This document shows, piece by piece, positions 1 through 48,695 of a stretch of 48,695 nucleotides of DNA (position 1 is the stretch's first letter; each line of letters starts with the position of its first letter). A program made the position numbers and the translations under genes. The stretch spans positions 1 to 48,695 of the IMG/VR virus record IMGVR_UViG_3300039098_000102, one strand, 5' to 3'. This DNA is from a virus. Under the pieces are notes generated by a model. The model saw nothing but the letters and a program-made list of their open reading frames with translations, was not told the origin of the DNA and did no database searches.

Positions 1-98
1 CACTGGAGCCGTTGATCCCGTCAGCGGCTCCAGCAGGACGGAACCTGGCCAGGCCTGGCCGGATTTAATCACGCCACCCATGCCGTACATCGGCGGGG
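1..98. repeat. Terminal direct repeat, left copy (circle junction)
   Basis: Bases 1-98 are identical to 48597-48694; base 99 (a) differs from the final base 48695 (g). A gene is split by the window ends and becomes intact when the two copies are merged, so I read this as the overlap of a circular assembly of about 48,596 bp. A physical terminal repeat of about 98 bp in the virion is the less likely alternative. Confidence 0.9.
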
Positions 99-174
99 AA
101 ACTATTGGCTCTGCGGCCGTGGCCGTCAGGGCTGTTGCGAATAGGACCATCAGTGCGAGGGCGATCAGTTTCAT
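1..174 (-). CDS. Small exported protein, N-terminal part (gene crosses the circle junction)
   Basis: Start ATG at 174 behind a GGAGGA Shine-Dalgarno. The N-terminus has a Lys at position 2 and a hydrophobic run ending in small residues before AAEP, a Sec signal peptide of about 20 residues. Reading leftward, the frame leaves the window at base 1 and continues at 48596 down to the TAA at 48540-48542. The joined protein is about 77 aa. I do not recognise a family. It sits between the lysis genes and the large tail-fibre operon, so it could be a periplasmic lysis accessory or a fibre-linked protein; nothing in the sequence decides this. Confidence 0.7.
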   Translation of the reverse strand, partial: MKLIALALMVLFATALTATAAEPIVSPPMYGMGGVIKSGQAWPGSVLLEPLTGSTAPV

Positions 175-210
175 ATTTTGTATTCCTCCATGTCGGTTGT
201 GGTGTCGGCC

Positions 211-240
211 GGCAGGCCCCGTCAGGCCCCGTCAGGCCCC
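211..240. repeat. Tandem 10-bp repeat, about three copies
   Basis: Three consecutive copies of a 10-bp unit ending CAGGCCCC (second and third copies GTCAGGCCCC) span the stop codon of the 117-aa gene and its 3' flank. Nothing shows a function; replication slippage is the simplest origin. Confidence 0.8.
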
Positions 241-585
241 TATTTTAGCTATGCAATGCCCCGGATCAATCCTCTCGAGCATCCAGTCGATCGATGCCGC
301 CAGAGGATGTCGCCAAAACGGCAAGCGAACTCGGTTCAGGGCGGCGATAACGGGCCGGCCATAGAGGATGCCGGGCATGATGGTGCCGTCGTCGAAACAT
401 ACGTCGTCCCGCGTGATGATCCCGCGCCTTAGTGCCCTTTTGACCCGCTTAACGCCGATTCGGTGGCTGATAGTGCGGTCGACGTCAGCGCCAGGGATCA
501 GGCTGCCGGCGAACTGATCGAGGCCGATCAGTGGCCCGAGCCAGTAAGGGATGCGTTTGCCGTTGTGAATCGAGTACCATTTCAT
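232..585 (-). CDS. Hypothetical protein of the lysis region (117 aa)
   Basis: ATG at 585 follows GAGG with 7-nt spacing. The protein is basic and tryptophan-rich, without signal peptide or clear membrane segment; it starts MKWYSIHNGKRIPYWLGP. I do not recognise a family. It is the gene after the holin in the leftward operon and its stop codon lies inside a 10-bp tandem repeat, so its C-terminus may vary between relatives. Spacing to the holin gene is about 12 bp, which supports co-transcription with the lysis genes. Confidence 0.65.
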   Translation of the reverse strand: MKWYSIHNGKRIPYWLGPLIGLDQFAGSLIPGADVDRTISHRIGVKRVKRALRRGIITRDDVCFDDGTIMPGILYGRPVIAALNRVRLPFWRHPLAASIDWMLERIDPGHCIAKIGA

Positions 586-597
586 CCGTTGACCTCG

Positions 598-1020
598 TTA
601 GAGTTGTTTTCCGCCCTTGATTTTGTCGACAGTTCGTGACGCCGAATATCCGACATAGCCGACACCGAACAGGGTGTATAGAGTATCGGGAATCGCAGCC
701 AGCCAAGCCTTAAACCCCGCCGCCACCGACAGGGCCAGCTCAGGCTGAAAAGCGTGCAGGAACCCCATGGGGATGCCGGCCAAAATGCACGCATAGATAA
801 CGTACATGAACGAGGGCCGCGCCCTGCTAGTCCAAGGATCCGCGCTGTTCGCTTCGGCCAGAATAGCCGACATGCGAGTTTCCAGCTCCTTCAACTGTCC
901 GTCCTGCTGCATCTGCAGCAGTTCGCCCTTGGCTTTCTGCGCGGCTACCGGATCTGGTATAAACTTATCGATAAGCTTCGTCCCAATGCTCAGGATGCCG
1001 TCCACTATCGGCACTACCAT
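598..1020 (-). CDS. Holin, three-TM gene-transfer-release type
   Basis: A 140-aa membrane protein resembling the GTA_holin_3TM family: an amphipathic charged N-terminal half, then DPWTSRARPSF immediately before the first hydrophobic segment (MYVIYACILAGIP), and further hydrophobic segments towards the C-terminus. Expected role: permeabilising the inner membrane at the end of the lytic cycle so the endolysin reaches peptidoglycan. I chose the ATG at 1020 because it overlaps the amidase stop (ATGGTAG) and has a GGGGG Shine-Dalgarno; an upstream in-frame start would add nine residues inside the amidase gene. Confidence 0.8.
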   Translation of the reverse strand: MVVPIVDGILSIGTKLIDKFIPDPVAAQKAKGELLQMQQDGQLKELETRMSAILAEANSADPWTSRARPSFMYVIYACILAGIPMGFLHAFQPELALSVAAGFKAWLAAIPDTLYTLFGVGYVGYSASRTVDKIKGGKQL

Positions 1021-1598
1021 TTCGGTCCCCCTTTCGGTTCGGCCCACACCAGCAGCCCGTCAACAATCGCCAGTGCCATGCGGTTTTGAGTATCTTCGTC
1101 TGCCAGCCAGTGCGATTCCTCTGCGTTGCTGAGGAAGCCCATTTCGACTAGCACGGCAGGACAATCGGTGTGCTTCAAAACATACAGGCTGCCCTCTTTG
1201 TCTGGATCGCCGTCTGAATGATCCGAGCGATACCGACGGCCCGGGAAGTGGCCCTTGAGAGCCCCGAACAGTTCCCTTGCAAGCGGGTCTGCAGCCGTAT
1301 CGCCGGGAGAAGTCCAGACCTCGATGCCCCGAGCCTGCCGGTTGAATGCGGCGTTACAGTGCAGGCTGATAAAGCAATCGGGCTGCATTGTCTGTTCGAC
1401 CAGGCAGCGAGCTTTAAGCGTCGGGTAGCTGTCACCCGTGCGGGTCAACTGCGAGTTGTGCCCAAGGATCTGCAGGATGCCATTGACCTTGAGGCCGACG
1501 GCCGACACGATATCTGCCTCGCGTAAGCCGCCTGCGGATATGGCGCCGGGGTCTTTCCCTCCGTGGCCTGGGTCGATTAATACCGTGAGTTGTTTCAT
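1014..1598 (-). CDS. N-acetylmuramoyl-L-alanine amidase endolysin (Amidase_3)
   Basis: A 194-aa zinc amidase that would cleave the amide bond between MurNAc and L-Ala in peptidoglycan. Visible motifs are DPGHGG (Zn ligand His12), GLREAD (Glu27), SLHCN (His80) and VEMGFLSN (catalytic Glu152), spaced as in Amidase_3 enzymes. There is no signal peptide and no separate wall-binding domain, so release should depend on the adjacent holin. Its start overlaps the stop of the upstream membrane-protein gene (ATGA) and its stop overlaps the holin start, indicating translational coupling of the lysis cassette. Confidence 0.93.
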   Translation of the reverse strand: MKQLTVLIDPGHGGKDPGAISAGGLREADIVSAVGLKVNGILQILGHNSQLTRTGDSYPTLKARCLVEQTMQPDCFISLHCNAAFNRQARGIEVWTSPGDTAADPLARELFGALKGHFPGRRYRSDHSDGDPDKEGSLYVLKHTDCPAVLVEMGFLSNAEESHWLADEDTQNRMALAIVDGLLVWAEPKGGPKW

Positions 1599-1855
1599 GG
1601 TCTGCCTTTACTCAGGGGGTGCCGCGCCATTTTTGCGATATCATGGGCGGGAACGCCGGCCTTGATTGCCAGTTCGACCACCAGCGTCCTTATTTCGTCC
1701 ACCGCACGCCGCGTTTCGCAGTCCTTGCACGCATCCTCGGTGCGATATTTTGTGCCGACTGTTTTCTGCAAGAACGCCGGGATGACCCACGCGATAACGC
1801 CACCGACGACCATGCCGATAAACGCACCCTGTGCCACACCTCCACCCGCTACCAT
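1595..1855 (-). CDS. Small single-span membrane protein of the lysis cassette
   Basis: 86 aa with one strong hydrophobic segment at about residues 8-27, followed by a charged helical tail with a CKDC motif. The start at 1855 follows GAGG and lies a few bases from the stop of the upstream fibre-assembly gene; its stop overlaps the amidase start (ATGA). Position and topology fit a lysis accessory (spanin- or antiholin-like) but no family is recognised, and the usual outer-membrane spanin partner is not evident. Confidence 0.7.
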   Translation of the reverse strand: MVAGGGVAQGAFIGMVVGGVIAWVIPAFLQKTVGTKYRTEDACKDCETRRAVDEIRTLVVELAIKAGVPAHDIAKMARHPLSKGRP

Positions 1856-2382
1856 GTTACAGCCTCAACGGCTGCGGCATCGGCTGCGGCATCAATTTCG
1901 GCCTTACGCTGCCAGCTCTGCTGGTAGCACGCATTCACATGGGCCAGCACTGTGCCGGCAATGGCAGTCAGCCCTGCTGCGTCCATCGGCACGTCCTGAT
2001 TGTCGGTGGTTCGCCAGGTGAACCCGGCCGGGAGCGGCACGCCGGCCGTCACAGCGGCCAGGGTGCCGGTGATATTTTCTCGTGCCTGCTTGTCGGTCTG
2101 CCAGCTGTGCCCGCCGCATTCGATGCCGGCATCGATTGCCACGTCGCGCGCGGCGTTGACTTCGGCATTTTTGGCGGATTTGAGGTCGTCGAGCGTCGGA
2201 CCTGGCGGCGCGTATTCGATCGGCACGCCGTTTTCGATACGCAGGCGGCCTTGGCAGGATAGCTGCCACTGTTCGTCGGTGACCGGAACGGCGCCTGCGG
2301 GAATCTCCGCATGTATCCCATCGTCATAATGCCCGGTAATGTTGCAGCCTGGCAGTTCAGGGGCGTAGGTTGCGTATTTCAC
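1849..2382 (-). CDS. Tail-fibre assembly / DUF4376-like protein
   Basis: A 177-aa protein with a short N-terminal region (EIPAGAVPVTDEQW) followed by a long helical domain containing AKNAEVNAARD, the pattern of DUF4376-type proteins coded just after tail fibres in many phages. The likely role is chaperoning or capping the neighbouring fibre. I use the GTG at 2382 because an excellent AGGAGG lies five bases upstream; a longer frame reaching 2442 would overlap the fibre gene by about 45 bp. Confidence 0.7.
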   Translation of the reverse strand: MKYATYAPELPGCNITGHYDDGIHAEIPAGAVPVTDEQWQLSCQGRLRIENGVPIEYAPPGPTLDDLKSAKNAEVNAARDVAIDAGIECGGHSWQTDKQARENITGTLAAVTAGVPLPAGFTWRTTDNQDVPMDAAGLTAIAGTVLAHVNACYQQSWQRKAEIDAAADAAAVEAVTW

Positions 2383-2395
2383 TGGAACCTCCTTG

Positions 2396-2983
2396 TTAGT
2401 ACCCGATCGTAAAAACATGGACGGGCCAGGTTTTTGTCTCATTGTCAGTGTCGAGGCCTATCGTTGCCCCCGTGACTGTGGGATTGATGAAGAAAGGAGC
2501 AATATTCCCTAAAACCCCTGTCCCGTCAGACGACTGGTCTGCCGTCACTTGCACATCCCTAATGGCATTAGGAAACGCGACTGGCCACGTAACACTGTCT
2601 GCCGGTGCAGTGGTCCCAACGCTGGTAACATTGACGGTCAGCCACTGGAGAATCAGTCCACCGGGCAGCTTTGCATACCCCGCCGCGGCCGTTGAAATGT
2701 TCCCGGCGAAACCGGCCGGGGTGAGGGCTTTATCCGAGAGTGCCCCGGCAAACGTCTCGGCAACGCTGGCGAATGCAACCGTCGCGATGGCCTGAATCGC
2801 GGCCAGCAGCTGGCCGTTGTCGGCCTTGTCCAACGCTTCGTTATTCTCAATGACTGCCGCGATCTCCTCCTGCACGGCATTCAGCCAGCCGTCCGTCACC
2901 GTCGTGGCCGGAACACCACCTGCGGGATCCCCTTCGGTGAACAGTTCGCCGGCTGTGGCCCCTGCCCCGTCTATTCTGTGCAT
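2396..2983 (-). CDS. Short tail fibre protein
   Basis: 195 aa. The N-terminus (HRIDGAGAT, then EGDPAGGVPATTVTDGW) is the particle-proximal part typical of fibres on Mu/P2-like tails. An Ala-rich middle leads to a beta-rich end with WPVAFPNAI and terminal FTIGY, resembling the gp53-like receptor-binding domain. It should bind the host surface. GGAGG precedes the ATG at 2983. It lies after gp48 and before its assembly protein, the usual order. A second, much larger fibre is encoded at 45460-48132. Confidence 0.85.
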   Translation of the reverse strand: MHRIDGAGATAGELFTEGDPAGGVPATTVTDGWLNAVQEEIAAVIENNEALDKADNGQLLAAIQAIATVAFASVAETFAGALSDKALTPAGFAGNISTAAAGYAKLPGGLILQWLTVNVTSVGTTAPADSVTWPVAFPNAIRDVQVTADQSSDGTGVLGNIAPFFINPTVTGATIGLDTDNETKTWPVHVFTIGY

Positions 2984-3004
2984 TCGCTACCTCCTCACGG
3001 CGCC

Positions 3005-3589
3005 TTAGCCGCCGTAACCGAAAATTAAAACAGTGTGAGCCGGCTTGACGCGACTGATGGCGCATTCAAGGAGGGCGTTGCCCCAAGTCTGCAGGGCCTC
3101 GCCAGCAGACGCCCCAGCAATAAACGCCCGAACAGTTGTCTCGGGTGCATTGACCCGCCATGCGTGCAGCCAGTCGCCGCCAGTCAGCTCGTCGCCTGCG
3201 GAGCTCCCGACCTGAAACGGGGAAAATTCGGTGATCGTCACCGAGTACCCGAGCGAGGCGGCTAGATCAATGAAGTACTGCCTGCTTTGCGCCCCGACAG
3301 TGGCCAACCGCATCACTAGGGCGGCCCGGCGCTGCTCGATTGTCTCCAGCGGCCCGGTGCATTCGCCCGGCAACCCTGCCACCGCTTCCCATCTGTCGAG
3401 CAGTTCAAGGGTTGTGTCTGGCAGGGCCTCGTTGATCAGGTCGTCACCACGGGCGTCGAGCCTGCTGAGTTCAACGGCCATACCAGCGAGTAACTGCGTC
3501 AGCTTGGCCGCGCTGTCTCTGGTCCATGCCGCGCCACGGGGCAGCAACCCCTGCAGCATTCGAGTGTATTGGTCGGCTGATCTACTCAT
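3005..3589 (-). CDS. Mu gp48-like baseplate protein (DUF2313/YmfQ)
   Basis: 194 aa. The start YTRMLQGLLPRGAAW, the central DLINEALPDTT...LLDRWE region and the ending KPAHTVLIFGYG are signatures of the YmfQ/DUF2313 family (Mu gp48), which joins the baseplate to the tail fibres. It follows the gp47 gene with only a few bases between and precedes the fibre gene, matching the Mu order 45-46-47-48-fibre. Confidence 0.93.
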   Translation of the reverse strand: MSRSADQYTRMLQGLLPRGAAWTRDSAAKLTQLLAGMAVELSRLDARGDDLINEALPDTTLELLDRWEAVAGLPGECTGPLETIEQRRAALVMRLATVGAQSRQYFIDLAASLGYSVTITEFSPFQVGSSAGDELTGGDWLHAWRVNAPETTVRAFIAGASAGEALQTWGNALLECAISRVKPAHTVLIFGYGG

Positions 3590-3592
3590 GAC

Positions 3593-4654
3593 CTATCCCC
3601 ATGTGATTGTCCCTATGACGGCAATCTCGCCAGCGCTGTGCGTTACGTTCGCGGCAGGGCTGGTGAGCGTGTTGTCCGTCTCGCCGGTCGCAATAGATAT
3701 CGCCTCGCGGATGTGCGACAGCAGAATCGTCCCTGAACCGGAGCCATCCTCGGGCTCGGCCTCACGAACCAGCAGATCTTCGATCTCGGCCTGCACTGCC
3801 GCCTGTGCGACTGAGGTGTTCGGGGTGAGGGTAATACTGAGATCGAGAGAGACAGGAGTCGGGGCAAAAACAGTCACGGCAGCGGTTACCGGGCGCACTG
3901 CGTCGATGTATGCCTGCACCGTGGCGATTTCTGCAGCGTCAGGGATCATCGAGGCATCAAGGTCTCGGACGAAACAGACACCAACGGTGCCGGCGCCCAG
4001 CCAGAGCGGATAACACCAGGCCCGGGTCACGCCTGCGGTTTCAAGCGCCCATGCGACATAGTCGAAATCGGCCCCACCGTGAGGGGGCTCTTGGATGCGA
4101 GTGAGCAGCCTGGCCCGTAGGCCTACGTCCGATTCTTGGTCTGCACCTTCGGTGAGTGCCGAGGCGGTGGCTATCGAGGTGACGCCAGAGACAGTGCTGG
4201 TCAACGAAAGGGGCTCGCCTGCATCGGCGTTTCCGTTTTCACCTGCAACGGATGCAGTGATCTGGACCGTAGCTGCCCCGCTGGCGATGGTGCCGTCGGC
4301 ATCGGTCGTGTAGATTGTTTCGTCAGATCGCTGCAACTCTGTGCCTGCCGGAATAACCGAGCCATCTGCCCCGGCGAACGCGACCGACCCTGTAGCGTAG
4401 GTTGCTGCGTTGCGGGTGATTTTCCAGATCCGCGCCCAGCGGTTCAGGTATTCGGTCTCTGCAGTGTCAGGCAGGATCTGCCGAGACAGCCACGTCAAAT
4501 AACCGTAGAGCTCATGGCAGGCACCAGCTAAAACGCGAGCCAAAACGCCAAGCACTGACCTGCGCAGGACGGAGGTAATGCCGTCGATCCGACTGACCAT
4601 GTCGGCCTTGGTGCGGTCAATCAGGTCCGTTAATGTTGGGCGTTGCCATGCCAT
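3593..4654 (-). CDS. Baseplate J-like protein (Mu gp47)
   Basis: 353 aa of the baseplate J family, the wedge component of contractile tails. Recognisable are the N-terminal LTDLIDRTKADM, the LNRWARIWKITR motif near residue 80, and the Ala/Thr-rich beta domains ending in AIVDL-like DLSITLTPN segments. It lies between gp46 and gp48 in conserved order. Two ATG codons are close together at the 5' end and the Shine-Dalgarno is weak, so the exact start could shift by a codon or two. Confidence 0.93.
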   Translation of the reverse strand: MAWQRPTLTDLIDRTKADMVSRIDGITSVLRRSVLGVLARVLAGACHELYGYLTWLSRQILPDTAETEYLNRWARIWKITRNAATYATGSVAFAGADGSVIPAGTELQRSDETIYTTDADGTIASGAATVQITASVAGENGNADAGEPLSLTSTVSGVTSIATASALTEGADQESDVGLRARLLTRIQEPPHGGADFDYVAWALETAGVTRAWCYPLWLGAGTVGVCFVRDLDASMIPDAAEIATVQAYIDAVRPVTAAVTVFAPTPVSLDLSITLTPNTSVAQAAVQAEIEDLLVREAEPEDGSGSGTILLSHIREAISIATGETDNTLTSPAANVTHSAGEIAVIGTITWG

Positions 4655-4669
4655 AGTGTGCCTATAGTG

Positions 4670-5155
4670 TTATGCCGCCCGTAGTTCTTGAGCGGTCCAG
4701 TTGTAATCGTATCGATACGTTATGGCCGGTTGCTTCGGTCTGGTGATCTCGACCCGTAGGGCCAGCCAGTCGTTCCCCGGTTGACCGATCCGTTCGGCGG
4801 TAACGGTTACGGATTCAGCGATACGGTCAGAGACCAGCCAGGCAAGCGCCTGCTCTGCGTATTGCTTCGCCCTGACCAGCACAGACGACAGGGTTTTCTC
4901 TCGGCCAAGCAACCAAAGCAGCGAACCGGTTCCCGGGTCGCCCTGTCCACTTGTCAGCCCGTCCAGAGTGGCATCCATCCAGCAACCTCGCCGGTCGGTC
5001 TCGCCGAGTGGCAGAGGATCCGTGCTGGCAGCCCGTCTATCGGTGAGCAGCGATATCAGTACGGCTGTTTCCAGCCCGTCCTCGGAGAGCAGGTCGCCAC
5101 CAGATATGAATAGGTCGAACATTCCGTCAGATGTTTGCTGCATCGCTATGCTCAT
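4670..5155 (-). CDS. Mu gp46-like baseplate wedge protein
   Basis: 161 aa with the gp46 family pattern: ETAVLISLLTDRRA near residue 30, DRRGCWMD near 54, and GSLLWLLGREK near 77, followed by a beta-rich end with the YRYDYNW motif. It belongs to the baseplate wedge with gp47. Upstream of the start, at 5172-5200, lies one copy of the dispersed TTCACA/TGTGAA element, between this gene and gp45. Confidence 0.92.
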   Translation of the reverse strand: MSIAMQQTSDGMFDLFISGGDLLSEDGLETAVLISLLTDRRAASTDPLPLGETDRRGCWMDATLDGLTSGQGDPGTGSLLWLLGREKTLSSVLVRAKQYAEQALAWLVSDRIAESVTVTAERIGQPGNDWLALRVEITRPKQPAITYRYDYNWTAQELRAA

Positions 5156-5171
5156 ACTGTGGCTGCTCCGC

Positions 5172-5200
5172 TCACATATTGTGAACCGCTGGACGCAAAA
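5172..5200. promoter_or_regulatory. Dispersed bipartite palindrome, copy 1
   Basis: TCACATATTGTGA followed by ACCGCTGGACGCAAAA. It lies in the gap between gp45 and gp46, 17 bp upstream of the gp46 start. It has the same orientation as all other copies: palindrome on the left, GGACG tail on the right of the plus strand. Confidence 0.75.
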
Positions 5201-5212
5201 ACGCCTGCGGGG

Positions 5213-5752
5213 TTACACCATCTGCTGGTCAGGCTCGTCGGTCGGACCGCCGTTGTCGTTTTCATCGTGGGTGTGGTCGTTGTACTTGGTCCGCATATTA
5301 GCCATCGATAGGCCGTCAGTCGCACACCTGTCGGTAATTTCGCCGGTTACGCGCAGGTTTCCGTTGATCTTAGTCAGGGTGGCCCCGGTTATCTCGATAG
5401 TGTTGTCATCAAGCAGTGTTATTTTAACGCCCTTGGCGTTGTAGAGACACGATTCCCCTGGATTCAGGTGAGGCCGGTATCTCGGATCATCAACGGCAAC
5501 GGCAATGCCATGGCCACGATCACCGCCGGGGAAAACCACAGCTGCCTCAGCGCCGGCCAGTGGCACAGCAGAGAGACCGAAAGGCTGAAAGTACTGAACC
5601 CTGCCACGTAGTTCGCCGGCCAAAAGTGAAACCTGCAGTTCCTGTATGCCAGGCGCGTCAGAAACGGCACGCACAACGGCTCTGCCGATTGATAGCATGA
5701 TGCGGTGGTGCAATGGGCGCAGCATTCTGCGGATAGCGGAAAGGGTATCCAT
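5213..5752 (-). CDS. Baseplate assembly protein V / spike (Mu gp45)
   Basis: 179 aa of the Mu gp45 / gpV family, the central spike hub. The N-terminus LRPLHHRIMLSIGRAVV, the GRVQYFQPFG segment and the GGDRGHGIAVAVDDPRYRP region match the family; the C-terminal beta repeats and NDHTHDE (metal-binding His) fit the spike tip. I start at the ATG at 5752 by analogy with family members. The frame is open to a TTG at 5788, but neither start has a good Shine-Dalgarno. The preceding baseplate gene, gp44, is 3.4 kb away because of the cargo island. Confidence 0.87.
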   Translation of the reverse strand: MDTLSAIRRMLRPLHHRIMLSIGRAVVRAVSDAPGIQELQVSLLAGELRGRVQYFQPFGLSAVPLAGAEAAVVFPGGDRGHGIAVAVDDPRYRPHLNPGESCLYNAKGVKITLLDDNTIEITGATLTKINGNLRVTGEITDRCATDGLSMANMRTKYNDHTHDENDNGGPTDEPDQQMV

Positions 5753-5808
5753 TGGGGCTATTGTCGGCTGGCGGGTTGGGTTTTTCAACCCCTTGGGGGA
5801 ATGGTCGC

Positions 5809-5851
5809 TTGCCTTTGGGCGCTCGCTGCTGTATTAAATAGTGCTAAATTA
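5809..5851 (+). promoter_or_regulatory. Plus-strand cargo promoter 1 with operator-like motif
   Basis: -35 TTGCCT (5809-5814), 17-bp spacer, -10 TATTAA (5832-5837), then ATAGTGCTAAATTA at 5838-5851 over the expected transcription start. The promoter of the K+-channel gene at 8165-8207 has the same spacing and nearly the same downstream motif. TAGTGCTA is itself palindromic, so it may be a repressor site. Confidence 0.6.
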
Positions 5852-5885
5852 GAGCAAGCAAAATTCACGGACAGGGAGGGACACC

Positions 5886-6245
5886 ATGCACATCTCGGTT
5901 AAGACAAAAAGCAGCGACCCTGGCAAATATTACGTGGTTGACTTCATCAAGAAGAACGGCCTGCTGCGAGTGGCGTGCAGCTGCAGGGCTGGGGAGCTTG
6001 GCCAGATGTGCAAGCACAAAGCTGCCCTCTTGCGTGGTGATGCGTCTATGCTGTTTGACCCGGGCGATGATGTTGATTTGTTGCAGGCGTGGCAAGCCGT
6101 CAATGAGACAGTCATCCCGACAAAACTGGCAGAACTAGACCGTTCTCTGGCAAAAATAGAAAAGGAAAAAAAGAGACTGAGCGCTGACAGTAAGGGACTC
6201 AAAAAGGAATTTGCCCAACTACTATATGGCGCGCCACCGGTCTGA
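5886..6245 (+). CDS. SWIM zinc-finger protein with C-terminal coiled coil
   Basis: 119 aa. Residues about 30-45 contain CSC...CKH, the CxCx(n)CxH pattern of SWIM domains, which bind zinc and contact DNA or proteins. Residues about 80-110 (LDRSLAKIEKEKKRLSADS) form a charged coiled coil. GGGAGG lies six bases before the ATG at 5886. It is transcribed against the tail operon from a promoter resembling that of the K+-channel gene, as expected for a prophage-expressed cargo gene. The molecular role is unknown. Confidence 0.8.
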   Translation: MHISVKTKSSDPGKYYVVDFIKKNGLLRVACSCRAGELGQMCKHKAALLRGDASMLFDPGDDVDLLQAWQAVNETVIPTKLAELDRSLAKIEKEKKRLSADSKGLKKEFAQLLYGAPPV

Positions 6246-6280
6246 TCGCCTCCCATACTGCGGGTTGTTGTTCTGGTGGT

Positions 6281-6313
6281 AGGCGGATGTGAGGCGGATG
6301 TGAGGCGGATGAG
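6281..6313. repeat. Tandem 11-bp repeat, three copies
   Basis: Two copies of AGGCGGATGTG plus one variant (AGGCGGATGAG) in the gap between the convergent SWIM-protein and ImmA genes. Probably a slippage product; no function is visible. Confidence 0.85.
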
Positions 6314-6376
6314 CGGGCGGGCTTGGGATTCGGAGGCTGGGACGACACCAATTGGTGCCAAGTTGTGACCACATAA

Positions 6377-6405
6377 AAAGAAAAAGGCCCCGGCTGTCCA
6401 GGGCC
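6377..6405 (-). terminator. Rho-independent terminator of the XRE-ImmA operon
   Basis: Read leftward: stem GGCCC / GGGCC around a loop of about ten bases, followed by TTTTTCTTTTTA. It lies just beyond the stop of the ImmA-like gene and ends the leftward cargo operon before the convergent SWIM gene. Confidence 0.8.
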
Positions 6406-6412
6406 CTTCGGA

Positions 6413-7045
6413 CTAACTCCGCATATAAGGAGCTAACAATTTATCCGTTATGATTCTTTTTGCTATTACCTCTTGTGATACCTCAAAAATAGGCGCCAGG
6501 GCTTCGGAAATCATATCCATCGCGACGTTGACAAGCTCAGGATGTTTGTCAATAGGCCCCCAAGAACCCTCGATTTTCCGCTCTACTTCACCGAAATGAT
6601 TTAAAAAAGCGGTTCGCAGTTCTTGCCGTGGCGCCAGCAGGAAAGCGCCAAACTGTGGCCCTTGTCGCTCCAAGGCTTTGTACGTGTAAGGATCCAATTC
6701 CTCGAGAAACTGTTTCCAGTCCGCCACGCAGCCAAACTGAACATCATCAAAAAGATGCTTATGCAACTCAAAATGGCCAAGTTCATGCGCAATAGTGAAG
6801 CGGAACCGGTTTACTCGCTGCTTGAAAATATAGTCATCTACATAAATTGATTTCAAGTCAGAGCTTAAATGCCCTTCAACCTCAAAATGCTCTTGTAATC
6901 CTGGGATAGTGACGATTTCGAGGCCAAGATCTCTTTCAGCGATAAGATCTATAGGCACAGGAAGAGATCTGCCTGGATGATAGTGGTCTAAAAATACATC
7001 AGCTGCATTACATATTTCATCATCACTCAACCACTTTATTTCCAC
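6413..7045 (-). CDS. ImmA/IrrE-family zinc metallopeptidase
   Basis: 210 aa. FTIAHELGHFELHKH carries the HExxH zinc-protease motif (His87, Glu88, His91) in the ImmA/IrrE context. In known systems such proteases cleave or inactivate a partner XRE repressor. Here the partner gene lies directly upstream and the GTG start overlaps its stop (TAGTG) behind GGAGGG, so the two are translationally coupled. Possible roles are control of a cargo promoter or induction, or a toxin-antitoxin-like pair; context does not decide. Confidence 0.85.
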   Translation of the reverse strand: MEIKWLSDDEICNAADVFLDHYHPGRSLPVPIDLIAERDLGLEIVTIPGLQEHFEVEGHLSSDLKSIYVDDYIFKQRVNRFRFTIAHELGHFELHKHLFDDVQFGCVADWKQFLEELDPYTYKALERQGPQFGAFLLAPRQELRTAFLNHFGEVERKIEGSWGPIDKHPELVNVAMDMISEALAPIFEVSQEVIAKRIITDKLLAPYMRS

Positions 7046-7437
7046 TAAGCCCTCCGAATCAGCTCTGCAAGAGTGTCAAGTTTTTCGGAGTCCACCTTCC
7101 CTCCGCGCAACGTACGGAATACGATCGGCAGCTTTTTAACCAGCTCTGCGTCTGACAAAAGGTACGATGGGAGTTCCCCATTGCAGCAGGCAGCTAGATC
7201 AAAGTATTGATACCAATCCTCAGAATCTTCTTCAATATCGAGACATTTTGCAAGATTTTCTAAGCGGTCTCTCGACTGCGGAACTTTGTACAAACCCCTT
7301 TCCAACTTACTGATGTTGCCAGGATCTAGCCCATGTTCGGTACAAAACCCTCGTAGAGACATTCCTTGTTTAAGTCTAAAGTTTTTTACAAATTCTCCAA
7401 AATTCAGCAATGCGTCCCTTCTTACTTTTTCCTCCAT
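7045..7437 (-). CDS. XRE-family transcriptional regulator, partner of ImmA
   Basis: 130 aa. Residues about 14-60 form a lambda-repressor-type HTH (FRLKQGMSLRGFCTEHGLD, then GNISKLERG as recognition helix region). The C-terminal half is helical and may be the ImmA target. I use the ATG at 7437 because GAGGGGG is five bases upstream and the HTH begins right after it; the longer frame to 7608 would translate through the operator array. It probably represses its own promoter through the palindromes at 7540-7606. Confidence 0.83.
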   Translation of the reverse strand: MEEKVRRDALLNFGEFVKNFRLKQGMSLRGFCTEHGLDPGNISKLERGLYKVPQSRDRLENLAKCLDIEEDSEDWYQYFDLAACCNGELPSYLLSDAELVKKLPIVFRTLRGGKVDSEKLDTLAELIRRA

Positions 7438-7539
7438 GTCTGCCCCCTCGTTTTCCCTCCTGAATGGTTGTTTCTCATTCCAATCACAAGCAAAACATAG
7501 CAACGTCGTCGGACAGACAATCTTCCTGTCAAGCCGACC

Positions 7540-7606
7540 AACATATGATGTTGCGTTAGTGTTGGCAAGCCACACCAACGCTCTGTTGGTGAACTCTACC
7601 AACACC
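7540..7606. promoter_or_regulatory. Operator array upstream of the XRE-ImmA operon
   Basis: A dense set of palindromes: CAACAT-ATG-ATGTTG at 7540-7554, then alternating half-sites GTTGG (7561), CCAAC (7575), GTTGG (7585), CCAAC (7599). Perfect 7-bp arm pairs include CACCAAC-gctct-GTTGGTG and TGTTGGT-gaactct-ACCAACA. Overlapping alternate pairings of this kind suit cooperative binding of an HTH dimer, most likely the adjacent XRE protein. Confidence 0.75.
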
Positions 7607-7718
7607 ATGGGTGCATTTCAAGTAAAAACTGGAAACATTATCATTTTTCCCTTTTAGCGATTGCTCTGCCAGCGGAGCCCAAACCTGTCCATAGATTCCG
7701 GCACAGACAACCTCTCCA

Positions 7719-8153
7719 TCACTCCCACTTCGGCTTCTTGCCGCCGTCATACGGTTTCGCCAGACCCATGGCGATCAGCTCTTTTCCCAGGTCACGACCG
7801 TCCACGTAAACGTCGGCAACAATCCGGAAATATTTCCCGCGCCGCATGTTCCGCAGGACGATCTCGCTCCCCTCGCGCAGCCTCTGCACTGTGTATTGCT
7901 TCGCCTTCCGCGCCAGGGATTTTATCTCCGGTCTATTGTCCCTCATTTCCGGCGTGTCTATGCCGTTGATGCGGATGCCGATTCGCTCACCAGAAATGGC
8001 AGGATAACCCTGGATGTTGCAGCGGAACGTGTCCCCATCATAGATGCTGGTCACTTCGGAAACAACGGCATCGCCATACATCTTTGGGGCTGCCAGGGCG
8101 GCTGTAGAGAAAAACAGGGCAGCGAAAAGAACCAACAACCGGACGGGCTTCAT
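7719..8153 (-). CDS. Secreted staphylococcal-nuclease-like thermonuclease
   Basis: 144 aa. A Sec signal peptide ends after about residue 21 (STAALA). The SNase fold follows with the active-site set in order: YDGDTF (Asp41), RINGIDTPE (Arg61, Asp66, Glu69) and KYFRIVADVY (Arg110), corresponding to Asp21, Arg35, Asp40, Glu43 and Arg87 of the staphylococcal enzyme. It should cut DNA/RNA outside the cytoplasm with Ca2+. AGGAGG precedes the ATG. Divergent from the K+-channel gene within the cargo island; in a lysogen it might degrade incoming or released DNA. Confidence 0.9.
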   Translation of the reverse strand: MKPVRLLVLFAALFFSTAALAAPKMYGDAVVSEVTSIYDGDTFRCNIQGYPAISGERIGIRINGIDTPEMRDNRPEIKSLARKAKQYTVQRLREGSEIVLRNMRRGKYFRIVADVYVDGRDLGKELIAMGLAKPYDGGKKPKWE

Positions 8154-8164
8154 TGACGACCTCC

Positions 8165-8207
8165 TTGCGAAATCATGGCGGGCAGTGTATTAGTTAGCAC
8201 TAAATTA
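8165..8207 (+). promoter_or_regulatory. Plus-strand cargo promoter 2 with operator-like motif
   Basis: -35 TTGCGA (8165-8170), 17-bp spacer, -10 TATTAG (8188-8193), then TTAGCACTAAATTA at 8194-8207. Geometry matches the promoter of the SWIM-protein gene, and 11 of 14 downstream positions are identical at the same offset. It drives the K+-channel gene. Confidence 0.6.
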
Positions 8208-8226
8208 TTCTTCTGTCGAGGTCCCA

Positions 8227-8943
8227 ATGGATATTAAATCAATCGTTGAGCAGAGCGACACAACCGCTGGCAAGGTTTTTGACCTGACAATTCAGGCTCT
8301 TATCGTCGTTTCGCTGGTTTCGTTTTCGATCGAAACCCTCCCGGACCTATCCGAAGGCACCCGTCGTCTCCTGCGTCTCATCGAAGTTGGCACCGTGGCT
8401 CTTTTTACCGCTGAATATCTCGTGCGACTCGTCGTGTCGGACCGGCCACTGTTGTTCGTTTTTAGCTGGCTTGGGGCCATTGACCTCCTGGCTATAGTGC
8501 CTTTTTACCTGTCTACAGGAATTGACTTGCGGGCAATCCGGGCTGCTCGGCTATTACGCTTGGTGCGTGCAATCAAGCTGCTACGATACAGCCAAGCGAT
8601 TAGAAGGTTTCACAGGGCGCTAGTGATCGCCAAAGAGGAGATGGTCCTGTTTTTCGGTCTGACATTGTTTGTCTTATATTTTGCGGCTGTAGGAATATAT
8701 TTTTTTGAGCATGATGCGCAGCCCGAAGCGTTCTCTTCCGTTTTTAACAGTCTGTGGTGGGCTGTCACTACACTCACAACAGTTGGGTACGGAGACTCTT
8801 ACCCTGTGACGGTCGGCGGCAGGATTTTCACTTTCTGCATTCTTATGGTTGGCCTTGGAGTCGTCGCGGTTCCAACGGGGCTGCTTTCATCTGCATTGTC
8901 GAAAGCGAGGGACGAAGAGAGCGAAACGGAAGGGGATCGATGA
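8227..8943 (+). CDS. Voltage-gated potassium-channel-like protein
   Basis: 238 aa with six predicted membrane segments. S1 is at about 17-37, S2 about 52-70, S3 about 82-95. S4 at 102-120 has basic residues at every third position (R102, R105, R108, R111, R114, K117, R120), the mark of a voltage sensor. S5 is about 138-160, and the pore loop carries the K+ filter TTVGYGD (about 184-190). S6 has a VPTG gate-like hinge near 215. Full length for a KvAP-type subunit, so probably functional. GAGGT precedes the ATG. It is transcribed against the tail genes from its own promoter. Its role for the phage is unknown; an effect on host membrane potential or on superinfection is conceivable. Confidence 0.93.
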   Translation: MDIKSIVEQSDTTAGKVFDLTIQALIVVSLVSFSIETLPDLSEGTRRLLRLIEVGTVALFTAEYLVRLVVSDRPLLFVFSWLGAIDLLAIVPFYLSTGIDLRAIRAARLLRLVRAIKLLRYSQAIRRFHRALVIAKEEMVLFFGLTLFVLYFAAVGIYFFEHDAQPEAFSSVFNSLWWAVTTLTTVGYGDSYPVTVGGRIFTFCILMVGLGVVAVPTGLLSSALSKARDEESETEGDR

Positions 8944-9050
8944 ATAAGCTATATGGCAAAAGAGGCCCAGAGCGCTGTCACGGTTCCAAAGGAGACCGCC
9001 CTGCCCTCACGGCACAGGGACGCTCCAGGCCAGTCGTAGGCCTGGAATAG
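8940..9050 (+). CDS. Possible 36-aa basic peptide downstream of the channel
   Basis: The ATG at 8940 overlaps the channel stop (ATGA) and has AAGGGGA upstream, so it could be translationally coupled. The product is basic and low in complexity, with no recognisable domain; it may be chance. Confidence 0.3.
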   Translation: MNKLYGKRGPERCHGSKGDRPALTAQGRSRPVVGLE

Positions 9051-9152
9051 TGCGCACTGGAAAAACCCGTCTCCGGGCGCACTTCAGCGCGCCCCCTCGA
9101 ATATCGCGAGCGGACGGCTCCTTTGGAATTTTGACCCTTAAATATTAACGGT

Positions 9153-9200
9153 GGCTCAATAGAAAGTCAAGGCAATATAAATGCCTGAAATCATTGAGCC
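9153..9200. repeat. Nested inverted repeats between K+-channel and gp44
   Basis: Outer arms GGCTCAAT (9153-9160) and ATTGAGCC (9193-9200) enclose an inner hairpin AGGCA / TGCCT (9170-9174 / 9182-9186). The stretch 9051-9221 has no gene I can support. The structure lies 3' of gp44, where leftward late transcription enters the cargo island, and 3' of the rightward channel gene. No U-tract follows in either direction, so it is not a classical terminator. Confidence 0.6.
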
Positions 9201-9221
9201 GATACGAGTGCAGCAGAATCG

Positions 9222-10277
9222 TTACCCAACATCACCCCACGGGTCCGCCGCCACTGGTTTCTCAGGCTCAGGCAAAAACGCATCTTTCCGGCGCAGCGTC
9301 AGCTCGGTCTGCATGCCACCGGATTCGTCTAGGGAATGGGTCAGTTCAGAGATCAGCAGGTCACCGGACACCCGCAGGTACGGCAGATCAACAGATACGA
9401 GCGAATTCACCGGCCACAACTCACCATTCCCCTGCCGCCACCCTTGGACCGTAACGGATACGGTGACAGATCGGGCCGCCCTGACTGTGGCCTCCCATTG
9501 GGCACGCTTTCTGGCTGACGCGATGTCAACGGCAGACTCGGCAAGGATGATCAGCGTGCGGCCGGCTGTTGCCCCTGCATCTGTGGCTCTGGCCTCGACT
9601 GCCGAGGCCTGTTCGGCGTCGAGAAAATCGCTTGACGGTTGACTGCCCCGCACGATGTATTTCCGATATCGGTCGGTGGTGTCGTTGGTCAGGGCCGCCG
9701 ATTTGACATTTTCGCCCTGCACCAATGCTGTGCTGCACCTGGTCTTTCCAGTTGAGGTGAGAACCAGCCCCCCCTGCCCGTCTGCCACTGGCAGCACGCC
9801 TCGCAACCTGCAGGCCCGGTCGAGTGCCTCGAACGCGGTTTCGCCTGGTTGAAGCTTGAACGTCTCAAAGGCTGCGCCAATATCCGTGGCGGTCGTTACA
9901 GTAACACCGAAGGGCTTGGCCAGAATCGCTGCAAGTCGGTTCAGTCGGATGCCGGACCATTCGCCAGGGCTGTGGTTCGCGGAGCAGTCCACCATCTGCC
10001 CGGTGCGGTCCCTGCCAGTAACGGCGCTCTCATGGTTCGCAGAGTCGAACCGCGGGGCAGCCATATCAACCAAGCCGGTCAACACGGTTTCCCCGCCGAT
10101 AGAAAAGGAGCACTCAGCCCCTGGCGGTATCGGCCAGGCAGACTGCTGGCCGGGCCAGCGGTCGGTAAGCGACAGCCGGAAGCGTCCGGCGATGGACTCA
10201 ATGGACCGGGTCACGGACACGGAGGTCCAGCCGGCATATTCACGACCTCCAACGACCAGCTTGACGGCATCAGACAT
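9222..10277 (-). CDS. Mu gp44-like baseplate hub / tail protein P
   Basis: 351 aa of the Mu gp44 (gpP) family, related to gpD-type hub proteins. It starts AVKLVVGGREYAGWTSV and continues with FRLSLTDRWPG and the C-terminal SVDLPYLRVSGDLLISEL typical of the hub fold. It completes the central baseplate with gp45. GAGG precedes the ATG, which overlaps the stop of the gp43-like gene. It should be followed directly by gp45 but is separated from it by the 3.4-kb cargo island. Confidence 0.9.
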   Translation of the reverse strand: MSDAVKLVVGGREYAGWTSVSVTRSIESIAGRFRLSLTDRWPGQQSAWPIPPGAECSFSIGGETVLTGLVDMAAPRFDSANHESAVTGRDRTGQMVDCSANHSPGEWSGIRLNRLAAILAKPFGVTVTTATDIGAAFETFKLQPGETAFEALDRACRLRGVLPVADGQGGLVLTSTGKTRCSTALVQGENVKSAALTNDTTDRYRKYIVRGSQPSSDFLDAEQASAVEARATDAGATAGRTLIILAESAVDIASARKRAQWEATVRAARSVTVSVTVQGWRQGNGELWPVNSLVSVDLPYLRVSGDLLISELTHSLDESGGMQTELTLRRKDAFLPEPEKPVAADPWGDVG

Positions 10278-11436
10278 TTACGACCTCACTCATCACCTGG
10301 AGCGGATCGCCACCGGGTACGAACCCGGGATGACGCACCACGTTGCGAGATACGATGTCGGCAGAGCTATCGATCTCCCCGTATAGCCTCCACGATATCG
10401 CCAATGACGGCCCGGTCGCAGGGGGCGTGTATTCGATGACGCGGGACAGGTCGGCGGCGCGGCCGGTCAAGTCTTGCACCACGGCCGCCCTTAGCGACTG
10501 CAATTCTCGATACATATCGTCGCCTGCTGTCTCTGACAGATCATCCAACAGGTCGGCCATGACCGTCCGGTCCGCGATGGCGTCATCGTAGCTGTTATAA
10601 ACGGTGGCTGCCGTGGCGTTTGCTGCGGCCGCAGCTGCTACCTTCCGGACATAATCAACCATTGCCGTCTGGTTGTCGAACTGCTGTTGTCTGCTGGCGG
10701 TGGTGGTCGGGACTGAGGCCAAGCCGCTGCCAAACTCGGCCAGGCTGACCAGCTCGGAAAACGTGTCGCCCAGGCCGACGGCGTCGGCTATTTTATCGGC
10801 GATGCTGGATACATTGAGCGACGACCCACCGGCCAGGTCTTGCAGGTCGGATAGTTTTGTCTGGAATTCGGACAGGGCGGACAGGCTCGGCAGGGTATCA
10901 CCTATAGAGGTCTTGGCCTTGGCTGTAAGGTCGGACACGGCGTCGGTCACGAATGAGGGCAGGCCGTCAACGGACACGGTGTCAGTCACGGAGGTTTTGG
11001 CTGCTGTTATTACTGACTCTGCCGCCAGGTTGGTTGCCTGCTGTGTCTTTACCGACGACGATGGACAGGACGCCTCCCCGGCCTCGACAAACGACATTGA
11101 AATGGTGGCCATGCCGCCGTTGGCTGAGGATTCCTGCACACGGATATCGGTACAGACAACGAGTTTTCTGCCGTGGTATGGGTGCACCAGTTCGCCGGGC
11201 CCTGCCTGTTCGCACGCGTCCAGCAGGGCATCGCGGCCGACCATATAGTCAATACCGACGATGTGCCCCTCGACCATATATTCACGGGCCTTGCGTCCCA
11301 TGTCTTCAAGATATGGCAGGTCGCGCTGCGGATATCCGTGTCGGGCGGTTCTGCGGCCAGCCCCCAGGTCGGAGGTAGCGACGTTAAAGCTGACGCCTCG
11401 GAATGATGCCGGTTGTAGTTTTTCGCGCCAGGACAT
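10270..11436 (-). CDS. Mu gp43-like (gpN) DNA-circularisation / baseplate protein
   Basis: 388 aa. The N-terminal domain (MSWREKLQPASFRGVSF, then HGYPQRDLPYLEDMGRKA) is the DNA_circ_N domain of Mu gpN; the remainder is helical. In Mu-like tails it is a baseplate component. GGAGG precedes the ATG at 11436. Order tape measure - gp43 - gp44 is conserved. Confidence 0.9.
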   Translation of the reverse strand: MSWREKLQPASFRGVSFNVATSDLGAGRRTARHGYPQRDLPYLEDMGRKAREYMVEGHIVGIDYMVGRDALLDACEQAGPGELVHPYHGRKLVVCTDIRVQESSANGGMATISMSFVEAGEASCPSSSVKTQQATNLAAESVITAAKTSVTDTVSVDGLPSFVTDAVSDLTAKAKTSIGDTLPSLSALSEFQTKLSDLQDLAGGSSLNVSSIADKIADAVGLGDTFSELVSLAEFGSGLASVPTTTASRQQQFDNQTAMVDYVRKVAAAAAANATAATVYNSYDDAIADRTVMADLLDDLSETAGDDMYRELQSLRAAVVQDLTGRAADLSRVIEYTPPATGPSLAISWRLYGEIDSSADIVSRNVVRHPGFVPGGDPLQVMSEVVNV

Positions 11437-11445
11437 AATCCTCCG

Positions 11446-12933
11446 TTACTGTGTCGCCATGGCGTAGCCCATGGACATTTTCAATAGGTCATTATCGTAG
11501 TCGCCACCCAACCTGGTTCCTTTCGGCGCATTTTCGAACCGAACTAGCACCTCTGACTTCTGAGCATGCTGGTCACGCTGTCGTTGAAAATCCTTGTTGT
11601 GCGTGGCGTCGTAGATCATCGAGCCGAGCCAGCCGTCACCTTTGTGTTTGCCGTCGGTCATCTTCCCCGACAGAGCGCCCATGCCTTTGTTGAGTCCCCA
11701 CCCGACTGCGTAACCCCCTGCGCCTGCGAGTCCGACCAGGCCTGCCTGTCCGGCGAGACCAGCACCCGCTCCCATCGATAGCCCGCTGGCCGTTGACAGC
11801 ATCGGAATAAGCTTCGACAACCCACTGATCGCCATGGGGATGGCTGTCGTTGAAAAACTGATCAGCGATGCGCCCATTTTCCCGATCGCGAATACCCACT
11901 TAACCGCCATCAGGGCAATGGCGCCTTTGACCAGGTTCTCATATCCACCGACAGCATTGGCGATCCGGTCGACCACCCTGGCAAGGGCTAGCAAGCCTTT
12001 GCCGAGGCCCATGGCAGCGCCGGTCAATTTCTCTAGTCTGGCCGGCAGCTTGGCGGCGAAGTCACGCGAGAACGCGGCAAACTTCCCTCGGTTGTTGACA
12101 ATGAACTCGGTGAATCGTTTGGCCATGGCTGTGAACTGCGGCATAAGCTGGAAGCCGATGGTGTTCCGCAGGCCAGTCAGGGCCACCTTCATGTCTAGCT
12201 GCTGGTCGATAAACGCTTCGGATGCCTTGGCTGCATCATCGCCGATCGTACCACCAAGGCGGCGGTATTCTGCCCGCAGTTTGGCTATGCCTTCCGCACC
12301 CTCTGTCGCCAAGTTGGCCAATTGAACGCCAGACCTGCCGAAAGCAGCCGCAGCAAATGCCGCTCGCTTGGTCGGGTCTTCAATGCCGGCCATGTGGTTG
12401 AGCAGCGATTCCACCGCTTCGCCGGTGTCGGAAATGCCGATAACCTGTCTGGCATACGCCTTGTCCGTCTTGCTTAACAGGGTGTAGAGGGAGCCAGTGC
12501 CAGACTTTAACAGTCCGACGTTCTGGGCCGCCTTCAGCATTCCTGTAGCAAATGCCTGATTAGCGATGCCGGATCGGTCCGCAGCAAATTGCAGCTCCTG
12601 ATACATCTGTGCGGACATGCCGATGGCTCTGGCGTTTTTCGCCAGGGTGTCCCCAACCTGCGCCGTCCGGTTGACCAGCGCATACAACCCAGCCCCGGCA
12701 CCGACAGCAGCCCCGCCAAGAATCATGAACCGACGGGAGAGGGTCCCTGTCTGCGTTTTCAGATTCTTCCAGTTCTTGCCGACATTGGCCTCTTGATTCA
12801 ACCGCATGAACCCGTTGCGCAGGCGCTTTGTAGACGCATTCACACGACCGAGCCCGGCGTTCATCTTGCTGAACGACTTCGAGAACTTGTCGACTACCTG
12901 GATTTTCGATGATATTGGGCTGAGGTTCGGCAT
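11446..12933 (-). CDS. Tail tape-measure protein (Mu gp42-like)
   Basis: 495 aa. Basic, helix-rich N-terminus (VDKFSKSFSKMNAGLGRV), a Gly/Ala hydrophobic segment near residue 75, a coiled middle, and two further hydrophobic stretches at about 335-400. This is the usual make-up of tape-measure proteins, which set tail length and pass through the tube. It is short for the family. It follows the frameshifted chaperone gene, as expected, and has AAGGGA before the ATG. Confidence 0.92.
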   Translation of the reverse strand: MPNLSPISSKIQVVDKFSKSFSKMNAGLGRVNASTKRLRNGFMRLNQEANVGKNWKNLKTQTGTLSRRFMILGGAAVGAGAGLYALVNRTAQVGDTLAKNARAIGMSAQMYQELQFAADRSGIANQAFATGMLKAAQNVGLLKSGTGSLYTLLSKTDKAYARQVIGISDTGEAVESLLNHMAGIEDPTKRAAFAAAAFGRSGVQLANLATEGAEGIAKLRAEYRRLGGTIGDDAAKASEAFIDQQLDMKVALTGLRNTIGFQLMPQFTAMAKRFTEFIVNNRGKFAAFSRDFAAKLPARLEKLTGAAMGLGKGLLALARVVDRIANAVGGYENLVKGAIALMAVKWVFAIGKMGASLISFSTTAIPMAISGLSKLIPMLSTASGLSMGAGAGLAGQAGLVGLAGAGGYAVGWGLNKGMGALSGKMTDGKHKGDGWLGSMIYDATHNKDFQRQRDQHAQKSEVLVRFENAPKGTRLGGDYDNDLLKMSMGYAMATQ

Positions 12934-12942
12934 TCAGTTCCC

Positions 12943-13316
12943 TTACGTTTTATTCGCCTGCTCGATCCAGAAGGCCAGATCGTCTGCTTCGAGCTCCCAC
13001 AGTTCAGATGGAGGCCAGTGGAACGAGGCGGCCAGTAACCCTAGACCGTCGGCCCAGTTGTCGGGCCATCGGGCAAAAAACTTTCGACCACCTCAAGGGC
13101 CGCGAAGAGATCCACGATGTCGAGCTCGCCGATGACAGCAGGCGGCTGGCCGGTGATGCGACCGAGGATGGTCTGCATTTCGTCTTGGCCGAGGTGTTGC
13201 GGCAAGCCTCGCAGGTCTTTAGCCTTTGGACGCCGGTTGACAGCCAACTCCGTGATGGTTTCCTTGCCAAACTCAAAGGGGTGTTCCAAGGGGATTACTT
13301 TGATTGGTTCGCTCAA
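12943..13316 (-). CDS. Tail assembly chaperone, -1 frameshift product
   Basis: The zero-frame gene (91 aa, 13041-13316, TTG start behind AAGGAG) contains the canonical slippery heptamer T TTT TTG, which is complement 13074-13080. Six bases beyond it a stem GGCCC-gacaact-GGGCC can form. A -1 shift after Leu81 adds 43 residues, including SFHWPPSELWELEADDL, a P2 GpE'/Mu-type extension, and ends at the TAA 12943-12945 just before the tape-measure start. By analogy with lambda G/GT and P2 E/E', the long form should bind the tape measure and recruit tube subunits. Confidence 0.85.
13041..13316 (-). CDS. Tail assembly chaperone, short form (Mu gp41-like)
   Basis: 91-aa unshifted product, mostly helical, beginning MSEPIKVIPLEHPFEFG, the start found in Mu gp41 / P2 gpE family proteins. 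The TTG start overlaps the TGA of the upstream zinc-ribbon gene and has AAGGAG at proper distance. It should be the major translation product, with the -1 product as a minority species. Confidence 0.88.
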   Translation of the reverse strand: MSEPIKVIPLEHPFEFGKETITELAVNRRPKAKDLRGLPQHLGQDEMQTILGRITGQPPAVIGELDIVDLFAALEVVESFLPDGPTTGPTV

Positions 13317-13504
13317 TTTTGCTCCTTATTTGCGGCGCCACACTCGGTGCAGGCGCTTGGCTGTCCTTGCTCTGTGAGGTTTTCCGTTCCGCATGGCTGG
13401 CAGTCCCACGCGAACACTACGGACGGGCCGGATGGGACGGCACCGCCGCAGGCCGTGGCTAGGCAATCTTGATACTGCTGCCAGTTCGTCGGGCCGCTGG
13501 TCAT
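13313..13504 (-). CDS. Small zinc-ribbon-like protein within the tail operon
   Basis: 63 aa with two CxxC pairs (CQPC and CTEC) in the C-terminal half, a likely structural zinc ribbon. It lies between tail tube and chaperone, overlapping both by a few bases, so it is clearly translated with the tail genes. I do not recognise a named family; it may be a minor tail or assembly factor. Confidence 0.65.
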   Translation of the reverse strand: MTSGPTNWQQYQDCLATACGGAVPSGPSVVFAWDCQPCGTENLTEQGQPSACTECGAANKEQN

Positions 13505-13872
13505 CAGCTCACTTCATCCGCGCTCAAACCCTCAAACCGCACATCGATGTTGCCCTCTTCGGTGTTGCCGGTACCATCGCCTGCATACCAAGCATTCCGC
13601 AGGGTGATGACTTTGCCGTTTGCAAGCTCCAGGGTAGCGGTAGCGTCGTCAAGGTTGCACAATGCTGCTAGATCCAACCCGGCACGGTCGGTAATTTCAC
13701 CCTCGATGAAAGGGACCTGCGGCGTCTCTTTGTAACCGTGAACTGAATCCGCACCGACGATGCCTTCGCGCTTCGGCTGGCCGAGGTTATAAGTGAAATT
13801 GCCCTTGGCGTCGTAGATTTCCCCGTTGACCTTGAGAAACAACACCCCACCACGTCTGTTCTGTCCTGCCAT
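13504..13872 (-). CDS. Tail tube protein (Mu gpM-like)
   Basis: 122 aa of the tail-tube family: MAGQNRRGGVLFLKVNGE at the N-terminus, the EGIVGADSVHGYKE region, and a beta-rich core with ALCNLDDATATLELANGK. It polymerises to form the inner tube within the sheath. It follows the sheath gene in conserved order with about 68 bp between, a gap that may hold a small hairpin. Confidence 0.92.
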   Translation of the reverse strand: MAGQNRRGGVLFLKVNGEIYDAKGNFTYNLGQPKREGIVGADSVHGYKETPQVPFIEGEITDRAGLDLAALCNLDDATATLELANGKVITLRNAWYAGDGTGNTEEGNIDVRFEGLSADEVS

Positions 13873-13940
13873 ATTGTCCTCCGTTACGGGGCGACCTGAG
13901 CCGCCCCGCGTTACGTTCCGTTATCAACTACCCGTAGCCG

Positions 13941-15407
13941 TTACAGCAAGAACCCGATCTGCACACCACCAACGCGGAATTGATTAACCAAGTTCGGCGG
14001 CAGCATCCAGTCGAGGCGATTAGGATCGGACGGATTGCGCTCGACGATCAGGTCAGCCTTGAACTGGTCAACGTCTTCGACCAGCCCCAACTCTTCCCAG
14101 ACCCTGAACCGGGCGATGGCCTCAGCCTTGCCGACCTTCGGAGTGATCACCGCCTGCCCTGCCCCGTACCGAGTGCCATCGTTGGCCAGCTTATGGCGCG
14201 GGTATCGATTCAGGATGTAGGTCCGGAAGTCGTACCGCAGATAGCTGAGGGTCAACGGGCTGTTAACGTCCAGATACGACTGGTCGTCGGCCCCGACAGC
14301 GTTGGTTTTGTAGGTGGTGATCAGGCGTTGGATGCGGCACACGCCATTGTCGTCGACCTGGAACGTTGAGATTCCATCGTAGAGCAGCAGATTGTTTTCC
14401 TGCAGGGTGAACCGGTCAGCCTCTGCCGGGGCCAGAACCCCAGCGATGGACAACGTCTGAAACGGCCTAGCCGGGTCAATGTTGCCGTAGTAGGCAGCCA
14501 CCGCAGCGACTGCAGCGGCCATGACAAATGGCGGCGTCGGGCTGCCGTGGTTGTGCATGATGGACAGGTGCGGGCTGTTTTGACTGTCGCCCAAGGTGCC
14601 GAGTTCGGAGTGGGTACCGGAAGCCCCAGCGAAAGCCATGCCCTCGATCTGCCGCAGCGGTCCCCAGCGGTCAGCCAGTTCGGTTTTTAGTGCGGCCAAT
14701 GCGCTGCTGTCGGTGTAGGCAAAGCCGACGATCTGATACCACTGGTCGCCCAGGTTGGTGATCAGGGTGTCGATGTCAGGGTTTGCCGAACCGCTGGCCA
14801 TCGCAACGATGGCGCAGGTTGCACCAGCCGGCAGATCTTCGCCATCGTAGTAGTTGATCCGCACATCGATATCGTTGCCCGCTTCGCCTTTGTTCTTAGC
14901 GGTCAGGGTGATGACCCCGGCAGCGTTTGCAGCGGTGACCGGCAGGTCGGTTGCGGCGGTGATCGCGGCAACCAGGGCAGCAGCGATGGTGGTCGGGGTG
15001 TCAATGGTAGACACGGCGACTCGGACACGCTGACCGCCAACATAAAGCGCCAGGGTTCCGGCTGCGGTTGGTGCCCCGCCGATGGTGACGGTGCCGGTTG
15101 CTGCGACGGCGGCCCCATCGTCGGCCAAGGGCGCGGCATACATTTCGGTGAAATTGTTATTGGTCAACCAGGCGGCACACATCAGAGCCAGCTGCGAACC
15201 GGCACCGAACAGGGTCTTGGCCTGCGCTGCGCTGGTCACACGGACCGGGGTGTCGGCTACGGCAGTGCCTGCTGCGGTTTTCTGGCCGATAAGCAATCCG
15301 CGATAAGGCAGGGCGTTGGCACCGTACTGAGCGCGGGAGTTGTCAAACTCGACATAGCAAAACGGCACCCGAACATTCGTAGGCACCTCGTTGAAGGATA
15401 TGGCCAT
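13941..15407 (-). CDS. Contractile tail sheath protein (Mu gpL-like)
   Basis: 488 aa. The start SFNEVPTNVRVPFCYVEFD, then PYRGLLIGQK, and the C-terminal WEELGLVEDVDQFKADLIV with NRLDWMLPPNLVNQF are typical of the Mu gpL sheath family. It shows that the virion is a myovirus with a contractile tail. GGAGG is eight bases before the ATG. Residues about 105-195 form an inserted Thr/Val-rich domain likely exposed on the sheath surface. Confidence 0.95.
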   Translation of the reverse strand: MAISFNEVPTNVRVPFCYVEFDNSRAQYGANALPYRGLLIGQKTAAGTAVADTPVRVTSAAQAKTLFGAGSQLALMCAAWLTNNNFTEMYAAPLADDGAAVAATGTVTIGGAPTAAGTLALYVGGQRVRVAVSTIDTPTTIAAALVAAITAATDLPVTAANAAGVITLTAKNKGEAGNDIDVRINYYDGEDLPAGATCAIVAMASGSANPDIDTLITNLGDQWYQIVGFAYTDSSALAALKTELADRWGPLRQIEGMAFAGASGTHSELGTLGDSQNSPHLSIMHNHGSPTPPFVMAAAVAAVAAYYGNIDPARPFQTLSIAGVLAPAEADRFTLQENNLLLYDGISTFQVDDNGVCRIQRLITTYKTNAVGADDQSYLDVNSPLTLSYLRYDFRTYILNRYPRHKLANDGTRYGAGQAVITPKVGKAEAIARFRVWEELGLVEDVDQFKADLIVERNPSDPNRLDWMLPPNLVNQFRVGGVQIGFLL

Positions 15408-15410
15408 GGG

Positions 15411-15581
15411 TTAAACCTCCGTTTTCTCTGGGGTGGCTTGCACCTCGACCACGTCGCCGGCTGCGATTCTTCGCCGCCAGTAGCTGGTCAGCTCGACAGT
15501 GGCCCCTGCCTCGGGCAGCAAGCCTCCGTCTGGGGTGCGGACTCTGAGCCCGGGTGCGGGCTTTATCTTCACGGTTTGCAT
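15411..15581 (-). CDS. DUF2635 small tail protein (Mu gp38-like)
   Basis: 56 aa, starting at the ATG at 15581 (MQTVKIKPAPGLRVRTPDGG), the DUF2635 signature; the middle has LTSYWRRRIAAGDVVE. It lies immediately upstream of the sheath gene, the position of Mu gp38. Function is unknown in the family; it is probably structural or an assembly factor. Confidence 0.85.
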   Translation of the reverse strand: MQTVKIKPAPGLRVRTPDGGLLPEAGATVELTSYWRRRIAAGDVVEVQATPEKTEV

Positions 15582-15601
15582 GGTTCCTCCATGTGTTCCG
15601 G

Positions 15602-16177
15602 TTACTGTTGTGGCAGCGTGGTAGTGTCTGCTGCGTCGACCGTCCCGTCGACATTCTCGGCGGCAATGTCATAGTCCTGATGCCCAGTGACAAAGTCGTC
15701 CAGATACTGGCTCTCCGGCGCGTAGGTGTAATACTCGACGGCAAAGGCCATCCGTCCGGTCATGATGACTTCATCGCCCTCAATGTCGATGCCGAACGTG
15801 GTTCTGGTCAGGTAGCAGTCAGCGGCCATGCCACCAAGGGTGTCATCTGCGAAGAGGGCTTGCTCGACCTGATGCGCGATATCATCCATCAGGCCATCAA
15901 GTGTTGCCGCGCCAGCCAGTTCTTTGGCGCCTTGGTCGCTCTCGCCTTTGCGGGCAAACTCTACCGACAGAGATATGGTCCGCTTGAGCTCTCGCGGGGC
16001 CGTATCCTTGGCACCTGTCGCCTCTTCGTCCAGGGTGTAGACCAGGCCGGCTGGCAGCTCATTGGGCCAGATCCCGCGAGCCCTGCTAGGGTGCCACTTC
16101 TCCCCGCAGTCGGTCTGGGCGGCCCTGAGAATTTCCGTCACTTTGTGCCGGATCAGTTTTCTCTGGTGGTCGGCCAT
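15602..16177 (-). CDS. Tail terminator-like protein
   Basis: 191 aa. The N-terminal RKLIRHKVTEILRAAQ and the following beta strands (LKRTISLSVEFARK, then LDGLMDDIAHQVEQAL) follow the lambda gpU / Mu gp37 tail-terminator pattern, where the protein caps the tail and joins it to the head. It lies between the FII-like connector and the tail genes. Family assignment rests on pattern and position, so it is less certain than its neighbours. Confidence 0.7.
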   Translation of the reverse strand: MADHQRKLIRHKVTEILRAAQTDCGEKWHPSRARGIWPNELPAGLVYTLDEEATGAKDTAPRELKRTISLSVEFARKGESDQGAKELAGAATLDGLMDDIAHQVEQALFADDTLGGMAADCYLTRTTFGIDIEGDEVIMTGRMAFAVEYYTYAPESQYLDDFVTGHQDYDIAAENVDGTVDAADTTTLPQQ

Positions 16178-16180
16178 GGT

Positions 16181-16489
16181 TTAAACCTTATGCAGATAGA
16201 GGTCGCAGATCCCGTCTTCGTCGGCGTGTGGCATGTCTCGCATGCGATAAGTGACGCCTCGCACGGTAAGCCGGTCACCGCTCGCCCCACCAGTAGGGAT
16301 GTCGGACAGGATGACGCAAGACAGCCGCGGCTGGGTCGACTGGACGACGACCCCGAGATCTTGGTCGACTTCCTCATAAGAGGATTCGAAGATGGCCCGG
16401 ATGGTCACGGCCTCACCTGCTTCTGGGGTGTAGGTGATATCCTCCCCCCGTTTTTCTGCGAGGTCCCTGGCTGCTTTGACAAACGGCAT
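16181..16489 (-). CDS. Head-tail joining protein (lambda FII-like)
   Basis: 102 aa, largely beta. VTIRAIFESSYEEVDQDLG and the Val-rich DRLTVRGVTYRMRD hairpins match small lambda FII / phage attachment proteins. It would sit at the head-tail interface. It follows the major capsid gene, after a hairpin that may lower downstream expression. Confidence 0.75.
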   Translation of the reverse strand: MPFVKAARDLAEKRGEDITYTPEAGEAVTIRAIFESSYEEVDQDLGVVVQSTQPRLSCVILSDIPTGGASGDRLTVRGVTYRMRDMPHADEDGICDLYLHKV

Positions 16490-16502
16490 GGCGGATGCTC
16501 CG

Positions 16503-16529
16503 AAAAGGGGGCCGGAATGCCCGGCCCCC
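16503..16529 (-). terminator. Hairpin with short U-run after the capsid gene (attenuator)
   Basis: Read leftward: GGGGGCCGG-gcatt-CCGGCCCCC followed by TTTTC. The stem is strong but only four U follow. It lies between major capsid and FII-like genes, so partial termination would leave capsid protein in excess of connector and tail proteins. Confidence 0.6.
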
Positions 16530-16551
16530 TGCGTTTCAGGTCGTTACGTTA

Positions 16552-17565
16552 CTAGGTCCGTTTGCCCTTGATCAGCGCCTTAGGTCGGGTGCAGATCGGC
16601 AGCGGGTTGGCTTGCACCTCGAGGTCTACGAACTTGTTGAAACGAGCGTCGGGTGCCTGCTTGGCATAACGGGGCAGGCCGATGGTGTTGACGGTTTCCG
16701 CGTAGTCGGCCGGGGCGAAATAGTTGACGAACAGGCCGGGCACGCCGACCGGGAAGAAATGCGCTTTGTTGGTATCGATGAACGCCGTGCTACCGATGGC
16801 GCCGCGGTAGTTCTCGAAGGTGATGCCGCCGAAATTCAAGGACTGATAAACGTAGCCCCCGCGCAGCTCGGCTGCTTCGGCCTGGTTGAGATATGTGGCG
16901 CGAACTTCGGGATGGGCCACCAGGTCATCAAAGAAGGCGTCACCGCAGAGGCAATGGACTCGGGTCAGTGGTGCGGCGCCGAGATTGGTGGCCATCAAAC
17001 GAATGACCGCGCCGCATTTTTTCCGCACAACACCGTCGGCCGGGCTGGCGTTGTCGAGATCGAAATCGATTTCCGACTCCTGCGAGACGCCAAACTCGGT
17101 GAACAGGTCGTAAATGACCGTCGAACCGTCGGAGTCCAAGATCTGCCCCTTGATGGCACCGAGACGCAGATGCTCGAGAGTGGCGTCGAGGCTCTGGGTC
17201 ATGGTTTCAAGGCGCTGGTTGACGACCATCTGCACGGTCTGCAGTTCGCTGTCGGAGCCGAACGCTCGCACGCCCTGAACCTCATCGGCCATGACGGTAT
17301 CGTTGGCCTGCAGGTGGGGTACTTTGAGACTGCGCATCTTGCGCTTGTCGGTCTCGTTTTGCTTGCCAGCCGAGCCACGTTGGCTGGTCGGCACCAGATA
17401 CAGTACCCCGTTTTTCTCCTCGATGGAGACGGCGGTGGTGGCAACGCCACGGTTAGCAAACAAGCCAAGCTGCCCGACCCGGCCGGGAACGAACGGCATC
17501 TTGTTGACGGCATCGGTCAGGCTGACGACGCCAAAAGCATCGTTGTTGAAAATATCCAGAATCAT
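16552..17565 (-). CDS. Major capsid protein (lambda gpE family)
   Basis: 337 aa of the phage major capsid protein E family. The start DIFNNDAFGVVSLTDAVNK, followed by PFVPGRVGQLGLF and, later, NFGGITFENYRGAIG and the Pro-rich SRPKALIK-like end, are characteristic. It forms the icosahedral shell (HK97 fold). GGAGGAAG precedes the ATG. It follows the gpD-like decoration gene as in lambda. Confidence 0.95.
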   Translation of the reverse strand: MILDIFNNDAFGVVSLTDAVNKMPFVPGRVGQLGLFANRGVATTAVSIEEKNGVLYLVPTSQRGSAGKQNETDKRKMRSLKVPHLQANDTVMADEVQGVRAFGSDSELQTVQMVVNQRLETMTQSLDATLEHLRLGAIKGQILDSDGSTVIYDLFTEFGVSQESEIDFDLDNASPADGVVRKKCGAVIRLMATNLGAAPLTRVHCLCGDAFFDDLVAHPEVRATYLNQAEAAELRGGYVYQSLNFGGITFENYRGAIGSTAFIDTNKAHFFPVGVPGLFVNYFAPADYAETVNTIGLPRYAKQAPDARFNKFVDLEVQANPLPICTRPKALIKGKRT

Positions 17566-17586
17566 GGTTTCTTCCTCCTTCGTCCG

Positions 17587-18231
17587 TTATCGAACGATGA
17601 TGCCCAGCGCTGCGAGCTCTGCGATGGCTGCGGTTTTTTCAGCGGCCTCAATGTCAGCGGGCCAGGTCAGATCGTTGCCATTGACTTCGGCGTCGCGGAC
17701 GATAGCGACGGCTTCCTGGTCGGCGTCGGTGGCGTCGGTATTGTCGTACAGGATGCCGGCTGCGACTTCGGTGCCGTCGGTGCCGTCCTGGTTGAACGCG
17801 ACGCATTTTCCAGACCCGGCTGCCACGGTGATGGTGAACCCTTCGCCGGCGCTAAAATCGGTAGTCCCGTCGGTGATGGTGAAGGTCAGCCCGCCGCCAA
17901 CGAATTCGACGGCTACGGTTGCAATGCCGACCTCGATACCGTCGGGGTCGGTGACCATGAACGCGCCTGCGTTGGTTGCCGGCTCGATACAGGTGGCGCG
18001 ATATGCTCCGGGTTTTGCTCCGGCGCCAACTGCAGCGGACGCGATAGTCCCGGTGTCAGCGGCGTTCCCGGCATCGGCTGCAGGGGTTGCGGCACCTTTG
18101 GTGATCTTGCCCAGCACCTGGCCGGCGACCAGATCCCCAGTATCGATGGTGAGGACTTCGCGGGAGCGGGTCCCCTTGGCCTCGCTGGCGATAAACTCGC
18201 CTGCGTGCATTCCTTCGGTCAGTTCTGCCAT
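17587..18231 (-). CDS. Head decoration protein (lambda gpD-like), extended
   Basis: 214 aa. The first part (MAELTEGMHAGEFIASEA, SREVLTIDTGDLVAGQVLG) and the later AGEGFTITVAAGSGKC and LYDNTDATD motifs belong to the head-decoration family that cements expanded capsids. It is about twice the length of lambda gpD, with Ala/Gly/Thr-rich beta repeats. I chose the ATG at 18231 with GGAGG five bases upstream; the frame continues to a GTG at 18243. Confidence 0.85.
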   Translation of the reverse strand: MAELTEGMHAGEFIASEAKGTRSREVLTIDTGDLVAGQVLGKITKGAATPAADAGNAADTGTIASAAVGAGAKPGAYRATCIEPATNAGAFMVTDPDGIEVGIATVAVEFVGGGLTFTITDGTTDFSAGEGFTITVAAGSGKCVAFNQDGTDGTEVAAGILYDNTDATDADQEAVAIVRDAEVNGNDLTWPADIEAAEKTAAIAELAALGIIVR

Positions 18232-18261
18232 GTGTTCCTCCACACGTTGTGTTGCGCTGGC

Positions 18262-18289
18262 TCACTTAATGTGAACCTGTGGGCGCAAG
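18262..18289. promoter_or_regulatory. Dispersed bipartite palindrome, copy 2
   Basis: TCACTTAATGTGA followed by ACCTGTGGGCGCA, in the gap between the S49 protease and decoration genes, about 30 bp upstream of the latter's start. Same orientation as the other copies. Confidence 0.7.
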
Positions 18290-18294
18290 AATGG

Positions 18295-18723
18295 TTACTT
18301 CCCGGGGGCCTTTTCGGTGCCGTTGAGATTGGCATAAATCCCCGCGGTATCGATGGCCGCTTTCGCCTGGCCGCTTTTGCCGCCAACCCGGCTGACGATC
18401 TGCTGATCATCGCTGCGCATCGCCAGTGCGTCCTGGATGCGGTCGTTGGCCTGCTGCTCACTGCAGCCATCCTCGACTAACCGGCCGAACATCACTGCGG
18501 CGTCGGAACCCTGGCAGCTGGCGTGAACGGCCAGGATGCGGGTGCGCTCGGCGGCTGTGGCGTCGGTTGAGGCTTTGGCGACGGCTGCGGCCATGTCCTG
18601 CTCGGTGCCGGCCTTGGCCTCGGTTACGGCCAAATCGAATTCGGCCTGGCTGTAAATCTTTTCATTTGCAGGCGTAGCCTCAACGGCGGCGCCCTGGTCT
18701 TGCTCGGCTTTTGCTCCGGGCAT
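18295..18723 (-). CDS. Nested scaffold protein (lambda Nu3-like) from internal start
   Basis: Inside the protease gene, codon 285 is an ATG (18723) preceded by GAGGAGG with seven-base spacing, far better than chance. From it runs a 142-aa acidic, Ala/Gln-rich helical protein, the composition of head scaffolds. In lambda the scaffold Nu3 is made the same way from the 3' end of gene C. Independent translation here is inferred from the internal Shine-Dalgarno. Confidence 0.7.
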   Translation of the reverse strand: MPGAKAEQDQGAAVEATPANEKIYSQAEFDLAVTEAKAGTEQDMAAAVAKASTDATAAERTRILAVHASCQGSDAAVMFGRLVEDGCSEQQANDRIQDALAMRSDDQQIVSRVGGKSGQAKAAIDTAGIYANLNGTEKAPGK

Positions 18724-19575
18724 GATTGTGCCTCCTCTGTGTTTGGCCAACCTGGCCATAGTTTTGTCGACCGCTGCGACCTCATCGGCGAACCCGACTG
18801 CAACGGCTTTTTTGCCGGAAAAAATACCGGCCTCGGTTTCAATTACGGATTGTTTACTCATGCCACGATTCCGCGCCACGGTGGAAACAAACAGTTGATA
18901 GCTATCGGTTACCATTTCCTGCAGCCGGGTCATTGCCTCGCTGGACAGTGGGCTGTGCGGTGACATATCCGCTTTTCTTGCCCCCGCGAAAACGTGGGTT
19001 ACTGCGATTCCCGTTTTTTCGTTCCAAACACTTTGGTCGACGTGGGTCGCGATGACGCCAACAGATCCGGCCCCGCCTGTCCGTGGAATGATGATTTTGC
19101 TTGCAGCTGAGGCCAGCAGATATGCTGCGGAATAACAGGCCTCGTTGATCACGGCCGTGATCTGCTTTTTGCCTCGGCATTGGTAGATGTGATCTGCCAG
19201 GTCGAAACAACCGTTAACCTCGCCGCCGGGGCTGTCCATGTCCATTACGACTTGCTGGACCGTGTCGTCCTCCATCGCGGTATCAAATGCACGGCGTATG
19301 TCGGCGTATGTGGTCGGCCCTCCGCTTGGGTAGTCGTTGGCCAACAGTCGGTGCATGAGTGGGCCGTGGATGCCAATGATCCCGACCCCGTTGCAGACGG
19401 TATAACCGGCCCGACGGCGCTCACCTTCGGTGACTTCGCGAGCCTCGGTTTTCGGCAGCATGGTGGTGTCAAGGTCGAACCGTGGGCCAATGACCTGCAG
19501 GATGCCGTTCCATTTGTCCTCGGCGATCATCAGCGGCGTGTTAAAAATCAACTCTGCGATTCGGATGTTTCTCAC
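18295..19575 (-). CDS. Head maturation protease, S49 family, with C-terminal scaffold domain
   Basis: 426 aa. The N-terminal 270 residues are an SppA/S49 (lambda gpC-like) serine protease: MDSPGGEV at 113-120, nucleophile Ser149 in EACYSAAYL, and general base Lys201 in GARKADMSP. The C-terminal 140 residues are the helical scaffold region, also made separately from an internal start. It cleaves scaffold and connector proteins during head maturation. Its ATG overlaps the portal stop. Confidence 0.93.
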   Translation of the reverse strand: MRNIRIAELIFNTPLMIAEDKWNGILQVIGPRFDLDTTMLPKTEAREVTEGERRRAGYTVCNGVGIIGIHGPLMHRLLANDYPSGGPTTYADIRRAFDTAMEDDTVQQVVMDMDSPGGEVNGCFDLADHIYQCRGKKQITAVINEACYSAAYLLASAASKIIIPRTGGAGSVGVIATHVDQSVWNEKTGIAVTHVFAGARKADMSPHSPLSSEAMTRLQEMVTDSYQLFVSTVARNRGMSKQSVIETEAGIFSGKKAVAVGFADEVAAVDKTMARLAKHRGGTIMPGAKAEQDQGAAVEATPANEKIYSQAEFDLAVTEAKAGTEQDMAAAVAKASTDATAAERTRILAVHASCQGSDAAVMFGRLVEDGCSEQQANDRIQDALAMRSDDQQIVSRVGGKSGQAKAAIDTAGIYANLNGTEKAPGK

Positions 19576-21110
19576 TCGTTCCCCCTACCCTCAATAGCTG
19601 CTATGGTCGCGGCCTGAATCGCGCCATTGCCTGTTATTTGCCGTGGATCACTGTCCAGCACCAGACCAAGGTCGTCGGCCCGCTTATTGTCTTCTGCGAT
19701 TTCCTTGTCGACCTCTTCAACGTCGCGGCCACGGCGGTTTGCAACGACCGACTGCCGGGAGTTGAGGCCATTTCTAATATCCATCTGCTCGGCGATCCGG
19801 TCGTCAACGGGGTTGATGTACTCCCACCCCTGGCCATACCACTCGATATCGAGATATTCTGACCTGTTCTGCCAGTAGTCCGGCAGGTCAATAGCGCCGG
19901 AACGATAAAGGGCGTCCATCCACCATCCGGCAATCGGGCGGCAAATCTGGAACACCATGATATGGAAAATCAACGCCTCGCAACGGCGCCGGAATTCGAC
20001 AAGGCCAGCACGCAGGCTGCTGTAATTGACATTCGACAGGTCGCCAGTTAGTTGCTCATAGGTCAGGCCAACACCGACCGCAACCTCGCGCAGTTGCTGC
20101 TGCAACCACGCGCTGGTGTTGCCGCCTATGTCTGCTGGCGCTGCGAACTTAATGTCTTCGCCGGGGTCAAGGTAGCGGATGATCCCAGGCTCCAGACCTG
20201 CCAGCACGCGCCCCTCTATGTCGTTGCCCAAACTGGTGCCGATGTCGTTACCGTCGCCACCACCACCGTCAGGTGAAGTGATGAACGCGCCAAACATAGC
20301 GGCGATCTTTTTGCGCACTCGCTCGGCGTCGGTGTATTGGTCGAGTTCATACAAGCTTGTAACGATGGCCGACATCCATGGGACCCCTCTGTTCTGGCCA
20401 GGACGTAGCGGACGGAAAGCGTGGATCATGTCGCTGGCCGGGACGCGAACTGTGCCGGTGTCGGCGTTATAAAACTGGTCGCCTGGGTGTCGACGGTGGA
20501 CATGGTAGGCGGCTCGCCTGCCGATCCAGTCAAACTCGATGGCAGCCTGGATCTCGTTGCCGTTGGTTGCGGCTTGAGTCATGGCGTGCGGCAGGTGATC
20601 AGGCTCCATGACCTGTAGCTGCAGCGGGACGTGCATGCCATCAGAGTTTGCCCGGTTACGACGACGGATCAGAACCTCGCCGCTTTCGACCACTGTGCGA
20701 GCGCCGAGAGCTTGCTGCCCGTAAAAGTCGCACAGGCCGGCCGCGTCAGCCTCATCGGTCCAGCGCAGGAATCTTTTCTGCAGCCATTCCTTAAGCTCGG
20801 GAGTGATGACGCCATTGACCCGCCAGCGGGGAACGATGCCGGTGCCGACCATATTGCTGACCCACACGTCGACTGCGTTCTGCGCCAGTGGATGGTTGCG
20901 GGTGAATTCATGGGATCTGTTGCGAAGGTTCGACAGGCTGCCGGTGATGGCAGAGTTCGGCCCGACACCGCTAGTGCCCCACTGCCGCATGCGGCGGCTG
21001 GTGCTGGCACCCTCGAACGCACTAGCGTTCGGCGTAATTATCGCCGGAACGCCGGACGCCTTGAGCGCCGCCAGTTGCTGGTCGCTTATTCCTGGCATAA
21101 CTAGCGGCAT
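19572..21110 (-). CDS. Portal protein (lambda gpB family)
   Basis: 512 aa of the lambda portal family. Visible are the N-terminal RSHEFTRNHPLAQNAVDVWVSN region, FLRWTDEADAAG, the GQNRGVPWMSAIVTSLYEL motif, and LTGDLSNVNYSSLRAGLVEF, a nearly universal signature of these portals. It forms the dodecameric DNA channel and connector docking site. It overlaps the protease gene and follows gpW directly. Confidence 0.95.
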   Translation of the reverse strand: MPLVMPGISDQQLAALKASGVPAIITPNASAFEGASTSRRMRQWGTSGVGPNSAITGSLSNLRNRSHEFTRNHPLAQNAVDVWVSNMVGTGIVPRWRVNGVITPELKEWLQKRFLRWTDEADAAGLCDFYGQQALGARTVVESGEVLIRRRNRANSDGMHVPLQLQVMEPDHLPHAMTQAATNGNEIQAAIEFDWIGRRAAYHVHRRHPGDQFYNADTGTVRVPASDMIHAFRPLRPGQNRGVPWMSAIVTSLYELDQYTDAERVRKKIAAMFGAFITSPDGGGGDGNDIGTSLGNDIEGRVLAGLEPGIIRYLDPGEDIKFAAPADIGGNTSAWLQQQLREVAVGVGLTYEQLTGDLSNVNYSSLRAGLVEFRRRCEALIFHIMVFQICRPIAGWWMDALYRSGAIDLPDYWQNRSEYLDIEWYGQGWEYINPVDDRIAEQMDIRNGLNSRQSVVANRRGRDVEEVDKEIAEDNKRADDLGLVLDSDPRQITGNGAIQAATIAAIEGRGNE

Positions 21111-21338
21111 CTAAAACCCCTTGCCGGTGCTGGCCATAACGAATTTCTTTCGCGAACCGGTAGCAACCGCGACAGAGCTTGCCACGCTGGCCTCCAGGGC
21201 TCGCAACTCAGGCAGTGATGCCTGCCCGTATGTGATGGATTTTCCAGAACTGAGGGTGACGGCGGTCGCACGCTCACCATTGGCCAAAGCCAGAATGGCA
21301 GCGCGGATATTGTCGAGGTCGGTCTGGGTGTAGGCCAT
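21111..21338 (-). CDS. Head-tail connector gpW
   Basis: 75 aa of the gpW family: MAYTQTDLDNIRAAILALA..., a SGKSITYGQASLPELRAL hairpin, and a helical end. It stabilises packaged DNA and prepares the head for FII and tail joining. Two ATGs compete: 21344 lies only three bases from GGAG, while 21338 has nine-base spacing, so I use the latter. Confidence 0.9.
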   Translation of the reverse strand: MAYTQTDLDNIRAAILALANGERATAVTLSSGKSITYGQASLPELRALEASVASSVAVATGSRKKFVMASTGKGF

Positions 21339-21370
21339 GCCCATTCACTCCATGTGCTTCAAAAACTCAA

Positions 21371-21382
21371 TCACTGTGAACC
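21371..21382. promoter_or_regulatory. Dispersed palindrome, copy 3 (degenerate, shortened spacer)
   Basis: TCACTGTGAACC in the gap between terminase large subunit and gpW. With its left flank it reads TCAATCACTGTGAA, and the same 14-mer occurs in inverse orientation inside the early promoter near 42567-42581. The tail is not conserved here because the terminase stop codon follows. Confidence 0.45.
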
Positions 21383-21383
21383 A

Positions 21384-23237
21384 CTAGCCGAGATAATTCG
21401 AGCGGACAACGGTCCCGCCTTTTCTCCTGCGTTTTGCCGGCTGGCTATAGTCCAAAATCAGCGGCCCCTGCATGGTGTCCAGCGCGGGGTTCAATAGACG
21501 CAAGGCCCCTTGCGAATAGTTGCGGCAGTCGAGGGCTTCGTTTCGCTGTGACCCTCGCCGGCTGATCACCCAGGTTAAAATCGGGCGACCGTGGCGATAC
21601 TTGGTGATTCTCTTTTCTGCTGTCATCTGCCGGAAATACTCTTCGTCTCGATCGGTTGGAAAGTGACAGTACCCCGGCCCCGGTTCTGCTATCTGTAATC
21701 GAGCGTAAACCAGTTCCTTGCCGGTATCAACCCCTAGGGGAAACTGCTCAACCCTGGCGGCGTTGTTCTTTGAGGCGGGGCCGACAAGCGGCTTCCCAGA
21801 TCCTGCAGCACCCTTTATCGGCCAGACCCTGCGCATCGATCTGGATTTGCACCAATCCTGAACAGTTCCGGTAAAATGTCCCTGGCTGTCGATACAGGCC
21901 GCAGCGATGTGGACGGTGACACCGGACTCATGGACCCACGGCTGCAGCAGGTATTCGTCCAGCTGCTCCCACACCTCTGGTCTGCCCGGGTCGCCGCGGA
22001 AAACCTCATAGGCGATATTCCAACTTTCAAACCCGGCGCCCCATCCGACCACTTCGATCTCCAGGCGGTTGTCCTGCACATCGATCCCGGCTGTAAGCAC
22101 TAGGGCCCCTGCTGGCACCTTGGCCGGGTACACTTCGCGCCGGTTGAGCAGCCAGGACCACTCGACCACATCGCCCTTATCCTCCCACGGTTCGCCCAGG
22201 CAGGTATTCACCCAGACTTTCAAAAGCTCTGGATCGCCCTTGGCTCGCAGGAAGTCACGGACGGCATGCGCCCAGCTGTACCAGCCGAGGGGCGAATACA
22301 GGGCAGGCAGGTGAAAACTCGGGTACTCGCCGTCAGGGTTCTGCTTTCTCCACTCGCCGTGTTCAAGCATAGCGGTTTTGCTTCGCTCCTCGATGGCCGC
22401 GTCGCAATGCTCGCAGATCAGGACCGGGCGTTTCTTGGTGCCGCGTTTTTTAAAATCGATTCGCGCCCACTCGATCAGTTGATAACCGCCACAGTCTGGA
22501 CAGGGAACCAGACATCGTCGCTGATCGCCGGCCAGGTAGTGCTGGTAGACCCTCGATGTCGCCTTGATGTTTGGCGTCGAGTTGTAGAAAATCTTTCGGC
22601 GTGGAAAGTTCGTGGTTCGTTTTTTCGCCAGTTCGACGGGGTCACCTTCACCGTCGCAGTCGTCGGGATAATTGTCCTCTTCGTCGAGGAACAGGTACTG
22701 GATCGGCATGGACCGCAGGCCGGCAGCAGAGTTCGCGCCACCGAACATAATCGTGCCGCCCGGGAAGTCTTTCTGACCGAGGGTGTTCGACGATTCGCGG
22801 CTCTTGTTCTCGGTGAGCTTGGCGGCCAGGCGTGGAGTCATGGCGGCTGAGGGGTTGAAACGCTGCCGGACAAACTTCTTTGCCATGTCGACGGTCGGCT
22901 GCACGGCGAGGATCGGACCGGGGAAAAGATCAATCAGGGTGAACAGCCAGTTGAGTCCGGTTTCTGTGCCGGAGATCTGGCTGCCCTTCATAAAGGCGAC
23001 TTCACGGCAAGGGTGTGACGGGGACAGGCACTGCATGATCTCACGGACGAACGGCACGCGATCGGTGCGCCAGTGGCCGGACTCGGAACTGGAGGCCTTC
23101 GGCAGCATGCGGAATTCATCGGCCCATTGGTCGACGGTCAGGTTGGGGTCTGGTGTCAGGCCATCACACCAACCCTTGCCGGAGGTACCGGCAGCCGTGA
23201 CGTTCATCTCGGGCAGTGCGATCGCGAGATCACCCAT
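21384..23237 (-). CDS. Terminase large subunit (lambda GpA family)
   Basis: 617 aa. The N-terminal ATPase part has VDQWADEFRMLPKASSSE, SHPCREVAFMKGSQISGTE (Walker A-like region) and MPIQYLFLDEEDNYPDDC (Walker B). The C-terminal nuclease part includes TAGIDVQDNRLEIEVVGWG and TWVISRRGSQRNEALDCRNY. It packages DNA and cuts the concatemer; this family normally makes cohesive ends. It overlaps the small-subunit gene by eight bases. Confidence 0.96.
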   Translation of the reverse strand: MGDLAIALPEMNVTAAGTSGKGWCDGLTPDPNLTVDQWADEFRMLPKASSSESGHWRTDRVPFVREIMQCLSPSHPCREVAFMKGSQISGTETGLNWLFTLIDLFPGPILAVQPTVDMAKKFVRQRFNPSAAMTPRLAAKLTENKSRESSNTLGQKDFPGGTIMFGGANSAAGLRSMPIQYLFLDEEDNYPDDCDGEGDPVELAKKRTTNFPRRKIFYNSTPNIKATSRVYQHYLAGDQRRCLVPCPDCGGYQLIEWARIDFKKRGTKKRPVLICEHCDAAIEERSKTAMLEHGEWRKQNPDGEYPSFHLPALYSPLGWYSWAHAVRDFLRAKGDPELLKVWVNTCLGEPWEDKGDVVEWSWLLNRREVYPAKVPAGALVLTAGIDVQDNRLEIEVVGWGAGFESWNIAYEVFRGDPGRPEVWEQLDEYLLQPWVHESGVTVHIAAACIDSQGHFTGTVQDWCKSRSMRRVWPIKGAAGSGKPLVGPASKNNAARVEQFPLGVDTGKELVYARLQIAEPGPGYCHFPTDRDEEYFRQMTAEKRITKYRHGRPILTWVISRRGSQRNEALDCRNYSQGALRLLNPALDTMQGPLILDYSQPAKRRRKGGTVVRSNYLG

Positions 23238-23853
23238 CGGCGTTCTCTGCCAGGTCGCGCAGCACGCTCCGCAGTTCGGCGTCCAGAATCTGGCGGTTGG
23301 CGTGCTCGTCGGTCTCTGCTGAGATGATCGGGATCACGCGGTCAGGTATGGCCAGGATGGCGTCGCGCAGTTGGCGAGCTTGAGCGAATGCCTGCAGTTC
23401 GACTTCGCGAGCGTTGACCAGGGTACCCTTGAGCTCGGCCTCTTTTATCTCTCGCATGTTGGCTCGGGAGATAGCGTCACGCCGGTTGGCCTCGATGATC
23501 GTTTCTTGCTGGTCTCCCGGTGGGGAGGTCTCCGCGGGGGGTGTCGGCTTTGCTGTGGCAGGTTTTCTTTTGGCTGGTTTCTTCGCCGGTTTAGGTGCCG
23601 GCTTCGGCGGAGGTGGGGCACTCTCAACACCGCCTGCAGTTAGTTCCTCATGCCAAGCCCTTGCGGCTTCAATGATCCCGCTCTGGTCTGGATCGAGACT
23701 GTCGAGGATCAAGGGCAGCGCGACGGCCGGGTCGATTTTCCCGCGGTCGTTCAGGGCGGCAGCAGGAATCGTCCCTAGAGCTATCAATTTCTGGATGTAG
23801 GTGTGAGAACAGCCGAGGCGGCCTGCAATTTTTCGTTGGCTGAGGTGGGCCAT
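23230..23853 (-). CDS. Terminase small subunit-like protein (Nu1/DUF1441 type)
   Basis: 207 aa. The N-terminal helix-turn-helix (LSQRKIAGRLGCSHTYIQKL) is followed by a Lys/Pro/Ala-rich linker at about 77-115 and a helical C-terminus. That is the layout of DNA-recognising terminase small subunits, with the C-terminus binding the large subunit. Adjacent upstream is a nested inverted repeat (23955-24002) that could be its DNA target. Confidence 0.8.
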   Translation of the reverse strand: MAHLSQRKIAGRLGCSHTYIQKLIALGTIPAAALNDRGKIDPAVALPLILDSLDPDQSGIIEAARAWHEELTAGGVESAPPPPKPAPKPAKKPAKRKPATAKPTPPAETSPPGDQQETIIEANRRDAISRANMREIKEAELKGTLVNAREVELQAFAQARQLRDAILAIPDRVIPIISAETDEHANRQILDAELRSVLRDLAENADG

Positions 23854-23878
23854 GGTTCACTTTCTATTCCGGGCCGAG

Positions 23879-23906
23879 ACACATGTTGTGAACCGCCGCG
23901 CGAACG
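23879..23906. promoter_or_regulatory. Dispersed bipartite palindrome, copy 4
   Basis: ACACATGTTGTGAACC followed by GCCGCGCGAACG, 26 bp upstream of the terminase small-subunit start. The left arm is imperfect; the TGTGAACC core and orientation are conserved. Confidence 0.6.
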
Positions 23907-23954
23907 AAAGGCCACCAGCACCATGCTGCGGCCTTGGATTATCGTCGCACTGCC

Positions 23955-24002
23955 GTTGCCATTTTTCAACCCGTTGCCAAAAAGTGGCAACCAAATGGCA
24001 AC
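23955..24002. promoter_or_regulatory. Nested inverted repeats beside terminase (candidate cosB/pac site)
   Basis: Four copies of one heptamer: GTTGCCA at 23955-23961 and 23973-23979 face TGGCAAC at 23985-23991 and 23996-24002. The outer pair extends to GTTGCCATTT / AAATGGCAAC. The inner pair forms a hairpin with a five-base loop. Lying directly upstream of the HTH-containing small terminase gene, it recalls the R sites of lambda cosB bound by Nu1. A cohesive-end cut site cannot be located by eye. Confidence 0.55.
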
Positions 24003-24104
24003 CTGCTTTTTTCACCTCCCGCTAGTGAAATATCGAGCCTCCGCGTCACCCCCGAGCTAGAAGTCCCAGGAAGGACCCGAACTTTTCAAGGGCGGGCTAT
24101 GCCC

Positions 24105-24707
24105 TCAGCCCTTGCGACTGGTCCGCACAGCCTGAGCCAGCGCCTCATTCAGCCGCTTGACCTGGTTGATCCTGACTGCCTTGGTGGCTGTCCCCTGAAA
24201 GTCCCAGTTCTTTTTGATTGAGACGTTGGGCCGCAGACCGTAGAGCACCCGCACTCGCTTTCCGACGCGCTGCATGATCGAGGGCTGCCCCGCAGAGTTG
24301 TCGCCGATGAACACGTTCCGCTTCTTGAGCAGAGCAGCTGGCCTGTTCGCCTTGCCTATCTTCCCTTTGCCTGTTCGCCTGACCTGCTTGGTCGGTACGG
24401 CTATGGCTTTCTTACGTGGCTTACGAACTGCCCCGGTAACGTGGTCGGCCATGTAGTCGTCCCGGCTGAACACCATGGCGACCGGTCTGGTCTTCGTTGC
24501 CTTATCGACCGTGATGCCTCGCTGCAGCCACTTGCTGGTCAGACGGAATTCGGTGGGTAGTTCGTTCCGCAGATCATCCCGAGCGTCATAGGCTAGCTTC
24601 GTTGCAGCCAGTGCGCGAGCGAATGGCCACTCCCTGACCTGCAGGCTGTTGAGTTGATTGACTAGGGCTGTCGCGTCGAAATCGATTGTGAAGGTTTCGT
24701 TTGGCAT
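24105..24707 (-). CDS. Minor tail protein Z-like (tail completion) protein
   Basis: 200 aa, strongly basic. The pattern ALAATKLAYDARDDLR near residue 33, WLQRGITVDKATKTRP near 60, and the C-terminal MQRVGKRVRVLYGL with a helical end recall lambda gpZ-type proteins. Its position before the terminase genes rather than with the tail is unusual. There is no good Shine-Dalgarno, and a TTGTCG-N17-TATTCT promoter-like pair ends only six bases before the ATG, so a leaderless late transcript is possible. Confidence 0.6.
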   Translation of the reverse strand: MPNETFTIDFDATALVNQLNSLQVREWPFARALAATKLAYDARDDLRNELPTEFRLTSKWLQRGITVDKATKTRPVAMVFSRDDYMADHVTGAVRKPRKKAIAVPTKQVRRTGKGKIGKANRPAALLKKRNVFIGDNSAGQPSIMQRVGKRVRVLYGLRPNVSIKKNWDFQGTATKAVRINQVKRLNEALAQAVRTSRKG

Positions 24708-25296
24708 GGGGTCAGAATATCCCGCAGGGAACAGGCCGACAAGCCGTGGGGTGATTCTCGGAAAAACAGCAATCCTAACCGTTTTTGACGGTTCAGGCGA
24801 AACGGTTAGGCTTTACAAAACAAGCACTTACGCCATTCTGGTTAGGATGGTTCGCAAGTGGTTCGCGGATGTTTGTCAATAAAATCAGGGACTTACCTAT
24901 ATAATAATAATAATCCTAACCATATAATATATATAGATACGCTATGTGCGCGCCTGCGCCCGTGCGCCTGCGCCTGTGTGCATGACAATGGCTGTCTTTT
25001 CCCAAAAAAGTGGTTCGCTGGTTAGGATCGTCGGAAGTTGTTGATATTGCGGTGAAAAACGGCGAACCAAAACGGTTCGCGGCCCGTTCGTTGGTTAGGA
25101 TTTTTCTGGAGGGGAAAACGGGCGAAACTGGAAGGCCTAACCACCGACGGTTAGCCCACTAGACCAGTGTGGTGGCGGGTTTGCGGGAAACCCTAACCAG
25201 TCGGCGGAAAGCAGTTTTTTCGTGTGGTTAGAAATTTTGCGAGTTTTCGGTAGGGGTGAATTGTTCGTCACGAAAACTTAAAAACTCTGGGACTGC
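24708..25296. other. Gene-free iteron-like region, candidate replication origin
   Basis: 589 bp without a supportable gene. GGTTAGG or its complement occurs in full at 24774, 24804, 24840, 24915, 25020, 25093, 25136 and 25192, with partial copies at 25149 and 25226; several extend to GGTTAGGAT. GGTTCGC motifs recur nearby. An AT tract lies at 24898-24940 (ATAATAATAATAAT...), next to a GC-rich CGCCTGCGCC repeat. Iterons plus an unwinding tract at the boundary of early and late genes fit an origin; a late-promoter control region is the alternative. Confidence 0.6.
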
Positions 25297-25647
25297 TTAT
25301 CTATCATCCGTGTTGAACCTCTCAATCTCCTCACTCGTAATTGGACAGCCCAACAACTTGCAAAGCTGCGCAACCTCGTATTTGGTGAGGAACAGTTCTA
25401 TGGCGCTGTCATTGTTCTTCGGAGAAAATTCAGAAATGCGACCATCCGGAGCATAAACATCGTAGATGTCGTAAATCCAGTTCGCCTCTATGAAAAGCTT
25501 GAAAACCCACCCGCCAATATTAACGTCTGGCTCGTTGACATCCCACCAATTAATATCAGACAAACTACCGGCCGTAACCTCGCCAGAAATAGCGCTCCTG
25601 AGAACCCTTGAAACCTCTTCAGGTTTAATCTCTTTTTTGCTGACCAT
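25297..25647 (-). CDS. Hypothetical protein (116 aa)
   Basis: The ATG at 25647 has AGGAGG five bases upstream; the frame continues to 25677 but that start lacks support. The protein is acidic with a central aromatic segment (WDVNEPDVNIGGWVFKLF) resembling small single-domain immunity- or DUF7693-type proteins, but I cannot assign it. It is the last gene of the early leftward unit before the iteron region and is more AT-rich than neighbouring phage genes, a hint of separate acquisition. Confidence 0.7.
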   Translation of the reverse strand: MVSKKEIKPEEVSRVLRSAISGEVTAGSLSDINWWDVNEPDVNIGGWVFKLFIEANWIYDIYDVYAPDGRISEFSPKNNDSAIELFLTKYEVAQLCKLLGCPITSEEIERFNTDDR

Positions 25648-25673
25648 CCCTTCCTCCTGAGTTGCGCCGCAGA

Positions 25674-25898
25674 TCACGAACCGCCGAGCGTCGAATTTCG
25701 GATAAATTCACTCGGCGACACACCGGCTGCTGCGGCCAGCTTTTCAACTTCGGCCCATTCGTCAGCTGTCCACCGGACCTGCTTCACGACGTTCCTGGGG
25801 GGCGTGCTGCCGGTTGATCCTTTTTTGCGGCCCTGCCCTCTTCCTGCACCGCCTCTGCCGCTAAGAGTGCCGCCCTTGTCTTTTTCCACGCTATCCAC
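25674..25898 (-). CDS. Small ribbon-helix-helix-like protein (74 aa)
   Basis: GTG start with GAGG four bases upstream. The N-terminus is Gly/Arg-rich (GRGGAGRGQGRKKGS), followed by KQVRWTADEWAEVEKLAAA and SPSEFIRNSTL, the strand-helix-helix order of CopG/MobC-type RHH proteins. Probably a DNA-binding regulator. It overlaps the next upstream gene by about 115 bp in another frame. Confidence 0.65.
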   Translation of the reverse strand: MDSVEKDKGGTLSGRGGAGRGQGRKKGSTGSTPPRNVVKQVRWTADEWAEVEKLAAAAGVSPSEFIRNSTLGGS

Positions 25899-26041
25899 TT
25901 TGCCTCTCTTTCTGGTGTGTTTGGCAAGAGACGGAAGGCCTCATATTCCAGACGCTCCGCCTCCCGCAAATCGATTAAATGCACCCGATTGCCCCCAGGT
26001 TGATCTCTTCGTGTGGGTTGCTTGAGGGATGCGGTGGTCAT
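25784..26041 (-). CDS. Small helical hypothetical protein (85 aa)
   Basis: The start overlaps the stop of the 82-aa gene (ATGA). Charged helices (DLREAERLEYEAFRLL, EREAKWIAWKKTRAALL) suggest a folded small phage protein. The C-terminal third overlaps the RHH gene in another frame, so its end is less secure than its start. Confidence 0.55.
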   Translation of the reverse strand: MTTASLKQPTRRDQPGGNRVHLIDLREAERLEYEAFRLLPNTPEREAKWIAWKKTRAALLAAEAVQEEGRAAKKDQPAARPPGTS

Positions 26042-26286
26042 ATCGCAAAAGCAATCTTGAAGTCTTTAGCATTGTCAGCAGCCCGGCCACATGCCTGTAG
26101 AACAGCTGCGTCCGGCCAGTATCCGCGCATCTCAGCAACAAGGCTTGCGACATCGTTAACATCAGGGCATTGCTGTTTTGTTACCGCAACCTTATCAGGC
26201 GCACCGGGCCCACCGAAATTTGACACGGTTACTCTAACATAGGTGTCGATCGCTTCAATCGTCAGGCTGCCTAATTTGTGTTTCAT
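26038..26286 (-). CDS. Hypothetical protein (82 aa)
   Basis: AAGGAG is six bases before the ATG at 26286. Beta-rich N-terminal half (LTIEAIDTYVRVTVSNFGG) and helical C-terminal half. No family recognised. Part of the operon driven by the promoter at 26640-26668. Confidence 0.7.
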   Translation of the reverse strand: MKHKLGSLTIEAIDTYVRVTVSNFGGPGAPDKVAVTKQQCPDVNDVASLVAEMRGYWPDAAVLQACGRAADNAKDFKIAFAI

Positions 26287-26354
26287 GTTGTTCTCCTTGT
26301 TCGGGAGGTTCTGTCTCCTGGGTACCAGGGGCCTTGCGGCCCCCGTTGGTTTAT

Positions 26355-26597
26355 TTATTGTGCGATGGCCCCGGCCAGGTGATTGAAGAAGTGATAAACG
26401 TCACCGTTGTGAAAATCGATCTTGACGAAGGTGGTTTTGATGGATTGCTGTTCGTTCTTGGGTGCGCCCTTGATGGCTTCGACGATGCAGCCGACTGGGA
26501 TCAGGTTCCAACCGCTGGCTCCTTCAACTTCAAAGGTTCTCTCGGTGTCGATGTTTTTTTCTTCGATGAAAGTGTCGAGCCAGTTGTTGAAAGCCAT
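26355..26597 (-). CDS. Hypothetical protein (80 aa), first gene after a strong promoter
   Basis: AAGGAG seven bases before the ATG at 26597. The sequence (AFNNWLDTFIEEKNID, VKIDFHNGDVYHFFNHLAG) looks like a compact alpha/beta domain; no function assigned. It is the first gene downstream of a near-consensus sigma70 promoter, suggesting high early expression. Confidence 0.75.
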   Translation of the reverse strand: MAFNNWLDTFIEEKNIDTERTFEVEGASGWNLIPVGCIVEAIKGAPKNEQQSIKTTFVKIDFHNGDVYHFFNHLAGAIAQ

Positions 26598-26639
26598 GTC
26601 GTTTCTCCTTGTGTTTGTTGTGTCCTCCGATGTGGTTTA

Positions 26640-26668
26640 ATAATACTTCTTGTTTGATTGTTTGTCAA
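26640..26668 (-). promoter_or_regulatory. Near-consensus sigma70 promoter
   Basis: Read leftward: -35 TTGACA (26663-26668), exactly 17 bp, -10 TATTAT (26640-26645). It lies in an AT-rich gap immediately after a terminator and drives the 26597-to-25297 genes. Confidence 0.85.
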
Positions 26669-26692
26669 CACACGAAATCAATAAAAGGAAAT

Positions 26693-26715
26693 AAAAAAGG
26701 GGACCGAATTGGCCC
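26693..26715 (-). terminator. Rho-independent terminator
   Basis: Read leftward: GGGGCC-aattc-GGTCCCC followed by TTTTTTATTT. It ends the primase operon after the 76-aa gene and insulates the next promoter. Confidence 0.8.
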
Positions 26716-26736
26716 CCTCTGTTGGGTGTTGAGTGG

Positions 26737-26967
26737 TCAGGCCCCGCGCCGCCTAATCCACGATGATTCCTGCCTGCGCTGACCTCGCCTGCGGCTTTTC
26801 TTTTTATCCGGAAAGGGCCGTCCGTCTAGCCCCGCCATCGAAGCACTGAGCTCCAACACGCAGCCAACTGCGCCCTCAGCAACCTCAGCCAGACCATTGA
26901 GTGCCGAAACAATATGACTGGCCCCGCCGTGACTGTCCCCAATGATGGCAATTTTCGGTTTATTCAT
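26737..26967 (-). CDS. Hypothetical protein (76 aa)
   Basis: AAGGA precedes the ATG at 26967. A beta strand with the motif IAIIGDSHGG is followed by a helix and a very basic tail (KKKSRRRGQRRQ). The GDSHG start resembles the first strand of nucleotide- or metal-dependent hydrolases, but the protein is far too short for those enzymes. It may be a truncated relic or a nucleic-acid-binding peptide. Confidence 0.55.
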   Translation of the reverse strand: MNKPKIAIIGDSHGGASHIVSALNGLAEVAEGAVGCVLELSASMAGLDGRPFPDKKKSRRRGQRRQESSWIRRRGA

Positions 26968-27208
26968 TCCGATTCCTTCCTACGGTATTGAGCTGTTCCG
27001 GCCAGCATCGGTCAAGCCACCTGTCTAGCGGCGTAAATATCCAATCTTTCCATTTCCACACAATGGTCGCGCTCACGTACCCGCCCCAAAATGAACGTAC
27101 AAAAATGGAAAGGTAGATAGCGAACGCAAAAGCGGCCAAGATTAGAACCATTCCGAACAGCGTCACAGCATCCTCTTTGTTCGATAGTTTCGAACAATCA
27201 ATTTTCAT
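26960..27208 (-). CDS. Small membrane protein (82 aa)
   Basis: One long or two short hydrophobic segments at about residues 15-50 (FGMVLILAAFAFAIYLSIF), followed by a Trp-rich amphipathic tail (WKWKDWIF). It overlaps the neighbouring genes slightly. No family recognised. Confidence 0.6.
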   Translation of the reverse strand: MKIDCSKLSNKEDAVTLFGMVLILAAFAFAIYLSIFVRSFWGGYVSATIVWKWKDWIFTPLDRWLDRCWPEQLNTVGRNRNE

Positions 27209-27359
27209 ATTCTTTTCGCCCCCACATCGACACGCAATGCCTAGATATCGCGCTCTTGGTGATCCCCTGGTGCCTCAGCCACGCGCACTGCTCGATGTGT
27301 CGACCGAGACATTTCCAGCACCAGCACTGAACCAGCGGCGGGTGCCTGTTCCCTGCCAT
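27198..27359 (-). CDS. Small Cys/His-rich protein (53 aa)
   Basis: GGGAGG is five bases before the ATG at 27359. CWCWKCLGRHIEQC and a later HC pair suggest a zinc-binding knuckle. The same frame is open upstream into the primase gene, but only this start has a ribosome site. Function unknown. Confidence 0.6.
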   Translation of the reverse strand: MAGNRHPPLVQCWCWKCLGRHIEQCAWLRHQGITKSAISRHCVSMWGRKEYEN

Positions 27360-27370
27360 ACCAACCTCCC

Positions 27371-30016
27371 CTATTCCACATCCACTAACAGCCCGACCCC
27401 CTTGGCCGCACTGCCAGCGAACCACTTCGTCCCAGTCTTTTCCGCACCTGGCAGCCGCGTCAGAATACGCGACCAGTTCTTGCTCCATGGCGTATGCTGC
27501 AGAATCTTCGCAACACCCGAATGCGTATTCGATACGATCATCTGCCCACCGTCGTGCTTAATTCCGTTGCGCTCCAGGGCTGCTGAGATTTTTTTAGATA
27601 GATCCTGCACCGCATCGCCTGCGAGTGGCCTCTCGTAGCTGACCGCCTCGCCGATCGACATTTCAGTGAATCCCCGACCCGTATCAACCCGAATCACCGA
27701 CTCCAAGATCACCGACAGGCAGCGAGCCTCATCGGTCAGTTCGTCGCTATCGACAGCCTCGCCCCAGTCCTGCTGCTGCACCCACTTGATTGCATCCTCA
27801 GCGGATATCTCAGCCGCCGAATAGAGCGAGTAAGCCCCAGCCAGCAGTGCGCCCATCTGGTCCCCTGCCCTCTGGCTGCCAAGGTGAGCAGCTGCCGCCC
27901 TAGCGAACGTGTCGGCATTTTTCCGTATCGTCGGCACAAGGCGTATGGTCCTTGCCCTGAGCCCCTTAAGATATTGAGGCGTCAACAGGTCGTGCTGGGT
28001 TTTCTTGAGATGGTCGAACTGCTCGGCCCTGTCCGGCGACTCATTGCGAACCAGAGACAGGATCGTCAGACGGGAATTGTCGGCCTTCTGGGTGGCGCCA
28101 ACTCCGATTGATGAAAACGCAAACACAGATCGAATGCGGAACATCTGCGCCCTTCCTCCAGAGGTTCCCTTGACGATTGCCGCGCCTGTTTCACTTGATG
28201 CCTGCCGCATGAGCTCCAGAACTTTCTGGATCCGCGTCTGCGACTCTCGGTCCTCACCTTCGGCCTCATCGAACAGAACAGGCCTGGCGTCGTATTTTAA
28301 AAGCTGCCTTAGTCCGGCCTCCGTTGTGTTCGACTGAACACACAGAGCTGCAGGGCCGATCGCAGGACGCAGGATGTTATCCATCACCCAGGACTTGCCA
28401 GACCCGGCAGCACCAGAACACCATATGTGCGGCCGCCACGACAGAGCCCCGCAGATCGGAGCGATAACGCACCAACCAGCTAGCAGCCTGCCGAAAATTC
28501 CAGATTCCCAACAGGGCAGATCACACAGAGCAGCGAACTTATTAGCCTCCGGAGTAGACAGCGGTGGCGCATCCGCACCTTGATTCAACGGTGCCGCCGC
28601 CTCATAGATGTAATCAGAACCAATATCCTCGATTTCCGCTGCATGCCCATCCACCATAAGGCTGTCGCCCATGTGCAGCACCGAGCGACCTTCGTCCTCC
28701 CATGCTCCCCTTCCTCGAATCCGATCCGGATCATAAACGCCACACTGTTCAGATTTTCTCAGCATGGCATTGGCCGCAGAGTTCCAAGACACGCCATCCT
28801 TGCCGGGGAACAGTCGTTCCCACCATTGCACCTTGGCCAAGGCCATCAGGTTCTGTTTGTTGTGGCCTGACGCTGTCAGTTCGACCACCTGGCGCGTGCC
28901 GCGGGGCAGGTAGAAATAGCCGCCATGGTCGTAGCCCAGGCACTGGAACGGGGCGTTGTTCAGGGTCCATTGATCTTCTGTGGGCTCGGTGGTGGGTTCG
29001 GCGTGGTGTTCCGTGTTTGATTCTGGCGGTTCCTCGGGGAGTGGTGGCTGGTCGTCCGTGACCGGGGCCTGCAGGTTTGTTTTTATGAACGCCATGCAGG
29101 CCGCAGCGTCCCAACCATCGGCGATCGCATCGGCGCAATCCCATCCCTTCGGCTGTTCGTCGCCTGGAGTCCGCAGTGTTCTGGCTTGAGAATCGGCCGG
29201 CAGCAGCTTAACGATATCGGCTGCAGCAGCAATGCCTGGTTCGTCATTGTCCGGCCAGAGAACGATTTTCCGACCTGCCAACGGCGACCAGTCGGCATGT
29301 TTAACCGCCTTGCCACCACCTGGCCAAGATATGACCACAAACGGCAAACCTGCAGCATCGATGACAGCCTGCAGTGCATCAGCGCACTTTTCGCCCTCGA
29401 CGATGATCACATTCGCATCGAGGTTGGCCGCCAGACGATCCAGGCCGTACAGAGGGCGCGGCTTTGGAAAACTGAGGAACTTCCATTCCTGACGTTTGCC
29501 GTTGCTGGCGAAAACCAGCGGGATAATTTCCTTTTTGTCCGGCAGCTCGTATCGACAGATATGGCCGATGGTTTCGCCCTCAGCGGTTTTATATTCCCAG
29601 GTGGCCGACGGTTCGCCGTGCTTGTAGTGTCGGAAGTTTGGCGCAGGGGCTGTGGCTGGTACCGGAACAACAGGATCCCATTTTGGTTTCTTCGGGGCCG
29701 GTGCTGGTCGTGGCTGTGGTGTCGGCTCCACGCTGAACCGATCGGCCAGTTCCTTGGCTGCGTCACCTTGCCCAAGCCCTCGGATATAGGCGTACAGGCT
29801 CACCGGATCACCGCCAGAATCGCCCGTAGCGAAATCGCCCCACTTGGCCGTGGTGATGTTGACAGAAAAGCTGCCAGCCTTATTGTCTACCCTGGTCGGG
29901 TTTTTGGCCTTGAACTCATTGCCCGACACTTTCCCGCCCGGGATCCACTCGTGGAGAATGTCGGGAAAGCTGGCCTTGGCGCGTTCGTTTATGGTGTCGA
30001 AACAGAGACGCCCCAT
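27371..30016 (-). CDS. Primase-helicase with Toprim and P-loop ATPase domains (DUF927-like)
   Basis: 881 aa. An N-terminal primase-like region (about 1-95) is followed by a Pro-rich linker at 98-128 and a Toprim domain with VEGEK (206-210) and LWPDNDEPG (253-261). A DUF927-type helicase core follows, with Walker A GAAGSGKS (535-542), Walker B VLFDEAEGE (580-588) and a sensor region (VFAFSSIGVG). It should open and prime DNA at the phage origin, alone or with the nearby helicase. GGAGG precedes the ATG; the MazG-like gene abuts it upstream. Confidence 0.9.
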   Translation of the reverse strand: MGRLCFDTINERAKASFPDILHEWIPGGKVSGNEFKAKNPTRVDNKAGSFSVNITTAKWGDFATGDSGGDPVSLYAYIRGLGQGDAAKELADRFSVEPTPQPRPAPAPKKPKWDPVVPVPATAPAPNFRHYKHGEPSATWEYKTAEGETIGHICRYELPDKKEIIPLVFASNGKRQEWKFLSFPKPRPLYGLDRLAANLDANVIIVEGEKCADALQAVIDAAGLPFVVISWPGGGKAVKHADWSPLAGRKIVLWPDNDEPGIAAAADIVKLLPADSQARTLRTPGDEQPKGWDCADAIADGWDAAACMAFIKTNLQAPVTDDQPPLPEEPPESNTEHHAEPTTEPTEDQWTLNNAPFQCLGYDHGGYFYLPRGTRQVVELTASGHNKQNLMALAKVQWWERLFPGKDGVSWNSAANAMLRKSEQCGVYDPDRIRGRGAWEDEGRSVLHMGDSLMVDGHAAEIEDIGSDYIYEAAAPLNQGADAPPLSTPEANKFAALCDLPCWESGIFGRLLAGWCVIAPICGALSWRPHIWCSGAAGSGKSWVMDNILRPAIGPAALCVQSNTTEAGLRQLLKYDARPVLFDEAEGEDRESQTRIQKVLELMRQASSETGAAIVKGTSGGRAQMFRIRSVFAFSSIGVGATQKADNSRLTILSLVRNESPDRAEQFDHLKKTQHDLLTPQYLKGLRARTIRLVPTIRKNADTFARAAAAHLGSQRAGDQMGALLAGAYSLYSAAEISAEDAIKWVQQQDWGEAVDSDELTDEARCLSVILESVIRVDTGRGFTEMSIGEAVSYERPLAGDAVQDLSKKISAALERNGIKHDGGQMIVSNTHSGVAKILQHTPWSKNWSRILTRLPGAEKTGTKWFAGSAAKGVGLLVDVE

Positions 30017-30324
30017 TATCCCTCCACCAGCGTTTTCAGTCGGCCTATCTTGAATTGCAGCCAGTTCTCGATCAGTTCAGAGTCCAGCATAGACATCAGC
30101 TGGATCAGCATAATCTTGACATCAGCTGCCTCCTCAACCAGATTTGCCGGTAGGCCATTCGCCGCCTTTATTGCAGCCTGTGCGAGCTCGCAGCATTCCT
30201 CTGCTAGCTTAAGTAGCTGCGACCTATCACCGAATTTATAGACAGCAGATCGGCATATCTCTTTGATTTCATCGTCGGTGAAACTGGCCCCCGAAGGGGC
30301 CTGATCGTTAACAGTCTGTGCCAT
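30016..30324 (-). CDS. MazG-like nucleotide pyrophosphohydrolase
   Basis: 102 aa, all-helical, with EECCE and EEAAD at the spacing of the Mg-binding EExxE...ExxD motif of the MazG/dUTPase-like superfamily. It may hydrolyse nucleoside triphosphates, including alarmones or damaged dNTPs, to favour phage DNA synthesis. Its stop touches the primase start, so the two are co-translated. Confidence 0.8.
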   Translation of the reverse strand: MAQTVNDQAPSGASFTDDEIKEICRSAVYKFGDRSQLLKLAEECCELAQAAIKAANGLPANLVEEAADVKIMLIQLMSMLDSELIENWLQFKIGRLKTLVEG

Positions 30325-30330
30325 ATCGAA

Positions 30331-30356
30331 TCACTCCTTGTGAACCTGCGGACGTG
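30331..30356. promoter_or_regulatory. Dispersed bipartite palindrome, copy 5
   Basis: TCACTCCTTGTGAACCTGCG then GACGTGCG, seven bases upstream of the MazG-like start. The part CTCCTTG also provides the gene's Shine-Dalgarno on the opposite strand (CAAGGAG), so binding here could block both transcription and translation. Confidence 0.75.
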
Positions 30357-30375
30357 CGTATCCGCTATCGTTTCG

Positions 30376-30654
30376 TTACCAGCCTGCCAGCACTCTGCGT
30401 TTTTCGCACAGGTCACGGAGGGTGGTCTCTGCTTTTAATTCTTCCGCTTCAACATACATCACCGCGTCGGCGACAGCATCCTGCCTGTCAAGAAACGTCC
30501 GATGGTTCCCGTTAGGACATTGGATGTAGTAGAGACCTCGGCACTCTACGCCATTGTGGTATGGGTTTTCATAGACAACCCTGTAACCTTTCGTGGTTTT
30601 GCTCGTTACCGTGGCCTCCATGACCTTGCCAAAGCTAGAAACATAGACTTTCAT
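30376..30654 (-). CDS. Hypothetical protein (92 aa)
   Basis: AAGG with suitable spacing before the ATG at 30654. A beta-rich first half (MKVYVSSFGKVMEATVTS, GYRVVYENPYHNG) is followed by a helical end. No family recognised. Its position between VRR-NUC and MazG-like genes suggests a DNA-metabolism accessory. Confidence 0.7.
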   Translation of the reverse strand: MKVYVSSFGKVMEATVTSKTTKGYRVVYENPYHNGVECRGLYYIQCPNGNHRTFLDRQDAVADAVMYVEAEELKAETTLRDLCEKRRVLAGW

Positions 30655-30669
30655 CTTTCACCTTTCTAT

Positions 30670-31068
30670 TTAAAACGGCGTCAACTCATCCGTCGCCAAT
30701 TCCAACGCTTCATCATCACTGCGCACGATCCCAGCAAGACCTCCGTGGGCGTTCACAGCGGCCTGCCAGTTCTTCTGTCCCTTCGTCGCCCTGCCGGTCT
30801 TCGTTTTGACCTCCAGGCTCAGGAACTGCGCAATCGGCCTGCCGACCATTTCGGCGGTGATCATCACCTTCCGCCAGCCGATCAGATCGCCAGAGCCCTT
30901 GACCAGACCAGCATGTAGGGGGCGGGGGTTTTTGATCAGGATCGACCCATCCTGCAGGCGAGTTACTTCGCCGGTCCAGGCAGTGCCGACGTTATTCCGA
31001 AACAGCCTCACCGCTTGCAGACCGCCGAGCCTCTTAAAAATCGATCGTTGTATTTGTTTTTCGCTCAT
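30670..31068 (-). CDS. VRR-NUC domain nuclease
   Basis: 132 aa. FRNNVGTAW, then GLVKGSGDLIGW, LEVKTKTGRAT and KNWQAAVNAHGG give the PD-(D/E)xK core (Asp in SGD, Glu and Lys in LEVK) of the VRR-NUC family, structure-specific nucleases often linked to helicases in phages. GAGGAG precedes the ATG. A likely partner is the superfamily 2 helicase at 32630-34048. Confidence 0.9.
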   Translation of the reverse strand: MSEKQIQRSIFKRLGGLQAVRLFRNNVGTAWTGEVTRLQDGSILIKNPRPLHAGLVKGSGDLIGWRKVMITAEMVGRPIAQFLSLEVKTKTGRATKGQKNWQAAVNAHGGLAGIVRSDDEALELATDELTPF

Positions 31069-31178
31069 ATCGTTGGGCTCCTCTGGTATGCTGTGACCGT
31101 CTGGCGTCTGGCGGGCGCGTCACGACTTAGCCCTGCGGCCCGCCGTTTCAATCAAGACACCGCCTCACATCCGGCAAT

Positions 31179-31412
31179 TCACCGAAAAGGGCAAGCTGCT
31201 CCGTGTCCACCCCCCCTATTTTTTCGGCCCACATTGGAGGCATGAACCAGGTGCGGATGTTTGTCGGCTTCTCCCTCACGGGCGAGCCTTTCGCTATACC
31301 CGGCCAGGGTCAGCAGATGGGAATACCGGTGTCGTTCTTTAACCGGATAAATCACAGCGGGCCTACCATTGTCAGTAATGACTCGCAGTTCTTGGTGTAG
31401 TTCTTTAGCCAC
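31179..31412 (-). CDS. Hypothetical protein (77 aa)
   Basis: GTG start at 31412 with GGGAGG eight bases upstream, overlapping the stop of the DUF4406 gene. A beta hairpin (LRVITDNGRPAVIYPVK) precedes a charged helical region. No family recognised. The following 110 bp (31069-31178) hold nothing I can support. Confidence 0.6.
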   Translation of the reverse strand: MAKELHQELRVITDNGRPAVIYPVKERHRYSHLLTLAGYSERLAREGEADKHPHLVHASNVGRKNRGGGHGAACPFR

Positions 31413-31809
31413 AGGTCACACCTCCCTCAAAAATCCGCAACATCGCCAGGTCATTGGCCGTCCTGACAACATCTTTCACCATCACCACCGGCAACCCCAT
31501 AATCCCCGCAGCAGCAACCTCGGCCAAAGCGCCCCGGCTCTTTTCCCACCCTGGCAGTACCACCACGGCTGTTGCTTGGCACAAATCCAGATAGGCTCTG
31601 CGCATGTACTCGCCATAGTCCCATCCGTCAGGATGCCGCGCAGGATTCAAGGCTTCGCAGCCGATATTTTCGGACAACCACGCAGCGGCAGCGTTGAACG
31701 CCTCGCGGTTGTAGTCCGGCAGGCCTGTCATGGGGCCAGAGAGATAAACCGTGTCGATCTCGGTTATGGTGCTTGGCGGGATGATCGCCGCCGTGCTGTT
31801 CTGCGTCAT
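31405..31809 (-). CDS. DUF4406 / nucleoside 2-deoxyribosyltransferase-like protein
   Basis: 134 aa. VYLSGPMTGLPDYNREAF and LPGWEKSRGALAEVAAA are the signatures of the DUF4406 family, which shares the nucleoside 2-deoxyribosyltransferase fold (catalytic Glu within the RGA-E segment). It may act on nucleotides during infection. AAGGAGG lies just upstream of the ATG. Confidence 0.85.
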   Translation of the reverse strand: MTQNSTAAIIPPSTITEIDTVYLSGPMTGLPDYNREAFNAAAAWLSENIGCEALNPARHPDGWDYGEYMRRAYLDLCQATAVVVLPGWEKSRGALAEVAAAGIMGLPVVMVKDVVRTANDLAMLRIFEGGVTCG

Positions 31810-31821
31810 GCGTTTCCCTCC

Positions 31822-32044
31822 TTAAAATGAATAATTCCGATATTCTCCGGTTTTCCAGCCGGTGATTCGGACGCGGTTCGTGAATAGTCTGGCGGCCACG
31901 GATTGGCTGCCGTCGTAGGGGGCCTGCTGCACCGCAACTGGTGCAGGCGTAGCGGGTCAAGTTGTGCAGGGTTTCAGATGTCGCCACGTGGTTACAATGT
32001 GGGCATAGAGGTGATGGCTTGGTGTTGTTGCGGTCTAGGCACAT
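31822..32044 (-). pseudogene. Zinc-ribbon protein with probable frameshift
   Basis: Starting at the ATG 32044 (GGAG upstream), the frame encodes CPHC...CTSCGAAGP, a Lar-like zinc ribbon, then loses sense. Removing one base from the five-G run at 31918-31922 restores a natural-looking end (YDGSQSVAARLF ... GEYRNYSF) that stops at 31822, immediately before the next gene's Shine-Dalgarno. Either a true frameshift or a base-calling error. Without correction the frame runs on to 31628 inside the DUF4406 gene. Confidence 0.5.
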
Positions 32045-32057
32045 GGGCGGGCTCCGA

Positions 32058-32627
32058 TCAAAAAAGCGGGTTTTCTGGCCTGCCGTCGGATTGCTCGACA
32101 GTCCCTTCGTGGTATATGGCCGATATCGCCTCAAGAACTTGATCCTCTGCAGTTGCCAAAAACTCCTTCATGGCGCGATAAGCACCGTTTTCGATGGCTT
32201 GAAGTGCTGTGGTTGGTACTGGGTTTTTGCTGCTTTTCTTTTTCCTCCCGTAAGGACGACCCGTCTTTATGGCCTGCAAATGACGCGAAACAGTCGACTT
32301 ATGGACACCTAGTTGCTTTGCGATTTCTACCCCTGTGAGACCTTCTTTAGACAACTTGGCCACCCGACCGCGCTGGGTGACGTTGTCGCCATCCTGCAGC
32401 CCGATTCCAACCCAAAACCGGCCAGAAAACACCCGACGCTGCTCAAATCCTGCCTCTTTCAGCATCCGACCTAGCTTGTGGGGGGTTATGTCTAGTCGAC
32501 CTGAGAAGCCTATGAATGATTCCAGTAGCGCCGTCGGATCTGTCTGATATTCAGGCCCAGTCAAGCAGCACTCATCGATCCACTGTTTAAAGGTGACATC
32601 GCTATGGGGGCACTGGTCGGCCTGCAT
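32058..32627 (-). CDS. Winged-helix plus HTH DNA-binding protein
   Basis: 189 aa. Residues about 12-75 (FKQWIDECCLTGPEY, ITPHKLGRMLKEAGFEQRR) resemble the winged-helix domain at the C-terminus of D5/P4-type primases. Residues about 90-115 form a resolvase-type HTH (GVEIAKQLGVHKSTVSRHLQ). A double DNA-binding protein beside a helicase, perhaps an origin- or loader-type replication protein. I chose the ATG at 32627 because GGAGG is eight bases upstream. Confidence 0.75.
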   Translation of the reverse strand: MQADQCPHSDVTFKQWIDECCLTGPEYQTDPTALLESFIGFSGRLDITPHKLGRMLKEAGFEQRRVFSGRFWVGIGLQDGDNVTQRGRVAKLSKEGLTGVEIAKQLGVHKSTVSRHLQAIKTGRPYGRKKKSSKNPVPTTALQAIENGAYRAMKEFLATAEDQVLEAISAIYHEGTVEQSDGRPENPLF

Positions 32628-32629
32628 AC

Positions 32630-34048
32630 TCACGCCCTCCTCTTCTGCCGAGACTCCCAGATATAACGAGCCCAGCCCGGCTTATATCCCCGCTCCCGGC
32701 CAATCGCCTGCAGCTCCTCCAACGTGTCGGCCCGCCCGACCTCGCGGCGTCGCTGCCGCTTCATCAGTTCGGCCTGTTCCTCGTCGATTTCCTGCAGTTC
32801 GCCGGCTACTTCCTCCGGGGCACAACCCGCGTCTTCATACTCAAAACCGCACTGAGGACATCGGGGCGCTGGGGCATGGACCGCGTAGCACTGTTCACAT
32901 TGTTTGACTCTTTCAAGCACTTCTTGTGAACCTCTGGACGCACCTTTCCTGTCCTCGCCGTCGAGGCTCCACTCCCGTACTTCGTCCGGCATCCCATGCC
33001 GCAGGCAATTACCAACGTGGTCGAGGATTATTGCGTGCTTTTTACCGGGGCAGATCCTCAAAGCCCGTCCAACCTGCTGCAAAAACAGCCCCATGCTCTG
33101 CGTCGGTCGCAGCAGGATCGCCGCTCCGACCACAGGGATATCCGTGCCCTCGCTGATAATGTCGCAGGAGGCCAGCACATGCAGGCCACCGGTACCCAGC
33201 GCCCTGATCAGCGACTTTCTGCGGCCATCATCCATGCTGCCGTCAACGCTGGCCGCCTGAAACCCTGCCGCTCTGAACTCCTCAGCAACGTGTTCAGCAT
33301 GAGCCACGCTCGCACAGAACGCAATGGCTGGGGTGCCTGGGCATATCTTGCGATAATGCTCAACCGCACTGCCAGTAATGACCGGCTTATCGACTGCTGC
33401 TGCCACTTCTTTTTTGATGAAATCACCATATCGACTATGGAGGCCATCCGTGCTGAAATCAGTAGGCGGTGCGTAAACCTTCGGTGGACAAAGAAATCCC
33501 CGGTCGATCAGATCCCGAATCGACGGACCGGCGATCATCGTGTCGAAATACCCTCCAGCCTGAGTGCCGAGTCCCTTGCCGTCCATCCGGCAGGGTGTCG
33601 CAGTAACCCCCAACAGGTGGGCTTTCGGGTAGGCCTCGATGACCTTTTTCCAACTGGCCGCGCTGGCATGGTGCGCCTCATCTATGATGATCAGATCGGG
33701 CGGCACTATCTTATGGAGACGCCGCACCAGGGTCTGCACACTTGCGACCTGAACCGGATCACCGGTCATGGACCTGCCAGGAGCTATTAGTCCGTGCTCG
33801 ACGCCAAGGGATTCAAGGCTTTCGGATGACTGCCTTAATAGTTCCTGGCGGTGGACCAGAATCAGCACGCGGTTACCGCGGGCGGCGGCCTGCTGGGTGA
33901 TGTAACTGAAAATTACAGTTTTCCCACCGCCCGTAGACAGCACATACAGAGGTGCCTTTAAACCGTCGCGGAACGCACCCCGCAGGCGATTAACGTCCAT
34001 CGCCTGATAGTCTCGCAGGGCGATATTTTTAAGCAGTGGCTTAGTCAT
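32630..34048 (-). CDS. Superfamily 2 DEAH-type helicase with C-terminal zinc ribbon
   Basis: 472 aa. Motif I STGGGKT (38-44), DEAH (123-126), TATP (149-152) and a C-terminal RecA domain with QQVGRALRICPGK (motif VI). A four-Cys zinc ribbon (CEQC...CPQC) and a charged tail follow. Likely an ATP-driven DNA helicase for replication or recombination. One copy of the dispersed palindrome lies inside the coding sequence between helicase core and ribbon. The frame is open to 34090, but family members begin near the ATG at 34048. Confidence 0.9.
   Translation of the reverse strand: MTKPLLKNIALRDYQAMDVNRLRGAFRDGLKAPLYVLSTGGGKTVIFSYITQQAAARGNRVLILVHRQELLRQSSESLESLGVEHGLIAPGRSMTGDPVQVASVQTLVRRLHKIVPPDLIIIDEAHHASAASWKKVIEAYPKAHLLGVTATPCRMDGKGLGTQAGGYFDTMIAGPSIRDLIDRGFLCPPKVYAPPTDFSTDGLHSRYGDFIKKEVAAAVDKPVITGSAVEHYRKICPGTPAIAFCASVAHAEHVAEEFRAAGFQAASVDGSMDDGRRKSLIRALGTGGLHVLASCDIISEGTDIPVVGAAILLRPTQSMGLFLQQVGRALRICPGKKHAIILDHVGNCLRHGMPDEVREWSLDGEDRKGASRGSQEVLERVKQCEQCYAVHAPAPRCPQCGFEYEDAGCAPEEVAGELQEIDEEQAELMKRQRRREVGRADTLEELQAIGRERGYKPGWARYIWESRQKRRA
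32918..32943. promoter_or_regulatory. Dispersed bipartite palindrome, copy 6, inside helicase gene
   Basis: CACTTCTTGTGAACC then TCTGGACGCAC. It codes in frame for a Ser/Gly-containing linker (GASRGSQEVL) between helicase core and zinc ribbon. Same orientation as the intergenic copies. Confidence 0.65.
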
Positions 34049-34253
34049 TTCGGGCACCGGCTTTGGCGTGAACCGAAACCAGCGGACCATCGCCGTCGCT
34101 GTAGGTCACGACACTGACACGCACGCCGTTGCGACGGGCCGCCTCGATGGAGCGGTTCAGGCTGTCGGCACAGCCGTGGATATGCTGGATTAGATCGCAC
34201 ACTGATTGCTGTTTTGGTTCACTTGATGTGGATCTGTGGATAGACGAGTGCAT
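34041..34253 (-). CDS. Hypothetical protein (70 aa)
   Basis: AGGAGG precedes the ATG at 34253; the frame extends seven codons further without a ribosome site. A helical N-terminus (CDLIQHIHGCADSLNRSIEA) is followed by a strand (GVRVSVVTYSDGDGPLV). No family recognised. A degenerate copy of the dispersed palindrome lies within its first codons. Confidence 0.6.
   Translation of the reverse strand: MHSSIHRSTSSEPKQQSVCDLIQHIHGCADSLNRSIEAARRNGVRVSVVTYSDGDGPLVSVHAKAGARND
34217..34240. promoter_or_regulatory. Dispersed bipartite palindrome, copy 7 (degenerate)
   Basis: GTTCACTTGATGTGGATCTG then TGGA, at codons 5-13 of the 70-aa gene. The left arm is intact; the right arm has GTGGAT in place of GTGAAC. 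Confidence 0.45.
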
Positions 34254-34322
34254 TGTTTCCTCCTGTTTTTCCACTTTTGGGCTTTAATCGTTTGTTGAGA
34301 CGGAAAATTTCCGCTTATTGCG

Positions 34323-34541
34323 CTATTGGTTTGCTTTGCTCAGTTCAATCAGGATGCCATCTGCGCATCGGCTCCTAGAACCAAACGGCAGATACAGCGT
34401 TTCTAGCCCGCCGTGCTCTTTGCACACTTCCTCAGCCTCTCTCACCTTCCAACCATCAACCTCTACCGAACATCCGCAAACTAACAAGTAAATCAACGCG
34501 GACGAAATTAACAGTGGCGCTTTACGAATAAGTCTTTTCAA
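34323..34541 (-). CDS. Small putative lipoprotein (72 aa)
   Basis: TTG start with AAGGA at proper distance. The N-terminus has positive charges, then a hydrophobic run ending in LLVCGC, an atypical lipobox, followed by a Cys-containing soluble part. Probably exported and perhaps lipid-anchored. No family recognised. Unusual within an early replication region; a superinfection-exclusion lipoprotein is one possibility. Confidence 0.6.
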   Translation of the reverse strand: MKRLIRKAPLLISSALIYLLVCGCSVEVDGWKVREAEEVCKEHGGLETLYLPFGSRSRCADGILIELSKANQ

Positions 34542-34580
34542 AGTTATTCCTTTCTACCGTCGCCGGTTGTCAACGTTCCG

Positions 34581-34709
34581 TTAGATTCCAGTGCAGTCGT
34601 TGCATCCAGGGCACTTAATACCGTCTGGATAAACGCCATACGCTGAACAGCGCTTTCTGTCTAAAGATGTGAGCACAAGCGTCCAAAATTTCTTGATAAA
34701 TCTTTTCAT
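34581..34709 (-). CDS. 42-aa Cys-rich miniprotein
   Basis: ATG at 34709 with GGAG seven bases upstream. A basic amphipathic start (MKRFIKKFWTLVLTSL) is followed by CPGCNDC near the end, a possible metal-binding knuckle. Its start resembles that of the adjacent lipoprotein gene (MKRLIRK), so the pair may be divergent duplicates. The 106 bp upstream hold no supportable gene. Confidence 0.5.
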   Translation of the reverse strand: MKRFIKKFWTLVLTSLDRKRCSAYGVYPDGIKCPGCNDCTGI

Positions 34710-34815
34710 TCTTAATCTCCATTCGGCATCTAACCAGCCCGTCAACCATCGCCTTCGGCTGGACTCGGCTGACGCCTCTCCGGCGACTTCTATCCGTTAT
34801 AAATCACTTCAACTC

Positions 34816-35085
34816 TTACTTCATAAACCTTCGCCACGGCAGGTCTTTTACATTGTCGCCCCACGTCCGCGCACCAGCCGCCAGCAACTTCCTGTGCCAG
34901 TCGTGGATCGGCCTTGTCACCTTCGCTCTTTGATACAGCGTTAGCCCCTCGATGTACCCGGCAGCTTCATCGGCAGACCACAGACAGAGGGTTTCATCCT
35001 CACGCCGAAGGCATCGACCACCCCGCCAGGTGCAGCAGCATCGCTCGCAAAACTCGGCGGGGATTTCGGCACGATTAAGCGGCAT
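34816..35085 (-). CDS. Cys/Trp-rich hypothetical protein (89 aa)
   Basis: CERCCCTWRGGRC near the N-terminus suggests zinc binding; the rest is helical and basic. It overlaps the preceding gene's end by about ten bases. Looks like an accessory in the early operon; no family recognised. Confidence 0.6.
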   Translation of the reverse strand: MPLNRAEIPAEFCERCCCTWRGGRCLRREDETLCLWSADEAAGYIEGLTLYQRAKVTRPIHDWHRKLLAAGARTWGDNVKDLPWRRFMK

Positions 35086-35776
35086 CGGTGATCACTGTTT
35101 CCAACAGGGCCATGATTTCACCGGGCAGGGTGCGGCGGTCAGTTTTGGCGGCTGTTTCGAGTTTTTCCAGCAGGGCCACATCGCGTTCGTCGGAAAGATT
35201 GAATTCCAGGGTGACGGTTTCCGGTTGATCAGCGCCGACAGGGGCCGCTGCTTCAACGACCGTCCTGATCGCCTCCTTGATATCAACCTGCGGCGGATTC
35301 TTCACCAGTTTCGGTTTTACCTCGATCTCCAGTGGCTGATCTTCCGTTTCCTCCTGCGGCTTCGCTTCCGCCACCTTATCCGTGGTCGGTCGGTTATTCC
35401 GGTTCCCCTTCTGCGCCCCGCGTTTCTTTGCCGGGTATTTCTCATCCAGGGTGCCAGCTTTTTTCAGGCGGCCATGACACCCTCCGCACAGGCCGCGAGA
35501 AACAATCGGCATCTCCCTCTCGCACTCAGGGCAGAACCGGACCGCCTTCTTATTATTCGTTGCTTTCTTCGGTGCAGGCTTCGCCCCGGGCTTCTGCTTT
35601 GTCGTGGACTGCGCATGTTCCCGCACCATCCCCGATCCTGCCGGCCGTTCAGCTGCTCGGTTCCCACACTGGACGCATTTGATGACTTCATTCTTGCCAC
35701 CGCCCTGCAGGGTCTCGGTTTCTTTAACCAGCAGTCCTCTGCATTTCTGGCATTCCGTGACAGCTCTATCGCTCAT
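35075..35776 (-). CDS. Double zinc-ribbon protein with acidic/basic linker (233 aa)
   Basis: First zinc ribbon: CQKC ... CVQC (about residues 9-37). Second: CPEC ... CGGC (about 81-98). A Lys/Pro/Glu-rich linker and a helical C-terminal domain follow. ATGA overlap with the next upstream gene. Likely nucleic-acid or protein binding; role unknown. The same region also holds two other Cys-rich genes. Confidence 0.7.
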   Translation of the reverse strand: MSDRAVTECQKCRGLLVKETETLQGGGKNEVIKCVQCGNRAAERPAGSGMVREHAQSTTKQKPGAKPAPKKATNNKKAVRFCPECEREMPIVSRGLCGGCHGRLKKAGTLDEKYPAKKRGAQKGNRNNRPTTDKVAEAKPQEETEDQPLEIEVKPKLVKNPPQVDIKEAIRTVVEAAAPVGADQPETVTLEFNLSDERDVALLEKLETAAKTDRRTLPGEIMALLETVITDAA

Positions 35777-36171
35777 TTCTCTGCCGCCTTTCTGTTTTTT
35801 CGTTTATGCGAAGGCGTCAATTCCTTCAGCTGACGCTCTGGGTTGAAGATCCACAGCCCCGCCACCTTGACCAACGGTGGCGGCTTGGTCTTCGCAGACT
35901 TCTCCCAGTCGGCCATCATGCGGTTACATCGGTGACACCTCCCTGTTGTTGTCTCTGAGGCTTGGACCTTCCCTCGGCAATCGACCACCGAGCAAGGCAC
36001 CAGAGCATCGAGTCTTTTTGGTGCCGCTCTCCGCTGTCGCCTGTGACCCGTCGGGTGATCCTCTCTCAGCCCACAGATCACACACTTTGCGGAGACCAGG
36101 CCCGCCGAGTCATCCCGCACGACCCACCCGCCACAGCGGGGACAGATGCCTGGGCCAGAGCGCCGGGTCAT
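35773..36171 (-). CDS. Zinc-ribbon protein (132 aa)
   Basis: Three Cys clusters (CPRCGG ... CVIC; CSVVDC; CHRC) suggest two zinc sites. The C-terminal part has KVAGLWIFNPE and a basic tail. It overlaps the SbcC-like gene upstream and the 233-aa gene downstream, so the three are translated together. No family recognised. Confidence 0.7.
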   Translation of the reverse strand: MTRRSGPGICPRCGGWVVRDDSAGLVSAKCVICGLREDHPTGHRRQRRAAPKRLDALVPCSVVDCRGKVQASETTTGRCHRCNRMMADWEKSAKTKPPPLVKVAGLWIFNPERQLKELTPSHKRKNRKAAEK

Positions 36172-37844
36172 TCAGCACCCACCGCCGAGGCGCGGTCCAC
36201 CAGCACACCGCCCTCACCCATCCAGTACGCCTGCCCCATGGATCTAGCCGCTATGTCCGGCAGGTCGGCAGCATCCGGCATCGCCATGGCCACCAGAGCA
36301 GTCACGTCAAGCCCAGCCAGTGCGCGGAACAGGCCGTTGCGCAGGTTTTTATCAACCAGCACGTCAGCACCATCGATGATCACCGCTGCGGAGCCATCCA
36401 GTTGAGCCATCCAGAGTTGCACGGTCACGCGAACCCGGTATTGTTCGGACTCAGAAAGCAAGTAATAAGGCGTGCCGTTCAGGCTCGCGTCCAGATCGTC
36501 GGACAGCTCGACTACGCCCCACCTGGCGACATCGCACAGGCTGTTTAAGGCAGAGTTTGCAGCCGCAAGACACTTGCGCAGCTTCGACAGGCGGGCTCCA
36601 TCCGCAGCCAGCACGGTCAGGATCAGGGAGTTCACACCGATGTTGTAGTGGCGGTTACCCGCTGTTACTTTCTTTTTCCAGCATTCCAGCCGCTGTTCAG
36701 CCATATCCACTGCGCTGCGTGCTGCGTCAATGTCCGTGCCGGTGGCGGTTGATTCGGGCTGTTCTGCTAGTTCTTCGGCAGCCGACTTAGCGGCATCGAT
36801 CCGGTCGTTGAGCTCCTGCAGAGACCGAGCAGCGGCCTGGTTGTCGCTCCGTGCTGCCTCGACCAGCTTGGTGGCCGCATCAATCGCCTTCTGCCTCGTT
36901 TTGACCTCATCGTCACTGAGTGGGTCCGACGCTGGCAGCAGCTTACCGCCCACCAGGCCCACCGATTTGCGGCAGTGAGGGCAGGACAGAAAGTCGCCTT
37001 TTTTGGCAAGGGGTAGCTTGTCATGGTCCAAGTGGCGTTTTTCCAGCTCCTCTGCCATGTCGGCAACGAGTTTTTCTGCGTCCGGCAGCTGTTTTTCAAT
37101 GGCGGGCAATGTGTCGGCTAGAGTTTGCAGTTCCTCGGCTCTTGCATCGTCCACAGCCTCGGCAGCTATTGCGCCTTCCAGCTTCTCGCGAGCGTCAACC
37201 ACCACGGCCTGCAGGTCAGTCTCGCTGGCCCCTTCCAGGTCCGCGCTGTACGCCTCGGGGATATAGCTGTCGGCTTTCTTCTTGCCGTACCGCTGGCCGG
37301 TTACCTGCTCCCACTGACCCTTAAGTCGTGCACCTTTTTCCTTAGATTCGGCGTGCGCCCCATCCCAGCCGCTCTGCTCGATACGCTGCCAGATCGCGTC
37401 AAAATGTTCAGGTTTCAGATCTTCGATGTGTTTCAACCCAGCGATCAGGTCGTCCTTGGTCGGCTCGGCTCGCAGGTACTGGCTGAGAGTTTCAGCGCGA
37501 TCCTTGGCCGGCAGGTCGAGAACGCAGGACATGCCTACAGCGAATGCCGTCGCCTGGGGAGGTTGTCCCTCGGTTTTGACGGTCGCCTTGGGATAGTCGA
37601 TTTTCGTGCTGCCAGTTTCGGCTGTGAGTTCTACCAATCCAGCTGCTGTGCCTGAACGGACTAGGCAGCCTGCAGCGGATTTCTGGACACCTCGCACTGG
37701 CAGAGGGTTACCCGTCAGAGCCGCAGCTGTTGCCTGAGCGATAGAGGATTTGCCAGCGGCGTTGTGGCCGCCGATTAGGGTGATTTTTTGGAGGTCGAAA
37801 AGGGCTGTTGCCGCGCCTCGAAAGTTTTTTATTGTGAGGTTCAT
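36168..37844 (-). CDS. SbcC/Rad50-like ATPase (short SMC-type)
   Basis: 558 aa. N-terminal LTIKNFRGAATALFD and Walker A GGHNAAGKSS (25-34), then coiled coils either side of a zinc-hook CPHC at 288-291. The C-terminal lobe has a signature-like LSESEQYRVR and Walker B AAVIIDGAD. The arms are short for Rad50. Likely acts with the RecT-like and nuclease proteins in DNA-end processing and recombination-dependent replication. No SbcD-type nuclease is adjacent. GGAG precedes the ATG. Confidence 0.88.
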   Translation of the reverse strand: MNLTIKNFRGAATALFDLQKITLIGGHNAAGKSSIAQATAAALTGNPLPVRGVQKSAAGCLVRSGTAAGLVELTAETGSTKIDYPKATVKTEGQPPQATAFAVGMSCVLDLPAKDRAETLSQYLRAEPTKDDLIAGLKHIEDLKPEHFDAIWQRIEQSGWDGAHAESKEKGARLKGQWEQVTGQRYGKKKADSYIPEAYSADLEGASETDLQAVVVDAREKLEGAIAAEAVDDARAEELQTLADTLPAIEKQLPDAEKLVADMAEELEKRHLDHDKLPLAKKGDFLSCPHCRKSVGLVGGKLLPASDPLSDDEVKTRQKAIDAATKLVEAARSDNQAAARSLQELNDRIDAAKSAAEELAEQPESTATGTDIDAARSAVDMAEQRLECWKKKVTAGNRHYNIGVNSLILTVLAADGARLSKLRKCLAAANSALNSLCDVARWGVVELSDDLDASLNGTPYYLLSESEQYRVRVTVQLWMAQLDGSAAVIIDGADVLVDKNLRNGLFRALAGLDVTALVAMAMPDAADLPDIAARSMGQAYWMGEGGVLVDRASAVGAE

Positions 37845-37865
37845 GGTGGCTCCGTTGGTTAATGG

Positions 37866-38075
37866 TTAAGCGCGGGCGCCTGTCCAGCGCAGGCCTTGTT
37901 CAATCGTTTCAATCTCGACAGGCGACGGCTTGAGCATTCCCTTGGCCATCTGCCGGCGCCGACGGGCCTTCTCTTGCTCGCCCTGCGGGGGGCGAGTCGG
38001 ATATTTGTAGTTGCACCCAGCAAGGCCGCAGGCATTCCGGCTGAACGAGATTGGTTCCCAGGATTTGAAAAGCAT
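37866..38075 (-). CDS. Small basic hypothetical protein (69 aa)
   Basis: AAGGAG six bases before the ATG at 38075. It starts MLFKSWEPISFSRNACGL, with a basic centre (QEKARRRRQMAKG). No family recognised. Confidence 0.65.
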   Translation of the reverse strand: MLFKSWEPISFSRNACGLAGCNYKYPTRPPQGEQEKARRRRQMAKGMLKPSPVEIETIEQGLRWTGARA

Positions 38076-38099
38076 GGCAGTCTCCTTGTGATATGGTGG

Positions 38100-38321
38100 T
38101 TATTTGAGCAGCGGGCGGACGCAGGAACGCGGCACTATTTGCAGTGTTTCTGGCGGGCCAAGCCTGCTGCGTCTCCCCTTAACGGTGACGGACCAGGTTG
38201 CTCTGGAATTAGTGACGGTGGCTGGAGTAAAAAGCTGCACATCGTGCAAAAGACATTCTGGCGGCAACAGTTCATTCCCAACCACCATCACCCGGTCACC
38301 TTTTACGATTTCCTTCTGCAT
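38100..38321 (-). CDS. Small beta-rich hypothetical protein (73 aa)
   Basis: Two ATGs lie two codons apart; that at 38321 has the better distance to GGAG. Strands around GDRVMVVGNELLP and TWSVTVKGRRSR suggest an SH3-like or OB-like barrel. Encoded between RecT-like and SbcC-like genes, just downstream of a dispersed palindrome. Confidence 0.6.
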   Translation of the reverse strand: MQKEIVKGDRVMVVGNELLPPECLLHDVQLFTPATVTNSRATWSVTVKGRRSRLGPPETLQIVPRSCVRPLLK

Positions 38322-38363
38322 TGTCATTCTCCGTCACCCGCAGGCACAGTCCGTGCTGTTCTC

Positions 38364-38390
38364 GTTCACAAACTGTGAACCTGCGGGCGC
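38364..38390. promoter_or_regulatory. Dispersed bipartite palindrome, copy 8
   Basis: GTTCACAAACTGTGAACCTG then CGGGCGCAG. Both parts are perfect here: GTTCACA/TGTGAAC with a three-base spacer and CTGCG/CGCAG with a two-base spacer. It lies between RecT-like and the 73-aa gene. Confidence 0.85.
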
Positions 38391-38406
38391 AGTTATCCAT
38401 TCGTTA

Positions 38407-39261
38407 TTAGAAAAGGTCGCCGTCCATTTTATCGGTCGGTTCAGATGTCGTTTCCTCAGCCACCGGCTCCGGCTCCTCGGTCACCGGATCGGCCAGCGTG
38501 GGCGGTTCCGGTTCGACGGTTACGGTCGTCGGTTCTGGTTCCGCCACCGGCTCAGGTTTCTTTTTCCGGCTGGTCCGTTTCGGCTTTTCAGGCTTCGGAT
38601 CTTCGACCAAGGGCTCGACAACCGCCTCGACTGTCTGCGGCTCAGCCAGCTCCACTGCGGCGACAGCCTGACGTTCGCCAATATCCTGCACCTCATCATC
38701 GGTGTGCATGCCCATCAAAACGTCAGGGGCATATAGACGGCCGAAAAACGCCGCTGCACGATAACGCAGCATCAAGTCCGGCATGGTCTTCCATTTTGAA
38801 CCGTTCTTGGTCGCCCACCCTTCGGCCTTGGCCATGGCGATTGACGACTCTGGACCTTCCAGCACATCGCCCGTTGCCTTATCGTAAGCCCAAGCGATAC
38901 ACTTCTTGCCGTCGCCTTCACTTTCTACGGTGAACCGCAGAGGCGAAAAGCGGCCACAGGAATTCAGGGCAGCGATAATGAAGGAAGACGACCAGCTGGG
39001 GCGGCCGTGAATTATATGCAGATTCTGCATGACTGCCATCGGCGATGCGCCAACACGTTGGGCCATTTCCAAGGCGATCAGGGCGTTGCCCATGTTGTCC
39101 TTGCCCTGGTAGTCCTTCGGCACCATGGTGCTGGTGACTAGGGCCATGGCCATGCGCTGGGCCGATTCAAAGCCAGCGGGGCCTGAGAAGGCCGTGGCGT
39201 TGTTGGTGGAGATGTTTGCCGCAGTGGGTACTGCCGGCAGGTTTTGTTTTTCGGTTGTCAT
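38407..39261 (-). CDS. RecT-family single-strand annealing protein
   Basis: 284 aa. Residues about 30-170 carry the pattern of the RecT superfamily: AQRMAMALVTSTMVPKDYQG, NMGNALIALEMAQRVGAS, PMAVMQNLHIIHGRPSWSS, and MLRYRAAAFFGRLYAPDVLM. The C-terminal third is a Pro/Glu/Val-rich low-complexity tail with a short basic block. It should anneal complementary strands, together with the Cas4/RecB-like nuclease at 41125-41949. GGAG precedes the ATG. Confidence 0.85.
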   Translation of the reverse strand: MTTEKQNLPAVPTAANISTNNATAFSGPAGFESAQRMAMALVTSTMVPKDYQGKDNMGNALIALEMAQRVGASPMAVMQNLHIIHGRPSWSSSFIIAALNSCGRFSPLRFTVESEGDGKKCIAWAYDKATGDVLEGPESSIAMAKAEGWATKNGSKWKTMPDLMLRYRAAAFFGRLYAPDVLMGMHTDDEVQDIGERQAVAAVELAEPQTVEAVVEPLVEDPKPEKPKRTSRKKKPEPVAEPEPTTVTVEPEPPTLADPVTEEPEPVAEETTSEPTDKMDGDLF

Positions 39262-39274
39262 GATGTTTTCTCCG

Positions 39275-39694
39275 CTAAAATGGGATGTCTTCGATAACTA
39301 CGTGCGGCGTGAATTCGGCAGGCTTCGCGGCGCACGAACAGATTGACTCCAACACGACGATCTCAAGACCGGGGTTCAAGTTGGCCAGCCTGGACGCTTC
39401 GCGCTCGGCTGATTCACGGCTGTCATGCCTGCGTGAGGGGCTCGCGCCTTGCGGGTTCCACACGAACCAGAACCGGTCGAGCCCATGTTTGGCCTGTGGA
39501 GGCTGTGGCTGGTCTACAAACACAAGGCGTGCAATTCTGGTTTTTCCATACTTTGATCCGATGTTGCCTTCGCGTTGCTTTGCATCGCGGAAGGATGCCT
39601 TGTCCGCGAACTGCTCAAACACTATAGGCCTGCTGCGCTCGCTAGGTTCATATGTGTCGCGTTCTGCGACTACGACGTAAATACCTTCTGGCAT
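39275..39694 (-). CDS. Hypothetical protein (139 aa)
   Basis: GAGGAGG is six bases before the ATG at 39694. N-terminal strands (PEGIYVVVAERDTYE) and a conserved-looking middle (YGKTRIARLVFVDQ) suggest a compact domain; the C-terminus has a CSC. No family recognised. Follows the possible modification gene and precedes RecT. Confidence 0.65.
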   Translation of the reverse strand: MPEGIYVVVAERDTYEPSERSRPIVFEQFADKASFRDAKQREGNIGSKYGKTRIARLVFVDQPQPPQAKHGLDRFWFVWNPQGASPSRRHDSRESAEREASRLANLNPGLEIVVLESICSCAAKPAEFTPHVVIEDIPF

Positions 39695-39712
39695 GGTTTC
39701 CCTCCTCAATGG

Positions 39713-40252
39713 TTAATCGGCCTCGGCAAGGCTCGCAATCATAGAATTCAGATCGGCGACCGGAATGGCCGGCAGGTTCTTGGTTTCTTCCTTTTTAGGC
39801 AAGAACGGTTCGACTTCCGGCCAGACTTCAAGCAGGCGCTTGTCGGTTGTTGCGGAATTAAGGATTGCCCGAACTTTGTGTTTCAGCTCATTCCTATCCG
39901 CAGACAACTTGTCCTGCCTGTTCACCAGTCGTTCGGATGTTTTGGACAGGACATGATCACAGTTATACGCGTGGAATGCGCCATACAGGGACGCTTTGTG
40001 GGGGAGCCGCTGTCGAGTTGAGAAGTTTACATACTGAACGCCAGCGCCGAACTTCACCTTAATGCCGCTTTCTTGGTACAGGAACCCCTCTGGCATGGCC
40101 TCCATCAGTGTTTTGTGGTCGTCGAACAGGTCCTTATAAACCGCGTCGCCAAGGGCCTGCCCATCCTTTTCAAGACGGTCAGCCCGGCGTTTAAATGTCT
40201 TCGACAAGACATTGGCTAAAATCTGCTGTTTTGTGTTTTTGGTGAGTCGCAT
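39713..40252 (-). CDS. Possible nucleotide-modification-associated protein (Nmad5-like)
   Basis: 179 aa. It begins MRLTKNTKQQILANVLSKTF, followed by QALGDAVYKDLF and a middle beta segment (GAGVQYVNFSTRQRLPHK) with a long helical C-terminus; this recalls the Nmad5 family found with phage DNA-modification genes. No other base-modification enzyme is evident, so the role stays open. GAGGAG precedes the ATG. Confidence 0.5.
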   Translation of the reverse strand: MRLTKNTKQQILANVLSKTFKRRADRLEKDGQALGDAVYKDLFDDHKTLMEAMPEGFLYQESGIKVKFGAGVQYVNFSTRQRLPHKASLYGAFHAYNCDHVLSKTSERLVNRQDKLSADRNELKHKVRAILNSATTDKRLLEVWPEVEPFLPKKEETKNLPAIPVADLNSMIASLAEAD

Positions 40253-40273
40253 CGTTTTCTCCTCAATATCTGG

Positions 40274-40489
40274 TTACAATCTCCCCTGCACAGCCACAAT
40301 CTCCCGCTTAGCAGGGATCACAAACCCGCTTGGTGTCATAGTCGGGGCGCCCTTCGACCGAACCGCCCAAGCCTCCCCACATTCAGGACACTGGAACTGA
40401 CCCTTTGGGAGCTCGCCGCCGATCTCAGTGCGGCAGAAACACTCAAACTCATCGGCGTGGCCGCAGCGGCATTGGATTTGATAGATCAT
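40274..40489 (-). CDS. Small zinc-ribbon protein (71 aa)
   Basis: CRCGHADEFECFC and CPEC give a likely zinc-binding site in the first half; the second half is a beta hairpin (GFVIPAKREIVAVQG). GGGAG precedes the ATG. No family recognised. Confidence 0.7.
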   Translation of the reverse strand: MIYQIQCRCGHADEFECFCRTEIGGELPKGQFQCPECGEAWAVRSKGAPTMTPSGFVIPAKREIVAVQGRL

Positions 40490-40571
40490 GGTGGTGGCTC
40501 CCTCGAGTGTTTAAAAAAGCCCCAGCCAGCCAGGAGGATCGCCGGCCGGGGCAAACTGTGTGCATGAACGA

Positions 40572-40596
40572 TTCACATGATGTGAACCTGCGGACG
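40572..40596. promoter_or_regulatory. Dispersed bipartite palindrome, copy 9
   Basis: TTCACATGATGTGAACCTG then CGGACG. Perfect first palindrome (TTCACA-tga-TGTGAA), directly after the stop of the 116-aa gene and about 80 bp before the zinc-ribbon start. Confidence 0.85.
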
Positions 40597-40947
40597 TTAT
40601 TCGGCCAACGCTCTACCGATAAACTCGGTGATGCTGTCAATATCCGAGAACCGATGCAGGTTGTGCGGAAACCAGACATAATCCGGCAGGTCCCTAAATA
40701 TGCCCTGCAGCGCCGGAATAAACCGGCTGGCGGCCACAAGGCCGAGTGGTTCGTCGTTGCAGACCGCCCCGCCAATCGCGCCAGAGCAAATGTCGTTGAC
40801 CCGCTGGCGAAGAGATGCGTGCTGGTCCGGTTTATCCTGGCAGTGGCAGCCTTCAAGGCAAGGGGACTTCTCGCGGATGATGTCGGCGACGGTTGTTGAG
40901 TTTTTTTTGACAGCCTCGGATACTGTCATGGGTTGCGGTTTAAGCAC
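40597..40947 (-). CDS. Hypothetical protein (116 aa)
   Basis: GTG start at 40947 with AGGAG seven bases upstream; an ATG six codons later is the alternative. The first part is helical (TVSEAVKKNSTTVADIIRE), a CLEGCHC cluster follows, and the end is hydrophobic and charged (ITEFIGRALAE). No family recognised. Confidence 0.6.
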   Translation of the reverse strand: MLKPQPMTVSEAVKKNSTTVADIIREKSPCLEGCHCQDKPDQHASLRQRVNDICSGAIGGAVCNDEPLGLVAASRFIPALQGIFRDLPDYVWFPHNLHRFSDIDSITEFIGRALAE

Positions 40948-40960
40948 GGTGGATCTCCTT

Positions 40961-41125
40961 TCAGTGACTAGCTTCGATATACAGTGCAGCGCCGATCTGT
41001 CTGGCGCCTTCGGATTCCATGCGGTCCTGCAGGGCGCGTTCGTCGCCTGAGTCGTCGGCGTCGCCTTCGTCCATTGCGTCACGCCAGTGATTAAATATGT
41101 TTTCGCCTATGGTTGCGCCCATCAT
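40961..41125 (-). CDS. Small acidic protein (54 aa)
   Basis: ATG at 41125 overlaps the nuclease stop (TGATG) with GGGAGG five bases upstream. Very acidic (DAMDEGDADDSGDE) and helical at both ends. Perhaps a DNA-mimic or inhibitor; that is a guess from composition only. Confidence 0.6.
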   Translation of the reverse strand: MMGATIGENIFNHWRDAMDEGDADDSGDERALQDRMESEGARQIGAALYIEASH

Positions 41126-41949
41126 CACAGCCTCCCTTTCGTCATTTCGCAAAAATCAGTCCCCCACACGGGGCAATACCGTTCCGAACACATCATCGAC
41201 ATGGGATTCGCCGGAAACACCCGCGGGTCACCACCATCCAGAAACTGCCCCATGTCCTGCCGGATCCGGCCAATCGTCGCCCACGCCTCAGCCTCAGCCA
41301 CGACCACCGGATAATTCATCGCCACCGGCTCGGCCTGCGGTTTCCCTGCGGCACTGCGTTTAATAAAATCGATACCGATTCCCGAAACCTTTTCGACGAT
41401 CCGACACGATCGGACCAGCAAACTGTACCCACCGAGCTGGTGGAGATACGGCCGAAGCAGCGCCCCGGTTTTCAGGTCGCGCACCTGGCCATCGGTGGTG
41501 ACCAGATCGATGTGCCCCGACACCTCCCAGCCTTCGCCCACCGTCGCCTTGACCGCCAGCTCTACAGCCAGCGGGTCGAGTTTCGACGCCACACCGTGAT
41601 AATAGGTACGGGCCATCCGCAGAATCTGTTTCTGTGCCGTGTCCCGGTTACCGGTGGTGGCATCCCACTCGCAGCCCTCGGCGATCTCTTCGTCGAACCC
41701 GACCATTGCCTGGTCGAGCGCCGGGTTAAGCTGCCCGAGTTCGCCCGTATCGATCTTGACCTGCAGCACTTCGGCGGCTACTGCATGAACGGCTGTTCCT
41801 GCTGCGGCACCGACTGAGGGGCGCGTCTGGCGCAACTCAAACCCTGCGGCCTCCAGATCACGCCGGAACTGTTTTGCAGCGGTCCTGCGGGGGCAGTCGC
41901 CATAGCTCGGAAGCATGCTGCAGCGGATTGTTCTGTTGTGCTGGCTCAT
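41125..41949 (-). CDS. Cas4/RecB-like PD-(D/E)xK nuclease with Fe-S cysteines
   Basis: 274 aa. His55 in GTAVHAVAAE, Asp in SGHIDLVTTDG and the DLKTG motif form the RecB-type active site. One Cys near the N-terminus (Cys10, RCSMLPS) and three at the C-terminus (CSERYCPVWGTDFC) match the 4Fe-4S ligands of Cas4/AddB-type exonucleases. It would resect DNA ends for the RecT-like protein. The ATG at 41949 has GAGGGG upstream and overlaps the membrane-protein stop; a longer frame to 42294 has no coding support. Confidence 0.88.
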   Translation of the reverse strand: MSQHNRTIRCSMLPSYGDCPRRTAAKQFRRDLEAAGFELRQTRPSVGAAAGTAVHAVAAEVLQVKIDTGELGQLNPALDQAMVGFDEEIAEGCEWDATTGNRDTAQKQILRMARTYYHGVASKLDPLAVELAVKATVGEGWEVSGHIDLVTTDGQVRDLKTGALLRPYLHQLGGYSLLVRSCRIVEKVSGIGIDFIKRSAAGKPQAEPVAMNYPVVVAEAEAWATIGRIRQDMGQFLDGGDPRVFPANPMSMMCSERYCPVWGTDFCEMTKGRL

Positions 41950-42239
41950 TTTGCGCCCCTCGCTGCTGCGGCCATGCGACTGTTGACCTCGTTCTGGTGA
42001 GGAATCGCTATGTCGACCAGTGCGATCGCCAGCGCAACCACCAGAGCAACGGCAACGACCAGCGGCCAGCATCTGCGAACCGACACCAGCCCGAGCATTG
42101 CCACTCCGGCCAGCAAGTAACCAACAATGGTGAGCAGCCACACAACCGTCCAGACAACAGCCATCCAGGCCCTGCAGATCCCGATGCAGATCATCAGAAC
42201 CAACTCCCTCCAGATTTGTTCTGCGGTCGGTGCTACCAT
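41946..42239 (-). CDS. Membrane protein with two or three TM segments (97 aa)
   Basis: Hydrophobic segments at about residues 14-50 (MAVVWTVVWLLTIVGYLLAG) and 55-78 (CWPLVVAVALVVALAIALV). ATG at 42239 behind GGAGG. ATGA overlap with the nuclease gene. It might act in superinfection exclusion or anchor replication, but no family is recognised. Confidence 0.65.
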   Translation of the reverse strand: MVAPTAEQIWRELVLMICIGICRAWMAVVWTVVWLLTIVGYLLAGVAMLGLVSVRRCWPLVVAVALVVALAIALVDIAIPHQNEVNSRMAAAARGAK

Positions 42240-42267
42240 GCCGTCCTCCACTTGGTGTGCTGATATC

Positions 42268-42293
42268 GTTCACACAATGTGAACCTGCGGACA
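42268..42293. promoter_or_regulatory. Dispersed bipartite palindrome, copy 10
   Basis: GTTCACACAATGTGAACCTG then CGGACA. Perfect 7-bp arms with a CAA spacer. The core CACACAATGTG is identical to the operator-like palindrome at 43153-43165 upstream of the repressor gene. Confidence 0.88.
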
Positions 42294-42311
42294 AAAAAAT
42301 ACCTTCGCCGG

Positions 42312-42527
42312 TTATCCTCGCTTGCCGCCCCTGCTTCGGTCCTTGGCTACGTGACCATTTTCAAGCCACTGCAGGAACCGTTCGCGATGGACAAAGTACA
42401 GCTTGCCTCGCTTTACCCACGCAATCGTGGGGACCTCTCCTCGCCGGATCCATGCCGTCAACAGTACCGGATCAATATCAACCTCTTTGCAGATCGTGCG
42501 GACCCTGAGCCATGTCTTGCTTTCCAT
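42312..42527 (-). CDS. Excisionase-like HTH protein
   Basis: 71 aa. TWLRVRTICKEVDIDPVLL, then WIRRGEVPTIAWVKRGKLYF, the MerR/AlpA-type winged helix of small excisionases and transcription factors. ATG at 42527 behind GGAGGG. It is the first gene after the early promoter at 42560-42589 and lies next to the integrase region, which suits a directionality factor. Confidence 0.75.
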   Translation of the reverse strand: MESKTWLRVRTICKEVDIDPVLLTAWIRRGEVPTIAWVKRGKLYFVHRERFLQWLENGHVAKDRSRGGKRG

Positions 42528-42559
42528 TTCGCCCTCCGTGTTCATTCGTTGTGGCACAA

Positions 42560-42589
42560 GTTATAATTCACAGTGATTGAAAACGTCAA
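42560..42589 (-). promoter_or_regulatory. Leftward early promoter with internal operator
   Basis: Read leftward: -35 TTGACG (42584-42589), 18 bp, -10 TATAAC (42560-42565). Between them lies TTCAATCACTGTGAA, a palindrome related to the dispersed element, positioned so that a bound repressor would block RNA polymerase. Drives the long early operon starting with the excisionase-like gene. Confidence 0.7.
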
Positions 42590-42643
42590 GCATTTTTTGT
42601 GATGTTTTATGTTTTTTTGTCGTTCCTGTGTAATTGCAACAAC

Positions 42644-42674
42644 TTAGCCGGGGCCGATCCTGCGCCCCGGCTAA
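42644..42674. terminator. Perfect 10-bp hairpin after the Cys-rich gene
   Basis: TTAGCCGGGG / CCCCGGCTAA with an 11-base loop, immediately beyond the stop of the 95-aa gene. No U-run follows directly, so termination efficiency is uncertain. It separates the first early gene from the next promoter. Confidence 0.6.
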
Positions 42675-42685
42675 ACCGATCCTCG

Positions 42686-42973
42686 TCAGCAACCCAGCCT
42701 GACCATATCCTCCAGCTTGTCGGCTGCCCTGTCCAGGCCGGCCATCGCCCGGCATGCTCGGCACGGGTACCCGTCTGTCCTGCATGTACACTCCGGCTCC
42801 GCCTCCATGGACGACCTGGCCCCTCGCAGTTTCAGTGCGGCGGCCTGGAGCAGCAACCGGGCCTCCTCGCAGAGACAGAGAGGTTCGCCACACACCTCAT
42901 CACAGAGCCCCGCACAGGGGTTCGGGGCCTCGTTCATTCCATCACCATTAACAACATCGGACTCAGTATTCAC
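42686..42973 (-). CDS. Cys-rich hypothetical protein, first leftward gene
   Basis: 95 aa with about eleven cysteines (CAGLCDEVCGEPLCLC, CTCRTDGYPCRAC), so likely several metal sites. GTG start at 42973 behind GGAGG. Driven by the promoter at 43008-43036, opposite the repressor gene: the position of Cro or an antirepressor, but no HTH is visible. Function unknown. Confidence 0.6.
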   Translation of the reverse strand: MNTESDVVNGDGMNEAPNPCAGLCDEVCGEPLCLCEEARLLLQAAALKLRGARSSMEAEPECTCRTDGYPCRACRAMAGLDRAADKLEDMVRLGC

Positions 42974-43007
42974 AGTCTTTGACCTCCTTTGGATTTATGA
43001 CCGACCC

Positions 43008-43036
43008 ATAGTATTGGCGGGTATTTCATTAGTCAA
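43008..43036 (-). promoter_or_regulatory. Leftward promoter of the lysogeny switch
   Basis: Read leftward: -35 TTGACT (43031-43036), 17 bp, -10 TACTAT (43008-43013). A palindrome TACTA-actt-TAGTA lies just upstream (about 43070-43084). Divergent from the repressor promoter. Confidence 0.75.
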
Positions 43037-43093
43037 GGCTTTTGCTTTTTGTGGATTTTTGCCGTTTTTTACTAACTTTAGTAGAAAACTGAA

Positions 43094-43121
43094 TTGACAA
43101 TCACGGCGTCAGTCATATACT
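43094..43121 (+). promoter_or_regulatory. Rightward promoter for repressor and integrase
   Basis: -35 TTGACA (43094-43099), 16 bp, -10 TATACT (43116-43121). The -10 overlaps the start of a CTGTG...CACAG palindrome (43120-43140), suggesting autoregulation. Confidence 0.8.
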
Positions 43122-43165
43122 GTGCGGCATATATACACAGTTATTGATGGTCGCACACAATGTGC
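43120..43165. promoter_or_regulatory. Operator-like palindromes upstream of the repressor gene
   Basis: Two palindromes: CTGTG / CACAG with an 11-base centre (43120-43140) and GCACA-caa-TGTGC (43153-43165). The second shares its 11-base core CACACAATGTG with dispersed copy 10. Position between the promoter and the start codon at 43190 fits repressor autoregulation. Confidence 0.65.
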
Positions 43166-43189
43166 ATACCACTATCTGGGGAGAAAGTT

Positions 43190-43624
43190 ATGGCGAAACG
43201 AAGCGCAGGATACAAGATGGCGATCAACAGTCTGGCGAGGATGATCCGGGACAAGTACGGAACCCCGACGGAATTCCACCGGCAGTCAGGCATCCAGGTA
43301 GCGAACTACACGATAGCCCGAGCCCTGGACAACTCCCTCGACTGCCCGGCTCTGCCGACAGTTGTTCAGATCGCCGCCTATGTAGGCATGAAGAACAATG
43401 AAATCAGTGAAATGCTGACCCAAATGGGAGACAGTTTCTGGGCGCGCCTGATCTCCGGAGAAGGGCCCTCGCTGCGCGAACAGGCACTGCTTGATGCCGT
43501 GCGGACCATTACCAATAAAGATGAAAAGATGTGGAACACCCTGGCCGGAAATCTCGACTTGATGGCTAGCGCTGTCGGCGTCGATGTATCGGCGCAGTTG
43601 GCCAAGATCGGATTGCAGAAATAA
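43190..43624 (+). CDS. Putative phage repressor (HTH, no LexA-type peptidase domain)
   Basis: 144 aa. An N-terminal helical DNA-binding region (SLARMIRDKYGTPTEFHRQS, then VANYTIARALDNSLDCPALP with a following helix) resembles XRE/Cro-type HTH. The C-terminal helical part has no autocleavage site, so induction by RecA is not suggested. ATG at 43190 behind GGAG. First gene of the plus-strand repressor-integrase operon, surrounded by operator-like palindromes. The assignment comes from context plus a weak HTH pattern. Confidence 0.7.
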   Translation: MAKRSAGYKMAINSLARMIRDKYGTPTEFHRQSGIQVANYTIARALDNSLDCPALPTVVQIAAYVGMKNNEISEMLTQMGDSFWARLISGEGPSLREQALLDAVRTITNKDEKMWNTLAGNLDLMASAVGVDVSAQLAKIGLQK

Positions 43625-43646
43625 CAGCCAAAGACTGGAGGCTCCC

Positions 43647-44969
43647 ATGGCCGTCTATAAAATAGCTCGGTGCCCCGTCTGTAAATACTCCCGCGTCGCA
43701 CCCTCCCCGCAGAAGACCGCACCCCTGTGCCCGAAGACCGAACGTCACCCCGACGAATCCCCGCGCTTGGTCTATTCCGAGAAGTGGTATGTTCGAGCAG
43801 CTGGCGTTTCACAATATGCTGTCAGCCGCAAAAAATCGGAAGCAGAGGCCGAGGAAAGGAAGCTGCTTACCAACCAGGCCGAGGGCAAGTCACACCTGAA
43901 CAAAATCCCCTCAACCACATGGACTGCTGCCTCAGAGAAATTCCTCGACTGGGCCGGTCAAAACCTGACGCCCAAGGGCGCAGCCATGTACCGCAGCTGC
44001 ATAGGACGGCTCGGAAACACCTTCGGCGGCAAAAACCTTAACCGGATCACCAGCGACATGATCGAGGTCGACTATGTCGCGGAGCGTCGGGCAGAGGGCG
44101 TGAAGGACTCCACGATCAACCGGGAGATCACGACGCTGAAACGGCTGTTCTCGAAATGCGAAGAATGGCGTATGGCGTCTGCCCACGAGATCCGCAGAGT
44201 GAAGAAGCTCGACGAACCAGATCAGTGCGAGCGGTTTTATTCAGACGACGAAATTTCGAAGATACTGCAGGAATGCGAGGTCCCGATCGGGAACCGCTCG
44301 AAGGTCGGCGGCCGGCCGCCAGGACCGCACCTGAAAATGATAGTGGTGCTGGCGCTGAATACCGGCATGCGAAAAAAGAACTGCTTGCTGCTGCGACGGT
44401 CGGACATCGATTTTCCGAACCGGCAGATCCGGATCACCCTGGTCAAGAAGCGGAAGAACCGCCGGCTAACCATCCCCATGACGAAGCAGCTGCACGACGC
44501 CCTGCTGCAGTATATGAAGTCGATGCAGGTCGTGGACATGAATGGCTGGCTGTTCCCCACCCCGAAACGGAAAACAGGCGATCCGATCAAGCCCATGCGC
44601 GCCGATGCCGACTTCGGATTCGACTCGGCACTGAAACGCGCCAGGATCAAGCAGCTCGAATGCCCCGAGTGCAAGGACCTCATGGGACCACACGATCCGG
44701 AGAAGCCCCTGCCAGAATGCCCCACATGCCGCGTAACCGCACGCTGGCGCAGAGAAGAATGCTTCCACACCCTTCGCCACACATTTGCCAGCCATTGGCT
44801 GCAGCAGATGGTCGAGGCTGGCCGCGATGTTGAAGGCTGCTTGAAGATCCTGCAGGAGATCCTAGGGCACACCGATATCAAGACCACGATGCGCTACCTG
44901 CATGTGGTCGAGGACACAAAAAAACGTGCGATGGATCAGTTCTCAATCGGGGGAAGTGGCGAAGAATAG
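43647..44969 (+). CDS. Tyrosine recombinase integrase with inserted zinc ribbon
   Basis: 440 aa. The catalytic set is Arg242 (LNTGMRKKN), a Lys in VKKRKNRR (about 267-270), HTLR (His374, Arg377), His408 (LGHTDIKTT) and Tyr417 (MRYLHV). Two Cys clusters are unusual: CPVC...C near residues 9-28 and CPEC...CPTC at 339-361, inserted in the catalytic domain just before the HxxR box. The ATG at 43647 follows GGAGG and begins 23 bp after the repressor stop. It should recombine attP at 45302-45347 with a host tRNA-Arg gene. Confidence 0.94.
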   Translation: MAVYKIARCPVCKYSRVAPSPQKTAPLCPKTERHPDESPRLVYSEKWYVRAAGVSQYAVSRKKSEAEAEERKLLTNQAEGKSHLNKIPSTTWTAASEKFLDWAGQNLTPKGAAMYRSCIGRLGNTFGGKNLNRITSDMIEVDYVAERRAEGVKDSTINREITTLKRLFSKCEEWRMASAHEIRRVKKLDEPDQCERFYSDDEISKILQECEVPIGNRSKVGGRPPGPHLKMIVVLALNTGMRKKNCLLLRRSDIDFPNRQIRITLVKKRKNRRLTIPMTKQLHDALLQYMKSMQVVDMNGWLFPTPKRKTGDPIKPMRADADFGFDSALKRARIKQLECPECKDLMGPHDPEKPLPECPTCRVTARWRREECFHTLRHTFASHWLQQMVEAGRDVEGCLKILQEILGHTDIKTTMRYLHVVEDTKKRAMDQFSIGGSGEE

Positions 44970-45038
44970 CAGCCGAAGCGGTAGGCTGACCCCGAACCAG
45001 AACCCATAGAAATGTTATTCTCCGTTACGAATTCGCAT

Positions 45039-45064
45039 GCCTCCCATCGGGAGGCTTTTCTTTT
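45039..45064 (+). terminator. Rho-independent terminator of the repressor-integrase operon
   Basis: GCCTCCC-atc-GGGAGGC followed by TTTTCTTTT. Near-ideal stem and U-tract, about 70 bp after the integrase stop. Confidence 0.92.
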
Positions 45065-45103
45065 ATCCGGGCACCTCGCAGCCCTCCTAAAACCTGCCCC
45101 CAG

Positions 45104-45125
45104 ATTCACTCTTTGTGAACCTGCA
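45104..45125. promoter_or_regulatory. Dispersed bipartite palindrome, copy 11
   Basis: ATTCACTCTTTGTGAACCTG then CA. It lies after the integrase terminator and before attP, the only copy not near a leftward gene start. Orientation is the same as elsewhere. Confidence 0.7.
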
Positions 45126-45261
45126 TAACAAAAAAATAACCGACCTGAAAACACCGAAAAATATACAAATCCACAAATAGTCGAAAACACAGGGTCACGG
45201 CACAACTTCAATCATTGTGCACACTTACACCAATCACTGTTATTGCATATTTTTTAAGCAA

Positions 45262-45296
45262 ACAAAAACGCCGTAACTACAGTGAGTTACGGCGTT
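45262..45296 (-). terminator. Leftward terminator beside attP
   Basis: Perfect 11-bp stem AACGCCGTAAC / GTTACGGCGTT with eight-base loop; read leftward it is followed by TTTTTGTTTGC. It ends tail-fibre transcription. After integration it would lie directly downstream of the rebuilt tRNA gene and could serve as its terminator. Confidence 0.85.
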
Positions 45297-45301
45297 GATA
45301 T

Positions 45302-45347
45302 TGGCGGCCCCGGGGCGATTCGAACGCCCGGCCTACCGCTTAGGAGT
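45302..45347 (-). other. attP core: 3' half of tRNA-Arg(CCU)
   Basis: Read leftward the 46 bases give anticodon loop CTCCTAA (anticodon CCT), 3' anticodon strand, variable loop, T-arm GGGCG-TTCGAAT-CGCCC, 3' acceptor strand, discriminator G and CCA. The 5' half is absent; upstream sequence does not pair. This is the classic arrangement for integration into the 3' end of a tRNA gene that is restored on insertion. The integrase gene is adjacent. Confidence 0.92.
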
Positions 45348-45459
45348 CAATTTGTCTCATTAGCAACGTGCTGGAATTGTTACGCTAATCGGAACGGTTG
45401 CGCCGTAGCATAACAGAAAAATAACATGTACTTTTTGTATGCAGCGTCCTCTTCCCTCC

Positions 45460-48132
45460 TTATGATTCCTGCCCCTTCAAAAAGGCGTATATGGTATCCG
45501 CCATCTGGTAGTAGCCTTCTGTTGCAGGGTGAACACCGTTGTTTTGCCGAACAATCTGGGTAACCGTCCGGCTGTTTGCCGCCGCAGCAGCGGCGACCGG
45601 GAAATTATGCACGGTGTCTATATTGCAGTTCAAGGGAACCAGGAAGAAGCCGCTCCCCTCTCTGCTTGCGAAAGTATCGATCAGTTTCCGTGCCCACAGC
45701 AAGATGTTGCGCTTATACCTCCACAAAGTCTGTCCTGATGAATAGTTCGCGCCAAAAGGATCCTGGGACGATGCCGGGGGGATGGTCACCATCATACCAA
45801 TCTTGATGGCCGCACTTACCGCGTGGATATCGGTAGCCATTGCCTCCAGCTGAGAGATCATTGTGCTCATCGAGCCATCTACTTCCGAGTCACTTGTTTT
45901 GCTAAAGAGATCGTTGATTCCCAGGTTGAAAAATACATAGTCGGGGGTGTTCAAGCCGTTAGTGCTGAGGTATTGGGCAAAATCAAACACCCCGGAAAAA
46001 ACAAAAGGACTTGTTGCGTCGGCATAGAACTTGGCAACCGTCCAGCCGCTAATACCCTCATGGAGATTCGGAGCGCTGCCCTTTGTGCCGGCCAAAGAGA
46101 TGTCCATGGCATCGACGCCAAACAACGTCACAAGCTCCCCTGTATATGCTCCCGCTGCCGTCGTGCTATCTCCGATAAACAGACATTTTTTTGTTATGCC
46201 GCTACCGACCGTACTGCCCTTGACAATCAAGTCAGCAGTTTTAGATCCGAGGGCGGTCTCACCATGCCTGCCGTATCCTGTCAACGTGAGGCTTGTGGTG
46301 ACCGGGTCTGCAGCGTTAAGTGTCCAGCGCTCCGACTGGTGGGTGCCAACGGAGCAAGCAACGTCTATGTTGAGCCCCTCCATCGATCGCACCAAGTTGT
46401 CAAAATAGACTGACATTTCATGGCCAACCACGGCATAGATGACGGGAGGCAAGACGATATCCAGCCCAGATCGCATCTGAGGCGCCAAAACGGCATCCAA
46501 GTGCTCTAGAGCTACCCCGGCACCCGGCAATGCGTCCGGTTTAAGCTGGTGGGCCGTTGTAGTCTCTAATGCTACGGCGTTCAGCAGTTCGATAGCGATA
46601 CATTCATCTCCAGAGTAGTCGGCCCACCCCCCCGTGGAGCTGGTTCGATAATAGGAGTTGCCCTCGTAAATCGCGATAGTGCCACGGCTCTCGCCGCAGT
46701 CGGCAAAATTACCGTCCACGTCCTTGGCACTGTAGCCGATAAAATATGCCGCGCCAAAATCGGTGTCGGCAATGGCTTTGGGGGCACCAGTGGCCGGGTC
46801 GGTTAAAGCGATCTCCAAGCCAGAGAGCGGCGCAACATCCGTGTTGACGTTGGCCGTGCCAGTCGCCACCAAAGTCCCGGTGGGTCCGCCGTCGCGAACC
46901 TCGACGGTAATCGTTGCCCATTTTTTACTTGGCGTTGATCGAGGCAGATTAGGAATCCTCGCCAGGTTCGCAGTCCAAACGCCGATATTGTTATACTTCG
47001 AACCAAAACCACAAAATACCAGCGCCCGAGGGAACCCAGACGTTCCGCTGGCAACGACAACATCTTCGGCGGAGTCGTAAGAAACCTTGTCCAGCTTGAA
47101 AGAGTCTGCAATCGGGATTTTTTCGATAGCTGCCAGCCTGCCAAGGCGTTCGCTGGCCGGGACGGCATCAACTGTTGAGTCATAAAAGGCTGCCACCAAA
47201 ACATTGGAGCTTTGAGCTGACGCATCTACCCATCCATCTCCATCTGGCGACCCAATAGTCGTGTATTTTGGTATATATGAAACGCCGTCAGCATTGCGAT
47301 CACCGGTCACATTCGAGGTCGGGGCCCTCAATGTCTTGGTGTGTCCAACCGCCTCCACCGATACCCAGAAAACCGCATCCGTAATGTCGGTGGCGGTCAG
47401 ACGCCGTGGCATGACAAACAGGTGGTACCCCGAGGCATATAGTTTGCGTGTGGTTGTCGCAAGAACCGTGGTGAGATCCGCGAGGCGAATGCTCAACCTA
47501 GCCTCAACCCCGTCGGGGTCGTCGATCTGTACATAGACCTGCACAACATCGATCGCCTCCCCCTCGTAAGTAAAGGCAGAAGCCCAGCCTGCAAAAGTGC
47601 TTGCGATACGGTCCGAGCTGTAGACATTTGCCGCAAACCTTTCCTGGTCGAATGCCAGCAGCAGAGGATCGCGAGAGCCAGGGTTTTGCTGGCCCTCCAG
47701 GATCGCAACACCGGCTTCAACCGCTTCAATCCGGTCCGTGCTCGCCTTGACCCAACTCCCCACCCCACTGGCCCCGGACTTGCGATAGACCCAGTTGTTA
47801 TCGACGGTCGGATCGTTAGTAACCTCTGCCAGTGCGCCATCGTTGGGCGCCAGATCGGCCTGCAGGTCGGCCAAGGTGGCGTAGCCGCGCAGATAGACGG
47901 CGTCACGTGCGGCCTCCGCAGCGGACTGTGCGGCTTGGGCGGCCTCGACGGTAGCCGTGGCGTCGGCCCAGCTATAGCCGAGGTCGTTCCAGGCCGTTAC
48001 ACCGTCACCGAATTTCCCTTTTTTGGTGTCGCTCTCGTATCCTATTTCACCAAGCAACAGCGTTGGATTCTTGGACGCCCAATTCGCTGCCGTATCGCCA
48101 CGCTGCCGCATTCGTACGCGCTTTTCAATCAT
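45460..48132 (-). CDS. Large tail fibre / tailspike with C-terminal SGNH hydrolase
   Basis: 890 aa. The N-terminal 50 residues (VRMRQRGDTAANWASKNP, GEIGYESDTKKGKFGDG) match the particle-binding domain of Mtd/hyaluronidase-type fibres. A coiled Ala-rich segment (about 60-90) and beta domains follow. The last 250 residues form an SGNH/GDSL esterase: CLFIGDSTTAAG (block I Ser), FNLGINDLF (block III Asn), and NNGVHPATEGY (block V His; Asn replaces the usual Asp of DxxH). It likely removes acyl groups from surface polysaccharide during adsorption. Its gene ends near attP. Confidence 0.88.
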   Translation of the reverse strand: MIEKRVRMRQRGDTAANWASKNPTLLLGEIGYESDTKKGKFGDGVTAWNDLGYSWADATATVEAAQAAQSAAEAARDAVYLRGYATLADLQADLAPNDGALAEVTNDPTVDNNWVYRKSGASGVGSWVKASTDRIEAVEAGVAILEGQQNPGSRDPLLLAFDQERFAANVYSSDRIASTFAGWASAFTYEGEAIDVVQVYVQIDDPDGVEARLSIRLADLTTVLATTTRKLYASGYHLFVMPRRLTATDITDAVFWVSVEAVGHTKTLRAPTSNVTGDRNADGVSYIPKYTTIGSPDGDGWVDASAQSSNVLVAAFYDSTVDAVPASERLGRLAAIEKIPIADSFKLDKVSYDSAEDVVVASGTSGFPRALVFCGFGSKYNNIGVWTANLARIPNLPRSTPSKKWATITVEVRDGGPTGTLVATGTANVNTDVAPLSGLEIALTDPATGAPKAIADTDFGAAYFIGYSAKDVDGNFADCGESRGTIAIYEGNSYYRTSSTGGWADYSGDECIAIELLNAVALETTTAHQLKPDALPGAGVALEHLDAVLAPQMRSGLDIVLPPVIYAVVGHEMSVYFDNLVRSMEGLNIDVACSVGTHQSERWTLNAADPVTTSLTLTGYGRHGETALGSKTADLIVKGSTVGSGITKKCLFIGDSTTAAGAYTGELVTLFGVDAMDISLAGTKGSAPNLHEGISGWTVAKFYADATSPFVFSGVFDFAQYLSTNGLNTPDYVFFNLGINDLFSKTSDSEVDGSMSTMISQLEAMATDIHAVSAAIKIGMMVTIPPASSQDPFGANYSSGQTLWRYKRNILLWARKLIDTFASREGSGFFLVPLNCNIDTVHNFPVAAAAAANSRTVTQIVRQNNGVHPATEGYYQMADTIYAFLKGQES

Positions 48133-48147
48133 GTGCCTCTCCGATTG

Positions 48148-48540
48148 TTATTCGACGTAAACAGTTTCTGCCTCGCCATCCGCATCACCACCGGCAATCA
48201 CGATCAGCCCAGCATCCTCCCAGTCTGTTTGGCCTGACGACACCTGCACAGTACCTCCGCACAGACGGTACGGACCAGAGTCAACCGGCATGCCTAAAAC
48301 GTCCCACTTGACGCCCTTCACAGGAAGCACTGATAGTTCATCTGCTCCTGCCGTAAGCAGCAGCGTCAACCCGTCGACGTGCTCAACCTCGAACATTACC
48401 AGCTCCGCACGATCGGTCCCGGCTTGGGCTCGAAACGTCCATTCGGCTATATCCGCTCCTGCCATCTCTGACGGAATCTCTGCGGTTACGGTCTGACGGA
48501 ACGCAGCGTTTCTATAGACGTGCAGCGTCTGGTTTGTCAT
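48148..48540 (-). CDS. Beta-rich hypothetical protein upstream of the fibre (130 aa)
   Basis: Alternating strands throughout (QTLHVYRNAAFRQTV, ADIAEWTFRAQAG, LVMFEVEHVDGLTLLL, GMPVDSGPYRLCGGTVQVS) resemble the N-terminal domain of baseplate upper proteins or fibre-anchor Ig-like domains. Start overlaps the stop of the 77-aa gene (TAATG). Likely a virion component that anchors the 890-aa fibre; inferred from fold pattern and position. Confidence 0.7.
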   Translation of the reverse strand: MTNQTLHVYRNAAFRQTVTAEIPSEMAGADIAEWTFRAQAGTDRAELVMFEVEHVDGLTLLLTAGADELSVLPVKGVKWDVLGMPVDSGPYRLCGGTVQVSSGQTDWEDAGLIVIAGGDADGEAETVYVE

Positions 48541-48695
48541 TATTCTACCCGCGCGGCGTTGGTCAGCGTTACGGCATCGATCGGCATCACGCCAACCACT
48601 GGAGCCGTTGATCCCGTCAGCGGCTCCAGCAGGACGGAACCTGGCCAGGCCTGGCCGGATTTAATCACGCCACCCATGCCGTACATCGGCGGGGG
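48540..48695 (-). CDS. Small exported protein, C-terminal part (gene crosses the circle junction)
   Basis: Continuation of the frame that begins at 174. Here it encodes the C-terminal part (GVMPIDAVTLTNAARVE) ending at the TAA 48540-48542, which overlaps the next start. Bases 48597-48694 repeat 1-98, so this overlap must be counted once when the protein is assembled. Confidence 0.7.
   Translation of the reverse strand, partial: PPPMYGMGGVIKSGQAWPGSVLLEPLTGSTAPVVGVMPIDAVTLTNAARVE
48597..48694. repeat. Terminal direct repeat, right copy
   Basis: Identical to 1-98 over 98 bp. See left copy; it marks the closure point of a circular genome. Confidence 0.9.

Follow-up and report, generated by a model that had tools for sequence, protein, structure and literature searches.

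We find that what looks like a complete temperate phage carries a gene that almost certainly encodes a voltage-gated-type (Kv-type) potassium channel. The gene lies at positions 8227-8943 on the + strand of the window, the whole 48,695-nucleotide IMG/VR record that was analysed. Our preferred reading, to which we assign a probability of roughly 0.6, is that it is an intact Kv-type channel gene and a moron of a temperate phage, whose product would be made in the lysogen, open on depolarisation and release K+. The parts of this reading differ in strength. Channel activity is highly probable from the sequence features described below; expression in the lysogen, argued by analogy, is slightly favoured; that the channel acts against a second phage is possible but less likely than not.

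The reading frame begins with ATG and translates into 238 amino acids. A Shine-Dalgarno sequence, GAGGT at 8218-8222 (core GAGG 8218-8221, + strand), lies about 5 nt 5' of the start codon, as the initial annotation had stated. The protein matched the Pfam families Ion_trans (PF00520, 6.6e-35) and Ion_trans_2 (PF07885, 5.4e-17), a PHROG without a named function (phrog_7872, 2.5e-43) and, among solved channels, rat Kv2.1 (8sd3, 1.1e-25). Judged by these scores, the match of the reading frame to Kv-type channels is far beyond chance. The seven basic residues that had been claimed for S4 at three-residue spacing are all present (R102, R105, R108, R111, R114, K117 and R120; codons 8530-8586), as is the selectivity filter TTVGYGD (residues 184-190; 8776-8796). 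In the close clade these features are largely conserved, as are the charge-transfer residues of S2 and S3 (F60, E63 and D86). Nearly all aligned rows retain the filter, the S4 residues and the charge-transfer centre, although the conservation of the filter in the viral rows is partly by construction, because the filter was in the viral search pattern.

Structure prediction agreed with the claim of a complete gene with six membrane segments. The AlphaFold model, built with 33 aligned sequences, had a mean pLDDT of 91.3 and comprised S1 (residues 13-36), S2 (43-70), S3 (81-98), S4 (105-121), a linker helix (123-134), S5 (136-161), a pore helix (172-183) and S6 (196-236). When the model was compared with the PDB using Foldseek, it matched Kv1.2, Kv1.3, Kv2.1 and Kv4.2 with TM scores of up to 0.85 on the query. 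Among the predicted viral proteins of BFVD, the credible matches were weak and pore-sized (~80-150 residues), and none of them had E < 0.001. The six-helix model and the matches to Kv structures indicate a complete Kv fold, unlike the algal-virus channel Kcv. Other channel classes were considered and ruled out: a pore-only viral K+ channel of the Kcv type by the six helices rather than two, a bacterial Na+ channel (NaChBac) by the filter, which is TTVGYGD and not LESW-type, and a cyclic-nucleotide-gated or HCN channel by the lack of a C-terminal cyclic-nucleotide-binding domain. Pfam found no such domain in the protein, and S6 reaches residue 236 of 238.

The genome that carries the channel gene appears whole. 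A perfect direct repeat of 98 bp at the contig ends (1-98 and 48597-48694) joins the contig into a circle of about 48.6 kb, and the channel region therefore lies within it. The gene content, comprising a lambda-type large terminase, capsid, sheath, Mu-like baseplate genes, RecT and an integrase that marks a temperate lifestyle (43584-44969, + strand; phrog_1, 2.1e-59), looks like that of a complete temperate phage with a contractile tail. The closest annotated relatives of this phage are distant (about 46% for the terminase and about 42% for the baseplate hub gpP). A DNA search with the first 25 kb of the window against phage records gave no match, and an IMG/VR scan with the single sequence of the baseplate spike gp45 gave none either. 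We dropped an attempt to name the host from the terminase, whose matches reached only 39-47% and lay in both Gamma- and Alphaproteobacteria. One 7-kb IMG/VR contig carries a 72% identical gpP directly 3' of a Clp-like protease and a capsid gene, an odd order.

Inside this circle, the channel gene belongs to an insertion. The gpP gene (Mu gp44-like; 9222-10277, - strand) and the gp45-like gene (5213-5788, - strand; PF06890, 1.7e-25) adjoin in Mu, in Bordetella phage PBb002 and in two IMG/VR contigs. In the window they are separated by 3.4 kb (5789-9221), with gpP as the operon gene upstream of the insertion and gp45 as the one downstream. The cassette between them holds five genes, encoding a SWIM protein (+), an M78 peptidase (-), an HTH regulator (-), a staphylococcal-nuclease-like protein (-) and the channel (+). 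Its GC content is 0.50, whereas the window as a whole has 0.57; GC3 is 0.54 in the channel gene compared with about 0.7 in core genes. The separation of two genes that adjoin elsewhere, together with the low GC, supports the earlier designation of the gene as a moron, at least as a moron-like insertion. Its placement within the tail operon and antisense to the tail genes was likewise correct, since the baseplate operon is on the - strand; the gene does not stand there alone, however, but as one of five inserted genes. The record is an IMG/VR contig and the channels most similar in sequence come from cells, which might point to host contamination or a chimeric assembly. We regard this as most improbable, because the contig closes on itself around the cassette, the genes on its two sides follow one another in a single baseplate operon, and the cassette includes HTH and M78 genes typical of phages.

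The neighbours of the channel gene include a possible regulatory pair. The XRE-like HTH gene (7045-7440, - strand) matched PF13560 (6.5e-5) and PF01381 (2.9e-4), both below the curated cut-offs. We place its start near 7440 rather than at the listed reading-frame start of 7608, because paired palindromes lie in between. These are two tandem 17-bp dyads at 7562-7602, TTGGCAAGCCACACCAA and TTGGTGAACTCTACCAA, just upstream of the probable HTH start; they have no close copy elsewhere and are likely to be an operator pair of the HTH gene. The HTH gene adjoins an M78/ImmA-like metallopeptidase gene (6413-7045, - strand; PF06114, 6.3e-10; nearest PADLOC model capP, 2.4e-13), and an intrinsic-terminator-like hairpin of 12 pairs (6382-6409, - strand) ends the unit. 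HMM and family searches recognised this as the sole XRE/ImmA-type pair in the window phage, and it may therefore represent the phage's own immunity pair or else belong to the moron. The remaining two genes encode a staphylococcal-nuclease-like protein with an apparent signal peptide (7719-8153, - strand; PF00565, 1.3e-10), divergent from the channel gene, and a SWIM zinc-finger protein (5886-6245, + strand; PF04434, 2.6e-4). The latter, at the far end of the cassette, is antisense to the baseplate operon, as the channel gene is. A DNA search with the cassette against plasmids found no match.

Downstream of the channel gene lies a structured element (8977-9135), a long imperfect inverted repeat with 18-bp arms (8977-8994 and 9118-9135) and nested hairpins (fold z = -5.17), followed by TTTT. 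It had no copies in phage records, none by exact core in IMG/VR and no significant match in Rfam. The element may be a terminator, a mobile repeat or an RNA element.

The promoter that the initial annotation had assigned to the gene was not recovered. In the divergent intergenic region between the nuclease-like gene and the channel gene (8154-8226), the scan, which covers sigma-70-type sites and no other promoter types, found none on the + strand. The single + strand match within 5700-9300 lies at 8279-8306, inside the channel reading frame. An operator shared with the HTH gene at a channel promoter was considered and rejected: TTAGYRCTAA sites were not above chance, and close TTGG...CCAA dyads occur solely before the HTH gene, with none near the channel gene. 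The unrecognised promoter, the antisense position relative to the baseplate genes, an integrase about 35 kb away, HTH and M78 genes on the other strand and the lack of a nearby operator copy all weigh against our preferred reading.

The analogy that favours lysogen expression comes from relatives in other phages. An IMG/VR scan with the single channel sequence gave no matches, and a scan with an alignment query gave 122 relatives, of which the best 80 were kept. The channel had been described as rare in phages. This holds among annotated viral proteins, where BFVD offered only pore-sized matches, but not in view of the 122 IMG/VR relatives, nor of the literature, in which phage K+ channels including multi-TM ones have been published (PMC6163359, PMC9867325).

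We located HTH, S24, M78 and integrase domains around these relatives with purpose-built iterated HMMs, and asked how often the channel was flanked, on its own strand, by a repressor at most 1.5 kb upstream and by an integrase at most 2.5 kb downstream. This order was present in 27 of the best 80 relatives, a count that includes related sequences, compared with a mean of 1.4 and a maximum of 6 in 500 random placements within the same loci. Clustering at 90% identity left it present in 27 of 75. When sequences were clustered by single linkage at 60% identity, 5 of 34 clusters showed the order (null mean 0.29, maximum 3), whereas HTH proximity alone (9 of 34) did not exceed its null maximum of 10. 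When annotated phages were added to the IMG/VR set, 38 loci had a same-strand repressor-type gene upstream of the channel; 30 of them also had an integrase downstream. The repressor-type gene and the channel were at most 60 bp apart in 19 of the 38, several pairs overlapping by 4 bp. Across loci L045-L124 the repressor-channel-integrase order is recurrent, with genes often overlapping or near-abutting. Its presence in several clades of the tree argues for repeated placement. We found no description of this recurrent order in the limited set of literature searched. Because 27 of the best 80 viral relatives sit between a same-strand repressor and integrase, we argue by analogy that the window channel may be expressed in the lysogen, although the window itself has its HTH gene on the opposite strand and its integrase far off.

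Annotated examples include Lactobacillus phage PLE2 (HTH, metalloprotease, channel, integrase), JNU_P5 (Lactobacillus) and Dulem virus 33. On an Enterococcus phage contig (L043, 3405-6729) the order, by reading, is HTH, M78, lipoprotein, channel and serine recombinase; the lipoprotein is reminiscent of exclusion lipoproteins of dairy phages. Two records named as phages, L038 and L039, look like host chromosome around the channel and were left out as instances of phage carriage: Acinetobacter phage MD-2021a has the host-like genes tamB and acnB beside the channel, and the Listeria phage LM 4-11-1 clones have, by reading, host-type genes around it.

The placement of relatives in lysogeny modules also bears on whether the gene serves the lytic phase, or is an antisense RNA unit that tunes the baseplate operon. 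A gene that faces the late operon from the other strand, between gpP and gp45, would suit either role. Coding constraint and conservation at the protein level, in addition to the lysogeny-module relatives, make this explanation quite improbable.

Closely related channels are also found in cells. In a genome collection, the closest cellular relatives were 49-64% identical over the full length and came from Thiotrichaceae, a planctomycete, Gammaproteobacteria and Bacteroidota. A relative of at least 50% identity was present in 9 of 369 gammaproteobacterial genomes and in 15 of 296 genomes of a Bacteroidota sample. A tree of 135 channels requires no fewer than 17 changes of the phage/cell label, 5 of them forced by well-supported branches, which indicates repeated movement of the gene between phages and cells. 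The window channel falls in a group of 12 rows (support 90, not starred) made up mostly of gammaproteobacterial chromosomal channels, together with the prophage channels L045-L047 and L050. Its nearest phage relative by tree path is the 62% identical channel of a P2-like prophage (L047), where an HTH gene precedes the channel by 56 bp.

Related channels on viral contigs are under purifying selection, with dN/dS of 0.07-0.13 in the five pairs without synonymous saturation. Given the retained residues and the low dN/dS, the related channels appear to be functional, of the voltage-gated type and subject to selection; by family resemblance they would conduct K+ on depolarisation. These data bear on a further alternative, namely that the window gene is a recently acquired host gene and a passenger without a selected role in the phage. 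The low-GC cassette and the single-sequence scan, which yielded no close viral relative of the window copy, are consistent with it. We nevertheless consider it unlikely, since the reading frame is intact, every functional residue is present and related phage channels are constrained.

The chromosomal contexts permit a role in host fitness, in which the channel would serve K+ or osmotic homeostasis or electrical signalling in the lysogen, unrelated to other phages. Most of the 13 neighbourhoods of close relatives that we inspected were ordinary, and some are conserved, one such setting being next to a gene for an Obg-like GTPase. Because close relatives (50-61% identical) also occupy ordinary chromosomal neighbourhoods, a phage-specific role is not required. 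The presence of close relatives as chromosomal genes in many Pseudomonadota and Bacteroidota, with voltage-gating residues kept, favours such lysogenic conversion; the placement of phage copies next to repressor and integrase genes is just as compatible with lysogen expression and does not discriminate. We hold this role to be possible, but on the doubtful side.

Superinfection exclusion or abortive infection is an equally tentative explanation. An incoming phage would depolarise the membrane, the channel would open, and K+ loss or altered potential would stop the infection, making the channel a functional counterpart of lambda RexB, though Kv gating would repolarise rather than depolarise. 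Lysogeny modules, where the viral relatives recur, are the site of known exclusion genes. In a gammaproteobacterial MAG (L009, 5287-14508), a 56% identical channel has IetS on one side and, on the other, a full Shango operon whose SngA gene follows after 25 bp (SngA 6.9e-86, SngB 3.1e-183, SngC 1.6e-269), and at another locus (L010, 7992-9612) the channel overlaps a PDC-S48-like gene (7.6e-12) by 8 bp. RexB-type channels do protect lysogens (PMC6426596, PMC12894663). The idea in the initial annotation, that the gene may alter lysogen membrane potential in response to a second phage, gains indirect support from the recurrent lysogeny-module placement and from the Shango neighbour. Against exclusion, PADLOC gave no match for the channel itself, close chromosomal relatives lie mostly outside defence islands, and no conserved partner gene that could act as a trigger was found beside the phage channels except repressor-type regulators and the integrase, which any lysogeny module would be expected to contain. 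The link to defence is thus sporadic, because the two loci stand against mostly ordinary contexts; defence status for the whole clade, considered after the Shango case, was rejected on the same ground. At a third locus (L004, 642-2177), the channel is abutted by a protein weakly like the PADLOC candidate PDC-S48. This protein and its PDC-S48-like counterpart at L010 have no detectable relation to each other.

Kv channels open on depolarisation and K+ leaves, so that the membrane is driven toward the K+ equilibrium potential. Under our preferred reading of a lysogen-made moron channel, transcription would start within 8154-8226, at a promoter that is weak or not of the sigma-70 type, and four copies of the protein would form one channel in the host inner membrane. 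Depolarisation, whether caused by the DNA of an incoming phage, an ionophore, a holin or another agent, would move S4 and open the pore; K+ would exit, the membrane would return toward the K+ equilibrium potential and internal K+ would fall. A lysogen would in this way counter or track a depolarisation that phage DNA entry or other stress brings about, and pay for it in K+. The lysogen might benefit from electrical stability or from an infection-blocking loss of K+.

The recurrence of related channels beside dormancy genes suggests that dormant viruses use channels to govern the host cell electrically. A broader and speculative proposal is that Kv channels are widespread, largely undescribed prophage genes, often co-transcribed with the repressor, through which dormant phages sense host depolarisation and block or time other infections; the window gene would then be an outlying member beside its HTH/M78 pair. 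If this is true, voltage is a signal that prophages read or control. With this recurrent arrangement, a role during dormancy can be tested directly, and phage biology is connected with bacterial membrane-potential dynamics and with exclusion systems of the RexAB kind. Reports of phage channels that have a complete voltage sensor are confined to isolated cases without an assigned function, and our literature search for a described class of prophage Kv channels returned single cases only.

Compared with known systems, the window channel shares the six-helix Ion_trans fold, TTVGYGD and the S4 charges with KvAP, Kv2.1 and Kv4, the best TM scores being against Kv4.2 and Kv2.1 structures. It differs from them in being phage-carried, in its length of only 238 amino acids and in lacking T1 or any other cytoplasmic domain. 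The chromosomal 'ion transporter' genes of Gammaproteobacteria, Planctomycetes and Bacteroidota (L002-L012) are alike over the full length, yet cellular and mostly in ordinary contexts. The channels of P2-like prophages (L045-L047), 59-62% identical and in the same tree group, lie between integrase and repressor, whereas that of the window lies in a baseplate operon. Algal-virus Kcv has the K+ filter in common, but only two helices and no voltage sensor. Lambda RexB and Sbash gp31 (PMC6426596) are likewise prophage-encoded membrane channels thought to change host membrane potential. These channels, for which defence has been shown, have four helices, need a RexA-type partner and, being depolarising, are parallels to the window channel in function only. 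We ruled out a RexB-type identity for the window channel given its six-TM Ion_trans fold and the lack of a RexA-like match, by Pfam and PHROGs, among the other four cassette genes. A six-TM channel is annotated in Halorubrum virus Humcor1. Greiner et al. 2018 surveyed phage K+ channels, including that of Lactobacillus phage PLE (PMC6163359), and a KQT-like channel was noted in a prophage of Oenococcus sicerae (PMC9867325); both are, like the window gene, voltage-gated-type channels of temperate phages. PLE2 also has HTH and metalloprotease genes beside its channel, although that channel is only about 26% identical and is placed by the integrase. Phage K+ channels were therefore already known, and the window gene is another member of this known group.
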